Part shown: positions 1-64,000 of the stretch, in pieces | Position numbering within the stretch: position 1 is the stretch's first letter | Layout: the number at the start of each line of letters is the position of its first letter | The notes under the pieces: model-generated | Databases searched by the model: none | What the model was told of the DNA's origin: nothing | The model's input: the letters and a program-made list of their open reading frames with translations, nothing else | Program-made: the position numbers and the translations under genes | From: Physcomitrium patens | Taxonomy: Eukaryota; Streptophyta; Bryopsida; Funariales; Funariaceae | Length of the DNA: 64,000 nucleotides | Direction of reading: 5' to 3' | Assembly (NCBI RefSeq): GCF_000002425.4 | Contig: NC_037273.1 | Coordinates: 1,877,996 to 1,941,995, forward strand

Positions 1-1797
1 GACAACTCTTTTGCTATTGGCAGAGTTTGCTTACAATAACATGATACATTCTTCTACAAAACAAACACCTTTCTTTGCTAATTATGGTTATCATCCATGA
101 CTTGATACTTTTAACTTTTCAAAAGTTGATAATCCTACTGCAAAAGATTTAGTAATTTATTTATTAGAGCTACATGCGATGATGAAGGTGAAGTTAAAAG
201 AAGCTCAAGAACAACAAAAGATCAATGTAGATGTCTTTCGAAAGGAACAACCACCATTCCACATGGGTGATAAGGTATGGTTACTTCGTCACAATATCAA
301 GACCACTTGTCCTTATGACAAGTTGGACTATCAGAGGCTTGAACCATTTTCTATTTCTACACAAATCAATCCAATTGCATATCAATTATACCTATCGGAG
401 TCAATGAAAATCCATCCAGTATTCTACGTGTCTTTTTTTGAACCATACAAGACAATGGATATACCAAGAAGAAGACAAGCTCCACCTCCTCTTATAGAAG
501 TGGACAATAATGAAGAGTTTGAAGTAGAAGAAATCTTAGATTCAAGGCGGCGTCGAAATAAATTAGAATATCTTGTCCATTGGCGTAGATATTATAATAG
601 TGAATGCACATGGGAGCCACTAAAGAATCTTACAAATGCAGCAAAAGCAGTGGAGGCTTTCCATCGACAACATCTATCAAAATCAACAGAAAAACCTTCT
701 TTATAAAAGAAACAAGATCTAAGCAAGATAACATTCTACTTTCAATCTTTGTTTGTAGCTTCTTTGTAGTAGTGATGCTAAGGAGATGGAGAATTAACAA
801 TTAGCAGATTTGACTCAAGAGCCTTCATTTGCTGACCTACCGGATGAGACAATACAATTGTTACAATCTTCAAGACAATGTAATTGAGATGAAGATCTTC
901 AAGAATGACATATTCTTCTTCAAATAGATGGCGAGAAACAACACGTTTGATATCACAATCTTGGAAGGGACTCCCAATGTTTGGTAATTTTACTAGAGGT
1001 AGGAACAATTCCTAATGGTATTGCAAATATTTTATTCGTAGGAAGTTATGAAGACCTCTACAACAATTAAATAACTGGGTGGTCTTTTTGCCTTGGTATA
1101 AAACACTGTCGATGGTTGAAAGGCCCTATCAATCATCTTCGAAGAGAAAAAAGATCAGAGTATGTGGCAAATACAGTTCGTTGCATCATAGATTTCTTCA
1201 ACATATGATTACCGCTCCTTATGTAACTCATTCCTAAAAGGGAGGGTAATGTCACGGACATATGCATGTAAGCCAGTAATTACATGTATAAATATGTAGA
1301 AGTAAGTAAAATTAGATAAAAATAAGTTAATTCTATAATATTTTCTATGAAAACTTCCTAGAAGATTTATTTGACTTTATAGGTGTCTTTAATTGACTTT
1401 TTGGATTAGAAACGTGGTCAACAAGTTGGCCATGTGCCACACATATTATTAGCTTCAAGACCAAGTTAACTATGTAGCGCACATGTAGAAAAACTTGCCT
1501 TGTAAGTCAAGGCATGTGTCCTACAAAGTCAAAACATATTGGAGGTCCTATAGAACATTGCCACGTAGCTCCTAGTTAGATAGTATATATAGAGACAAGA
1601 GTGAAGCTTTCTTCACTCTTGTCAATTCTTTTCTTGCATCTAGTCTAGTTTGAAGGGTCTCTAGTTTTCTTAGTTTTTGGCAATAGCCATTCCAATTTCT
1701 TTCTTAATATACTTATCAAGTTATTTCTATTTTATCATCTTTCTTTGAGAGAAGTTTTACTTGTTTATTTGTTTTTATCATATTCTTGTACTTCACA
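1..1797 (+). mobile_element. Family A chromovirus (Ty3/Gypsy), 3' part, copy A1
   Basis: The element runs in from before the window. Parts in order are: the integrase C-terminal region (about 1-450, with the YQRLEPF version of the GPY/F motif), a chromodomain (about 500-690, EYLVHW then TWEP), the small third reading frame ORF3 (about 790-1205) and the 3' LTR (1250-1797). It is close to the copies at 26781-33131 and 56936-63267. It is broken in several places and is older than A3. After the LTR the sequence continues as an inverted family E LTR (1798-2821), so A1 appears to have inserted into that older repeat. The 5' end and the duplicated target site lie outside the window. Confidence 0.9.
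1250..1797 (+). repeat. 3' LTR of A1 (family A)
   Basis: It starts TGTCACGGACAT and ends TTCACA, about 548 bp, and aligns along its length with the family A LTRs at 26781, 32591, 56936 and 62738. It holds a TATATATA box followed by a 13-bp inverted repeat (1594-1606 with 1611-1623, loop of 4). The start is preceded by the purine-rich run AAAAGGGAGGGTAA, a polypurine tract. Confidence 0.9.
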
Positions 1798-2821
1798 ATA
1801 GCTCATATCTCACAATTGGACCGTCAAAACAAATCCAAATTTTGTATGAAGTATTGATGTATTTTTAACAACTATGACAACAAGTTTCAACTACTAATTT
1901 GTTAAAAATCTCAAAATATTACCAAAACCCTAATAGCAGCTTCAAATCCTTATTTACATACACCCGTATACAAATTTCTTCATATCTCACAAAATAAGTA
2001 CTAAAATACCATAAAATTTTGATATATAGCTTCTCAACCTAATAACACATGCTTTTAAAAATTTTGAGCCAAAAATTCACCTAAAAACTCAAGATATGGC
2101 TCCAACTATTACTATCAACAAAATGACTCACTTACTGCCTTTGAATTACTTATGTTGTCATTAACACTCTATAACTCCTTCATAAAAACTCCAAATGTAA
2201 AAATTCTTTCTCAAAAGATATAGATCTTAAAATCACCATTGCAGCTATTTCTCTCCATCTCCAAAAACTATCATAAAACTCCTCATATCTTCAAAATAGC
2301 AATAGTATGTCTTAAAAAGTTACTTTAACTTCAAACAACTATAACGTCATCACCTTAACTCCAAATCCTCTAAAATTTGTACAAAAATTGTAGCCCAAAC
2401 TCTAAATCTTATAACCTTTGCTTTTGATTCTTGAATACTTCTTCTAAAGTTGCCAAAATCCTTGTTATGATCGTAGACAACTTCCTAAATGCTTATTGGA
2501 TATGGCCTTTGACCAATAGGAATAAAGATCTTTACTTTTAGCCTTCATCCATCCATATCTTGCTTTCATCCTTCCCAACAAGTTTTTTAGAGGTTTGGAT
2601 CTTCATCTTTGAGCCCTAATTTTTTCCTTAAATTTTATACTAAATATTTTTATCATATACATTTTAAACATTATAATCAACATAGGTAAACCTCAAAATA
2701 AATTTTCTTACATCAACTCTCTTTAAATTAACCTATTAACCACTCTAAAGTAAATTAATACTTATAAATATATTATCTATTTAAGTTAACTTTACATACT
2801 ATAAAAAATTACAATACGACA
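1798..2821 (-). repeat. Family E LTR fragment, inverted (E2)
   Basis: The reverse complement starts TGTCGTATTGTAAT and aligns over several hundred bases with the plus-strand repeat at 45097-46425. Shared blocks include GGATGAATGG-like, GCAGTAAGTGA and TTTTGGCTCAAAATTTT stretches in the same order. The 3' part is cut where A1 inserted. The coding-looking stretches here are short and random. Family E is known only from these two copies, whose identity is low, so it is old. Confidence 0.6.
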
Positions 2822-3259
2822 CCATCCATTTTATATTATGTTTCATAGGAGTTATATACTCTATTAACAATTTAATCCATGTTTATTAATCTATATTTAT
2901 TCATAAATTAAATAACTTCTCATATAATAATTTTAATTTAATTTAAAATTATATATATATAATTAAATTACTTTTAAATTTTATAAATTTTAAGATTTAT
3001 TGGTATTTTATTAAATAAATATGACTTTCTTTTACTAAAATAAAAATTATAAGATAAGATATAAGGTCAAGCATATAAATATTTAGAAGATTCTAAAGAT
3101 TTTCAAAAAAATTAGAAGATGTTTAAAATAAAACTTTGTTTTATAATCAAAATACATTAAAGTATAGCAATAAATATAAGACCTTAAAAATTCATTGATT
3201 TTTTTTTTCATCTAATGTAATTAAATCCATATATATATTTAATAAAACTAAAATTATTA

Positions 3260-3262
<3 letters not shown>

Positions 3263-3297
<35 letters not shown>
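3263..3297. repeat. (TA)n microsatellite
   Basis: Uninterrupted AT dinucleotide run of about 34 bases. Confidence 0.9.
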
Positions 3298-3299
<2 letters not shown>

Positions 3300-4323
3300 T
3301 AAAATATATTATGAGATGTAAGATTTTTGGAATATTTTAAGTAGATTTGAGTAAAGAAACAAAAAAAAAGATTCATAAAGATAAAAAGAAAATGAATAAT
3401 TTCATTCCAAATAAGACTGTGTTATTGTGCATTATTAGTTTCTTATCAATAAAACAAAATTCTCTTTTATTCTAAACTAAATAATTTTGTTCACAATTTG
3501 TATATCTAATAGTGAATAACATTGATATGTTTAATATTATATATTGTGTTTTGATTTTGTCAATCCTATAATACATTTTAAACTATGATTAAAAAAAAAA
3601 AAAAAAAAAAAATGTATACTTTTAATTGACTTCTTAAATAATACATAAAAATTTAAAAATTAAACTAAAACTATATAAAAATAAAAACCTGCGTATTTCA
3701 TTTTTAAGTCTAAAATAATTCAATAGATTCAATAATTCTAAGAAAAATTACAATATTTTTTATGCTAGTGAAAATTTTATGTTTTTGGATTACATTGTTT
3801 AGAAAAATACATATTTAAAATATGTATTTTTTTTAAAAATTACATAACATGTATTTTTTTTAAAAATTACATAACATGTATTTTTTTTTAAAAAAAAATC
3901 TTAAATAAAATAAATTCAATTTAAGACGTTTAAATATTTTTGTAGAGTATCTTTATTAAAAAATCTTTATTTACATTTTTTGATTTTTTTATATTGTTCA
4001 TGTTACTGATCACATTTGAAAAAGATTTTAGCAATAAAAATTCAAAAGAATATTTTGTAATCAAAAGACACTATATATATTAATTTTTTTTGTAATTACA
4101 AAAAAACTCTTGAATTATTACTTTATACTTAAAATTAGTTGAAATTTTATTTAATATTATTAAATTATACGTATTGAAAATGCTTAAAAATTCATGGTTA
4201 ATCTTATTCATAAATTATTTAATTAAATAAAAATTATATGTATATGTACATAAATATATATATGTAAATAAATATATCTATATATATATATATTCGGTTT
4301 CAATTGTTTATAAATAACCAATA

Positions 4324-4412
4324 TAAATTTTAATATTAGAATAAAATTTAATATTAGAGACAATAAATTTTAATATTAGAGACAATAAATTTTAATATTA
4401 GAGAAAATAAAT
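4324..4412. repeat. Short tandem repeat, about 24-bp unit
   Basis: Four near-copies of a unit reading TTTTAATATTAGAGACAATA lie head to tail. The first copy is the most diverged and the last leads into an A/T-rich tail. Confidence 0.8.
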
Positions 4413-4654
4413 TTTTATTTTCTCTACAATAATAGAATCCCAAATATTCAAAGATTTTATAAAATCATACTGTTTCTTGTGTATCACAATCTCCCACTTT
4501 AAAGTAAAGACAATAATATTAAAGTATATATATATATATATATATATATATTCTTTAATTAATCTAATTATATATATTTGATTTTTTGAGACATGGAAAG
4601 ATGGAAATTCAGATGCTAGCATCCAAAAAAATTAATTAATTAATTGATTTTTAG

Positions 4655-5571
4655 ATAGAGTTCGTTTCCCGAGGTTGCTCTGTACAGTCCACAGTGGACT
4701 GAACGAAGATCCGTCACAGTTCGTTTCTGTCCGTCATCGTCCGTCGATTGCAGTTTTTAACTCTCATTCTACATCGCCTCCTTGCGGCGTTAGTTCCCTC
4801 CCGACTGACTGAAAATCCCCAAGGACGGTGGACTCTGCTGCGAATGGGCACATGGGGACTTGGGGCAGTCTAATTTGTCGATCTATCACACACCCATATT
4901 ATGTTTTTCTCGATTTCGGAGAATTCAACTTTGTGGGTTGACGGCATGGGTGCAAGAGCTGGAGGCGTTGTGCCGGAATTGGAGCTCGTTGCTGCACACC
5001 GTTGCTTGTAAACAGCGTAGTTACTTGGAAAACGTGTGGAATCTGCTGGGATTCTGGAGTGTTGGGTTTGTTGCAGTGCTCGAGGAGATGCTTAGGTCTG
5101 TGATTACGAAGCGGCGGGTTTTCGGGATGAATTTTGAGGCATTAGGTTTCTGTCATTATATTTGGTGAGCTGACTCACCTTTATCTGGTGCGTCTTTGTT
5201 ATACTATGGTTTTGTTGCATTACTAGCCAACTCACATAATAGTGGTGGAATTTTACCTTAATGGTGTAGGGTTTGCGTTATGGCGGTAGGATGAGGTTTG
5301 AGAGTATGATGTATCAGATACCTGCAAATTGATAGCCCTGGTGATTTATTTGCTCTTTCAATAAGCTGGGTTATCATCGTACCAGGAATTTCCCGTTGGT
5401 GGATTGGCGGTAGAAGGCGATGTGCGCTTTGGTGCTGGCAAAGAATGTGCGTGATGTGTTAGAATCCTGCTGTTACAGAGGGTGGACAGAGTCTTGTGCT
5501 ATGATAGTTTAGAGGAAGTTGGGAGGCTTTTGCAGGGTATTCCTGAGTGAACAATCGAGGAGCAGGTCAGA
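4655..5571 (+). promoter_or_regulatory. Promoter and 5' leader region of the CYB5D2-like gene
   Basis: GC content rises abruptly here, and the stretch is continuous with the coding island downstream. A 5' UTR intron is plausible: a donor GTGAGC follows about 5165, and an acceptor TTTTGCAG ends about 5535, shortly before the start codon at 5572. A 102-codon open frame at 4860-5168 lies inside this leader and shows no recognisable domain. Transcript start and intron are inferred from composition and splice consensus only. Confidence 0.45.
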
Positions 5572-8319
5572 ATGGAAGTACCTGTGAAGGCTGATGATGA
5601 TGTTCAACTCTCACATGAACCTCTAGTTGTAGCTGAAGATGTCGAGGGGACACATGAAGTTTCAGAAAATTCCCCGGAGCCTCACCTCATCGCTAAAAAC
5701 AAGGAGATTGAAACCGAAGTCTTAGAAACATCACCTGAAGTTCAAACTGCAGATGAAGAAAGAAAAACCTTGTCTGAACCGCAAACTGAAAACGAAGTGG
5801 CAGTGTCACGGCCATCCTTGGAGTCGGTATGGGAATCTCTGCAATCTGCAGCAGTTTCACAGTCTGCATCTCTCGATCCCCAAGATGCAAGTCAAGAGAA
5901 AGGGACAGTAGGTGAAGATTCACAACTTTCACCTGAACCTCAGAGGATACCTGAAATCACGGGGAGGAAGCCAAGCGCTTTACGTACTCGAACTAGTAAT
6001 CGTGTGAAGAGGAATGTAACTTTCAAGGATGACTTCGAAAAACCAGAGGAGCCACGGGTTCAGAAGTCAGGCAATCAAAGACGAGATGGAGAACAGTGGC
6101 AGAAAATTCCACTTGGCTGCGTTGGACTTCTCTTGTCTGTAGCTCTCGCTTTTCTTGTTGTGTATATGGCCACACCAAGCATGCCTACGAAACCTGTAAG
6201 CGATCACCACTCTAAGTTTGTGCTGTTGTCCAGGGGACGTTGTGTGCGTGTCTCGTCTCTTTTCTCCAAAATTGCAGAACTACTTCATTGTCGTGCGAGT
6301 CTTTCAGGACGATTTTTCATAGATTTATGGTACAAGATATGATCCAGTGATTGTTAACAGTGTCTATAACTTTGAGGAATCTGTTGTTACCGCGGTATTC
6401 GTTGAACTACATTAAAGCCTTCTGGCATTGCTCTGTTTTGACGTATGTAGTTGATTCTTATTCCATATTTGTAGAATGATTTATTTGGGATAGAACTTGA
6501 AATTGAATGTTTAATACAAATTGTTAAAGTAACATGAAATTTCCGAGTTTGTATTTTTGCTTCAAATCGGCAGGTTTACATCATCTGCTATCTAGTGTTT
6601 GCTGAAAACAAGTGTTATTGTTTATATTTGCAGCGAATCTGGACAAGTGCAGAACTAGAAAAATACAACGGGACTAATAACAAACCTCCTGTACTTCTGA
6701 GCGTTTTGGGGTAAGGTTTCCCCTTTTCCCTCTGAATTAGCTCTTTTTGATGTCTATTCAAATCTACAGTATTTCACATTTGGTTAGCATGTCCGGTCGC
6801 AGTAGAAATGTTAGACTAAACAGACCGCAGATTTCTCTGTGTTCTTTTATATTAGAATCTTACGAAGTCATTTCCTCTAGAGTATGAGAGTGAGTTGCAA
6901 ATTTCTTTACTGATTATGTTTAATTATTTTTACGTCCAGGAATGTCTTTGATGTCAGTAAGGGTTGGAAACACTATGGACCAGGGGGCAGCTACCACCAC
7001 TTTGTGGGAAGGTGTGTTTTTCGTGTCATTTATTAACTTTTGACTGTCCCTATTTTCTCTTTTTCAGTAACCTTTTCAGATCCTTAACAGATTGTGTTTG
7101 GCTTTGACTATGCTTTGGGCATAGTAACATGCCACTTGAATAGACCAGGAATTGTTCATTACTGGTTCTGCCGTTTATGGCTCGTTCTTTTTGTTTACTT
7201 CACGAGATGACGACACCTTGATACTTCTCTCCTATTTTTTTGTGCATCCAGGGATGCGTCTCGTGCGTTCGTCTCAGGAAACTTCACTGGTGAGCAGTTA
7301 TTTTAGATTCTTCATTTTAGATTTTTTCATCACAGTGCTAATTCTTGTTTGGTTTAAAGTTTCTGTGATTCTGTTCAATAGATTCATTAAATGCTGAGAA
7401 TGATCTTGGTTCATCTGCACTGAAGCTCCTGTAAGATAGGGGACGCGTCGTGGTGAGCGTTTCAGTGAGTCTGAATGGTACAGTTGCTGTGTTTGTGGTT
7501 CGACAGATGATGGACTGACAGATTCTTTAGAAGGTCTTACTCCGTCAGAGGTGAGCTTGGATTTAACATCTCTGATGTGTAAAACACTGGCTCGTGAAGT
7601 TTTCCTTATTAGCAAAGCCCTTATCATGTGGTCTGCGTTGATTGTGGCTTGGAACCTGATAGCATAGCTTGTATTTGCAGATCAAGGCTATTGATGATTG
7701 GAGATTGTTCTTTGTCAAGCGCTACGTGTAAGGATTCTCTTTGCAGCTCGTATAAACAGGCTGGATGCCATATGGTTTTCTGGTGCGTTGTGTTTTAACT
7801 CGTTAAGTTTTCTTTAACGCTAAATTTTATGAGTTCTGCGATTGCAACAGTTACTTGGGAAAGCTAGTTGGATCTTTTTACAACAAAGATGGATTACCAA
7901 CCAAAAAGTTACATTTAGCGGAGAAGAAGATAAAGCAGGCGTCGAAGATTGAGAAACAACAAAAGTTTGATGAAGAGCGGTTTCCAAATTGCAATTCTAG
8001 GTGGACTCAACACAAAGGCGGAGAGGTATATATATAAATCTGCATACATTTCTCTGTAACATATGTGTACTATGTAGAGTTTGAGCTTTGTACTACATGT
8101 ATGCGCATTTCATACGTCTAAGCTGGCTTATGAATCCTGAAAATGCAGGTTTGGTGTAACGATGGCAAGTACCCACGCATTGTTGAGTTGATAACAGAGG
8201 GGCCCAGGAGAGGTCCTCCACGAACACGATGCGCATGCCTGGAGGGAGATGAGCTCCAGCGCCCAGGTGTGAAAGAATATGACGGGTGTGATGCCCGACT
8301 TAGCAAGTGTGAGACATAA
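5572..8319 (+). CDS. CYB5D2/neuferricin-like membrane-anchored cytochrome b5-domain protein (8 exons)
   Basis: Splice-consistent exons by eye: 5572-6195, 6634-6710, 6940-7011, 7252-7289, 7507-7550, 7681-7727, 7851-8025 and 8149-8319 (stop TAA). All introns are GT-AG with matching phase, giving about 415 residues. Residues 1-180 are acidic, low-complexity and rich in SxEP-like repeats. Residues about 184-202 form one hydrophobic membrane segment (LGCVGLLLSVALAFLVVYMA). Residues about 209-300 form a cytochrome b5-like haem/steroid-binding fold of the MAPR group: WTSAELEKYNG, then LSVLGNVFDVSKGWKHYGPG, then YHHFVGRDASRAF. The C-terminal part is basic, then cysteine-rich (WCNDGKYPR, RCACLEGDEL, YDGCDARLSKC), as in CYB5D2/neuferricin rather than plant MSBP. 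A haem-binding role at an endomembrane is inferred from the family. The start is the first ATG in frame with the long exon. The long acidic N-terminus exceeds the animal proteins. Confidence 0.85.
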
Positions 8320-8960
8320 TCACTGGCATTATGTATTATAGCTGACAATACCGTTCATGCTCCAGTCGAAGCCTAGAACCATGGTAGGCATTGGCATTGG
8401 CATTGGAATTTGCTGGAGGCTAGACTCTCAGCGCTTTGGTGGAATTCAAGAAGACGCCGTGAAACTAGACAAATCATCCTGCCATGTAAGATGGAAGCTG
8501 CAAGATGACATAGTTTTCAATCATATTTGATTGTACCTGGGTACCGCAGCATCTGGGTCAATCCTCGGTGTCATAGCTGTGGCTTTTCTTTTCGTTGGAG
8601 ACCTGAAGCAAGTGGGTTCATGTGTGGAAACTTACGTCCTGCTTGGTGCTGATGGGAGAGAATGTAGATGCACAGTAATATTATCACTGGGAAGCATGTG
8701 AGGCAATGTAGATTGAAACGTGCTTCAACCTGAGTGCTAGTTGTCAAATCACCTGTCCCTATGTCCCCATAGTTGATAACATTTGCTTGATCATGATTCG
8801 CTCAGAATTCAGAGCTTAGAAGCAAAGAAACTAAATAGTACACTCTCAAAATTGAAGTGATTTGAATGCTTTTCATTTGAGATAGCCATTTCAAATGGTC
8901 TCGTAATCAAGAGAATTAAATGATATGAAATGAAATCTCAGAGGGCGCTACTATCATGTG
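8320..8960 (+). other. 3' flank (probable 3' UTR) of the CYB5D2-like gene
   Basis: The sequence stays mixed in composition for about 600 bases after the stop and holds no convincing open frame. A short open frame on the minus strand over exon 8 (8118-8348) is a shadow. No clear canonical poly-A signal was picked out. Confidence 0.4.
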
Positions 8961-10240
8961 GGGTTTAAGGGTTTAGAGGGCTGCTCACACCGTGACGGCT
9001 GTGGCTGGAAGGTTTCTTAAAACAATTGCTTATAAGTCTCCTGTTGTCACAGAAACCTACTCTACTACTTTACTGATTTTAGATGTATTTTCATGTTATT
9101 TTATTTTATTTTTTAAGTGTTTCTATTTTGGCACCAGTGAAAAAGTAAACCAACCCATAGATAGTACGCATACAAAATGAAATTACAATTATTGCAAATC
9201 TCGGTACTTTTTTTAGGCATTTTTTCTTTACTTTTCTTTTCTTTATATAGTTTTCTATTTCTTTTTCTTTTTCTTTTTGTCGTTTTTTTCTCCTTCCTTT
9301 ATTCTTGTTGTTCTTAAAAGAACATGGTGTGTAAGTATAAGAAGAATAAGAAAAGTAAACAAGTAAGCAAAAATAAAATTTTGTGTTATGAAAATCTATA
9401 AATTAAATAGTGATACCAGGGATCATTTAAACCATCTGTACATGACTTGTAAAAATTGGAAACAAACATATTTATTGGAACCTATCAAAATTTATTTATT
9501 AAAACTCAATAGAATAAGCTAACTTAAATATTTCGGAGTATAGATGTATGATTTTTACTATTTATCAATAATTATATCACATTAATGTAATGTTTATTCA
9601 TCAATAACTAGATTATGTAATGTTTCATCTACAATAATATCTTTTTGACTGTTATTCATCTCAAAATTAACATAAGTCAAATAAATATGAAAATAAAAAA
9701 AAATTAAAATAATTTTAAGGCATATTGTTTCAAAAAACTGAAATTGATATGTACAAAACACTAGAATTGACATCAACCAATTGGATAAATTAAGTAATTA
9801 CATATATTTTCAATCTTATTGCAAACTATGTGACTAAAGTTTACATAATCTAGATTATAAAGCATTTGTAATTGTTGTTATTCTACACTTTTTATACTTT
9901 GTTTTATAACATTTATAGGGGGTGATATATTCATATCCCATTTCTCATATATATATGGCTAGGGGGGTGTGGCTTTAACAACATTCAGGTGTGGCTTTAT
10001 CAACTCCCTATGTTTATATATACATATAGTAAAATTTTGTGAAATTTATGATATTTATATAAATAATATTAGTAAACATCTTTCAAAAAAGAAGTATAGA
10101 GTTACTATAATTGAAAAATAAGCGTTTGAAAGTATCAGTTGTTTAAAAAAAATTAAGAAATAAAACATGTCATAATTCATAGAGTGCATCTAATTTTGAA
10201 GTTATTAATTTTTTTGAAAGAACTTACCCTTCCTCAGAAA
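8961..10240. other. Intergenic stretch between the two host genes
   Basis: AT-rich, with a pyrimidine-rich run of CTTTT-type repeats at about 9205-9300 and a local repeat of GGTGTGGCTTTA at about 9967-10005. No gene or element was recognised. Confidence 0.5.
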
Positions 10241-10329
10241 AAGGCTCAGAGAGCTTTTTTCTGAAACCGGGCACCTGAATCAACATTTTTCTTTTCGGGC
10301 AGGTTAGCCCACGGGCACCTGACACGACT

Positions 10330-10443
10330 ATGCAGAGTTTCAGAGCATTAGGGCTTCGGAGATCAATTTCTCTTCGTCGTGTTTACCATTTGCTTGCAAT
10401 TCGATTTGTGGGTTTTGTCGTCCGGGGCCTGGTTGATCGGTAG
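10330..10443 (+). promoter_or_regulatory. Upstream ORF in the PAM16 leader
   Basis: An ATG at 10330 opens a 37-codon frame that stops 68 bases before the PAM16 start, in a different frame. The peptide begins MQSFRALGLRRSISLRRVYH and is rich in Arg, Ser and Leu with no acidic residue in its first 30, which is the composition of a mitochondrial presequence. It could act as a translation-limiting uORF or as an alternative product; both are inference. It lies within the GC-richer leader (about 10240-10511). Confidence 0.4.
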
Positions 10444-10511
10444 TCGCGTGAATCATTGAGACGAAGCGCGCTGGAATGTGGGTTTGGGGCGAATTCGTCT
10501 GGTAATTGAAG

Positions 10512-10865
10512 ATGGCAGCGAAGCTGATCGCAAATTTGATTGTGCTGGGGTCGGGGATAGTGCTCAGGGCCGTATCGCAAGCGTACCGGCAAGCCATCGT
10601 GAATGCCAGCAAGACGGGCGTGGCGCAGGAGACGGTGCAGAATATGGCGCACAAGGTGAGCAAAACGATGACGGAACACGAAGCCAGGCAAATTCTGGGG
10701 GTCAGGGAAAATGCAACATGGGAGGAGGTGGTGAAGAAGTACGACGTGATGTTTGAGAATAATATGAAGGCCGGGTCGTTTTATCTCCAATCTAAGGTGT
10801 TCAGAGCGAAAGAGTGTCTGGAGGCTGCTAGACAACAAACGGAAGGGCAGGAACAGGGGCAGTGA
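10512..10865 (+). CDS. PAM16: PAM16/TIM16, import-motor subunit of the mitochondrial inner membrane
   Basis: 117 residues in a single exon. The first in-frame ATG is at 10512. In the family, PAM16 is a J-like protein that pairs with PAM18/TIM14 on the matrix side of TIM23 and restrains the Hsp70 ATPase cycle during protein import; the Arabidopsis homologue is MUSE5/PAM16. Visible evidence: the N-terminal hydrophobic segment MAAKLIANLIVLGSGIVLRA, then AYRQAIVNASKTG, then the J-like domain from about residue 53 with the diagnostic MTEHEARQILGVRE, WEEVVKKYDVMFENN and KAGSFYLQSKVFRAKECLE. The HPD tripeptide of true J proteins is absent, as expected for PAM16. Length matches plant homologues. It follows the CYB5D2-like gene by about 2.2 kb on the same strand, and no functional link is implied. 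Confidence 0.95.
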   Translation: MAAKLIANLIVLGSGIVLRAVSQAYRQAIVNASKTGVAQETVQNMAHKVSKTMTEHEARQILGVRENATWEEVVKKYDVMFENNMKAGSFYLQSKVFRAKECLEAARQQTEGQEQGQ

Positions 10866-12120
10866 TGCTCTGTCATCACTGGCTTTTCTTAGGAATTAGT
10901 GCTTTACCTGGCTGCTTTATGTACATTTGGTATGTCGTAACCAATCTGTGCGGGTTAAAACAGAAATTCTTGATGCCGATGCGTCTGCGATCTTGCTCTT
11001 CAATTCCGGAACCACATCCCTTGAGGTCTCATTCTTACCCAATGTATATTGGATCTTTATCTTATTTAACAATTTTTCCAAATTGAATAAATTTCCCCTC
11101 TTTGATTATTTGGAGATTTCCACACAGTTTCACGCTGCGCTGAAACTTCATGGAATCGTTGTTTGCGCATTTTCATGTCTGGATTTTATTTAGATTCTAT
11201 GAGTTAATGAATTGGTTGTGCAAGTGAAGGCTTAGCTGGACGCTAGAATCCATCTCTTAGTGCACATACTTTTATGTTATCTCAGCCGTAGCTTCTCAGA
11301 TGTAACTCTTGAGCCTTTTTTGTTGCAGACTTATATGTAATCAATGACCTGAGGCCGTCCTCCACTGCAGCAAGCTAAATTGCTGATTGTGAGCTGAAAT
11401 TCAATTTGACACCAATGAACGTTACTATACCCTTGACATATTTAGTGGCCGGTCAAGTCCTGAACGCTTTCGTATACGATATGAAGTTGCAACAGTTCAA
11501 AGATTTGAACCTGATATTACTAGTTTTCTTTGTGATCATTTACTCCATTGTGAATGTAATCATTCTGATTGCGCAGTAATAGTAGTCTTCTCCGATATAC
11601 CAATATAATATTGGTTCCTTGAGCACTCTGCACTTTATTGTCCTCCAGTACAGAATATGTTTCAATAATAGGAACCGCAAGTCGAGCTTTTGGAAGGTGA
11701 ATTTGTTTCAACCTGTTTGAATCTCTTTATATTGGCATGCTGTATACATTGTGTATGAGCTGTGTACATAATAAGTTACGAATGGAGTGGGCATGTCGCT
11801 CTTCCTACAGACTATTTGCCTTCACACAACGAGGGCTTCTCAAACTTGTTGGCCTTGTGCTGACTTGTGGGTTCGAGTCTGTTTGCATCTGTAGTCGCTC
11901 TCTTAAGCTATCCTCTGCCGTCCTAATTTCCTTGCATTTCATATCACTGCTTTTGAACTAGGTGATTAGACATACTTATGATTTGGATCCGAAGTATTAC
12001 GGTTTAAATATTCATATAAAATCAAATTTTTCTAATGACTGTTTTGAGTCATTTGTCTCGTTCTGTGAAAGGTTAAATATTGAGTTCTTGATTTTGTAGG
12101 CATTTTGTTAATAAAAGCAT
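10866..12120 (+). other. 3' flank of PAM16
   Basis: The sequence is mixed in composition with no recognisable protein. Short open frames (for example 10927-11193 and 11737-11961) have no domain. It is probably 3' UTR plus spacer. Confidence 0.4.
11086..11091 (+). terminator. Candidate poly-A signal for PAM16
   Basis: AATAAA about 220 bases after the stop codon. A second AATAAA lies at 12110-12115, where composition drops back to AT-rich, so the transcribed unit may extend that far. Neither is proven. Confidence 0.35.
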
Positions 12121-14800
12121 GACTTGTTTCATTAAATATGTGACACGGGTTTCAAACTGATTTGTATAATTGGGTGTTGAATTTGATTCACATGATTAAT
12201 GCATGACAAAGTGGATGTTTTAAATCATAATCCACAATAGATAATTAAAATTTCCAAAATACAATTCTAACATACTTGCCATATAAATAAATAGATAAAT
12301 ATAAATATGTATATATTTAGAAAATATATTCGAAATGCATTTTCTAAATATTTCAATGGAATAGAAATTGTGAACTAATATATATATATATATATATATA
12401 TAGAATAATTTTAAATGACATTAAAAGAAACATACCATTAATGATATTCTATCTATATGAGTATATATACCTTTAAATAACAATTTTGCTCAAAGTTTGG
12501 ATGTTATCATAATCTTAACAATTATGGCTATTAAATCAGGACTATATTACATAGTGTTACAAAAATTATTATTCAAATGGTTTTCTACTTTTCTAATTTG
12601 TTTTCTAATTTGTAATTTGTTTTCTAATTTGTAGATATTTGATGAAAAGTAGATATTTTGATTAATAAGTACATGCAAAATTTTTTACTTTTTGGATTTA
12701 TTTTTAATTTTAACATTTAAAATTTGAACTAAGTTTTATGTTATATCTTTTCAATTGTTTTAGCCAACATGTTATTTATATTGCTATGGCTAAATTTTAC
12801 AAGATTTTAATATAATATATCAAGATAGAATATAGCAATGGAATATTTTCAAGTAATATATACTAATATGATTATTGAATAAGCTTAATATCAATTCATT
12901 GTAGGTCCTCAATGTGGTTTTTAAAATATTCTATAACACTAATCACTGTAGCACTTAACAAAGGATTATTATAACAATCTATAGTTTAGATTATTTATTT
13001 ATGATCAATTCATGCTAATCTTAAGAAGATTTTCGATTCTATTTTTGATAGTTCTTTTAAATATGCCAATGTATCTTATTATCTTTCTTTTGATAATATT
13101 AGATCTTATTTTCTACAAAAAAAATAAAATGAATCTTATAATCTATTAGATACACATATTATATATAATATATTAAAGATTTAACTTTTTTGTTGATTAA
13201 ATGTATGTGAGATTTTTTAAAAATTCAAGTAAATAAAAAAAATATATTAAATATTTTTTGAGCTTATATAATTAAATTGATTATTAAGTTTCAACCATTT
13301 CTATTTGCAATAAATCTTTATCAAATATAGTAAGCATAATAATTATATCAATTAATAATATTATTAATGAACTAGAAATTGAATCAATTTGCAAATTCAA
13401 CATTGTCTTCCTCTCCCAATGCCTTCTCTTCTTTCTCTCTTTGTTGTAGTACTTATAACATTTTAGATATACCAGCCCTCAATCTCAAAGACTTATGAAT
13501 TGGCTTAACACTTCTTCTAAATAATATTCTTATGACCTTGGGACCAACCTCATCAATTGTCTTCAACCAACACACACACAAATATATATATATATTAGTT
13601 TTTTATTTTATCTTTGATTCATTTTGAGAGACAAGTTTATATTATCCTTGATTCATTATATATAGATTCTAGGTTGTAGTAGGAGATAGATTGATCTTTG
13701 GTTACTAGCTTTTTTTTATCTTTACTTGAATTAGTCTTCTATTGAACTTATCTTCTTTGCCTTGCTGGAACTTTTTTTTCAATTTTTTTATTAAATGTCA
13801 AGTAGATGCTAGAATATCTTTTTTAATTTGAAAGACAACATGTATGCACTTCCTCTCTTTAAAGCAAGTCATATAAGGTATTCAAATCTAACCCTAGTAC
13901 TATAATAAAAATTCTACTCTATGTTTTAAATTCTAAGTTGCAATTAGAACCAATTTGGAGTATCAAGGTGAAAAATCTATCACAATATTTATATCTCTTT
14001 GGAATGATGCTCCAATTACATATAAGAACTACATTGGCTTCACTTCCTATTCTTACAAAAATTCATATTTCTTTTGATCCTTGCTTTGGATGTCTTCTAG
14101 AAGTTGCTAGAAATTACTTACCTATTATAACTATCAAAGGCCTAATAATGCTTTCTATTCTCTAAAATAACTTTATACCTTTGACGTTCTTAAAAGTAGA
14201 CTAAAGACTTAGTAAAAGTACACCAAAGAATTAGTAGGGTGACTTCCTTGCTTGTACCTACTTTCTAGCCATTGATACTTTTGCAAATAGTGTTAAATTG
14301 TTGTCCACAAGAAGGGTGGAGATATGTACATCTACTTCTCCTTTCACCTTCAATACTATTCTCTTGCTCTCTTTTAAATTAAGATTATCTTCTTAGTCAA
14401 AATTCTCTTCTATGCCCAATAGTAACATTTTGCAGTGCTACTTTAGATCATTTTGTTTCTTTGTATTATCAAAACAAAGAATTTAAAAGAAGGTTCTAAC
14501 CATACCTTTCATCAATTCCCTTTGGTCCTCTTATACCATAATTGCGTAGTTCAAACAACAAGCTGTAATTTAAATTATGCAGTTTATTAATGTAGGTTCT
14601 TATTGATTCATAGTTTGGTTCCAAAGCTAAGTCTTGGTGATCAACTTTAGATCGGTAATACAGAAAATACTAACTTCTTTGACTAAGATTGCATGTGTAA
14701 TAGCTAAGGTGGTGTTGTATTGTAACACAGCCATTAGGAGAAAGAAAAAATGAATGATTATATTATAGAGAAGCTTAAATGAAAATATTATAGAAAATTA
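12121..14800. other. AT-rich intergenic stretch
   Basis: No gene was recognised. It contains a (TA)n run at about 12379-12402, a short tandem of TTTCTAATTTG at about 12588-12632 and a (TA)n run at about 13581-13596. A 75-codon open frame at 13938-14165 has no domain. The part from about 13380 to 14500 is slightly less AT-rich and could be a decayed element, but no motif supports one. Confidence 0.5.
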
Positions 14801-14859
14801 ATTTTAAAATATAGATCAATAGACAAGAAAGAATAAACATCAATAAGTACTAATACTAC

Positions 14860-16260
14860 TTTTTTATAAAAAAGAATTCTACTTATTTTTTAGGACCATA
14901 AAAGAAGCAAATTAAAATAGATAATAAAATTAATTAATATATTCATATTAAGAAAAAAAATAGGAATAATTTTTAGCTAAAATTAACTTAAGAAACAAAG
15001 AATTGATACTCAGAGAAGATTACTTGTCAATTAAGGTTGAAATCAAATCTTAAGGCACAAAATTGTGCACCTATGGCTATTCTAGGATTATTTGGTTGAT
15101 CAATAGCAAGATTTGATAGTAGACTTGTGAGAGGTTTTTTTAGCATTAATTTTGAGAGATTTGAGTTTGTGTTGAATTTATAAAGGCTTTGCAAAGTCAA
15201 GGTTGTTTTGAAGTTACTTTGAATTTTAAAAATTATAAAAAATTTATACTTTGGATAATTGCGTGAGATTGATTAATTTTTTTTTTTTTGATTGCATGAC
15301 ATATGTCATTTTAATTTTTTTTGTAAATTTGAGCTTAACCTAATATTTTTTTTTAAAGGTTATTGGAATTCAAATATACTAGCATTTTAAGAATTGGAGT
15401 TTAGAGAATCAATGATAGTTTCTAAGATTTACAACAATTTGTTAATTGGATTAAATTAAATTTTGCACAATTGTAGATGACTTGATTTTAAACATCATTG
15501 TAAAGTATAAAAGATATTTAATAGTGGAATTAAGAGATATTGGCTCTAAAAGATTGACATCAAAGTTGGAGAAGGAGGCTAATTATTACTAGAGCAGATT
15601 TTAAGGTTTATCTTTTATTTGGATAGTTTGATCTTCTTCAAATATTTTGTGCTAATTTTTAATTTAGTAATTAATAAGTATGAAAATTTTGAATCGAATT
15701 TTATAGTTATATTATTAATTATTAAAATTTCAATCTATTATAATGCTAATTAAGAATTTATTTAAAGTTTAAAATTTGATTGATATTTTATTAAGGTTTC
15801 TTTTAGAATTTAGGAATTATTTAGAATTTATTTTAGGATTTAAGATTTGATTAGATCTTGCTTAAGGTTTATTCCAAGATTTAAGATTTCATCAGAATGT
15901 GATTTAGAATTTAGAATTTTATTAAAATTTGATTTAGGATTTAAAATTTGATTAAGATTTGATTAAGATTTATTTAGGATTTATTTAGGATTTATTTAAG
16001 ATTTTTATTTAGATATTCCTTTAAGATTTCTTTGTTATTTTTTTAGATTTTTTGTAAAATTCTTTATGATTTTTTTATATTTCTTTTATAAAATTTTAAA
16101 GATTTTATTTAAATTTTAAAGATTTTATTAGATTTATTAAGATCTAATCTTTTAAGTATTTTATTAGAATTATTAAGACCTTGTTGTTGAAATTTTTATT
16201 TTACCTTCCTCAACCAATTGCTTGATGCATTTTCAAGGAAACTTTATGTAATACAACAAC
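14860..16260 (+). repeat. Family F direct repeat, copy 1
   Basis: It aligns in order with 16870-18330. Shared landmarks are ACTTATTTT-TAGGAC, TTGAAATCAAATCT-AAGGCA, a run of degenerate GATTTAGGATTT-like units, and a closing block containing TAATGCATTTT-like sequence and ATTACAT/ATACAAC. Two 1.4-kb direct copies separated by about 600 bases could be the LTRs of an old short element, but no terminal TG/CA or target duplication is visible. Confidence 0.45.
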
Positions 16261-16869
16261 TTGAATATTGGCATGACAATTGGTATATTATATTTCTTTT
16301 CTGGCCTACTAAAGTTCATCACAAGTTTTTTAGAGTTGTCACTCCATCTCTTTTCATATCCATTCTTTTTCTTTTGCAAGAATAAATAGAATTTTGACTC
16401 AGTATAAGTGATAAAAATAAAGTGGCATAGATAATATATGACTCTTATTCATATTTGTTGGAACTTGTAGAATTGTATTAAGAAGCAACTTTTTCCAATT
16501 TGAAATTAGTATCTTAATAATAGCTCTTATTAAGATTATTTTTTAAGTCTTATTAATTTATTTTGGATGGTAGAAATAGATGATGTGAATTAATAATTCA
16601 AATACCTATCAATATTATATGTTTTATACTCCATTAATCTTGTATCCTTCTTTTAGATCATAGGAGTTGGATGAAAAGATTGTGGCTATTTTTGTTATCA
16701 TTTTTTTATTCTTTAGTGGTATTTTACTCCTTTTATTCTTTAATTGGTATATCTATATTATCAATAAGAGATTCCACATATTAGAAGTGTCCATATTGTA
16801 TTAAATATTTTATAAGATACTTCTCTTGAGATTAATTTTTCTACCATATTTTTATCCTAAAACGACTAC
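16261..16869. other. Interval between the family F repeats
   Basis: About 600 bases, AT-rich, without a recognisable protein or primer site. If the flanking repeats are LTRs this would be a short non-coding internal region. Confidence 0.3.
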
Positions 16870-18330
16870 AATATTTGGTAGAATTGACTTATACTTATTT
16901 TGTAGGACTATAAATAAGATAAAACAAGGTTCAATAATAAATTTTTTATCATAGGAATATTAAGATAGAAGTAAATATCTTTTAGCAAAATGTATATAAA
17001 AATACTATATGTTGACATCCAAAGAGGACAAGTTATAAACTTGGATTGAAATCAAATCTAAAGGCATAAAATTTCACCCTTACGACAAATTCGGAATTAT
17101 TTTATTAATCAAAGAAAAAAGTTAAATATGAAACTTACTAAAATTTGGTTGAACATTAATTTTAAATGATTTGGATTAATATTGAATTTTTGAGAGATTT
17201 TTAAAATAATAAAAGTTTGAAGTGGTTTGAATTTTTTAGAAATAAAAAACAATTATGTATTTGAAAATTTTATGAAGATTCTAATATATTGACAAGTAAC
17301 AATTTGTGGATTTGTGCATCTATTTGTCTTGAATTTAGTTTTTGAATTTGAGTTCAATGAATTTTTAGATCCAAATTTATTACAATCCAATTGGATTATG
17401 ATCTCAAAATTTAGATTTCAAAGATAACTAAGGATTTCTTTGATTTTAAACAATTCATTGCTTGGTTTAAAAGAAATTTTTATGAACTACTTATGAACTT
17501 AGTTTTTAAAAAATTTAAAAAATTTAAATACAAGTAAATAATTCAATAAGGAGTTATTATTGTTGGAAGGTCAAAATTAAAGTTGGAAAAAAAGAATGGC
17601 TAATATCCAAGAAATTAATAGTCTTTTTTCTCCCAATCAATATGTTGGATTTTTTTTTTTTATTTTTTACTTTTTTTTGCTTATTTTTAATCATTTGATT
17701 GCAATGTGCACAAAATTTTAAGCAAGATCAATGATTCAATCAATAGTTATTGAAGTTCTAAGACTACCTTAGAGTTAATTAAAATTGATTAGACTTTAGA
17801 TAGAATTTTATTAAGCTTTTATTAGAATTTTTTAGGATTTTATTATGATTTGATAGGATTTTTTTAAAGATTTTATAAGGATTTGGTTAAAATCTACTTA
17901 GAATTTATTTAGAATTTTCTTAGGATTTGATTGAGATATTTTAGGATTTACTTAATAATTCTATAAGATGTCTTTATAACTTCATTATAATTTTTTTTAA
18001 GGATTTCTTAAATATTTTTTAATGATTTCTTTAGGATTTGTTGTTAATTTTTTTTATAATTACTTTATGGATTCTTTAGGATTTTTAAAGAATTTTTATA
18101 ATATTTTTTATAATTTTTTTGATTTTTTTATAAATCACCTAATGATTCTTTGAGTATTGTTTAAAGATATTTCAAATTTAATTAAAATTTGACTATAATT
18201 ATTATAATATTTAAGATTCAATTCAGGTTTATTTAAAATTCTATTAAGACTTTCAAGTTCTTTATTTGTTGCAAATACAATTTATCGCCCACATTCTCAT
18301 GTCTAATGCATTTTTAGATCAGTTTTGATA
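16870..18330 (+). repeat. Family F direct repeat, copy 2
   Basis: The partner of 14860-16260 in the same orientation. Divergence is high and indels are frequent, so the edges are rough. Confidence 0.45.
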
Positions 18331-18403
18331 TAACATTACATCAAGATCCTTTTATATAAAGTCTTTATCTCTAATAGTAAGTCTTTATTCATTAGGAGAG
18401 ACT

Positions 18404-18480
18404 AATTTAGTCTTTGCTATCTATACTTTGAAATTAAGTATAGATAGCAAGAAAGTAGAAGAAGTAGCAAAGACTAAATT
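18404..18480. repeat. Compound inverted repeat (hairpin)
   Basis: The left arm 18404-18428 reads AATTTAGTCTTTGCTATCTATACTT without its last bases. Its inner 15 bases pair perfectly with 18436-18450 (AAGTATAGATAGCAA) across a 7-base loop. Its outer 16 bases pair perfectly with 18465-18480 (TAGCAAAGACTAAATT) after a 14-base bulge. The five bases TTGCTA-like at the junction are used by both partners. Confidence 0.8.
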
Positions 18481-19028
18481 GAGCTTATTTAAAGAATATA
18501 ATATTAATATAAGTAGAATCTAAGATAATAGTATTTAAACTTTTAAGCTAAATAATATGTATATTGTGATTACTTACAATAATTGATTTGAAGGAAAAAA
18601 GAAATAACATGGAAAAAAATTAGCATGAAAAATCCATACAATTAGTATATATCTTATGCACAATCACTTTGCCAAAGATTGCAAATAATTCTACTACTTT
18701 AGACAAGTCTATTAATTTGATTCTTATAACCCTTGAGGACTAAACAAAGACAAAGTCTCCTTCCCTCTTCTCCTCCTCCCACCTCTCCTTCTTTCTTTTG
18801 ATATGAAAATTTATTTGATTCTATTAAAATATTACTTACTTTCAAAGAATATTATAATATCTATTTATATAGTGCTTTACTTATAAGTAGTGTAATAATT
18901 ATAAATATAATTAAAGCCGCAAACATCTACAAATTTACAATCAATATTAAATGGGTGATCTTATTCAAAAAGAATTTAGTATCTAATGTAAACTAATAAA
19001 ATTCAAAGATAGGAACATCTAGTGATAT
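18481..19028. other. AT-rich spacer before the element nest
   Basis: No gene or repeat was recognised. A pyrimidine-rich run (CTCCTCC-type) lies at about 18760-18800. Confidence 0.4.
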
Positions 19029-19357
19029 TGTCAAAGACATATACTAGGAAGTTGTAGAAGATTCTAGAAGGTTCTAGAGAAGCTTTGTAGTTTGTAGAAG
19101 CTACTTGAAAAGTTTTCAAGCTTGTGGAAGCTACTTGAGAAGCTTCCTAGTTTGTGGAAGCTACTTGAGAAGCTTCCTAGTTTGTAGTATATATAGGAAC
19201 CAAGATTGAGGGGATCCTCAATCTTAATAATACACCCCTTGGAGCTCTAACTCACCTCTCTAGTGTTGTTCTTGTATTCATTTGATTTATCTAGTTCTTC
19301 TCGATTCTTCTTGAGCTTCTTATTTAGATTTCTAGTCAGTATTCTAAATTTGTGATA
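19029..19357 (+). repeat. 5' LTR of family C
   Basis: Starts TGTCAAAGACAT. It carries a heat-shock-like box GAAgaTTCtaGAAggTTC at 19057-19074, then about three tandem copies of a roughly 31-base unit (GTGGAAGCTACTTGAGAAGC...) at about 19085-19186. A TATATATA box follows at 19188-19195, and a perfect 10-bp inverted repeat with a 4-base loop at 19202-19225. Confidence 0.85.
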
Positions 19358-19359
19358 GT

Positions 19360-19370
19360 TTGTCGAGACT
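19360..19370 (+). promoter_or_regulatory. Self-priming site of family C
   Basis: TTGTCGAGACT begins two bases inside the 5' LTR. It is the exact complement of AGTCTCGACAA at 47742-47752 in the 3' LTR, 32 bases downstream of the start of that LTR's TATA box. The diverged 5' LTR no longer matches as well. Confidence 0.7.
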
Positions 19371-19981
19371 ACACTCATCTTTCATATCAAAGCTAGTTTC
19401 TTCTTGTTAAAGTATGGATTATCCCTTTGCTTGAAGGTGCTGGCATTTTAGAGGTTGCAGATTACCCTCCTGTAAACTGATATTTCTTCTATTATAATAT
19501 TGGAGTCTTATCTTTCTTGGAGAGAGTGAATTACCTCTCTTCTTGAATGTTTTAAGGCATTTTAGAGGTTGCGGAGTACCCTCTATTAAACCAATACTAC
19601 CTTCTTGTAGAGTCATTTATTTCCTTCTTTTAGAATGAGAGGAGGTCAAGATATTAATATGGCTGAAAGTTCAGAGTCCAAGTTGGACGCCATTATGAAT
19701 GCTCTTGCTACGTTATCACAAAGAACTATAGAGATTGAAGAAATCATTGCAAGACTTCATAATGATGAAGCATCCGGAATGGCACAATCGAGGATTCAAC
19801 ACCAAGAGAAGCAACTTTGTTTCTACTTCAACAAAGACCGTTGGTCTTACAATGAAAGGAGCCCCGAATAAGCCTTCGAGACAAGTTCGATGGTATGTGT
19901 TCCAAGTTTTGAGGTTTTGTCAATCAAATTTGATTGATAACAACTTTACAGCTTGAACGCTATCTGACGAAGGAGTCACGT

Positions 19982-21121
19982 TGTCATATTACGTACTTTT
20001 CTGCTCGAGAATGCATCGGGCATCTGACTGTAGAAGGTAGTATGGAGATTCGCTAATAATCAAGCAGTCTATCGATTTTTGACTATTGGAATATAAACGA
20101 TTATAAGAATATACCGTAAATCTATACGGATGTCCTTTGACTGCTCGCTGAAATCCTTTTTGCCCCAGCCGATAGGTCTCTAGACATTACAGAGAACCCC
20201 GAACAACCCAATCTGCTAATCTTCGATACCGCTTTATACTCACGGCCTTGTATCCACTGACTGTCTTGTTAGATTAAGCCAAAAAATTTTATTCACTCTA
20301 CATACTCAATCCTATAGACATCCTTTTAATTCTTCAATCACAGACGTAACTTTGATTTCACAAAACAGTCAAGAGTAATCACACCCACTTCATTAAAACT
20401 CCAATTCACCAGTACAACACATCGAACTTTCAGCATTGATCGCCAGAAGTCTTTCCAAAATCCTATGAAGAAAAAAAACCCCAATTCTCTGTCTTTTCTC
20501 TCCCCGAAGCATGAAGCTAGCTCTCTCCCCTTAAAACCCTTATTCTCTCCCTTTTTTTTCTTAACCTATCCTCCCCTTTAATCCTAATTCTCCCCTCTTT
20601 TCAAATCCTAGCCTTTGAATTTCTTCAATCTTTTGTCTTGGATCCAAAATTGGCTCCGTCGTCAGAGCTTTCACCTCCATTTTTTTTGCCTTTTAAAAGC
20701 TTCTTTTTTTGAAAACAACATTCCCTGAAATGGCACAAAGAACAAAACAGCCTGAAAAAGAATCAAAACCCCCATAATTGGGACCACATTGAGTCGTCAG
20801 ACCAAATCAGGTCTCATATTGGCTAAGAGGCCCATAGTAAGACCTGGATGTTTTCGTAATTGGATCAAATTGGTCCTTTGCGTCAAGCTCGCTCAGTCAT
20901 CAATTTAGTCCTTTCGATTCTGGTTACTCCCACTATTGGACTCGAACGAAGCATTTTATTACTGATAAGTATGTCTTGACCGATTCAGACGGGGTGTCTG
21001 AACTAGCCTCTGAATATTGGCACTGGAATCGGTCGTTGCTCTCAATATTCGAGGTAACTGAACATTAATAAAAGTCCCATTTTTTTATATTTTCACGGTA
21101 TACTTTTGTTACAACATGACA
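19982..21121 (-). repeat. 3' LTR of B1
   Basis: On the minus strand it runs TGTCATGTTGTAAC to ATGACA, 1140 bp. The polypurine tract lies immediately inside. It matches 33458-34597 and 36317-37424 along its length. Confidence 0.9.
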
Positions 21122-21255
21122 TCCACCCCCTCTGAACCTATGCATCCTCCGGTATGTACCAATTTACCCAATTGCTGTTTGATTTATAATATGTTCTCTA
21201 CGTCTTTGTCCAGTTTGTCTTCGTCACCTTCATTATCCAAATCACTTTCATCTTC

Positions 21256-22284
21256 TTATTGTGGAATCTCTATACCTTCATTAAGGTCTTCCATATTCAT
21301 CTCCGCATGTCTTCGTTTATATATTTTTACTCGCTTCCCTGCAATTGGTATTTTCAATTTTGTACCATCTAACTCCCGTAATGAATAAGTCGCATTATCA
21401 TGAACAGTTGTTACTACATATGGTCTAAACCAACGTTTTGAAAATTTCTGTAAAGTACTATGTTGATTATCCAGACTATTGTCATAAACAAGTATCCAGT
21501 CACCTTCCTCGATTGCTTTAGGTCTCAATCGATGTTGCTTATCGAATTGCGCCTTGTTTTGTAACCTTGTTCATTTTAACCTTTCTAGTGCTATCTGCAC
21601 ATCTTCCGATCTTTGTTCCAATTGTCGAATTCTAAGAGCCAAAAGTTCTTCTCTTGTCAATCCATCTTCCCATGGTAGCATACTCCAAGTAAGTACCTTT
21701 TCTTCAATCGGCATAATTGGTTTTCGACCTGTCATAAGTTCTACTGGCATATACCCTGTCACTGAACTATGTGTTGTTCGATCAGCCCATAATGCAAATG
21801 ACAAAAGTCGTGGCCACTCTCTAACTTTCCCATTACAAGCTTTAACTAATGCTTTCACAATCAATGGGTGACCACGTTCGCTTTTTGCATTCCCTTTCGG
21901 ATTATAAGTAGTAGTCAGTGATAGTTTAACTCCACATCTTTCAAAGAACTTATGACCTTCTTGTGCATTTAATTCTCCACGATCTGCAGTGATTTTTCCT
22001 ACGCATCCATAGCAGCAAATGACATCTTCAAGCAAAAACCTACAAATCTCCTGTGTAGATTTTGTCCTCAATACTCTTCCTTCTACTTGATTTGATAAAT
22101 CTTCATGAGCTAAGACCAAATATTTCATCTGCCATAACCCAACTGGCATAATAACCAAATCAACAACCCATTTAAAATGAATAGCCAGAGGATACGTAGG
22201 ATGAAGACCATCTCGATGTCGGATATTAGAATACGATTGATAGATTTCACATGACTCTACAAATGAGAGCACATCTTGATACAT
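21256..22284 (-). pseudogene. Integrase region of B1
   Basis: Minus-strand pieces carry an integrase core (ADRGELNAQEGHKFFERCG, NPKGNAKSERG) and, after it, a C-terminal part (EGDWILVYDNS, FSKRWFRPYVV, LDGTKLKIPIAGKRVKIYK) typical of Gypsy integrase tails without a chromodomain. Broken fossil. Confidence 0.75.
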
Positions 22285-22443
22285 ATTTTTCTACCAATAT
22301 CGTTCCTTGAGTTTAGCAAAAGTAGCCCAGATTCTTCTATGCCTTGCCCATAAACTATCATGAAACTCCTTTAATAATTTTATTTTTTCTTCTTTTTTAC
22401 CTATCACTCATTGTAGCATCTCAATTCCTTTCTTCGGTCTTTT

Positions 22444-23892
22444 TCATAAGAATCCATTTCGAAGCAAAAATCCATATGCTTTTTTTCTTATTTGTTTGAA
22501 TTTTTCTGTAGACCAATTTCCTTGTTTAGTCAAGGTATTCAAGTAATGACCAATATCCAATAATTCTCCTTCATAAGATTCTTCAAGAAATAGCTTGTCT
22601 TCTTTGTTGAGATTTGATATTGAATAGAATTTCAACCCGACCTCATCAATGTCTTCAACTATTTTGTCCTTCCTCTCGTATCTTGCTTGAGATAGCATGT
22701 TTGCTACTAAATTGTCCTTCCCAGTAACATGCTTAAATTCTGGATTTAGTGACTTAATATAAGCAATCCATCTCAACATTGCATTATCTGGCGTTGAACA
22801 GTTAGTAATCATTCCAAGCAATGGCAAGCAATCTGTTTCAATTACTACTACTGCCCCAATCAAATAATCCTTTTCAGCTTTCATAGCCGAAACAACTCCC
22901 CAAAGTTCTCTTTTGACTTGCGAATATGCACGCTGACGAATACTTAAAACTTTAGCTCAAAATCAAACTGCAAATCTATTCCCACTTGAATCATCTTGAT
23001 CCACAGTCCATCCAATGGCAATTGGACTAGCATCCACAGTGAGAATCAATGGTCTATTGTACTTAGAATCAATCTTCGTCAATATTGGAGGTGACATCAA
23101 TAATTTCTTCAATCTTTGTATTGCCTGAATATGCCTTTCTTCCCATTTAAATCGGTAGCCCTTGGGTAACAGTTCATATAATGGATCTGCTATGTGAGGA
23201 TAATGAGGGATCCAAATTCGATAAAATACACATGCACCTAAAAACCTACGAACCTCTGTTAAAGAATCACAATTTTCTTTCATCCTTCCAATTGCATCAA
23301 CTTTAGTCGGATCTGGTTTTCTTCCGTAAGATCCACATAAATGTCCAACAATCACACCCTATCGTACTCCAAATATGGACTTCATACCCGATAATGTAAG
23401 ATGAACTTCTCCAAGCCAAGTTAAAATCTTTTCACAATCTTGTATATGATCAACAACATATTTGCGATACCCCCTCTTATCTAAAGTTTCATCTTTGTCT
23501 CCTTCTTTGCACCCTTTTATAGGAACATCATCCAAAAAAGGCATAGTCTTCTTCAAAATAAAATCTCTCAATACCTTATTCATCCCATTCATCATATGTG
23601 CAACTGAGTTGGTCGTGCCTTGAGGAAGAGTGCACATTCTTACCAATCCAAGTGGTGTCCTCATCGTTGTCATATCTCTACTTCCTTCGACAAGTTGAAA
23701 TTGATCATAACTTGAATATAAGTCACTTATTGAATAGATCACCCTTCTAACAAATGCCTCAGTAAATTCATCCACAATAGGTCCAATTCCTACATTCCTG
23801 ACAGTTACTGCATTCATCGGTTGCATATCTTGAATAAACTGTAGTGACCCATTCTTCTTAGGTACTGTAAACCATCGACTAGAATACGGCAC
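22444..23892 (-). pseudogene. RT and RNase H region of B1
   Basis: Minus-strand pieces hold the RT fingers (YSSRWFTVPKKNGSLQFIQD), the MRTPLGLVRMCTLPQGTTNS block, the catalytic FLDD region, and an RNase H domain beginning LTVDASPIAIGW and later ETDCLPLLGM. The divergent RT sequence sets family B apart from the chromoviruses here. Broken fossil. Confidence 0.8.
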
Positions 23893-24245
23893 AAATGAGG
23901 ATTCTAATATTTCATCTTCATCTTTTCTTTTAATAGTTCCACCAATTTAGGTAAATGTACCCTCGGTACTGGAATCGGTTTTAGATTTCAAGGTACATGC
24001 AGTACAGTGAAGATAACCATAGGTGTTATAATATTCGGATCTACACACTCAATTTCATAAAATTTGAAGGCAAATGATCTACCTTGTTAAGCCAACATCT
24101 TTTTGAAGCAAGTAATTTCCTCCGATAATAAAGAACCAACAGAACCAATCTTCAATTCTTCAAAAGTCTCTTTAGTAAACTGATGTCCAATTCTCATTGG
24201 ATCTCTTAAACTTGCTTCTTTTGATGCTTCTTTCATTTGTTCCTT

Positions 24246-26746
24246 TTAATCTTCTGGTAATGGTCCGACAATAGGCTTTACCTTCTTATCTACCGTTTTA
24301 TATCTCGTGTCTATAGTGACTTCTGGTGCTTGAAAAGATTCAAGTATGGTATAAATCTCTCTTGAATGAATCTCAACAATCTTATCATTATCTCCTAACC
24401 CAATAGATGTAATCAATTCCAATGAATCTTCCAGTCCATTTTCTTCATAAACACCTAAAATCCTCTCATCATCTTGCAATGTACCTTACTTGCGTAATTG
24501 TCCTTCAATATCATATAATCTTTTTCTTTCTTTTCTTTTAAAATCATCAACTTTCTTATACATAATATTTCCATTCTCCAAAATATCAATAAAACTCGCA
24601 TCAAAGGCACCTTCATCTCGCGAGAGTACCTCTTCTTTTGTACCTCCATAATCTCGTTTTATAGTGGTACCTCCCCAAAATCCTTAAATCCTTCAACAAT
24701 CTTTGGCAATGGTTTCTCCCTCAACCTATCTCGATTCCGTTCATGGTTAGGAGGTATTGTTAGAAATTGTACAACTTTTTTTCCATCTTCGCTACGTACC
24801 TTTGCATAAGCAAAACCATCGTCAAGTACTTTTGTTTCCATCCATGTTGCCATATTATAAGGTTGTCCTAAAATCAACGGATAAGACGTTGTATCTTGAA
24901 CAAAGAAATGTTGCTCCATCGCAACATCCCCAATCCGAATTTTGACATCTAGACAAGCTCCATATAATTCGCCTCGTGTGTTATTATCTGCTCATATTAC
25001 CCATCCATGTTCCATATCAATTGGCCATTTTTGCTTCTTATAAAGATCTTTAGACATAAGATTTATTTCAGAACCATGGTCGACTAAAGCAACAATTGGT
25101 TCTTCTATATCTCCTACTTTCACCAATACCTCAGTAGTTGCCCTTGTCCAATGCTTTCGAGTATAATGACTCAAAGTTTCTATTTCCTTATCACTATAAT
25201 TTTTGAAACGCACTCGTTCATTATACTCGTTCTTTTCATTTGTTGGTTGTTTGTAACCAATATCAATCTTTTTTTTATCTTTATATATTCTTGCATCAAT
25301 AGCATGACTCATTCCAATTTTGCCCATTAATTGCCTCTTTTGCTTAATACTGTTAATGATAATATCATGAAATTCCTTCTTTGCAATTCCCAAAACTTCT
25401 TTCAATGTGAATTATAGCTTAGCGTTTAATATACGTTCTTCCAACACCCCTTTCAAATTTGTTGCCGCTTCAATGTCAGAAAGTAGCTTATAAGCAATTG
25501 ATTTGTCCTTATCTTTTGTCTCTCTTGTTTTTTCTTCGAATGATGCTGAGGTATCTTTTACAGGCAATTCTTGTGAAGCTGCCTCCCGAGCCTTGTCTCC
25601 TCGAGTTTGCCTCTTAGAAGAATTTCCTTCTCTAGTATCATCAAAATTTCCTCGTCTCTTTTCTTCCATCAAAGCTTCATGTTGGCTCTTAGCAATATAT
25701 GCATGAACTGAAAGAGACTCAACAGGATCCTCCCAACCTGTTGCACCTCGTATTGTAGCTACAGTCCTCAATAACGCTTCTCGAGGTAATTTCCCTTCTT
25801 GCATTGTAGAAATGGCAGAAGCCCAAAATTCACTAGTTTCTGTACATCCACCAAGGTCATCATCTATTCTAGCACCATAACTTGTACTTTCTCGTGTTGG
25901 TGTTTCATGCTCTTTTAAGTAATCTTGAACCAATGCTCTCATTCCTCCCTTGCCAAAATTGGTTTGAAGAAGATCCTCCCTATCTTTTAATGCTATCTTT
26001 CCATCTTTTCAGCAAATAATTCCTTGGCGTATCATATTATTAAATTCATTGCAATCTTTTCTAATGTGTGAAGCATCATCACACCAAATACATCTTTGTA
26101 CATATCCTTGTTTTGAAACATTCTTCAAATTATTTGTAGAAGTATTCTCTTCAAGTCTTGCTAATTTGATTTGAAGATCTTGCATTCCTTGTATAATTTC
26201 TTGCATCCCCATATCTGCTTTCTTTGATAAGGATGTTGAAGGTTGAACTGTAGGCATTGTTGGTAGTGTTGTACGTACTGGAGCTTTGGGTGCTTGTACT
26301 ATTTTTGGAATATTACTCCTATTCTTCCTCCTTTCTCTTTTTTTATGCAACCCCATCGCATCTTCAACGTTCTTTCACTTTGTTGTCAATCCTTCATCTT
26401 CTTCTTTATCTTCAAGAAGGAGTTCTAATTTCCCTTGCAATTCTCCATCAGCAGCTTGAAGAAATAGATCAACTTTGTTCGGCTCCAATGTCAATTTTTC
26501 TACCTTTGATAATTGAGAGTACTGCCTCTCAAATTCCCTTAGTAGCTCTGTTGCTTGCAAATTTTTATTAGGCCGTTCATTCCATTCTATAAACAACTTC
26601 TTAGTTACGCGATCAGTATCTTTTAAGAAATATTTGTCTTTCAATGCATGTGAAAAAACCTCCCATGAATTCCCATAATGATCCGTAATCGATGTAATAT
26701 GGTTTCTTATCTCCGGTATCGTGGCAAGTCCAAATAATTCAACCAT
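24246..26746 (-). pseudogene. gag and protease region of B1
   Basis: A minus-strand gag-like region includes WNERPNKNLQATELLREFERQYSQL-type helix (quoted in part) and a single zinc-knuckle-like CIWCDDASHIRKDC. The protease-like region has ALVDHGSEINLMSKDLY and PLILGQPYNMA, in the usual Gypsy order. Broken fossil. Confidence 0.65.
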
Positions 26747-26780
26747 TTTCTTCTCAAAACCCGATTTAATTCTATTTCAC

Positions 26781-27321
26781 TGTCACGGCCATAATCATGT
26801 AAGCTAATAATTACATATAGAAGTAGGTAAAAGTAAGTTAATTCTATAATATTTAATATAGAAGCTTCCTAGAAATTTCCTAGATATAACTTTGACTTCA
26901 TAGGTGTCTTTAATTGACTTTTTGGATTAGAAACGTGGTCAACAAGTTGGCCATGTGCCACACATGTTGTTAGCTTGAAGATCAAGCTAACTATGTGGCC
27001 CACACGTAGAAAAACTTGCCTTGTAAGTCAAGGCATGTGCCCTACAAATTCAACACATATTGGAGGTTCTATAGAACGTCGCCACATAGCCCCTAGTTAG
27101 AGAGTATATATAGAGACAAGAGTGAAGGCTTCTTCACTCTTGTCAACTCCTTTCTTGTTTCTAGTCTAGTTTCAAGGGTCTCTAGTTTTCTTGTCTTTTG
27201 GCAATAGGCATTCTAGTTCCTCTTTTAATATTTATACTTGTTTATATATATTTTGTTATTTCTCTTTGAGTGAAGGCTCACTTGTCTGAATTATTTTTTC
27301 ATCGAGTTCTTGTCCTTGACA
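26781..27321 (+). repeat. 5' LTR of A2
   Basis: TGTCACGGCCAT to TTGACA, 541 bp. TATATATA at 27105-27112. A perfect 13-bp inverted repeat, 27115-27127 / 27132-27144, has a 4-base loop. Confidence 0.95.
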
Positions 27322-28543
27322 GATTGAGAAGAGTTCACTTACAATATCAGAGCTTTGTTTTTCTTGAGTAAGAGTAGATTACCCCTTTCTCTTGACAAGA
27401 CATAAGCGTATTAGAAGTTTGCGGATTACCCACTTCTAAACTGATATAGTTCTTAGTATCTTCTTTGTTATCAAGTCTTTTCTTTTTCTTTTGTCTTGAG
27501 CAATATCAGACAAATTTTTCTTTTAGTATCATTATGGCCGAACTTGTTGAAATGAAGAGTGCAATGGCACAAATGCAAGAACAATTGAGGGAGTTAATGC
27601 TTACGATGCATCAACTCAATTCACCAACATAGGAAAGAACAAGAATAGCAGAAAGTAGAGATATAGAGATGATCGGAGCTGCTTCAACATCTGCACCAAA
27701 TCACATTCCTTTTCCAATTATACAACACCTTGTAAGTACTAGAGAACCAAGAATTATTTTATCCGAGAAATTTGATGGTACAAGATCAAAGTTTCGAGGG
27801 TTCATCAATCAAGTACAATTGGCAATTGAACTTCAACCGCAAAGCTATCCAACTCCAGGATCACAAGTCAAGTTTATTGGCACTTTACTTTCTGGTTTTG
27901 CATTATCATGGTTTTCGTCTTTTCTTGAACAACGAAATCCAATATTGGATAATTTGGAAGCTTTTTTGGTGGAGTTTCGATCTATGTATGGTGAACACGA
28001 TGCAACTCGTGTCGCAACAAACAAGATCCAAATTCTATGACAAGGAAACCGCTCAGTAACAATGTATGCTTCACAATTTCGACAACTTGCAATTGACATC
28101 AAGTGTGATGATGCTGCATTCATCAGTCAATTTCTTTATGGATTGCAATACAAAGTAAAGAAATTGATACTCAACTTATCTGATCCTCAAACTTTGAGTC
28201 AAGCAATCGATTTTACGGTAAAATGTGACAAACAACTTTTTGAATTTTGATTCGAGAGTCGTACACGAGAACCTCAACGTTATTACTCAATGGCAACATC
28301 AGCATCTTCGCCAAACGTACATTTGGAAGTAGAAGACATGCAAATTGACGCGATACGTTTTAAACCCCTAATTGAGCAAGAAAAGATTCGTCGTCGTTAA
28401 GAAGGATTATGTTTATACTGCGGAGAACCTAAGCACACTGCTCAACATTGTCCAAAGAAACAACGTAACTATAAAATGAGGGGTACGGCGGTCAAAGAAG
28501 ACAACATGTCAGAAAACGGATTCGTCTAGCTACAATAGGGACC

Positions 28544-30544
28544 GTGCAGCTGGAACCTTGTACAATTCCTAATGAAGGTCCTATCCTCTCCTCAGAACCC
28601 TCTTCTTGTTTTATAATAGAATTATATTTAGGACCTAAGAATTACAAAGCCTTTGCTTTATTAGATTCGGGAGCCTCAGCATGTTTTTTAGATGAACAAT
28701 TTGTTAAAAGTCGTAAAATATCCTTTGTACAGAAACCTAAACCAGTACATGTAGAAGTCATAGATGGTCGTCCCTTGTCTTCTGGAGATGTCACTCATGA
28801 AACTCATCCTATAAAAGTAACAATAGACAGTCATGATAGCTACATAGCTTTTAACATAATTAAATCCCCGTCCAATCCAGTTATTTTAGGTTTATCCTGG
28901 CTAGAAAAATATAACCCTCGAATAGATTGGAATTCTCGTAAACTTGACTTTTCCCAAAGCATTATTAATAGTTCTACCAACCAAGTAAAAAGTTATAAAT
29001 CTAGTATAGTAAAACCCGTACTTATAGGTGCAAAAGCATTCATATACGGAGCAAAAGAAGGATCAACTTTTGCTATTTATGCTTCACCTATTTTTGAAAG
29101 CGTAAAGACTTCAAGTGGCATTCCAAGTCAATATCAAAATTATCAAGACATTTTTGAAAAAAAGAATGCAGATATTCTTCCTGAGCATCGTCCATATGAT
29201 TGTTCAATCGACCTCAAGGAAGGAACTCAGCCACCATTTGGACCAATTTACAGTTTATCGCAAGATGAGATGGCTAAACTCAAGACATATATTGACGAGA
29301 ATTTAGCGAAGAATTTCATACGCCATTCAAAATCTCCAACAAGAGCTCCAATTCTATTCGTAAAGAAAAAAGATGGATCTTTACGAATGTGTGTTGATTA
29401 TCGAGGAGTCAACAAGATCACAATCAAGAACAGGTATCCATTACCTTTGATATCAGGACTCCTTGACCAGTTGAATCAAGCTAAGATCTATACAAAAATA
29501 GATCTAAGAGGAGCATATAATCTAGTACGGATCAAAGAAGGAGATGAATGGAAGACTGCGTTTCGAACCAGGTATGGACATTTCGAATATAATATCATGC
29601 CCTTTGGACTCACGAATGCACCAGCTACTTTTCAACATCTCATGAATGATGTATTTCGTGAATTCTTAGACAATTTTGTCGTCTGCTATCTAGACGATAT
29701 CTTGATCTATTCTAAGAACGTCGAAAAACATGAAATACATGTTCGTCAAGTATTACAAAAACTTAGAGATGCAGGATTGTACGCCAAGATGGAAAAGTGT
29801 GTATTTCACACTACTCAAGTTGACTTTTTAGGATACATCATTTCAAATGATGGTCTCATGATGGATTCTAAGAAAGTCCAAACAATCATGGATTGGAAGA
29901 TTCCAAGGACAGTAAGAGATGTCCAATGTTTCTTGGGATTTGCCAATTACTATCGGATCTTTATCAAAGACTTTTCACGAGTTGCAGCTCCACTTACACG
30001 CTTGACCAATAAAGACAAATTTCAATGGAATCAAGAAGTGGAAGCAACATTTGAAGCCTTGAAAACATCGTTTGTATCTGCACCAGTCTTATATCGTGTT
30101 GACTTTTCCAAGGCATTTTTTATAGAAACAGACGTATCAGATTTTGCCTTGGGTGCAGTTTTGTCACAAATGGGAACAGATGACAAACTTCATCCGATAG
30201 CTTTTCATTCAAGAAAATTCTCAGCAGCCGAGATCAATTATGAGATCCATGATAAAAAACTACTTGTAATCATGGATTCCTTTCAAGAATGGCATCATTA
30301 TCTAGAAGGCGCTTCTAGTCCAGTCACTGTGTATACAGATCACAAGAACCTCGAGTATTTCATGTCAACACGCATGTTGAATCGTCGTCAAGCTCGTTGG
30401 AGTATGTCTTTGTCAAGATTCGAGTTCATTATCACTTATCGGCCAGGAAAACAACAAGGTTTGTCTGATGCATTGTCTAGACGTTCTTATTTTGTACCAA
30501 AAGAAGGAGATGCAGTTTTTGAGCAACAAAGAATGGTCCTCTAG
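28544..30544 (+). pseudogene. Protease, reverse transcriptase and RNase H region of A2
   Basis: A 666-codon open stretch shows in order: retroviral-type protease DSGASACFLD (about residue 42), RT with [46 protein letters not shown] and YLDDILIYSKN, then RNase H with ETDVSDFALGAVLSQ and TDHKNLEYF. The integrase lies downstream. Part of a fossil element. Confidence 0.9.
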
Positions 30545-32590
30545 AAACCGGAGCAATTTCATCTCCGAGAAATGAAATCAACATTGACTGTTGATTCAAC
30601 TTTTTTCAAGCAAATCCAGTCTAGTATGTCCTTAGATCCTCTTGTTCATGATATTGAAAATAATTCTTCCAAGTCTCATGATTCTTCTAAGTTCGAGTTC
30701 AAGAATAATCTATTATATTTTGAAGGACGCCTATATGTTCTAGAAGGAGAAGCATGTTTACGTGTTCTTCAAGCACGTCATGATTTTCCAGCAGCAGGAC
30801 ACTTTGGATATAATAAGACTTTGGAATTCATATCAAGAGATTTTTGGTGGCCACAAATATGGAAGTCAGTCAAAGACTTTGTACAATCATGTGATATTTG
30901 TTCAAGATCAAAAACTCCTCGTCATGGGCCTTACGGACTTCTTCAGCCATTACCTATACCAGAACAACCATGGTCTTCTGTTTCTATGGATTTCATCACA
31001 GATCTTCTAAGTTCAAGATCTTATGATTCTATATTTGTGATAGTAGATCGTTTCATCAAGATGGCACATTTTGTGCCATGTACAAAATCTATCACAGGTG
31101 AAGAAACAGCTAAGCTTTTCATTGATAATATCTATCGCTATCATGGATTACCTAAAGATATCATATCGGATAGGGGAACTCAATTTATGTCGAGATTCTG
31201 GAAGACCCTTTTCAAGATTTTAAAAGTGGACATAAAGCTATCTTCGACTTTCCATCCTCAAACTGATGGACAAACAGAGCGCGTAAACCAAGTCTTGGAG
31301 CAGTATTTAAGGTGTACCATCAACTACCAACAAGATGATTGGACAACCCTTCTGCCATTGGCAGAGTTTGCTTATAATAATATGGTACATTCCTCCATGC
31401 AACAAACACCTTTCTTTGTCAATTATGGCTATCATCCATGACTTGATGCTTTTGATTTTTCAAAAGTTGATAATCCTGCAGCAGAAGATATGGCAAATCG
31501 GTTGTCAGAGTTACATGCAATAATGAAGGCGCAATTGAAGGAAGCTCAAGAACGACAAAAGATAAATGCAGATGTATATCGTAAGGAGCAACCACAACTC
31601 AACGTGGGTAATAAGGTATGGCTACTTCGTCGTAATATCAAGACCACTCGTCCTTGCGACAAGTTGGACTATCGAAGGCTGGGACCATTTTCTATTTCTG
31701 CACAAATCAATCCAACTGCATATCATTTACATCTACCGAAGACAATGAAAATCCATCCTGTATTCCACGTGTCTCTTCTTGAACCATACAAGACAGTGGA
31801 CATACCAAGAAGACGACAAGCTCCACCTCCTCCTATAGAAGTAGACAATAATGAAGAGTTTGAAGTAGAAGAAGTCTTAGATTCAAGGTGGTGTCGAAAT
31901 AAAATAGAATATCTTGTCCATTGGCACGGATATGATATTAGTGAATGCACATGGGAGCTAATGAAGAATCTTGCAAATGCAGCAAAGGCGGTGGAGGCTT
32001 TTCATCAACGACATCCATCAAAATCAAGATGAAAACCTTCTTTATAAAAGAAACAACATCTAGGCAAGATAATATTCTACTTTCAATTCTTGTTCGTAGC
32101 TTTGTTGTAGTAGTGGCACTCAGGAGATAGAGAATCAACAACCAACAGATTTAACTCAAGAGCCTTCAATTGCTGACCTGCCGGACGAGACATTACGATT
32201 GTCACAACCTTCAAGACGACGCAATCGAGATGAAGATCTTCAAGAACGACATGTTCTTCCTCAAATAGATGGTGAGATACAATACATTTGGTATCACGAT
32301 TTGGGAAGGGACTCCCGATGTTTGGTGATTTTGCTAGAGGTAGGAACAACTCCTCATGGTGTTCCAAATATTCTATTCGAAGGAAGTTACGAAGGCCTCA
32401 ACAATGATCAAATAATTGGGTGGTCTTTCCGCCCTGGTATGGGACACTACCGATGGTTGAGAGGCCCTATCAATCATCATCGAAGAGAACAGAGATCAGA
32501 GTATGTAGCAAATACAATTCGTCGCATCATAGATTTCCCCAACATATGATGATCGCTCCTCGTGGAACTCCTCCCTAGAAAGACAGGTAA

Positions 32591-33131
32591 TGTCACAGCC
32601 ATAATCATGTAAGCTAATAATTACATATAGAAGTAGGTAAAAGTAAGTTAATTCTATAATATTTAATATAGAAGCTTCCTAGAAATTTCCTAGATACTGC
32701 TTTGACTTCATAGGTATCTTTAATTGACTTTTTGGATTAGAAACATGGTCAACAAGTTGACCATGTGCCACACATGTTGTTAGCTTGAATATGAAGCTAT
32801 CTATGTGGCCCACACGTAGAAAAACTTGCCTTGTAAGTCAAGGCATGTGCCCTACAAAGTCAACACATATTGGAGGTCCTATAGAACGTCACCACGTAGC
32901 CCCTAGTTAGAGAGTATATATAGAGACAAGAGTGAAGGCTTCTTCACTCTTGTCAACTCTTTTCTTGTTTCTAGTCTAGTTTCAAGGGTCTCTAGTTTTC
33001 TTGTCTTTTGGCAATAGGCATTCTAGTTCCTCTTTTAATATTTATACTTGTTTATATATATTTTGTTATTTCTCTTTGAGTGAAGGCTCACTTGCCTGAA
33101 TTGTTTTTTCATCGAGTTCTTGTTCTTGACA
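32591..33131 (+). repeat. 3' LTR of A2
   Basis: 541 bp, same ends and internal boxes as the 5' copy. Confidence 0.95.
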
Positions 33132-33457
33132 TTCACGAACATAACATCTTAAATACCTTGAAATATTCCTTCCAATAAATTGATCAATTTTATTGACCAT
33201 TGCTTGTAATGCTTTGGTTGCCAAAGCTTCCTTTCGATCATTAGTTTGGTATTGCTGCATTGATAATGAGAAGGCTTGAAACATACTAGCAATAGACGGA
33301 TCCATGTGCATACCTTATCCTTTAGAAGAACCTCTACCAGAAACTTCTCCCAAAGATCCTTCAAAATTTTTATTTTCGTTCTCCATAAAAATAAAAATAA
33401 AATCAAACGAAATCCAATACCTTCCGCCTCAAGCTTTCACGTCGAATTCACCACTTA

Positions 33458-34597
33458 TGTCGTATTACATGCTTTCCTGCTCGAGAATGCACTGGGCGTC
33501 TGGCTGTAGAAGGTAGTATGGAGATTCGCTAATATTCAAGCAGTCTGTTGGTTTTTGACTGTTGGAATATAAACAATTACAAGAATATATTGTAAATCTA
33601 TATGAATGTCTTTCGGCTACTCGCTGAAATCCTTTTTGCCTTAGTCGGTAGGTCTCTAGACGTTACTGAGAACCCGAACAACCCAAACTGGTAATCTCCG
33701 ATACCGCTTTATACTCACGGCCTTATATCCACTGACTATCTTGTTAGATTTACACAAAAATTTTCATTCACTCTGCATACTCAATCCTATAGACACCCTT
33801 TTAATTCTTCAATCACAGATGTAACTTTGATTTCGCAAAACAGTCAAGAGTAATCACATCCACTTCATTAAAACCCCAATTCACCAGTACAACACATCGA
33901 CCTTTCAACATTGATCGCCAGAAGTCTTCGAAAAATCCTATGAAGAGAAAAAAATCCCAATTCTCCGTCTTTTCTGCCCTTGAAGCATGAAGCTAGCTCT
34001 CCCCCCTTAAAACCCTTATTCTCTCCTTTTTTTTTTCTTAACCTATCCTCTTCTTTAATCCTAATTCTCTCCTCCTTCAAACCCTAGTCTTTGAATTTCT
34101 TCAATCTTCTGTCTTGGATCCGGAATTGGCTCCGCCGTCAGAGCTTTCTCCTCCATTTTTTTTGCCTTTTAAAAGGTTCTTTTTCCAAAAACAACGTTCC
34201 TTGAATCGGCATAGAGAACAGGACAGCCTGAAATAGAATCGAAACCCTCATAATCGGGACCACATTGAGTCGCCGCACCAAATCTGGTCTCATATTGGCT
34301 AAGAGGCCCGTAGTAAGACCTGGATGTTCCCGTAATTGGGTTAAATTGGTCCTTTGTGTTAGGCTCGCTCAGTCATCAATTTAGTCCTTTCGATTCTGGT
34401 TACTCCCACTATTGGACTCGAACAGAGTATTTCGTTACTAATAAGTATGCCCTGACCGATTGTGATGGGGTGTCTGAACTGGCCCCTGAATATTGGCACT
34501 GAAATCGATCGTTGCTCCCAATATTCGAGGTAATTGAACATTAATAAAAGTCCCCTTTCTTTATATTTTCATGGTATACTCGTATTACAACATGACA
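33458..34597 (-). repeat. 5' LTR of B1
   Basis: 1140 bp, TGTCATGTTGTAATACG to TACGACA on the minus strand. Four bases inside it is TGGTGAATTCGACG, which starts with the TGG expected of a tRNA-type primer site; the tRNA is not identified. Confidence 0.9.
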
Positions 34598-35671
34598 ACG
34601 TGTTGGACTGGTTGGAACTTTGCTCATGGAGCAAGCTCTATTATGATTTGCTCCTTTGTTTGAGAAAAGATCATCAATTTTGAACAACTTTGAAACTTTT
34701 TTGGAAGCGTTTGTAGAAGCATTTGGCAAACATGACAAAATGCAATAGGCTACAACAAAGATCCAGTTGCTACAACAAGGGGCACGCTTTGCATCAATCT
34801 ATGCAACAAATTTTAGACAATTAGCGTACGACATTAACTATGACAAGAAAGCATTGATGAGTCAATTTTATTGGGGCTTGAAAGATGACGTGAAGGATTT
34901 TTTATTATTTCTTCTCAATCTGCAAACGCTCAACAAAGCCATTAGTCAAGCTGTGAAGTGCCATAATCGCCTATTCCAATGTCGCCAAGATCAATGCTCA
35001 AGACAACATATGGCTCACCATGCTCCAACTATGTCAGCAAGCAGCCAGAATTCACATTCAGATGTGAAAGACATGTAAATTGACGTAGTTCATATCAAAT
35101 CCATAACTCTAGAAGAAAAAAAAACGGCGTATGGAAGAAGGACTATGCTTGTATTGCGGTGAAGAAGACCGTAGAGCTGAAAACTACCCTAAGAAGCAAA
35201 ATTGACGCATTGTCAGGACCAAAGGCACGTTTGTTCAAGAAAACGAAGATGCCCAGCCACAATAGGGACCATGCGGCTGAACAATTCAATACCACAATAT
35301 CAATCAGGTTCCTCTCTTTCCGCTCAGCATGCCCATTGCTTTACCATTCCTTTATCTTTTGGTCCTCAAAAACTAAAAACCTTAGCATTATTAGATTGAA
35401 GACCATTTGTTTGCTTTTTAGATGAAGAATTTGCCAAACGTCATAAGATTCATGTAGTACGAAAACCAAAACCCGTTCTTGTAGAAGTAATAGATGGACA
35501 ACCTTTACTGTCTCGTAGTGTCACCCATGAATCAGAATCTATAGAGGTAACGTTTAAAGACCATAGTAGTTATATTATTTTCAATATTATTAGAACCCCA
35601 TCAAACCCTATTATTCTTGGTCTTTCTTAGTTAGAAATGCATAACCCATCCATAGATTGGAGATTACGAAG

Positions 35672-37424
35672 GAAGAAATAGATCAACTTTGTTCTGCTCC
35701 AATGTCAATTTTTCTACCTTCAATAATTGAGAGTACTGCCTCTCAAATTCCCTTAGTAGCTCTGTTGCTTGCAAATTCTTATTAGGCCGTTCAATCCATT
35801 CTAGAAACAACTTCTTACTAACGCGATTAGCATCTTCCAAGAAATATTCGTCTTTCAATGCATGTGAAAAAACTTCCCATAAATTCCCATAACGATCCGT
35901 AATCAATGTAATATGGTTTCTTATCTCCGGTATCGTGGCAAGTCCAAATAATTCAACCATTTTCTTCTCAGAAATCCAATTTAATTCCATTTCACGAACA
36001 TAACATCTTAAATACCTTGAAATATTCCTTCCAATAAATTGATCAATTTTATTGACCACTGCTTGCAATGCTTTGGTTGTCAAAGCTTCCTTTCAATCAT
36101 TGCTTTGGTATTGCTGCATTGATAATGAGAAGGCTTGAAACATACTAGCAATAGACGGATCCATGTGCATACCTTGTCCTTTAGAAGAACCTCTACCAGA
36201 AACTTTTTCCAAAGATCCTTCAAAATTTTTATTTTCGTTCTCCATAAAAATATAAATAAAATCAAACAAAATCCAATACCTTCCACCTCAAGCTTTCACG
36301 TCGAATTCACCACTTATGTCATATTATGTGCTTTCCTGCTCGAGAATGCATCGAGCATTGGGCTGTAGGAGGTAGTATGGAGATTGCTAATAATCAAGCA
36401 GTCTATCAGTTTTTGACTGTTGGAATATAAACAATTGAAGAATATACTATAAATCTATACGGATGTCCTTCGACTGCTTTTCAAAATCCCTTTTGCCCCA
36501 GCCGGTAGGTCTCTAGACGTTACAGAGAATCCCAAACAACCCAATCTGCTAAACTCCGATACCGCTTTATACTTACGACCTTGTATCCACTGACTGTCTT
36601 ATTAGATTAACACAAAAATTTTCATTCACTCTGCATACTCAATCCTATAGACACCCTTTTAATTCTTCAATCATAGACGTAACTTCGATTTCACAAAACA
36701 GTCAAGAGTAATCACACCCACTTCATTAAAACTCCGATTCACCAATAGAACACATTGACCTTTCAGCATTGATGGCGAGAAATTCCTTTTCTCACCCCTA
36801 CCCAAAAAGCTTGAATCCTCTCTTTTTCTTAACCTCCCTAATTCTCGAATCTCTGAATCCTTTCCCCCACCCTAACCATTTCCGAATGTTTTTTCTCTCC
36901 TTCTCAAATCCTAGCCTTTGAATTTCTTCAATCTTTTGTCTTGGATTCCCCGAATTGAAACAGCCGACGGAGCTTTCTCCCCCATTTTTTGCCTTTTAAA
37001 AGGTTATTTTCTGAAAACAACGTTCCTTGAAACGGCACAGAGAATAGGACATCTTGAAACAGAATCAAAATCCTCATAATCGGGACCGCATTGAGTCGCT
37101 CGACCAAATCAGGTCTCATATTGGCTAAGAGGTCCATAGTAACACGTGGATGTTCTTGTAATTGGGTCAAATTGGTCCTTCGCGTCAGGCTCACTTAGTC
37201 ATCGATTTAGTCCTTTTGATTCTACTGACTCCCACTATTGGACTCGAATGGAGCATTTCGTTACTGGTAAGTATGCCATAACTGATTGTGACGGGGTGTC
37301 TGAAACTGGCCCCTGAATATTGGCACTGGAATCGGTCGTTGCTCCCAATATTTGATGTAACTGAACATTAATAAAAGTCCCCTTTCTTTATATTTTCATG
37401 GTATATTCGTATTACAACACGACA
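35672..37424 (-). mobile_element. Partial family B copy (B2) inside family C
   Basis: A minus-strand fragment containing part of family B gag (about 35672-36270) and a B-type 5' LTR (36317-37424, 1108 bp). The same TGGTGAATTCGACG candidate primer site lies just inside the LTR. Family C protease-side sequence lies to its left and family C RNase H sequence (TDHKNLEYF-like) to its right. Broken and incomplete. Confidence 0.8.
36317..37424 (-). repeat. 5' LTR of B2
   Basis: 1108 bp, aligned with the two 1140-bp B1 LTRs; minus-strand ends TGTCGTGTTGTAATACG and ATATGACA. Confidence 0.85.
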
Positions 37425-37601
37425 ACGGATCACAAGAATTTAGAGTACTTTATATCGACTTGAATTTTGAATCGTTGTGAAGCTTGATAGAATATGTTGC
37501 TATCTAGGTTTGACTTTGTTATTACTTATTGGCATGGGAAGCAACAAGGACTATTCAATGCATTATCAAAAAGATCCTATCTAGCGCCAAAGGCTAGTAA
37601 A

Positions 37602-38073
37602 TGTCACGGACACAAAATACAGACTTGAAATCTAACAAGAAGTTCAAGAAGAAGTGGCAGAACTAGATTAAACAGATGAGTACAAGAACAACACCAGAAA
37701 GGTGAGCTAGAACTCCAAGAGATGTGTTGTCGAGACTGAAAAACTCTTCAGCCTCGACTCCTATATATACTACTGGCCTATGGTTCTAAGGAAGCGCATC
37801 AAGAAGCTTCCCTAGAACTATGAAGCTTCTCGAGCAACTACCCAAGAGCTAGGAAGCTTCTCAAGTAACTTCCTAGAATCTACTAGAATATCCTAAGAAT
37901 ATTCTAGAACCTTCTAAAGAAATCTTTAGTGAATCTTCAAAGAATCTTTAGGGAATCTTTGAAGAATATTCCAAGAGAATATTCAAGGAATCTTCTGGAA
38001 GTTTCTAGAGACTTCTTTCTAGAAGATTCTAGAAACTTGTCTCTAGAAAGGTCTAAGGACTATGTCCCTAACA
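37602..38073 (-). repeat. 3' LTR of D
   Basis: 472 bp. On the minus strand it begins TGTTAGGGACATAG and ends TCCGTGACA. It is packed with GAAnnTTC units upstream of the TATA box, like its partner. Confidence 0.93.
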
Positions 38074-38099
38074 TCACCTCCTCCTTTAGCTTTGAGGTC

Positions 38100-38470
38100 T
38101 CCGAGAAGCAATGTTATCGTCAGTCAATACCAACGCAAGAAAATGAAGATCTGTCGCATAACCTCTGCTATGAACTCCAATTGTTGTTCACGAGGCAAGT
38201 GATTCAATGGTCCTTGAAGCCAACGGTAGTGGCCCACACCTTCAACTTCTGACCAAGCATGAACCTCCGTGTCTTCATTGTGAAATTGTCCTGCAAACAC
38301 TCCTTCTAGCTGACCATTGTAGGCAGGCTCGACCTCAAATACAATCACCAGCGATCTGTTGCTCGGAATCCTTCGACGTCGTCGTGGTGCAGGCGGTTCT
38401 TCATCTCGCGGTCGTCTTCATGAGCTAGTTGCTTGAGATGACATGACAAGTGTAGTATCTTGGCTATCCA
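38100..38470 (-). pseudogene. ORF3 of family D
   Basis: A separate small reading frame between chromodomain and 3' LTR. It begins MDSQDTT and continues RRPRDEEPPAPRRRRR, then MIVFEVEPAYNGQLEGVFAG, HAWSEVEGVGHYRWLQGPLN and HLPREQQLEFIAEVMRQIF. Same layout as family A ORF3. No known domain. Broken. Confidence 0.7.
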
Positions 38471-38649
38471 TATTCAAAGGCTAAAATAATAAGAACAAAC
38501 TTGGGCTACTAACAAAGTTCTACTCTATCTTGGAGAGAATGACTACATCAACTATGGATTTTGGTGGTGCTCTCTCCCCTTTTCTGTTTTCTGGATGAGC
38601 AAGCTTCAGTAAGAAGCTATCGTCGAACCGGCTTGGATTTCTCAGGATA

Positions 38650-41600
38650 TCATCGATGAAACTTTTGTACCTTTTGCGGTGCATTCGCGAGATTTTCGGC
38701 CGGCTCCCATGTTCGTTCATTAATATCGTAATCGCTCCAATGCACAAAGTATTCTAATTTATTCCATCTTTTTCGTGAATCCAGGACCTTTTCCACCTCG
38801 TATTCTTTGTGGTTCTCTATTTCTATGCTAGGTGGTGGACATTGTACTCTTCCAGGAAAAGACGATTCTCGATAAGGCTCCAACAAAGAAACATGAAAGA
38901 CAGGATGTACCTTCATAGTAGCTGGTAACTCCAGACGATACGCTACAAGATTGATCTGCTTCTGGATAACAAATGGTCCCAATCTCCGATAGTCCAATTT
39001 GTCACATGGCTGCTTGGTCTTAATATTTCGTCGAAGCAGCCAAACTTTGTCTCCAATCGTGAAATTAGGTATCTGATTCCGAAATTTGTCCGCGGACGCC
39101 TTGTAAGATTCTTGGGCAGTTTGCAATTGAAGCTTCAATGTAGTTTGAAGCTGCAAAAGCTCCTTCACTAATCCTTCAGCTGCCGGATTGTTAATCGTTG
39201 ACGAACTCCATAAGTCAAGCTTTGGATGGTATCCATAATTGAAAAAGAATGGCGTTTGTTGAGTTGACGCATGAAGGGTGTTGTTATATGCAAACTCGGC
39301 TAGCGGTAGATATGCGACCCAATCATCTTGTTGATAGTTGATGGTGCAACGTAAATATTGCTCTAAAACTTGATTCACCCGTTCTGTTTGGTCGTCCGTT
39401 TGAGGATGAAATGCCGAAGAAAGCTTGATATCCACCTTCAATATTTCAAAAAGAGATTTCCAAAACTTTGACACAAACTGGGTTCCTCGATCCGATATAA
39501 TATCATTTGGTAGACCATGATATCGATACACATTATCAAGAAAGAGTCTTGCTGTGTCTTCGCTTGACGATGTCTTCTTGCAAGGGACAAAATGTGCCAT
39601 CTTTGTAAGCCGGTCTACGACAATAAAAATGTTGTCAAATGAATTCGATGGTGGTAGATCCGTAATAAAGTCCATGGAAACCGAAGACCATGGTCGGCGC
39701 GGAATAGGCAATGGCTGTAGAAGTCCATAAGGTCGATGTCGAGGGTTTTTGGATCTTAAACAAATGTCACAAGATACAACAAAATCTTTCACATCCTTCC
39801 ACATTTGAGGCCACCAAAAATCGCAGGAAATAAGTTCCAAGGTCTTATTGAATCCAAAATGTCCCGCAGCTGGAAAGTCATGACGAGATTGAAGAACTCG
39901 GAGTCATGCTGGCCCTTTTGGGATATACAACTGCTCTTCGAAATATACTAGATCTCCTTCCATCTTGAATTTATCATCACCAGCATGTTGCTTGATATTA
40001 AGGGCTAAAGAATCTTCAATGGTTGCGGCCCGTACCTGGTCGAGGAAGTCAGCATCAATTGATACAATAGCTGCATTGAGCCGAAATTTCTCTAGCTTCA
40101 ACAATGTCGTGCACTGTTGATCAAATGCTACATCTCCAACCTTTGGCGCGAGATATGATCTCCTTGATAATGCATCGGACAACCCTTGTTGCTTCCCAAG
40201 CCGATAAGTAATAACAAAGTCGAACTTGGATAGGGACATACTCCACCGAGTTTGACGCCGATTCAAAACCCGAGCCGACATAAAATACTCCAAATTCTTG
40301 TGATCTGTATATACGATCACTGGATGTGCAGTTCCTTCGAGAAAGTGGCGCCACTCTTGGAAAGAATCTACTATAGCAAGGAGATCCTTATCGTGGATTT
40401 CATAGTTGATCTCAGCAGCAGAGAATTTTTGAGAATAGAACGCAACTGGATGGAGCTTCTCATCTACGCCCATCTGTGAAAGTACAGCTCCCAAAGCAAA
40501 ATCCGAAGCATCTGTCTCCAAATAAAAGGCCTTTGTAAAGTCCGGATGTACCAAGATTGGAGCTGTAGTAAATACCATCTTCAAATCTTGAAATGCTTTT
40601 TTTGCGATAGGTCCCCATTCGAGCTTGTCCTTACACGTTAACCGAGTGAGAGGGGCAGCAACTTGAGAATAATTCTTGATGAAGATCCGATAGTAGTTAG
40701 CAAATCCAAGAAAACATTGTACGTCCCTAACCGTCTTCGGAACTTTCCAAGACATGATTGCTTCTACCTTCTTTGGATCCATCTTCAAGCCTTCTGTAGT
40801 CGCGATGAATCCCAAAAACTCCATCTCAGTTTGGTGAAATAAGCACTTCTCCAATTTGGCATAGAGTCCTCGCTCCCGTAGTTTTTTGAGTACCAGACGA
40901 ACGTGCTTCTCATGTTCTTCCTCGTTCTTAGAAAATATCAAAATATCATCTAGATAGATGACAACAAAATCGTCTAGATGCTCTCGAAAGATGTCATTCA
41001 TCATGTGTTGAAAGACCGCTGGAGCATTAGTAAGACCAAATGGCATGACATTGTATTCAAAATGGCCATACCTTGTTCAGAACGCTGTCTTCCATTCATC
41101 TCCTTCCTTGATTCGCACAAGGTTGTAAGCTCCCCTTAGGTCAATCTTTGTAAAGATCCTTGCACGCCCAAGTTGTTCTAGAAGACCAGAGATCAAAGGC
41201 AGTGGGTAGCGATTCTTTTTTGTCACCTTGTTGAGACCTCGATAGTCCACGCACATCCGTAGTGAGCCATCCTTCTTCTTTACAAATAAGATTGGTGCCC
41301 CAACTGGCGACTTCGAATGACGGATGAAGTTCTTGGCTAGATTCTCGTCAATGTACTTCCGCAACTCAGTCAACTCCGTCTGCGACAAATTGTAGATTGG
41401 TCCAAAAGGTGGTTGTGCTCCTTCTTGCAATTCAATGGCACAGTCATAGGGTCGATGCTCTGGCAGCATATCAACATTCTTCTTTTCAAAGACATCTTTG
41501 AATTCTTCATACTGCTTTGGAATAACCAAAGTCGGAGTTGCATCTTCTCGAGTCGAAGTTGCGAAGATGACAAGAGGTGTATTTTGCTTGGCTTCCTTCA

Positions 41601-42020
41601 TGAAAGCCCTTGCCCCTATAAACAAGGATTTGTTTCTAGACATTGTCTTGGCAGATTCCACCTTCAAGGAGTTTGTTGGAAATGTCACTTTCCGCAACTT
41701 CCAATCTATCAATGGATTATATCTATCAAGCTAAGATAGTCCCAAAATGATAGGACATGAAGGGGTCTTGATAACATTAAACACAATATTGCTCTCATGG
41801 TTTTCAAGACGTACCTTCAATGGTTTAGTTTCATGGATAACATTATCCGAAGACAATGGTCGTCCATCTATGACTTCTACATGGACAGGCTTAAGTTTCT
41901 TTACAAGAGAAATATTGTGAAGCTTGGCAAACTCTTCATCTATAAAGCAAGCGGATGCACCCGAGTCTAATAAAGCATTGACTTGTAGTTCTTGAATACC
42001 CAGATGTAAAGGTACCATAA
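38650..42020 (-). pseudogene. pol region of family D (protease to chromodomain)
   Basis: Protease DSGASACFIDEEF; RT with [48 protein letters not shown] and YLDDILIFSKN; RNase H ETDASDFALGAVLSQ and TDHKNLEYF; integrase HHCC (HDFPAAGHFG, CDICLRSK) and core (MDFITDLP, SDRGTQF, FHPQTDDQTERVNQ); RLGPF; then the chromodomain (YEVEKVLDSRKR, LEYFVHWSDY, RTWEP). Broken about three times. Confidence 0.88.
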
Positions 42021-42095
42021 AACAATCTGAAGGTTGAGCTGACAGAAAGGGACCTTGATTAATTTTGGATGTTGAGATGTCCAGCCGCACGATCC

Positions 42096-43094
42096 CTATT
42101 GTGGCTGGGCGTCCTTGTTTTCCTGCATGCTTGTACTCCTGAGTCTTGTTGTTTGAGGCTTTTGTTTCTTCCGACAATCTACAGCTTTATGGCCCGCTTC
42201 TGCGCAATATAAACACAAGTTTTGTTCAAACCGTCGCTTTCTTTCCTCAGCTGTGAGGGGTTTGAAACGTACCGCATCAATTTGCATGGGTTCAGGATCT
42301 GTGGAGTGATTCTCTGGACCTTTTGAAAATGTAGCAAATGCTCCGTCATTTCTCCAGCCTGATCGTCTTTCTTGTCGTAATTCAAAGAGGCGATTGTCAC
42401 AAATAATTGCCTGAGATATAAGTTCTTCTAAAGTATCCGCCTTAGGCATGGTGATCAATAAGTTCTTGACATCATCTCTCAGTCCATATCGAAATCGTGT
42501 CATGAATGCCTTATCATTCCAATCAAGATCACATGTAAGCTGTTGAAATTCTGCAGCATAGATTGCAGCAGAACGTGATCCTTGTCGCAGATTTTGTATC
42601 TTTCTTTCAGCCACTCTTTCTCGATCGCTATCTCCAAACGCAGTAGTAAGTCTCTCTATGAAAGCCTCTAGGTCGTACAATATTGGAGAATCCTTCTCCA
42701 ATAGTGGAGCAAGCCAAGAGCGAGCATTTCCTGATAGAAGAGTACCTATGAAAGCAACCTGGGTAAATCCATTCGGATAACGAGAAGGGTATAGGCGTAG
42801 GTAAAGCCGTACTTGTTGCACAAAACCTCGGAAGTTGGCTCTTGTTCCGTCAAATTTGTCTGGCATACTCGCTTTTGGTTCTTTCGTACTAATCCTTGAA
42901 GTATCTATAGGGGTCGTATGTGATACATGTCTTGCTTTTCTCAGTCGAATAATTTCTTGTTGTAGGCTATGAATTTTGCGTCTAGCTTCTTCGGTCACTA
43001 GATCAGTTTGAGGTTCTTTACTTGGATTGCAAAGAAATGCAATCTCCTTTCGTACACTATTCATAAGAGCTTGAAGATCTGCAAGAGTTGCCAC
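42096..43094 (-). CDS. gag of family D
   Basis: An open frame of 332 codons. It carries a capsid-type gag with MPDKFDGTRANFRGFVQQVR, SWLAPLLEKDSPIL, RVAERKIQNLRQGSRSA and one CCHC zinc knuckle CLYCAEAGHKAVDC near residue 295. It looks uninterrupted. The pol region downstream is in a different frame. Fossil virus-like element part. Confidence 0.85.
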   Translation of the reverse strand: MATLADLQALMNSVRKEIAFLCNPSKEPQTDLVTEEARRKIHSLQQEIIRLRKARHVSHTTPIDTSRISTKEPKASMPDKFDGTRANFRGFVQQVRLYLRLYPSRYPNGFTQVAFIGTLLSGNARSWLAPLLEKDSPILYDLEAFIERLTTAFGDSDRERVAERKIQNLRQGSRSAAIYAAEFQQLTCDLDWNDKAFMTRFRYGLRDDVKNLLITMPKADTLEELISQAIICDNRLFELRQERRSGWRNDGAFATFSKGPENHSTDPEPMQIDAVRFKPLTAEERKRRFEQNLCLYCAEAGHKAVDCRKKQKPQTTRLRSTSMQENKDAQPQ

Positions 43095-43275
43095 TCTATT
43101 GTCTACTTGTGGAGATGCATTGTCTATGATCTAGTCTACTTCCATATTTAGAGAATAGATGGATTAAAATTTTGAGAGAAGAAGAAATTGCTAAGTCTCT
43201 TGGAGAAAATTGTAGCACTACCTGTCACTAAAACCTACTCGGAGAAAAGAAAAGAAAAAAAAAAAACACTAAACG

Positions 43276-43643
43276 ATTTCAGTTTTAGAGGAGGGTAATC
43301 CGCAACCTCTAAAAATGCCTCAATGCTTTCGAGAAGAGGGGTAATCCGCACTCTATCAAGAAGACAAAGCTCTGAAATCGATGTTAACAGTCTTTTCTAC
43401 TAGCTATGCTAAACAAAAAGAAGGAATTAATATCAGTCCAAGAGAGGGTAATCCGCAACCCTTAGAACGCTCAAGTATCTCCAAGGAAAGGGGTAGTCCA
43501 CTCTCTGCCTCAAAGAACTAAGCTCTGATATTGTGATTGAGAAAATATCAATTTAGAGGAAGGTAATCCGCAACCCCTAAAGCGCTAGAATACCTTCAAG
43601 AAGAGGGGTAATCCGCTCTCAAACAAGAAGGATTCAGCTCTGA
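43276..43643 (-). repeat. Three leader repeat modules of family D
   Basis: Three roughly 100-base modules lie at about 43276-43373, 43430-43538 and 43545-43643. Read on the minus strand, each opens with TCAGAGCT or CAGAGCTTAG, then a GGATTACCCC-like box, a spacer ending in TTTTAGAGGTTG-like sequence, a second GCGGATTACCCTC-type box and an ACTGATATT-like end. Families A and C have one or two modules of the same kind. Confidence 0.75.
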
Positions 43644-43671
43644 TATTAAGATAAAGGTAGTCTCGACAAAC

Positions 43672-44143
43672 TGTCACGGACACAAAATACAGACTTGAAA
43701 TCTAACAAGAAGTTCAAGAAGAAGTGGCAGAACTAGATTAAACAGATGAGTACAAGAACAACACCAGAAAGGTGAGCTAGAACTCCAAGAGATGTGTTGT
43801 CGAGACTGAAGAACTCTTCAGCCTCGACTCCTATATATACTACTGGCCTATGGTTCTAAGGAAGCGTATCAAGAAGCTTCCCAAGAACTATGAAGCTTCT
43901 CGAGCAACTACCCAAGAGCTAGGAAGCTTCTCAAGTAACTTCCTAGAATCTACTAGAATATTCTAAGAATCTTCTAGAACCTTCTAAGGAAATCTTTAGG
44001 GAATCTTCAAAGAATCTTTAGGGAATCTTTGAAGAATATTCCAATAGAATATTCAAGGAATCTTCTGGAAGTTTCTAGAGACTTCTTTCTAGAAGATTCT
44101 AGAAACTTGTCTCTAGAAAGGTTTAAGGACTATATCCTTAAGA
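43672..44143 (-). repeat. 5' LTR of D
   Basis: 472 bp. A perfect four-unit heat-shock-like box GAAtcTTCtaGAAccTTC lies at 43967-43984 and another GAAtaTTC at 43956-43963. The minus-strand TATATATA is 43839-43832. The start box AGTCTCGACAA (43807-43797) lies within a 13-bp inverted repeat (43799-43811 / 43816-43828, one G-U on the RNA strand, 4-base loop). Confidence 0.93.
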
Positions 44144-45096
44144 GTGAAGCAACGTTTGATCAACATTGTACAACATTATTGAAGTCGAAATAATTCAGGC
44201 TTTACTCTGCTATAATATCAATTGATGCTGACTTCCTCAACTGGATATGTACTGCGACTAATGGAGATTCTGTAGCCATCGATATCATGTAATGTATCAA
44301 TAATGACAAGTTCAAGGTGGAAGAAGATCTTTTATACTTTGAGGAGCGGTTGTATATTCCAAAGAGACCAGCACGACTCCAAGTTCTCCAATCTCGACAC
44401 GACTTTCCAATTGTGGGAAATTTTGGATTCAATAAGACCTTGAAACTTATTTCTCAAGATTTTTGGTGGCCCCAAATGTGAAAGGATGTCAAGGATTTTG
44501 TCCTCTCCTGTGATATTTGTTCAAGATCCAAGAATCCTTGACATTGTCCTCATGGTCTTCTTGAGCCATTGCCTATTCCACGTTGGCCATGGTCTTCAGT
44601 TTCCATGGACTTCATTACGGACCTGTAGCCATCGAATTCATTTGACAGCATCTTTGTTGTGCTAGATTAGCTTACAAAGATGGCCGGTTTGTCCCTTGTA
44701 AGAAAACATCATCAAGCAAAGTCACAATAAGGCTCTTCCTTGATAGTATGTATCGATATCATGGTTTACCAGATGATATCATGTCGGATTGAAGAATCCA
44801 ATTCGTATCAAAGTTTTAGAGATCTCTCTTTGAGATATTGAAGGTAGATATTAAGATTTCTTCGGCTTTCCATCTTCAAATTGATGGCCAAACGGAACAG
44901 GTGAATCAAACTTTTGAGCAGTATTTACGATGCACCATCAATTATGAGTAAGATGATTGGACTGCATATCTATCGTTAGTTGAGTTTGCATATAAAAATA
45001 CCCTTCATGTGTCGACTCAACAAACACCATTTTTTTCCAACTATGGGTATCATTCGAAGCTTGATTTGTTGTATCCATCAACTAATAACAATTTGG

Positions 45097-46425
45097 TGTC
45101 ATGTTGTGATTCGACTATTATATGAAAATAATGTAACTATGTATTTAATATATAATTTACTAAATAACATGGTGAGAGCCATATTTATAGATTTCAGTTG
45201 GTTGTAGAATATAATTTGATTATTACTTTGAGAAGAAGTTGATCAAAAAGATTACTATAGAATTTGTATAACTTTAATTTCCTTTTGATAGTGGCTTTTA
45301 AGATTGGTTTTGGTTGATGGTAACTTCTAAATATTTAGAGTCACCTTTGTTAGACATTAGTGACCTTTAGAAACTTATTTTGGTTCATTTATTTGGTATT
45401 TAGAGCATAAATTATGTAAATCTTATAAAAAAAAAAGATTAAAGAAGGATTTTGGTAGCAAAGGGAGTAATTAGGGTACCAATATGGATGAATGGAGATA
45501 AATGATGAAAATTTCCATTCCTATTAATTAAAAATCATGACCAATAAGCTTTGAAGAGGCTGCCTCAGGCCATATTAGAGATTAGGATTAGTTTTTTGGA
45601 CCATTCAAGCTTTGAAAGCTAAGATTAATAAGTTTAGATTTTTGGCTATGGTTTTGGTACAAATTTTGTATGGTTTCAAGTTTTTATGAAGGAGATACAA
45701 GCACTCAAAGTTAAGGTGTTGATTTGGGAGCTATTGTCACTCTTTTAAGCATAATACATGCGTATAGACAGCAATTGAGGATCGACAATTGTGACTCGAG
45801 AGAGCACTTTTGCGGCTATACTTTTTGCATATTGTTTGCTGGATTCCAAGTTATAGTGAAGGAGTTATTGGATTTTGAAGTCAATGCATGCAATCTAAGG
45901 GTAGTAAGTGACCCGATTTACTAGTGGTTGTGTCTTGAGCTATATCTTAAGCAATTCGACAAGATTTTGGCTCAAAATTTTAGAAAATATGTAATTTCAT
46001 GTTAATAAACTTTATACATAAGTTTGATGACATTTTATTAGGTTCTTGAGATATTAAGAAAATAGTGCTCGGGTGCTTGTAAATTAGGATTTAGAGCATT
46101 TGCTAGGATTTCTTAGATGTCAAAAGATTGGGAGTGAATTTGCAATTGATTTTTTTGTGATATAATTTAAAGGTGAATTCTACCTATCCTATAAATTTGA
46201 GACAAACTGAACGGCTAGATCAAGTGTTATCGATTTCTAAAGTTTGGGACAAAAAAATCCTTTGTGGGAAAAATATGTTTTTAACGGATTTTGTTATATT
46301 TTGAGTTTTATGCAAAATAAAGGAATTTTGGGAGGCTAATATAAGATTCATATAAAGGTTTAAGCTAAACTCTCTACAGCTAGATACTTAGTGTATTCTC
46401 AGCTAGCAAATCACACCATACGACA
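45097..46425 (+). repeat. Family E solo LTR (E1) inside family C integrase
   Basis: About 1.33 kb, from TGTCATGTTGTGATTC to CATACGACA, with family C integrase-side coding on both sides (YPSTNNN before, TPTAEGFVKQL after). The terminal bases resemble family B LTR ends, but the body does not. It aligns with the inverted fragment at 1798-2821. No clean target duplication was seen. A 66-codon open frame inside (45724-45924) has no domain. Confidence 0.65.
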
Positions 46426-46960
46426 CCGACAGCTGAAGGATTTGTGAAACAACTATCGGAGCTTCAAACTACGTTGAAGCTTCAATTGCAAATCGCCCAA
46501 GAAGCTTATAAGGTGTCGACAGAAAAATTTCGGAATCAGGTACCTACTTTCAAAATTGGAGATAAAGTATGGCTGCTTCGACAAAATATCAAAACCAAGC
46601 AGCCATATAATAAGTTGGACTACTGTAGATTGGGACCATTTGTCATCCAAGGACAAATCAATCCAGTGGCATACCGTCTGGGATTACCGGGTGCTATGAA
46701 GGTATACCCAATCTTTCATGTTTTTTTTTTGGAGCCTTATCGAGAGTCGTCTTTTCCTGGAAGAGTATAATGTCTGCCACCTAGTATTAAAATTGAGAAC
46801 CACGAGGAATATGAGGTGGAAAAGATACTAGATTTGTAGCATAAGTGGGAGAAATTGGAATACCTAGAGGATTTGAGCGATTATGATATCAATGAGCACA
46901 CAAAGAAATTAGCTAAAAATCTTATCAATGCGTCACAAAAGGTACAAAAGTTTCAATGAT
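46426..46960 (+). pseudogene. Integrase tail and chromodomain of family C
   Basis: Carries GDKVWLLRQNIKTKQPYNKL, RLGPFVI and HVFFLEPYRESSFPGRV, followed by a decayed chromodomain (YEVEKIL, then NEHT). Matches family D closely. Fossil. Confidence 0.8.
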
Positions 46961-47169
46961 GTTATTCTCAAAAATGTAAGCCCTTTTGATGAAAGTTTTT
47001 TAGTAAAGTCCCTTCTCCTTGAAGCCTCTTAATTCTTGACTTTACAAAGAAGGGGAAGAAGGAACCTCTAAAAGTCATAGTTAGAGACTATAAATCTATA
47101 ACCTGAGCCCATTCTTCTATGTTTAGTGCTTGTTTTTTCGATCTGATATAGATAGCTAAGAGATAGATA

Positions 47170-47500
47170 CCATACCAGTCATGTTCTCTCAATCGAGTAT
47201 CTCACAAAGACGACCCCGAGATGAAGAACCGCCTGTACCATGAAGACGACGGGTGATACCTAGTAAGAGATCACTAGTGATTGTGTTTGAGGTTGAACCT
47301 GCCTATAGTGATCTTCCCGAAGGAGTGTTTGCAGGGCATTTTTATAATGAAGACACGGAAGTTCATGCCTGATTAGAAATTGAAGGCATAGGATACTATA
47401 GTTGGTTACAAAGACCAATGAACTACTTGCTGCGTGAACAATAATTGGAGTATATTGCAGATACTATGCGATAAATTTTTAACTTCTTATGTTCGTACTA
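47170..47500 (+). pseudogene. ORF3 relic of family C
   Basis: Downstream of the chromodomain, the sequence encodes pieces matching ORF3 of families A and D: RRPRDEE, then VIVFEVEPAY, GVFAGHFYNEDTEVHA and a REQ...EYIADTMR end. It is broken. The function is unknown. Confidence 0.65.
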
Positions 47501-47551
47501 ACTCGCAATAGGAGTGCTTCTCAAAAACATCAAAGCTAAAAGGGGGAGTGA

Positions 47552-47879
47552 TGTCAAGGACATACACTAGAAAGTTGTAGAATTTCTAGAAGCTCCTAGA
47601 GAAGCTTTGTAGTTTGTAGAAGCTACTTGAGAAGTTTTTAAGCTCGTGGAAGGTGCTTGAGAAGCTTCTTAGTTTATAGAAGCTACTTGAGAAGCTTCCT
47701 AGCTTGTAGTATATATAGGAGCCGAGACTGAGGGGATCCTTAGTCTCGACAACACACCTTTTGGAGCTCTAGCTCAACTCTTTAGTGTTGTTCTTGTACT
47801 CATCTGATTAATCTAGTTCTTGCTGATTCTTCTTGAGGTTCTTGTTTAGATTTTCAGTCAATATTCTTAATTTGTGACA
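47552..47879 (+). repeat. 3' LTR of family C
   Basis: TGTCAAGGACAT to TGTGACA, 328 bp, preceded by the polypurine tract AAAAGGGGGAGTGA. TATATATA at 47710-47717. The inverted repeat 47723-47733 / 47738-47748 has a 4-base loop. Confidence 0.9.
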
Positions 47880-48203
47880 GATTCATATCATTAGAAATGG
47901 ACCTCAAAATTTATTAAAAACCAAATAAGTGTAGTTTTTGTACCAAAAAAAAGAAGAACAAAAGAAGAGATAATTTGCTTAATGTTAGATATAGCAACTC
48001 AAAAGAAGGCATACAAATCTCTTGTCTTCAATACAAAGGTAAGAGAGCAAAGCAAAAAATTTAAATTAATTATTTTGAGCTACACGTAAGGATTTTTAAT
48101 AATATAGTTACAAATTTTGAAAGCTTTGAGGTGCTCCCAAATTATTCTTTTCATAATGTATGTAATTTTATAATATCTAATTGCTTGTAAGAATTGATAA
48201 CCT
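47880..48203. other. Spacer between C and relic A4
   Basis: AT-rich, no gene or element recognised. Confidence 0.5.
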
Positions 48204-49640
48204 TGTATGACAAACATGCATAATTACATAGATAAGAAGTAATAGATAGAAGATAAATATAAATAGATTAAAAAATATTTTATAGTCAAGCTTTTTAAAA
48301 GCTTCATAAATACAGATTTGACTTTATATGTATCTGTAGTTGATTGAGAGGTTAAAAACTTGGCCAATAAGTTGGCCACATCTCACACATATTAATGGCT
48401 TGTAGTACATATTGGCCATGTGCTACATATGTAGAAAACTTATCTTGCAAGTTAGAGACATGTCTTATAGATTGGATATGTATCAAAGGTCCTATAGAAC
48501 ATTATCATGTAGCTCTTAATTAGATAGTATATATAAAGATAAGAATAAAGCCTTCTTCATCCTTATCAATTCTTTCTTATTTTTAGACTTATTGTAAGAG
48601 TTTCTAGTCTTCTTGTCTTTCACAATAGCCATTTTAGTTTTAATACTATATTACTTTTGAGTAAATGTCCATTTTTTTTAAGTTACAGAAGAATGTATTA
48701 AAGATTTTATTGTTTGTGATTTATATTCTTGATAGTTTGACAAGAATGCTAATTCATTTTTCTTATTTTGTTTTAGAAGTGAAAGAAGTATTCAACTTCT
48801 TTAGTTGTATTTGAAAGATTGTAGACTATCCATCTTTAAATTAATATTTTTATTTTATTATAATTAATGATTTTAAAAAAAATTGGATTATCCATATTTA
48901 TAGAAAATTTTATTTAATATTAGGAATTGTGGATTACAATCTTCTAATTTTACTTCTGAATTTTTAAAATTTTTTTTGTTAAAGAATGAAAAATTATTGA
49001 TGCTACACTTAGAATAAATAAGAATAAATATGCAACTATTGTAGATCTTTATAAGCTTATTAAAAAACTTTAGATAGAAATATCGCATATTACTAATATC
49101 AATAATATAGATATTATTCCTATACTTGTAAAAGAAATGAATAATAATATTCAAAGTCTACATTTAAAAATTGCGTAGTTAAAAGAAACAAGTAGATCAA
49201 ACTCATAATTAAATCTAAGAAGTCTTATTATTATAAGTATGAGGGAGATAAAGATCAACATGCCAAAAAAGTTTCATGGAACAAAATCAAAATTTTTGGG
49301 ATTTCTACAACAAGTCAAGTTTTATTTGAGCTTACATTTTTTTCAATATCTTGAAGGATTCATCTAAGTTAGATTCAAAGGTGTATAATTATTTGAAAGT
49401 GATCTCTCTTAGTTTCTATCTTTAATAGAAAAAGATGAATAATTCTTCTGTAATCTAAATTCATTCATGAAAGTATTTATGACTATATTTGGAGAAATTG
49501 AGTAAAGAAAGAATAAGAGAGATTAAATTCTTATCTTCATAATAAAAATCATGTTCAATCATTATACATGTTGCTGAATTTTAAAATCTTTCTTGCAGTA
49601 TAGATATCAAGGACATGAATTTCAAAAAAAGAAATCCTCA
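48204..49640 (+). mobile_element. Decayed family A relic, 5' part (A4)
   Basis: LTR about 48204-48734 (recognised by TTGGCCACATCTCACACA, TATATA and the LTR end TTCTTGATA). Two bases on is TTGACAAGAAT, the family A primer site. A gag relic follows (about 49255, MPKKFHGTKSKFLGFLQQVK). Strongly mutated and much older than A2 and A3. The 3' half is not seen in this orientation. Confidence 0.7.
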
Positions 49641-51750
49641 ATATAATCTTTTATTACTTGAAAAGACTAAGAAATCATTCAAAGGTGGTAATATATTGAA
49701 CTAGAATAACTATTGCTAAAGAAAAAAAGACTAAAAAGTCTTAAAACAAGATTAAGGATTAAAAAGATATTGACAAGAGCGAAAAAGGCTTCATTCTTGC
49801 CTCTTTATATATTATCTAATTAAAAGCTATGTAATAATTTTTATAGAATCTCTAATACAAGTTGAATTTATAACACATATATCTTAACTTGCAAGGCAAG
49901 TTTTCTATAATTGTGCCATATAATTAACTTGTTCCACAAGCTATCAACATGTGGTTAATTTTTTGACCAAGTTTCTAACCTACCAATCAATTAAAAATAC
50001 GTTTAAAATTAAAACCATATCTATGAAGCTTTTAGAAAGCTTTTTAAGAAGATATTATAAAATTAATCTATTTTTATCTATTTTTATCTAATTTTAAAGA
50101 TAATTATTGAAATAAATACATATATTTTTATGATATTACTTCTCTTTCTTGGAACAAGTTCCAAAAAGAGCAGTCTTCATATGTTAAAGAAATCCAAGAT
50201 ATAACAAATTATAATTGCCACATATTCTAATCTTTGTTCTCTTTGAAGATGGTTGATAGGTCGTCGCAACCATTGATAAAGTCCCATATTAGGATAGAAA
50301 GACTATCTTATTATTTGATTGTTGTTGAGGAATTCATAACTCTTTTCAAATAAAATATTTGAAACTTTGTCATGAGTCATTCCTATCTCTAATAAAATCA
50401 CCAAACATCAAGAGTCTCTTCCAAGATCATGATATTAAACACATTATAACTTGCCATCTATTCAAGAAAAGACATATTGTTCTTCAGGATCTTCATCTAG
50501 ATTACGTCATCTTGAAGGTTGTAATAATCACAATGTCTTATTTAATAAGTGAGCAAATAATGATTCTTGAGTTGAATCTGCTCATTGTTGGTTTTTTATC
50601 TACTTATCACTACAAATATATAGAAGCTACAAACAAGAGTAGAAAGTAGAATGCTATATTTTCTTAATCTTGTTTCTTTTATGATAAAGATTTATTATTT
50701 TTCATCTTAGTTTTGATGAATGTCGTCAATGAAAAGCCTCAATTTTTTTTACTGCATTTGTAAGATTTTTTATTGGCTTCCATGTACATTTATTAATATC
50801 ATATCTATGCCAATGAACAAGATATTCTAACCATTTTTTGATACTACCTTGAATTTAAGACTTCTTCCACTTCAAATTCTTGATTATTATCTATTTCTAT
50901 AAAAAAATGTGGTATTAGTCTTCTTTCTGAGATATTTACTATCTTGTATGACTCAAGAAGAGACATATGAATATGAGATAGATCTTTATAGATTTCTATA
51001 GGTATAATTGATAAGCAATAGGATTAAGTTGTTTAAAAATAAGAAAAGGTTCAAGCCTACAATAGTCCAACTTCTCACAATGATGAATAGTCTTGATATT
51101 GCAATGAAGTAACCATACCTTATCATCCACATTGAATTCTAATTGTTCCTTACAATAGGCATCCACATTGGTCTTTTTTTATTCTTGAGTTTTTTTTAAT
51201 TAAGCCTTTATTTTTATATGAAGCTTTGTCAAATAATTTGCCAAATATTTTGTCATAAGATTATTAATTTTTGAAAATTCAAAAGTACCAAGTTGTCAAT
51301 GAAAACCATAATTGGTAAAAAAAAGTTATTTTTTGAGTAGTAAAATATACCATATTATTATATGGAAACTCTATCATTGGCAAAAGAGTTGTTCAATTAT
51401 CTTAATGATAGTTAATAGTATACCTCAAATACTACTCCAAAACTTAATTCATCTCTTCTATTTGTCCATCAGTTTGAAGATGAAAAGCCAAAGAAATTTT
51501 TATATCTTCCTTCAAAATCTTGAAAAGAGATTTCCAAAATCTTGATATAAATTAAGTCATTCTATCCATATAATATCCTTGGACAATCCATGATAGTAAT
51601 AGATATTGTCAAGAAAAAAATTTAATTGTTTCTTCATTTGTAATAGATTTTTTACATAATAAAAAATGTGTCATCTTGATAAAATGATCTACTATCACAA
51701 ATATAGAATCATACAAACTTGAAATCAAAAGATCTATGATAAAGCCAATC
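49640..51750 (-). mobile_element. Decayed family A relic, 3' part, inverted (A5)
   Basis: A minus-strand 3' LTR at about 49640-50134 is followed inward by relics of ORF3 (about 50150-50640), the chromodomain (about 50690-50920) and integrase (about 51000-51750), matching A3 in order. The plus-strand open frame 50359-50649 is a shadow of ORF3. Heavily broken. The far end runs into AT-rich sequence. Confidence 0.7.
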
Positions 51751-52260
51751 TTAAAGAAATCCTAATAAAATTCTAATAAAATTTTAATTATAGCCTAAAT
51801 AATACAAATCAAATTCAAATAAAAAAAATTTATTAAAAATTTAAATTTATATCTTAAATAAATATTAAAGAAATTATAATCAAAACTTAGTTAAATTTCA
51901 ATCAAATTGTGAGTCATCAAATCGACTTACTTGTATATTTAATATAAAAAATAGATTTATCATGCTTAATTTTACAAATTTTGTGAATTAGTAGTGGAAT
52001 TCTTAGACAAATAGAAAAAACTAGATTGCTAATAGCAAAAATGCAACCTATGGTAGAATTTATTAAGACAAATTTTCCAAGATGAATAGTTCTCCTTTGA
52101 GTTAGTTAATATTAGATGATAGTCTAATAGAAGTAGCTTTTGTTATTATGAATTCTAAATTAAGATAAGAAGCCAAGAAAAAAAATGATTTAAACTAATT
52201 CAAAAGAAAAAAGAATACTTTAGTTATTAGTAGTTCAATATATATCTATATATATATATA
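51751..52260 (-). other. AT-rich stretch, weakly like family F in reverse
   Basis: The reverse complement has degenerate GATTTAAGATTT-like runs and CACAAAATTT-TAAGCA, resembling the family F repeats at 14860-18330. The similarity could be compositional. A (TA)n run closes it at about 52240-52264. Confidence 0.25.
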
Positions 52261-52264
52261 TATA

Positions 52265-52440
52265 TACACACACAATAGAACAAAGGAGGAATTAAGTTAG
52301 AAGCAAAATCAAAGGAATAGAAAAAGAAACAAATTAGTGGAGGAAGGGAAATCAAGAAAAGAGAAGAGGAGAAAGAAGAAAGAATAGAAAAAGAAAAGGA
52401 AGGTGAGAAGAGAAGATGAGGGGAAGGACGAGAGACGATA
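52265..52440 (+). repeat. Polypurine tract, about 170 bp
   Basis: Nearly all A and G on the plus strand (GAAAGAAGAAAG, GGAAGGACGAGAG types), directly before the GC-rich island. Confidence 0.75.
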
Positions 52441-52449
52441 GTAAGAAGC

Positions 52450-53060
52450 TTTATTAGAAGTCACGTGCCTGCGTAGGTCACTTACACAAGTGGTTAATTA
52501 GATCGGAGAAGTTGATGCAAGAAGTGCTGTTGCGTTAGGCTCACTTCTGTAGGAAGACTCTGCCGGATGTCCTGCCTTGATTATGATGAATGCGATCGCG
52601 TGATATATCAGATTTGGAAGTTGAATTCAGTACTTGGGCTTGTGCTTAAGCCGAAAAGCCATTATCGACGTGAGAACACTAGACTCCAGAGTTACCTCCA
52701 GCCCGTCCGATCGGGCGGCATGTTCAGTCACAGGAGTTGAACCGGATGTGGTGGCGCAGCGGCATGAAGTGGAGCTGTGGAATTCACTTTAAAGAGGGCA
52801 GTTCGTGGTCATGCTACTCCTATTCGCACAGTGAATAGAGTTCAATTGTACGTACTACAGCGCAGTGTCTGATCGGGGGGAGCCTGCACACTGCAGCAGC
52901 AGCTCAACTAGCAATCAGGTGACCTGGTAGACGGTGGTGGAGATGGCAACAAGAAGTAGTGACAGCGATCGCCTTCACCCACATTCCGCTCAGTAAGCAT
53001 TAGGGGTTGGGTTAGTTTGGCGGATGAATCACAATGGATCAACCATGATGATTAGACTAG
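52450..53060. other. GC-rich island without a long open frame
   Basis: About 600 bases with host-gene-like composition, flanked by strongly AT-rich sequence. No open frame over 60 codons and no similarity to the retroelements here. Candidates are a decayed host gene, a promoter/first-exon remnant or an RNA gene. Edges are set by composition. Confidence 0.5.
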
Positions 53061-53215
53061 GATTTAAACAATTTAGGGTTTAAACAATTTAGGATTTGGG
53101 CGTTAAATATGGATGAAGTATGTATTAAATTTTAAATATGGATGAAGTAGATGAATTATTATTCAAGGATGAAATTTTGTCAATGGATGAATTTTAAGTA
53201 AATATAAAATTAATT

Positions 53216-53254
<39 letters not shown>

Positions 53255-56200
53255 AAATAAAAATCATCTTACTAAGAATTTTTTATTGCATGGAATTTTT
53301 TGAGTGACTTATTAATATGATGGTGAGTTGGTAAAAGTTGGACTTTTTAAAGAAGGGTAAAGGATAATTTAATTCAGATTTGAATAAGAGCTACAACATA
53401 TTAAATTTACATAGTTAATTCACTTGTTGTGAATTAAAATAAACTTTCAATTAGTGGAGAATTGTTTATCTCACACTTGGTGAATTATGGAGGTTAAGAG
53501 TGAATTGAGTAGGATTTAAATAAGAACTAAGTGTTATAAGATTTCTATAATTAAGTCACTTATTGTGAACTATAATAAACTTCCAACTATTAGAGGATTG
53601 TTTTAGCTCATACAAACCCTAAAACATTTTAATCAAATATTAACAAATACTAATAAAATAACTAATAAATTTTAAGATAGATTGCAAATCTCAATAATTT
53701 TAATTTAATTTTTTATCTTTATTTAAAATTTACATATATGTTAATCTTATTTTTGACTGTAAGCACATAGAATTTAAATAAAATCAAAATTACAATTTTT
53801 AAAAAAAATGCTCCTAATCTACTTTGGTATTAGCCATCTTTTTTCTTTAACCTTGATGTTGACCTTCTAACATCAATTATTTCATTTTACATTATTGCTT
53901 TTCTCTCAAAAATTTTAATTTTTTTGAAACTAAGTCAAATAAAAATAAAAGAAAAAAAATATATATATTTCAATCTATCTAGCAAATTGCTTTAAATTAT
54001 AAAAATCTTCACTAACCTATAAAATCCAATGTCTAAGACTTTGTTTCATTTAAATCTTAATTTATTTTGATCAAACCATTTGATTAAGTTTAATTTCATA
54101 AAAAATACCAAATAATAATAATTTCATAAGTTCACAAAATTTTACTTGTAGATCTATTACAAAACTTAGACAATTCACCAAAACATAACCTTTTATTTTA
54201 TTCTCCAAAGAACATAGTTATTTAAAACAATTCTCACTTTGCAAACATCTCACAAATTCATTCTCCATTCAAATCTCTCCAATCAAATATTTAAAAATAT
54301 CTTATCAAGTTTTTTCTTAAAACTTACTATTTGTTCGACAAAAGAATTCCATGTTTGTTGTAGGAGCTTGATTTTGACTTCGGTTAACAATATATCTTCT
54401 TTTAGTACCAATCTAAGGATTTTTAAATATTTTTTTATAAAAGCTATTCTTTATTTGTACCTTAAGATGTGTATAATATTATTTTAGTTAATCTATTTTT
54501 TATCTTATTTATGGTAATATAAAATAAATAGAAGTCTTTTTTATAAAATATAGCTTTAACATTAAATTTTTTTTTATTACCTTCTTAACTTTTACCTATA
54601 TTTTTTAAAGTAACTTTTTACTAAAAATTTTTTTTTAATAAAAGTTGTTATTTTTTTAAAAAGCTCTCTTATGTGAATCAATTTAAATGCCTTTCTAAGT
54701 TTTGAGGTGGCCATTGCTTTCAAAGAATATAGATGAAAGAATCAATCCTTACTCTTGACTCCTATATTTGATCAATTTGGAGAACCTTAGGTAATAGCAA
54801 TAAAAAATCTAAGGAATTTTTGTTCAATATGAAGAAAAATTATTAATAAAATAAATCTTTTTTTACATTCTTTTAATTATGTTTTATAAAATTAAACATC
54901 ATATCATTAAATGAACATAAATCAGATAATCTATCTAAGATTCTTGATCTTTGTAATTACATTCAAGTATTTGTTTTGAAATATGATATGTTCTTATTCT
55001 AAAAATATAAATTATGAAAAATAAAATCTCAACAATCAAATAACGTTTTAGCCAAAATTTAGATTTTTTAAAATTTTAGAAATAATTTTTGGAATTTCAA
55101 AGAGTTCAAACAAAAGAAATAGATGTGGAATATGAATTTTTATTGTTTTAGCAATCAAGCAATTAGTTAATATTGTGGGATGCCTTTTGAATATTAGGAC
55201 TATATAAATTACTTTTGATGGCATTCCACATGATTCTATAGATAATTTTAATATCTATGCTTCTAATAAGCTACACAAAAGATATTAAATGTAGTATGAT
55301 TTGGTAGATATTTCACATTCCAACATTCTATTCATTGTGAGAGACAATTAAATTATGGTAGAAAAACAAAGACACTAGTCCTTAATTTTTAGAAGGCTGA
55401 TACCTAGGATGAGGATATCATATAGATTTTTTTAAAATTACATATTTATCCAGTTGATAACTTAAGTATAGAAAACTACTCAGTTCCTCCTAAGACAACA
55501 AAAGGGGTGGCATTAGGACTTTGGCCAGACCAGACAATCTTTATATAATGTACGTCTAAAATTATAAGTACGTCTAAAATTTTAAAAGATGAAATTTAAG
55601 TCTATAAAATTAGAAGAAATGTTATACTTTTGAATCGTTTCTTCATACAATTTTCTCTGCAACTTTATAATAAAAAATTCAAAAAAAAATCTTATTATTT
55701 AAATATCTTCTATTTTAATGATTCTACTGTCTTTTAAAAAAATGAAGAGATTTAGCTAAACCAATAATAAAGAGGATATTTTTAACATATGATAAAAAAA
55801 AATTATCCAACTTCATAAATTATTTTTGAAAAATCAAATGGTTTTATGAATAAGTTGTCAAATAGACCTTTAAGGTAAACTTTAATAAGGCCATATTTAC
55901 AAGCTAGTCCACAAAAAAATCTTCCTAAAAATTTAACTTGAATGATTCGAAATATTTTTAGCCAATATAAAAACTAAAATTATAAGATTAGAATTTTTTG
56001 AAAGAGATATAGCATTTTTAGCTTAGTAATAATTTACAAGAGTTTTTTTAATGCAGCCAAAATTTGACATCTTAGACCAATTATTACTAAGCTAAAAACT
56101 CCATAAGGTATAATCCAAAAAAACCTTAAAAATATTAATGATATTTGATTTGATTTCTATGTTAATTCATATAAAGAATAACATGTGACAAAAGAATCTT

Positions 56201-56930
56201 GAGAAGCCTCTTCAGCCTTTTTAAATAGTATGTCTTATAAAATAAATTAACTTATAAATTGAAAGCTTATCATCTTTATTAAACTTTATCATCTCTATTA
56301 AACTTAAAGAAGTTATAAAGAATATAGCTAAGAACAAAATGTTTGGCTTATATAGAATTAGAATATATTCTTTCAAACTTTAGAATATGTTATTGAAGAG
56401 GATTATGTAACATTCTTAAAAAAATCTTAAAAAAGAGACATCACTCTATTCTATGAAGATGATGACAAGGCTAGACTTGGCAATTGACATCAATTGTTCT
56501 TCTAAACATTATATATAATATAAATATCAAAGCTATTAATTTGATGCATATGATTAATTCTTATAGAAGTTATCTAAAAACATCAAATAATATTTTTATT
56601 ACTTAGATTTATTTTGGATAATATTCCAATAACTTAAGCAAATATCTATTGGATAAAAATGTTCAATTAATTTCTTTTCTTATTGAAAGTAGACTTTTTT
56701 AAACCTTATAACAAATTTTTCTCTATTATTTTTGCTTGAAAATGATAGAGAAACTTATCATCAATTTATTTAGAAAACAAGTACTTAGAAGACACAACAC
56801 TTAGCATCAGCAAGGTTGCACACAAAGAGAGTATGGAGTAAGATATCTCTCACTTCCAACACCCATTACTTATAGGTGGTAGTTGTTGCCCTAAAAGACA
56901 ACGTCCACTCTTTGACTTTTACACACATGG
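53061..56930. other. AT-rich intergenic stretch
   Basis: A (TA)n run at about 53221-53250 and a 19-bp perfect inverted repeat at 56015-56098. A stretch of open frame at 54239-54487 has no domain. No gene or element was recognised. Confidence 0.5.
56015..56098. repeat. 19-bp perfect inverted repeat
   Basis: 56015-56033 TTTTTAGCTTAGTAATAAT and its exact reverse complement at 56080-56098, with 46 bases between. Confidence 0.85.
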
Positions 56931-56935
56931 CCCTA

Positions 56936-57465
56936 TGTCACGGACATACATATAATTACCTATATGAATAGATAAAAGTATGTAAAAGTAGATAAAAGTA
57001 GGTTAATATCTTCTAGAGAAGCTTCTTAGAAGCTTCATAGACGCTGCTTTGACTTTATAGGAGTCTATAGTTGACTTTTAGGCTAGAAACTTGGTCAACA
57101 AGTTAGCCATGTGCCACACATGTTGGAAGCTTAAAGAACAAGCTAACTACGTGGTCCATCCATAGAAAACTTGCCTTGCAAGCAAAGGCATGTGGCCTAG
57201 AAAGTCAACATATATTGGAGGTCTTATAGAACATCGCCATGTGGCTTCTAGTTAGATAGTATATATAGAGGCAAGAGTGAAGCCCTCTTCACTCTTGTCA
57301 ACTCCCTTCTTGCTTCTAGTCTAGTTTCAAGGGTCTCTAGTTTTCTTGTATTTTGGCAATAGCCATTCTAATTTCTTTCTTAATATACATATTTCTATTT
57401 TGTCCTATTTCTTTGAGAAAAGTCTCACTTACTCTTTAGCTTTCATCGAGTTCTTGTCCTTGACA
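56936..57465 (+). repeat. 5' LTR of A3
   Basis: TGTCACGGACAT to TTGACA. GAAgcTTC units at 57018-57025 and 57029-57036. TATATATA 57260-57267. Perfect 11-bp inverted repeat 57272-57282 / 57287-57297 with a 4-base loop. Start box ACTCTTGTCAA 57291-57301. Confidence 0.97.
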
Positions 57466-57467
57466 GA

Positions 57468-57478
57468 TTGACAAGAGT
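57468..57478 (+). promoter_or_regulatory. Self-priming site of A3
   Basis: TTGACAAGAGT, two bases inside the LTR, is the exact complement of ACTCTTGTCAA at 57291-57301, which begins 31 bases after the start of the TATA box. This placement is where a tRNA primer site would normally be. Confidence 0.8.
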
Positions 57479-57677
57479 ACACTTACAATATGAGAGCTTT
57501 GTCTTTTCTTGATTAAGAGTGGATTACCCCTTTTTCTTGATAAGACATAAGCGCATTAGAAGTTGCGGATTACCCTCTTTTAAACTGATATTGTTCTTAG
57601 TATTTTCTTTGTTATCAATTCCTCTCTTCTATTTGTTTTGAGCGTTATTAGACATCTTCTCTTTTCTAAGTGCTACT

Positions 57678-58688
57678 ATGGCAGAGCTTGTTGAAATGAA
57701 GAGTGCAATGGCACAGATGCAAGAACAATTGAGGGAGTTAATGCTTGCGATGCATCAACTCAATTTACCACCACAAGGAGCAACAAGAATGGTAGGAAGT
57801 GAAGATATAGAGATGATTGGGGCTGCTTCAACATCTGCACCAAACCATGTCCCTTCTCCCAGAATGGAACACCCTTCGAGTGTTAGAGAATCGAGAGTGG
57901 CCTTGCCCGAGAAGTTTGATGGTACCAGATCCAAGTTTCGAGGATTCATCAATCAGGTCCAATTAGTGATTGAACTTCAACCCCAGAGCTATCCAACTCC
58001 AGGGTCACAAGTTAGATTCATTGGTACACTTCTTTCAGGTTCAGCATTGTCATGGTTTTCATCTTTTCTTGAACGACGAGATCCAATATTGGATAATCTA
58101 GAGGCTTTTTTGGCGGAGTTTTGATCCATGTTTGGAGAACATGATGCAATTCGTGTTGCAACCAACAAGATCCGTATTTTGCGACAAGGCAATCGATCAG
58201 TAACATTATATGCTTCGCGATTTCGACAACTTGCAACTGATATCAAGTGGGATGATGCCGCACTTGTGAGTCAATTTCTCTACGGATTACAATATGAGGT
58301 AAAGAAATTGATGCTTAATTTACCTGATCCTCAAACATTGAGTCAAGCAATTGACTTTGCTGTGAAGTGCGACAATCGACTTTTTGAATTTCGATCCAAG
58401 AGTCGCACAAGTAGGCCTCAACGTTACTACAATTCAATGGCAACACCGACGTCTCCTCAACACATACCTTCAGAAGTAGAGGATATGCAAATTGATGCGG
58501 TACGTTTCAAACCTCTTACTGAGCAAGAAAAGTCTCGTCGTCGACAAGAAGGATTGTGCTTATATTGTGGAGAACCTAAGCACACTGCTCAACATTGTCC
58601 AAAGAAGCGACGTAACTACAAAATGAGGAGTACGGCTGTCAAAGAAGACAGTATGTCGGAAAACGAGTACGTCCAGCTACAATAGGGA
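57678..58688 (+). pseudogene. gag region of A3
   Basis: Capsid-type gag with MAELVEMKSAMAQMQEQLRE at the start, LPEKFDGTRSKFRGFINQVQ, the SALSWFSSFLERRDPILDN block and a CCHC knuckle CLYCGEPKHTAQHC near the end. The start ATG lies about 210 bases after the LTR. Fossil element part. Confidence 0.85.
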
Positions 58689-58690
58689 CC

Positions 58691-61600
58691 GTGCGGCTGG
58701 AATCTTGTACAACTTCTAATGAAGGTCCTATCCTCTCCTCAGAACCATCTCCTTGTTTTATAATAGATGTACGTTTAGGACCTAATAATTACAAAGCCTC
58801 TGCCTTGATAGATTCAGGAGCCTCAGCTTGTTTTTTAGATGAAGAATTTGCTAGATGTCATAGAATATCATTAATACAAAAAACTAAACCTGTACACGTA
58901 GAAGTCATAGATGGTCGTCCGTTGTCTTCTGGAGATGTAACTCACGAAACACTTCCTGTAGATGTAGTAATAAATGGTCATAGTAGTTGCGTAATTTTTA
59001 ATATAATTAGATCTCCCTCTAATCCAGTAATTTTAGGCTTATCATGGTTAGAAAAGTATAATCCTCGAATAGATTGGATTTCTCGTAAACTTGATTTTCC
59101 TCGGAGCATTAATAACAGTTCTATTAATCAAGTAAAAAACCATGAATCTAGTATAGTAAAACCCGCACTTATAGGTGCAAAAGCATTTATACACGCACCA
59201 AAAGAAGGATCAACTTTTGCTATTTATGCTGCACCTATTTCCGAAAGCGTAAAGACTTCAAGTGGCATTCCAAGTCAATATCAAGATTATCAAGACGTTT
59301 TTGAGAAAAAGAATGCAGATATTCTTCCTGAGCATCGCCCATACGATTGTTCAATCGATCTCAAGGAAGGAACTCAGCCACCATTTGGACCAATTTACAG
59401 TTTATCGCAAGATGAGTTGGCTGAACTCAAGACATATATTGACGAGAATTTAGCGAAGAATTTCATACGCCATTCAAAATCTCCAGCAGGAGCTCCAATT
59501 TTATTCGTAAAGAAAAAAGATGGATCTTTACGAATGTGTATTGACTATCGAGGACTCAACAAGATCACAAACAAGAACAGGTATCCATTACCTTTGATAT
59601 CAGGACTCCTTAACCAGTTAAATCAAGCTAAGATCTATACAAAAATAGATCTAAGAGGAGCATATAATCTAGTACGGATCAAAGAAGGAGATGAATGGAA
59701 GACTGCGTTTCGAACCAGGTACGGACACTTTGAATACAATGTCATGCCTTTTGGACTCACGAATGCACCAGCTGCTTTTCAACATCTCATGAATGATGTA
59801 TTTCATGAATTCTTAGACAATTTTGTCGTCTGCTACCTAGACGATATCCTGATTTATTCTAAGAATGTTGAAGAACATGAAATACATGTTCGTCAAGTAT
59901 TACAAAAACTTAGAGATGCAGGATTGTACGCCAAGATAGAAAAGTGTGTATTTCACACTACTCAAGTTGACTTTTTAGGATACATCATTTCAAATGATGG
60001 TCTTATGATGGATTCTAAGAAAGTCCAAACAATCATGGATTGGAAGATTCCAAAGACTGTAAGAGATGTCCAATGTTTCTTGGGATTTGCCAATTACTAT
60101 CGGATCTTCATCAAAGACTTCTCACGAGTTGCAGCTCCACTTACACGCTTGACTAGTAAAGATAAATTCCAATGGAATCAAGAAGCGGAAGCAGCATTTG
60201 AAGCCTTGAAGACATCGTTTGTCTCTGCACCAGTCTTATATCGTGTTGACTTTTCCAAGGTATTTTTTATGGAAACAGACGCATCGGATTTTGCCTTGGG
60301 TGCAGTTTTATCACAAATGGGAACAGATGACAAACTTCATCTGATAGCTTTTCATTCAAGAAAATTCTCAGCAGCCGAGATCAATTATGAGATCCACGAT
60401 AAAGAAATTCTTGCAATCATGGATTCTTTTCAAGAATGGCGTCATTATCTAGAAGGTGCTTCTAGTCCAGTCACTGTGTATACAGATCACAAGAACCTCG
60501 AGTATTTCATGTCAGCACGCGTGTTGAATCGTCGTCAAGCTCGTTGGAGTATGTCTTTGTCAAGATTTGACTTCATTATCACTTATCGGCCAGGAAAACA
60601 ACAAGGTTTGTCTGATGCCCTGTCTAGACGTTCTTATTTTGCACCAAAAGAAGGAGATGCAGTTTTTGAGCAACAAAGAACGGTCCTCTTGAAACCGGAG
60701 CAATTTCATCTCCGAGCAGTGAAATCAACACTGACTGTTGATTCAACTTTTCTCAAGCAAATCCAGTCCAGTATGTCCTCAGACCCTCTTGTTCATGATA
60801 TCGAGAATAATTCTTCCAAGTCTCATGATTCTTCTAAGTTCGAGTTCAAGAATAATCTATTATATTTTGAAGGACGCCTATATGTTCCAGAAAGAAAAGC
60901 ACGTTTGCGTGTTCTTCAAGCACGTCATGACTTTCCAGCAGTAGGTCACTTTGGATATAATAAGACTCTGGAACTCATATCAAGAGATTTTTGGTGGCCA
61001 CAAATGTGGAAGTCAGTCAAAGACTTTGTACAATCATGTGGTATTTGTTCAAGATCAAAAATTCCTCGACATCGACCTTACGGACTTCTTCAGCCATTAC
61101 CTATACCAGAACAACCATGGTCTTCTGTTTCTATGGATTTCATCACAGATCTTCCAAACTCAAGATCTTATGATTCTATATTTGTGATAGTAGATCGTTT
61201 CACCAAGATGGCACATTTTATGCCATGTACAAAATCTATCACAGGTGAAGAAACAGCTAAGCTTTTCATTGATAATATCTATCGCTATCATGGATTACCT
61301 AAAGATATCATATCGGATAGGGGAACTCAATTTGTGTCGAGATTCTGGAAGACTCTTTTCAAGATTTTAAAAGTGGACATAAAGCTATCTTCAGCTTTCC
61401 ATCCTCAAACTGATGGACAAACAGAGCGCGTAAACTAAGTCTTGGAGCAGTATTTAAGGTGTACCATCAACTACCAACAAGATGATTGGACAAACCTTCT
61501 GCCATTGGCAGAGTTTGCTTATAATAATACAGTACATTCTTCCACGCAACAAACACCTTTCTTTGCCAATTATGGCTATCATCCACGACTTGATACTTTT

Positions 61601-62179
61601 GATTTTTCAAAAGTTGATAATCCTGCAGCAGAAGATATGGCAAATCGGTTGTCAGAGTTACATGCAATAATGAAGGCGCAGTTGAAGAAAGCTCAAGAAC
61701 GACAAAAGATAAATGCAGATGTATATTGTAAAGAGCAACCACAACTCAACGTGGGTGATAAGGTATGGCTACTTCGTCGCAATATCAAGACCACTCGACC
61801 TTGTGACAAATTGGACTATCGTAGGCTTGGCCCCTTTTCTGTTTCTGAATAGATCAACCCAGTTGCATATCGGTTACATCTACCGGAGTCAATGAAGATC
61901 CATCCTGTATTCCACGTGTCTCTTCTTGAACCATATAAGACAGTGGATATACAAGGAAGAAGACAAATGCCACCGCCTCCTATAGAAGTAGATAATAATG
62001 AAGAATTTGAGGTGGAAGAGATATTAGACTCAAGGCGGCGCCGAAATAAGCCGGAATATCTTGTTCATTGGCGCGGATATGATATTAGTGAGCGCACATG
62101 GGAGCCATCCAGGAATCTAGCAAATACATCAGCTAAAGTCAAAGTTTTTCATCAACGACATCCATCAAAACCAAGATGA
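58691..62179 (+). pseudogene. pol region of A3 (protease to chromodomain)
   Basis: In order: protease DSGASACFLDEEF (about 58810); [60 protein letters not shown] (about 59320-59860); RNase H ETDASDFALGAVLSQ and TDHKNLEYF (about 60270-60520); integrase zinc part HDFPAVGHFG and CGICSRSK (about 60930-61050), core MDFITDLP, SDRGTQF, FHPQTDGQTERVN (about 61130-61435); RRLGPF; chromodomain EVEEILDSRRRR, EYLVHWRGYDI, RTWEP (about 62000-62110). The aromatic residues fit a group I chromodomain. Few breaks. Confidence 0.92.
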
Positions 62180-62273
62180 AAACCTCTCTTATAAAAGAGA
62201 CAAGATTGAGGCAAGATAACATTCAATTTCCTATCCTTGTTTGTAACTTCTTTGCATTTGTGACGCTAATTAG

Positions 62274-62696
62274 ATGGAGAGCCAACAACCAGCGGATTCA
62301 ACTCAAGAACCTTTGTTTGCTGACTTACCGGATGAGACATTGCGATTGTCACAACCTTCAAGACGACGCAACCGAGATGAAGACCCTCAAGAACGACATG
62401 TTCTTCCTCGAATAGATGGTGAGATACAACGCATTTGGTATCACGACCTTGGAAGAGATTCTCGATGTTTGGTGATATTATTGGAGATAGGAACGACTCC
62501 TGATGGTGTTTCAAATGTATTATTTGAAAGAAGTTATGAAGGCCTCAACAGTGATCAAATAACAGGGTGGTCTTCTCGCCCTGGAATGGGACACTATCGA
62601 TGGCTAAGAGGACCCATCAACTATCTTCGAAGAGAACAAAGATCAGAGTATGTAGCAAATACAATTCGCCGCATATTAGATTTTCTCAATATATAA
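62274..62696 (+). CDS. ORF3 of A3, unknown protein of 140 codons
   Basis: Open from MESQQPADSTQEP to a natural-looking end RRILDFLNI, in the same frame as gag and not that of pol, starting 95 bases after the chromodomain frame ends. The middle is basic and charged (PSRRRNRDEDPQERHVLP). The C-terminal two thirds are the conserved part: LVILLEIGTTPDG, then GWSSRPGMGHYRWLRGP, then LRREQRSEYVANTIRR. No signal peptide, membrane segment or known domain was recognised, so there is no sign of an envelope protein. Related frames sit at the same place in A1, A2, A5, C and D. It may need a spliced or internal RNA for expression; that is inference. Confidence 0.8.
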   Translation: MESQQPADSTQEPLFADLPDETLRLSQPSRRRNRDEDPQERHVLPRIDGEIQRIWYHDLGRDSRCLVILLEIGTTPDGVSNVLFERSYEGLNSDQITGWSSRPGMGHYRWLRGPINYLRREQRSEYVANTIRRILDFLNI

Positions 62697-62737
62697 TCAC
62701 CGCTCCTCGTGGAACTCGTCTCTAGAAGGGGGGGTAA

Positions 62738-63267
62738 TGTCACGGACATACATACAATTACCTATATGAATAGATAAAAGTATGTAAAAGTAGATAAAAG
62801 TAGGTTAATATCTTCTAGAGAAGCTTCTTAGAAGCTTCATAGACGCTGCTTTGACTTTATAGGAGTCTATAGTTGACTTTTAGGCTAGAAACTTGGTCAA
62901 CAAGTTAGCCATGTGCCACACATGTTGGAAGCTTAAAGAACAAGCTAACTACGTGGTCCATCCATAGAAAACTTGCCTTGCAAGCAAAGGCATGTGGCCT
63001 AGAAAGTCAACATATATTGGAGGTCTTATAGAACATCGCCATGTGGCTTCTAGTTAGATAGTATATATAGAGGCAAGAGTGAAGCCCTCTTCACTCTTGT
63101 CAACTCCCTTCTTGCTTCTAGTCTAGTTTCAAGGGTCTCTAGTTTTCTTGTATTTTGGCAATAGCCATTCTAATTTCTTTCTTAATATACATATTTCTAT
63201 TTTGTCCTATTTCTTTGAGAAAAGTCTCACTTACTCTTTAGCTTTCATCGAGTTCTTGTCCTTGACA
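62738..63267 (+). repeat. 3' LTR of A3
   Basis: 530 bp, virtually identical to the 5' copy. Confidence 0.97.
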
Positions 63268-63341
63268 CCCTAAGATCCTTTTGGCATCTCACAAGTCCCA
63301 AGAATATCTTATGTCCAATACTAATTACTCGTACATCTTAC

Positions 63342-63785
63342 TATCACGGACACAAAATACAGACTTGAAATCTAACAAGAAGTTCAAGAAGAAATGGCAG
63401 AACTAGATTAAACAGATGAGTACAAGAACAACACCAGAAAGGTGATCTAGAACTCCAAGAGATGTGTTGTCGAGACTGAAGAACTCTTCAACCTCGATCC
63501 CTATATATACTCCTACTTAGGAAGCTTCTCGAGCTACTTCTATTAACTAGGAAGCTTCTAGAAAGTTCCAGGGGATTCTTTTCTAGAAGCTTCTAGAAAC
63601 TTCTCTCTAAAAGGTTCCAGAGGCTTCTCTTTTAGAAGGTTCCAGAGACTTCCTTTCTAGAAGCTTCTAGAAACTTCTCTCTAGAAGGTTCCAGAGGCTT
63701 CTCTTTTAGAAGGTTCCAGAGGCTTGTTTTCTAGAAGGTTCTAGAAACTTCTCTCTAGAAAGTTCTAAGGAATATGTCCCTAACA
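63342..63785 (-). repeat. 3' LTR of D2
   Basis: It shares the first 180 bases and the TATA region with D, but its enhancer part differs. About 220 bases are dominated by tandem GAAGCTTCTAGAAACTTC- and AGAAGGTTCCAGAG-type units (63551-63770), including the perfect box GAAgcTTCtaGAAagTTC at 63551-63568. Confidence 0.85.
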
Positions 63786-64000
63786 TCACCCCCTCCTTTA
63801 GCTTCGAGGTCTCTGAGAAGCAATGTTGTTGATCAATACCAACGCAAGAAAATGAAGATCTGTCTCATAACTTCTGCTATGAACTCCAACTGTTGTTCAC
63901 GAGGCAAGTGGTTCATCGATCCTTGAAGCCAACGGTATTGGTCCACGCCTTCGACTTCTGACCAAGCATGAACTTCCGTGTCCTCATTGTGAAATTGTCC
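63342..64000 (-). mobile_element. Family D element D2, 3' end only
   Basis: A family D LTR (63342-63785, about 444 bp) is followed inward by the polypurine tract (minus AAAGGAGGGGGTGA) and the ORF3 3' region, matching D at 38074-38300. The element continues beyond the window. Its condition cannot be judged. Confidence 0.85.

Follow-up and report, generated by a model that had tools for sequence, protein, structure and literature searches.

The window, by which we mean the whole stretch of Physcomitrium patens DNA that was analyzed (64,000 nucleotides; G+C, 34%), contains elements of two related Ty3/gypsy families, termed A and B here. An ORF at 5551-6336 was 100% identical to a P. patens cytochrome b5-domain protein across 79% of the ORF length, and searches of the window with ARAGORN and Rfam (gathering threshold) returned no match. 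Element A3, of family A, has the following structure.

56931..56935 and 63268-63272, forward strand, target-site duplication CCCTA flanking both LTRs
56936..57465, forward strand, 5′ LTR, 530 bp, TG..CA, 3′ end TTGACA
57642..62176, forward strand, gag-pol region, with gag and pol in different frames
62724-62734, forward strand, purine tract AGAAGGGGGGG preceding the 3′ LTR
62738..63267, forward strand, 3′ LTR, 530 bp

The two LTRs of A3 have 1 difference in 530 bp. Pfam domains were detected in the order DUF4939/Retrotrans_gag, protease, RT, RNase H, integrase, SH3_Tf2-1, and chromodomain, the last with an E value of 5.9e-16 (Chromo). Three in-frame stop codons (TGA, TAA, and TAG, at 58122, 61436, and 61850) interrupt gag/pol. 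The combination of near-identical LTRs and three stops indicates that A3 either was broken recently or was mobilized by proteins of other copies. A second copy, A2, is associated with a 5-bp duplication, TTCAC. Comparisons with published work, here and below, draw on passages of the papers cited. Abundance and the presence of a chromodomain suggest that family A may be RLG1 of P. patens (PMC7466625); if this is so, a laboratory moss offers an abundant, transcribed copy of the element in which the mechanism discussed below would be directly testable.

Complementary boxes in the LTR and leader

The A3 LTR contains a TATA box followed by an 11-nt box that recurs, as its complement, just after the LTR.

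57260..57267, forward strand, TATA box TATATATA of the A3 LTR
57291..57301, forward strand, putative self-primer box ACTCTTGTCAA, beginning 31 nt after the TATA start at a C|A step and predicted to be nt 1 to 11 of the RNA
57468..57478, forward strand, PBS TTGACAAGAGT, separated from the 5′ LTR by the 2-nt spacer GA

The A3 box and PBS are exactly complementary at 11/11 positions. Similar arrangements were detected in another copy and in a relic of family A and in two elements of family B, whose pol has ∼70% DNA identity to that of family A.

27105..27146, forward strand, A2 5′ LTR segment, with TATA at 27105, a U3 arm (see below) at 27115-27127, and the box at 27136-27146
27324..27334, forward strand, A2 PBS TTGAGAAGAGT, paired with the box at 10/11 positions with one internal mismatch
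48528..48569, forward strand, LTR segment of relic A4, with TATA at 48528 and a decayed box at 48559-48569
48737..48747, forward strand, PBS of relic A4 TTGACAAGAAT, with one change relative to the A3 PBS and 9/11 pairing with the A4 box
43797..43839, reverse strand, B1 5′ LTR segment, with TATA from 43839, a U3 arm at 43828-43816, and box AGTCTCGACAA at 43807-43797
43659..43669, reverse strand, B1 PBS TTGTCGAGACT, 2 nt after the 5′ LTR end (43672)
∼38074-37602, reverse strand, B1 3′ LTR
19360..19370, forward strand, PBS TTGTCGAGACT of relic B2, with 7/11 pairing to a decayed LTR box at 19220-19230

In B1, the box starts at TATA +32, and AGTCTCGACAA and TTGTCGAGACT form an exact 11/11 pair. 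The boxes of families A and B have 3 differences, each of which is matched in the PBS. A C|A step marks the box start in 11/11 tabulated rows; exceptions were present in two further LTRs, A5 (C|G) and B3 (T|A). The motif TGG, with which a tRNA CCA end would pair, was absent from the 30 nt that follow the LTR in A2, A3, A4, B1, and B2.

A sequence-only reading of this DNA had described much of the family A layout, and the description was borne out. The A3 site, worded there as lying two bases inside the 5′ LTR, is located 2 nt downstream of it (the LTR ends at 57465 and, after GA, the site starts at 57468), and its exact complement begins 31 nt after the start of the TATA box. The same spacing in A2, with one unpaired position, and the retention of the site in relic A4 were also found as claimed, and the lack of TGG after the LTRs of A2, A3, and A4 agreed with the statement that family A has no tRNA primer site. 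The exact pair of family B and the additional complementary segment in U3 of both families (see below) go beyond that description.

A separate feature of the LTR termini was observed in these families. The family A LTR begins with TGTCACGGACA (56936-56946), and the family B LTR ends with its exact reverse complement, TGTCCGTGACA (43682-43672, reverse strand); these sequences constitute a long terminal inverted repeat common to the two families.

Related loci, covariation, and leader folds

Related elements were sought in genome contigs, and 24 loci were identified, all in records labelled bacterial, which we infer to be eukaryotic contamination; no relatives were found in viral contigs. The pair was tested in 23 of these loci (L021, in which the match begins at base 5, was left out) by examining whether an 11-mer situated 30 to 34 nt after a TATA box had a complement 60 to 900 nt further on and upstream of the RT. 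An exact 11-nt pair was detected in 6/23 loci (L001, L002, L004, L005, L007, and L022), with none in 4,600 shuffles, 23 opposite strands, or 23 downstream stretches. Acceptance of 10-nt pairs yielded the same six loci and 3/4,600 shuffles. In all six, the PBS is preceded by ACA and two bases (TGACA in five and TAACA in L022), resembling the LTR ends of families A and B, and it was from this similarity that the LTR ends of the loci were deduced.

The other 17 loci had no pair at the expected TATA offset, and many of these are truncated or distant. Direct repeats, possibly LTRs, are present in L006, L008, L014, and L019, such that truncation need not account for all of the loci that lack a pair. 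L006 has a related PBS-like site, and its LTR box is no longer exactly complementary. Inverted pairs without a TATA box were also observed upstream of the RT, the longest being those at L020:169-1060 (14 nt) and L013:441-596 (13 nt).

Some of these loci give indications of their source. L002 to L007 and L022 are Tcn1-like elements in records of a cyanobacterial Trichormus MAG (ERR2144891), and five of them (L002, L004, L005, L007, and L022) carry the exact pair. Trichormus (Nostoc) azollae is an inhabitant of Azolla ferns, and the loci of this MAG may be fern elements. The Tcn1 hosts named in the available passages of PMC2864245 are mosses and Selaginella, with ferns not among them. L001, in a record labelled as a cyanobacterium, encodes an RT 79% identical to that of A3 and has exactly the primer pair and hairpin of family B; its source is possibly a moss in the same sample.

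Families and loci together provided four primer types and six comparisons between them, and every difference in the box was matched in the PBS. Among the locus pairs are AAGGCGAACAA/TTGTTCGCCTT and AAGGTGAACAA/TTGTTCACCTT, which are one change apart with the change matched on both sides.

Minimum-energy structures were computed for the leaders of nine elements, each stretch beginning at the box start and extending 40 nt beyond the PBS. The primer:PBS duplex was present in 8/9 folds, with 11/12 pairs in L002 and 11/11 in the other seven; the fold of A2, which has a primer:PBS mismatch, contained 0/11 of these pairs. An additional duplex, in which the LTR end pairs with bases immediately 3′ of the primer, was read in five of the nine folds (L002, L004, L005, L007, and L022) and resembles the accessory duplexes of Tf1 (PMC10085805). 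This duplex was not evident in the predicted folds of A3, A2, B1, and L001, and the additional "pretzel" duplexes known from Tf1 were not evident in the A3 fold either. The leaders of families A and B also contain ATATCAGAGCT and repeated GCGGATTACC units 3′ of the PBS (27344-27354; 43400-43660, reverse strand).

Phylogenetic position and source of the primer

A database search was performed with the RT-RNase H stretch, and the best 120 of 7,968 matches were considered. The nearest of these 120 were metagenome proteins with 98, 94, and 83% identity, and the nearest named proteins matching the whole query were fungal (Tremellales, Powellomyces, and Absidia; 63 to 64%). Also among the best 120 were fish and frog proteins with 51 to 57% identity over 90 to 100% of the query and seed-plant proteins with 44 to 51% identity at approximately full coverage; a protein of the frog Ascaphus had 67% identity across half of the query. 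When these 120 matches were ordered by bit score, Solanum verrucosum (51%) and frogs came first among the named rows, and hence the score ranking alone does not indicate fungi. In a 24-row RT tree, in which the Tremellales protein (63% identity) stands in for a Tcn1 reference, A2, A3, and B1 grouped with Tremellales, Powellomyces, Absidia, fish, and frog and were separated from seed plants and Closterium (100/99). A 38-row tree joined A and B with L001 and with three metagenome rows in one group (100/100), and the seed-plant rows again clustered with support, to the exclusion of A and B; the deeper order of this tree is weak, and it contains long branches. A3 is probably a member of a moss chromovirus family that falls, within Ty3/gypsy, on the side of Tf1/sushi and Tcn1.

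The arrangement in A3 is probably explained by self-priming from the 5′ end of its own RNA in place of a tRNA, a reading of the DNA to which we assign a probability of roughly 0.88. Transcription of A3 would most likely start at 57291, as judged from the TATA spacing and the C|A step, and the first 11 nt of the RNA would then fold back onto the PBS two bases past the 5′ LTR. RNase H would presumably cleave behind nt 11, and the released 11-nt RNA could prime minus-strand DNA. Covariation between families and loci, the position of the pair, and the RT phylogeny all support this reading, and the Tf1-type self-priming put forward by the sequence-only reading is to that extent upheld. Its accompanying statement that no plant case was known does not hold, since most plant Tcn1 chromoviruses, found in mosses and club-mosses, had already been predicted to self-prime by Neumann et al. 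(2019) (PMC6317226). Given the moss host and the grouping of A and B with fungal and vertebrate chromoviruses, self-priming is what would be expected of this clade.

The plant Tcn1 elements of that study resemble A3 in host group, chromodomain, and absence of a tRNA site. They also share the configuration used for prediction, namely, complementarity to the LTR of at least 10 bp starting 0 to 5 nt after it (PMC6317226); A3 and B1 have 11/11 pairing at +2, and A2 has 10/11 with an internal mismatch. The published prediction was made per clade, and the available passages of the paper contain no box sequences, covariation, or U3 arm. To this clade-level prediction, the present data add a moss chromovirus case worked out in sequence, covariation included. 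Physcomitrella elements were placed in Tcn1 by Novikova et al. (2010), who described SM-Tcn1 of Selaginella as another Tcn1-clade element having, like A3, a TATA box in its LTRs (of 440 bp) and no tRNA site that could be found; evidence of self-priming was not found for that element (PMC2864245). Self-priming has been proposed for Tcn1 of Cryptococcus (PMC7175516) and for Tj1 (PMC4600332). Tf1/Tf2 and the Tf1/sushi group share with A3 a chromovirus pol and SH3_Tf2-1 and, in Tf1, complementarity of the first 11 RNA nt to the PBS; for these elements, the available passages report accessory duplexes lying 3′ of the primer and mention no U3 arm (PMC10085805, PMC7175516). Self-priming has likewise been predicted for the TAR copia elements, of which Houba and Osr-1 are, like A3, plant LTR elements (PMC6317226). 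These belong to Ty1/copia, whereas A3 has the gypsy order of RT, RNase H, integrase, and chromodomain.

Alternatively, the pair might be real and have arisen as a by-product of copying or as part of a promoter palindrome, with another primer being used. The location of the box inside a TATA-proximal palindrome, possibly a promoter or DNA feature, lends this some credence. However, the PBS of A3 and B1 matches all 11 bases of the box, including the last two, which lie beyond the hairpin, and the PBS is located at +2 from the LTR end in families A and B and at +2 from a similar sequence in 6/6 paired loci. A route by which the primer was copied into the PBS would, moreover, itself be expected to mark self-priming. 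We consider this alternative unlikely.

Priming by a cellular tRNA at the post-LTR site, whether through the 3′ terminus or by a half-tRNA, appears very unlikely. A2 does contain ATATCAGAGCT, 22 nt past the LTR, resembling TGGTATCAGAGC, which we take to be the plant initiator-tRNA site. Furthermore, tRNA-Met is the commonest type of primer and is utilized by most plant chromoviruses (PMC6317226). Set against this are the absence of TGG at the five junctions and the parallel changes in box and post-LTR site between families, which tRNA priming leaves unexplained. The downstream ATATCAGAGCT was rejected as a priming site, having no TGG and being too distant from the LTR. Chance complementarity in an A+T-rich LTR is negligibly probable: a match as long anywhere in the LTR did occur in 3/5,000 dinucleotide shuffles of the A3 LTR, but further exact pairs were present at approximately the same offset in family B and in the six loci, as against none of the 4,600 locus shuffles.

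The U3 arm

A third segment complementary to the primer lies between the TATA box and the self-primer box.

57270..57282, forward strand, A3 U3 arm, forming the 5′ strand of a hairpin (13-bp stem, 4-nt loop)
57287..57299, forward strand, 3′ half of the A3 hairpin, overlapping nt 1 to 9 of the putative self-primer

The arm pairs with nt 1 to 9 of the box and with the 4 bases preceding it. All 12 window LTRs of families A and B that were examined had a U3 hairpin with a 4-nt loop; seven had the full 13-bp stem, and five had 10 to 12 pairs. Five of the six paired loci also had the hairpin (13 bp in L001; 12 bp in L004, L005, and L022; 11/12 pairs in L007). Of six stretches that were folded, five had z-scores from −5.1 to −8.4. 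L002, which has an exact primer pair, had no U3 hairpin (z-score, −0.4). Across the four primer types, all of the differences in nt 1 to 9 of the box remain paired with the arm, wobble pairs included; between the A and C types, this applies to 7/7 differences. By computation, the U3 hairpin was more stable than the primer:PBS duplex in six of seven elements, by 5 to 11 kcal/mol in A3, A2, and B1. In L007, the hairpin core (−13.8) was slightly weaker than primer:PBS (−14.1), and a longer stretch folded at −17.7.

One explanation is that the U3 hairpin is a DNA or promoter element, such as a factor-binding palindrome or a determinant of start-site selection. The hairpin lies wholly within the region from the TATA box to 9 nt beyond the predicted start, and the covariation would suit a DNA palindrome equally well. 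A protein-binding palindrome should, however, conserve its sequence, and here the sequence varies while the complementarity stays, as in the comparison of the A and C types. This explanation is a serious possibility that falls somewhat short of even odds.

A role in the RNA can also be envisaged. As the arm precedes the predicted RNA start, the transcript would carry it only at the 3′ end, beside the 3′ copy of the primer. The hairpin could then hide the primer copy of the 3′ LTR, leaving the PBS to pair only with the 5′-terminal copy. We tentatively suggest that Tcn1-like self-primers keep the U3 arm, primer, and PBS mutually complementary and that the arm may act as an RNA lock, such that only transcripts starting exactly at the primer can prime. 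No description of a U3 arm of this kind was found in the available passages of the literature on Tcn1- and Tf1-type self-priming. The arm raises the question, for self-primers with a terminally repeated RNA, of how the 5′ copy is told from the 3′ copy, and it is a part of the finding that is worth following.

Apart from families A and B, the window contains a third gypsy family (34597-19982, reverse strand) with LTR-like repeats of ∼1.1 kb each, into which A2 appears to have been inserted. A tRNA-type start, TGGTGAATTCGACG, is located ∼4 nt past the likely LTR end of this third family.
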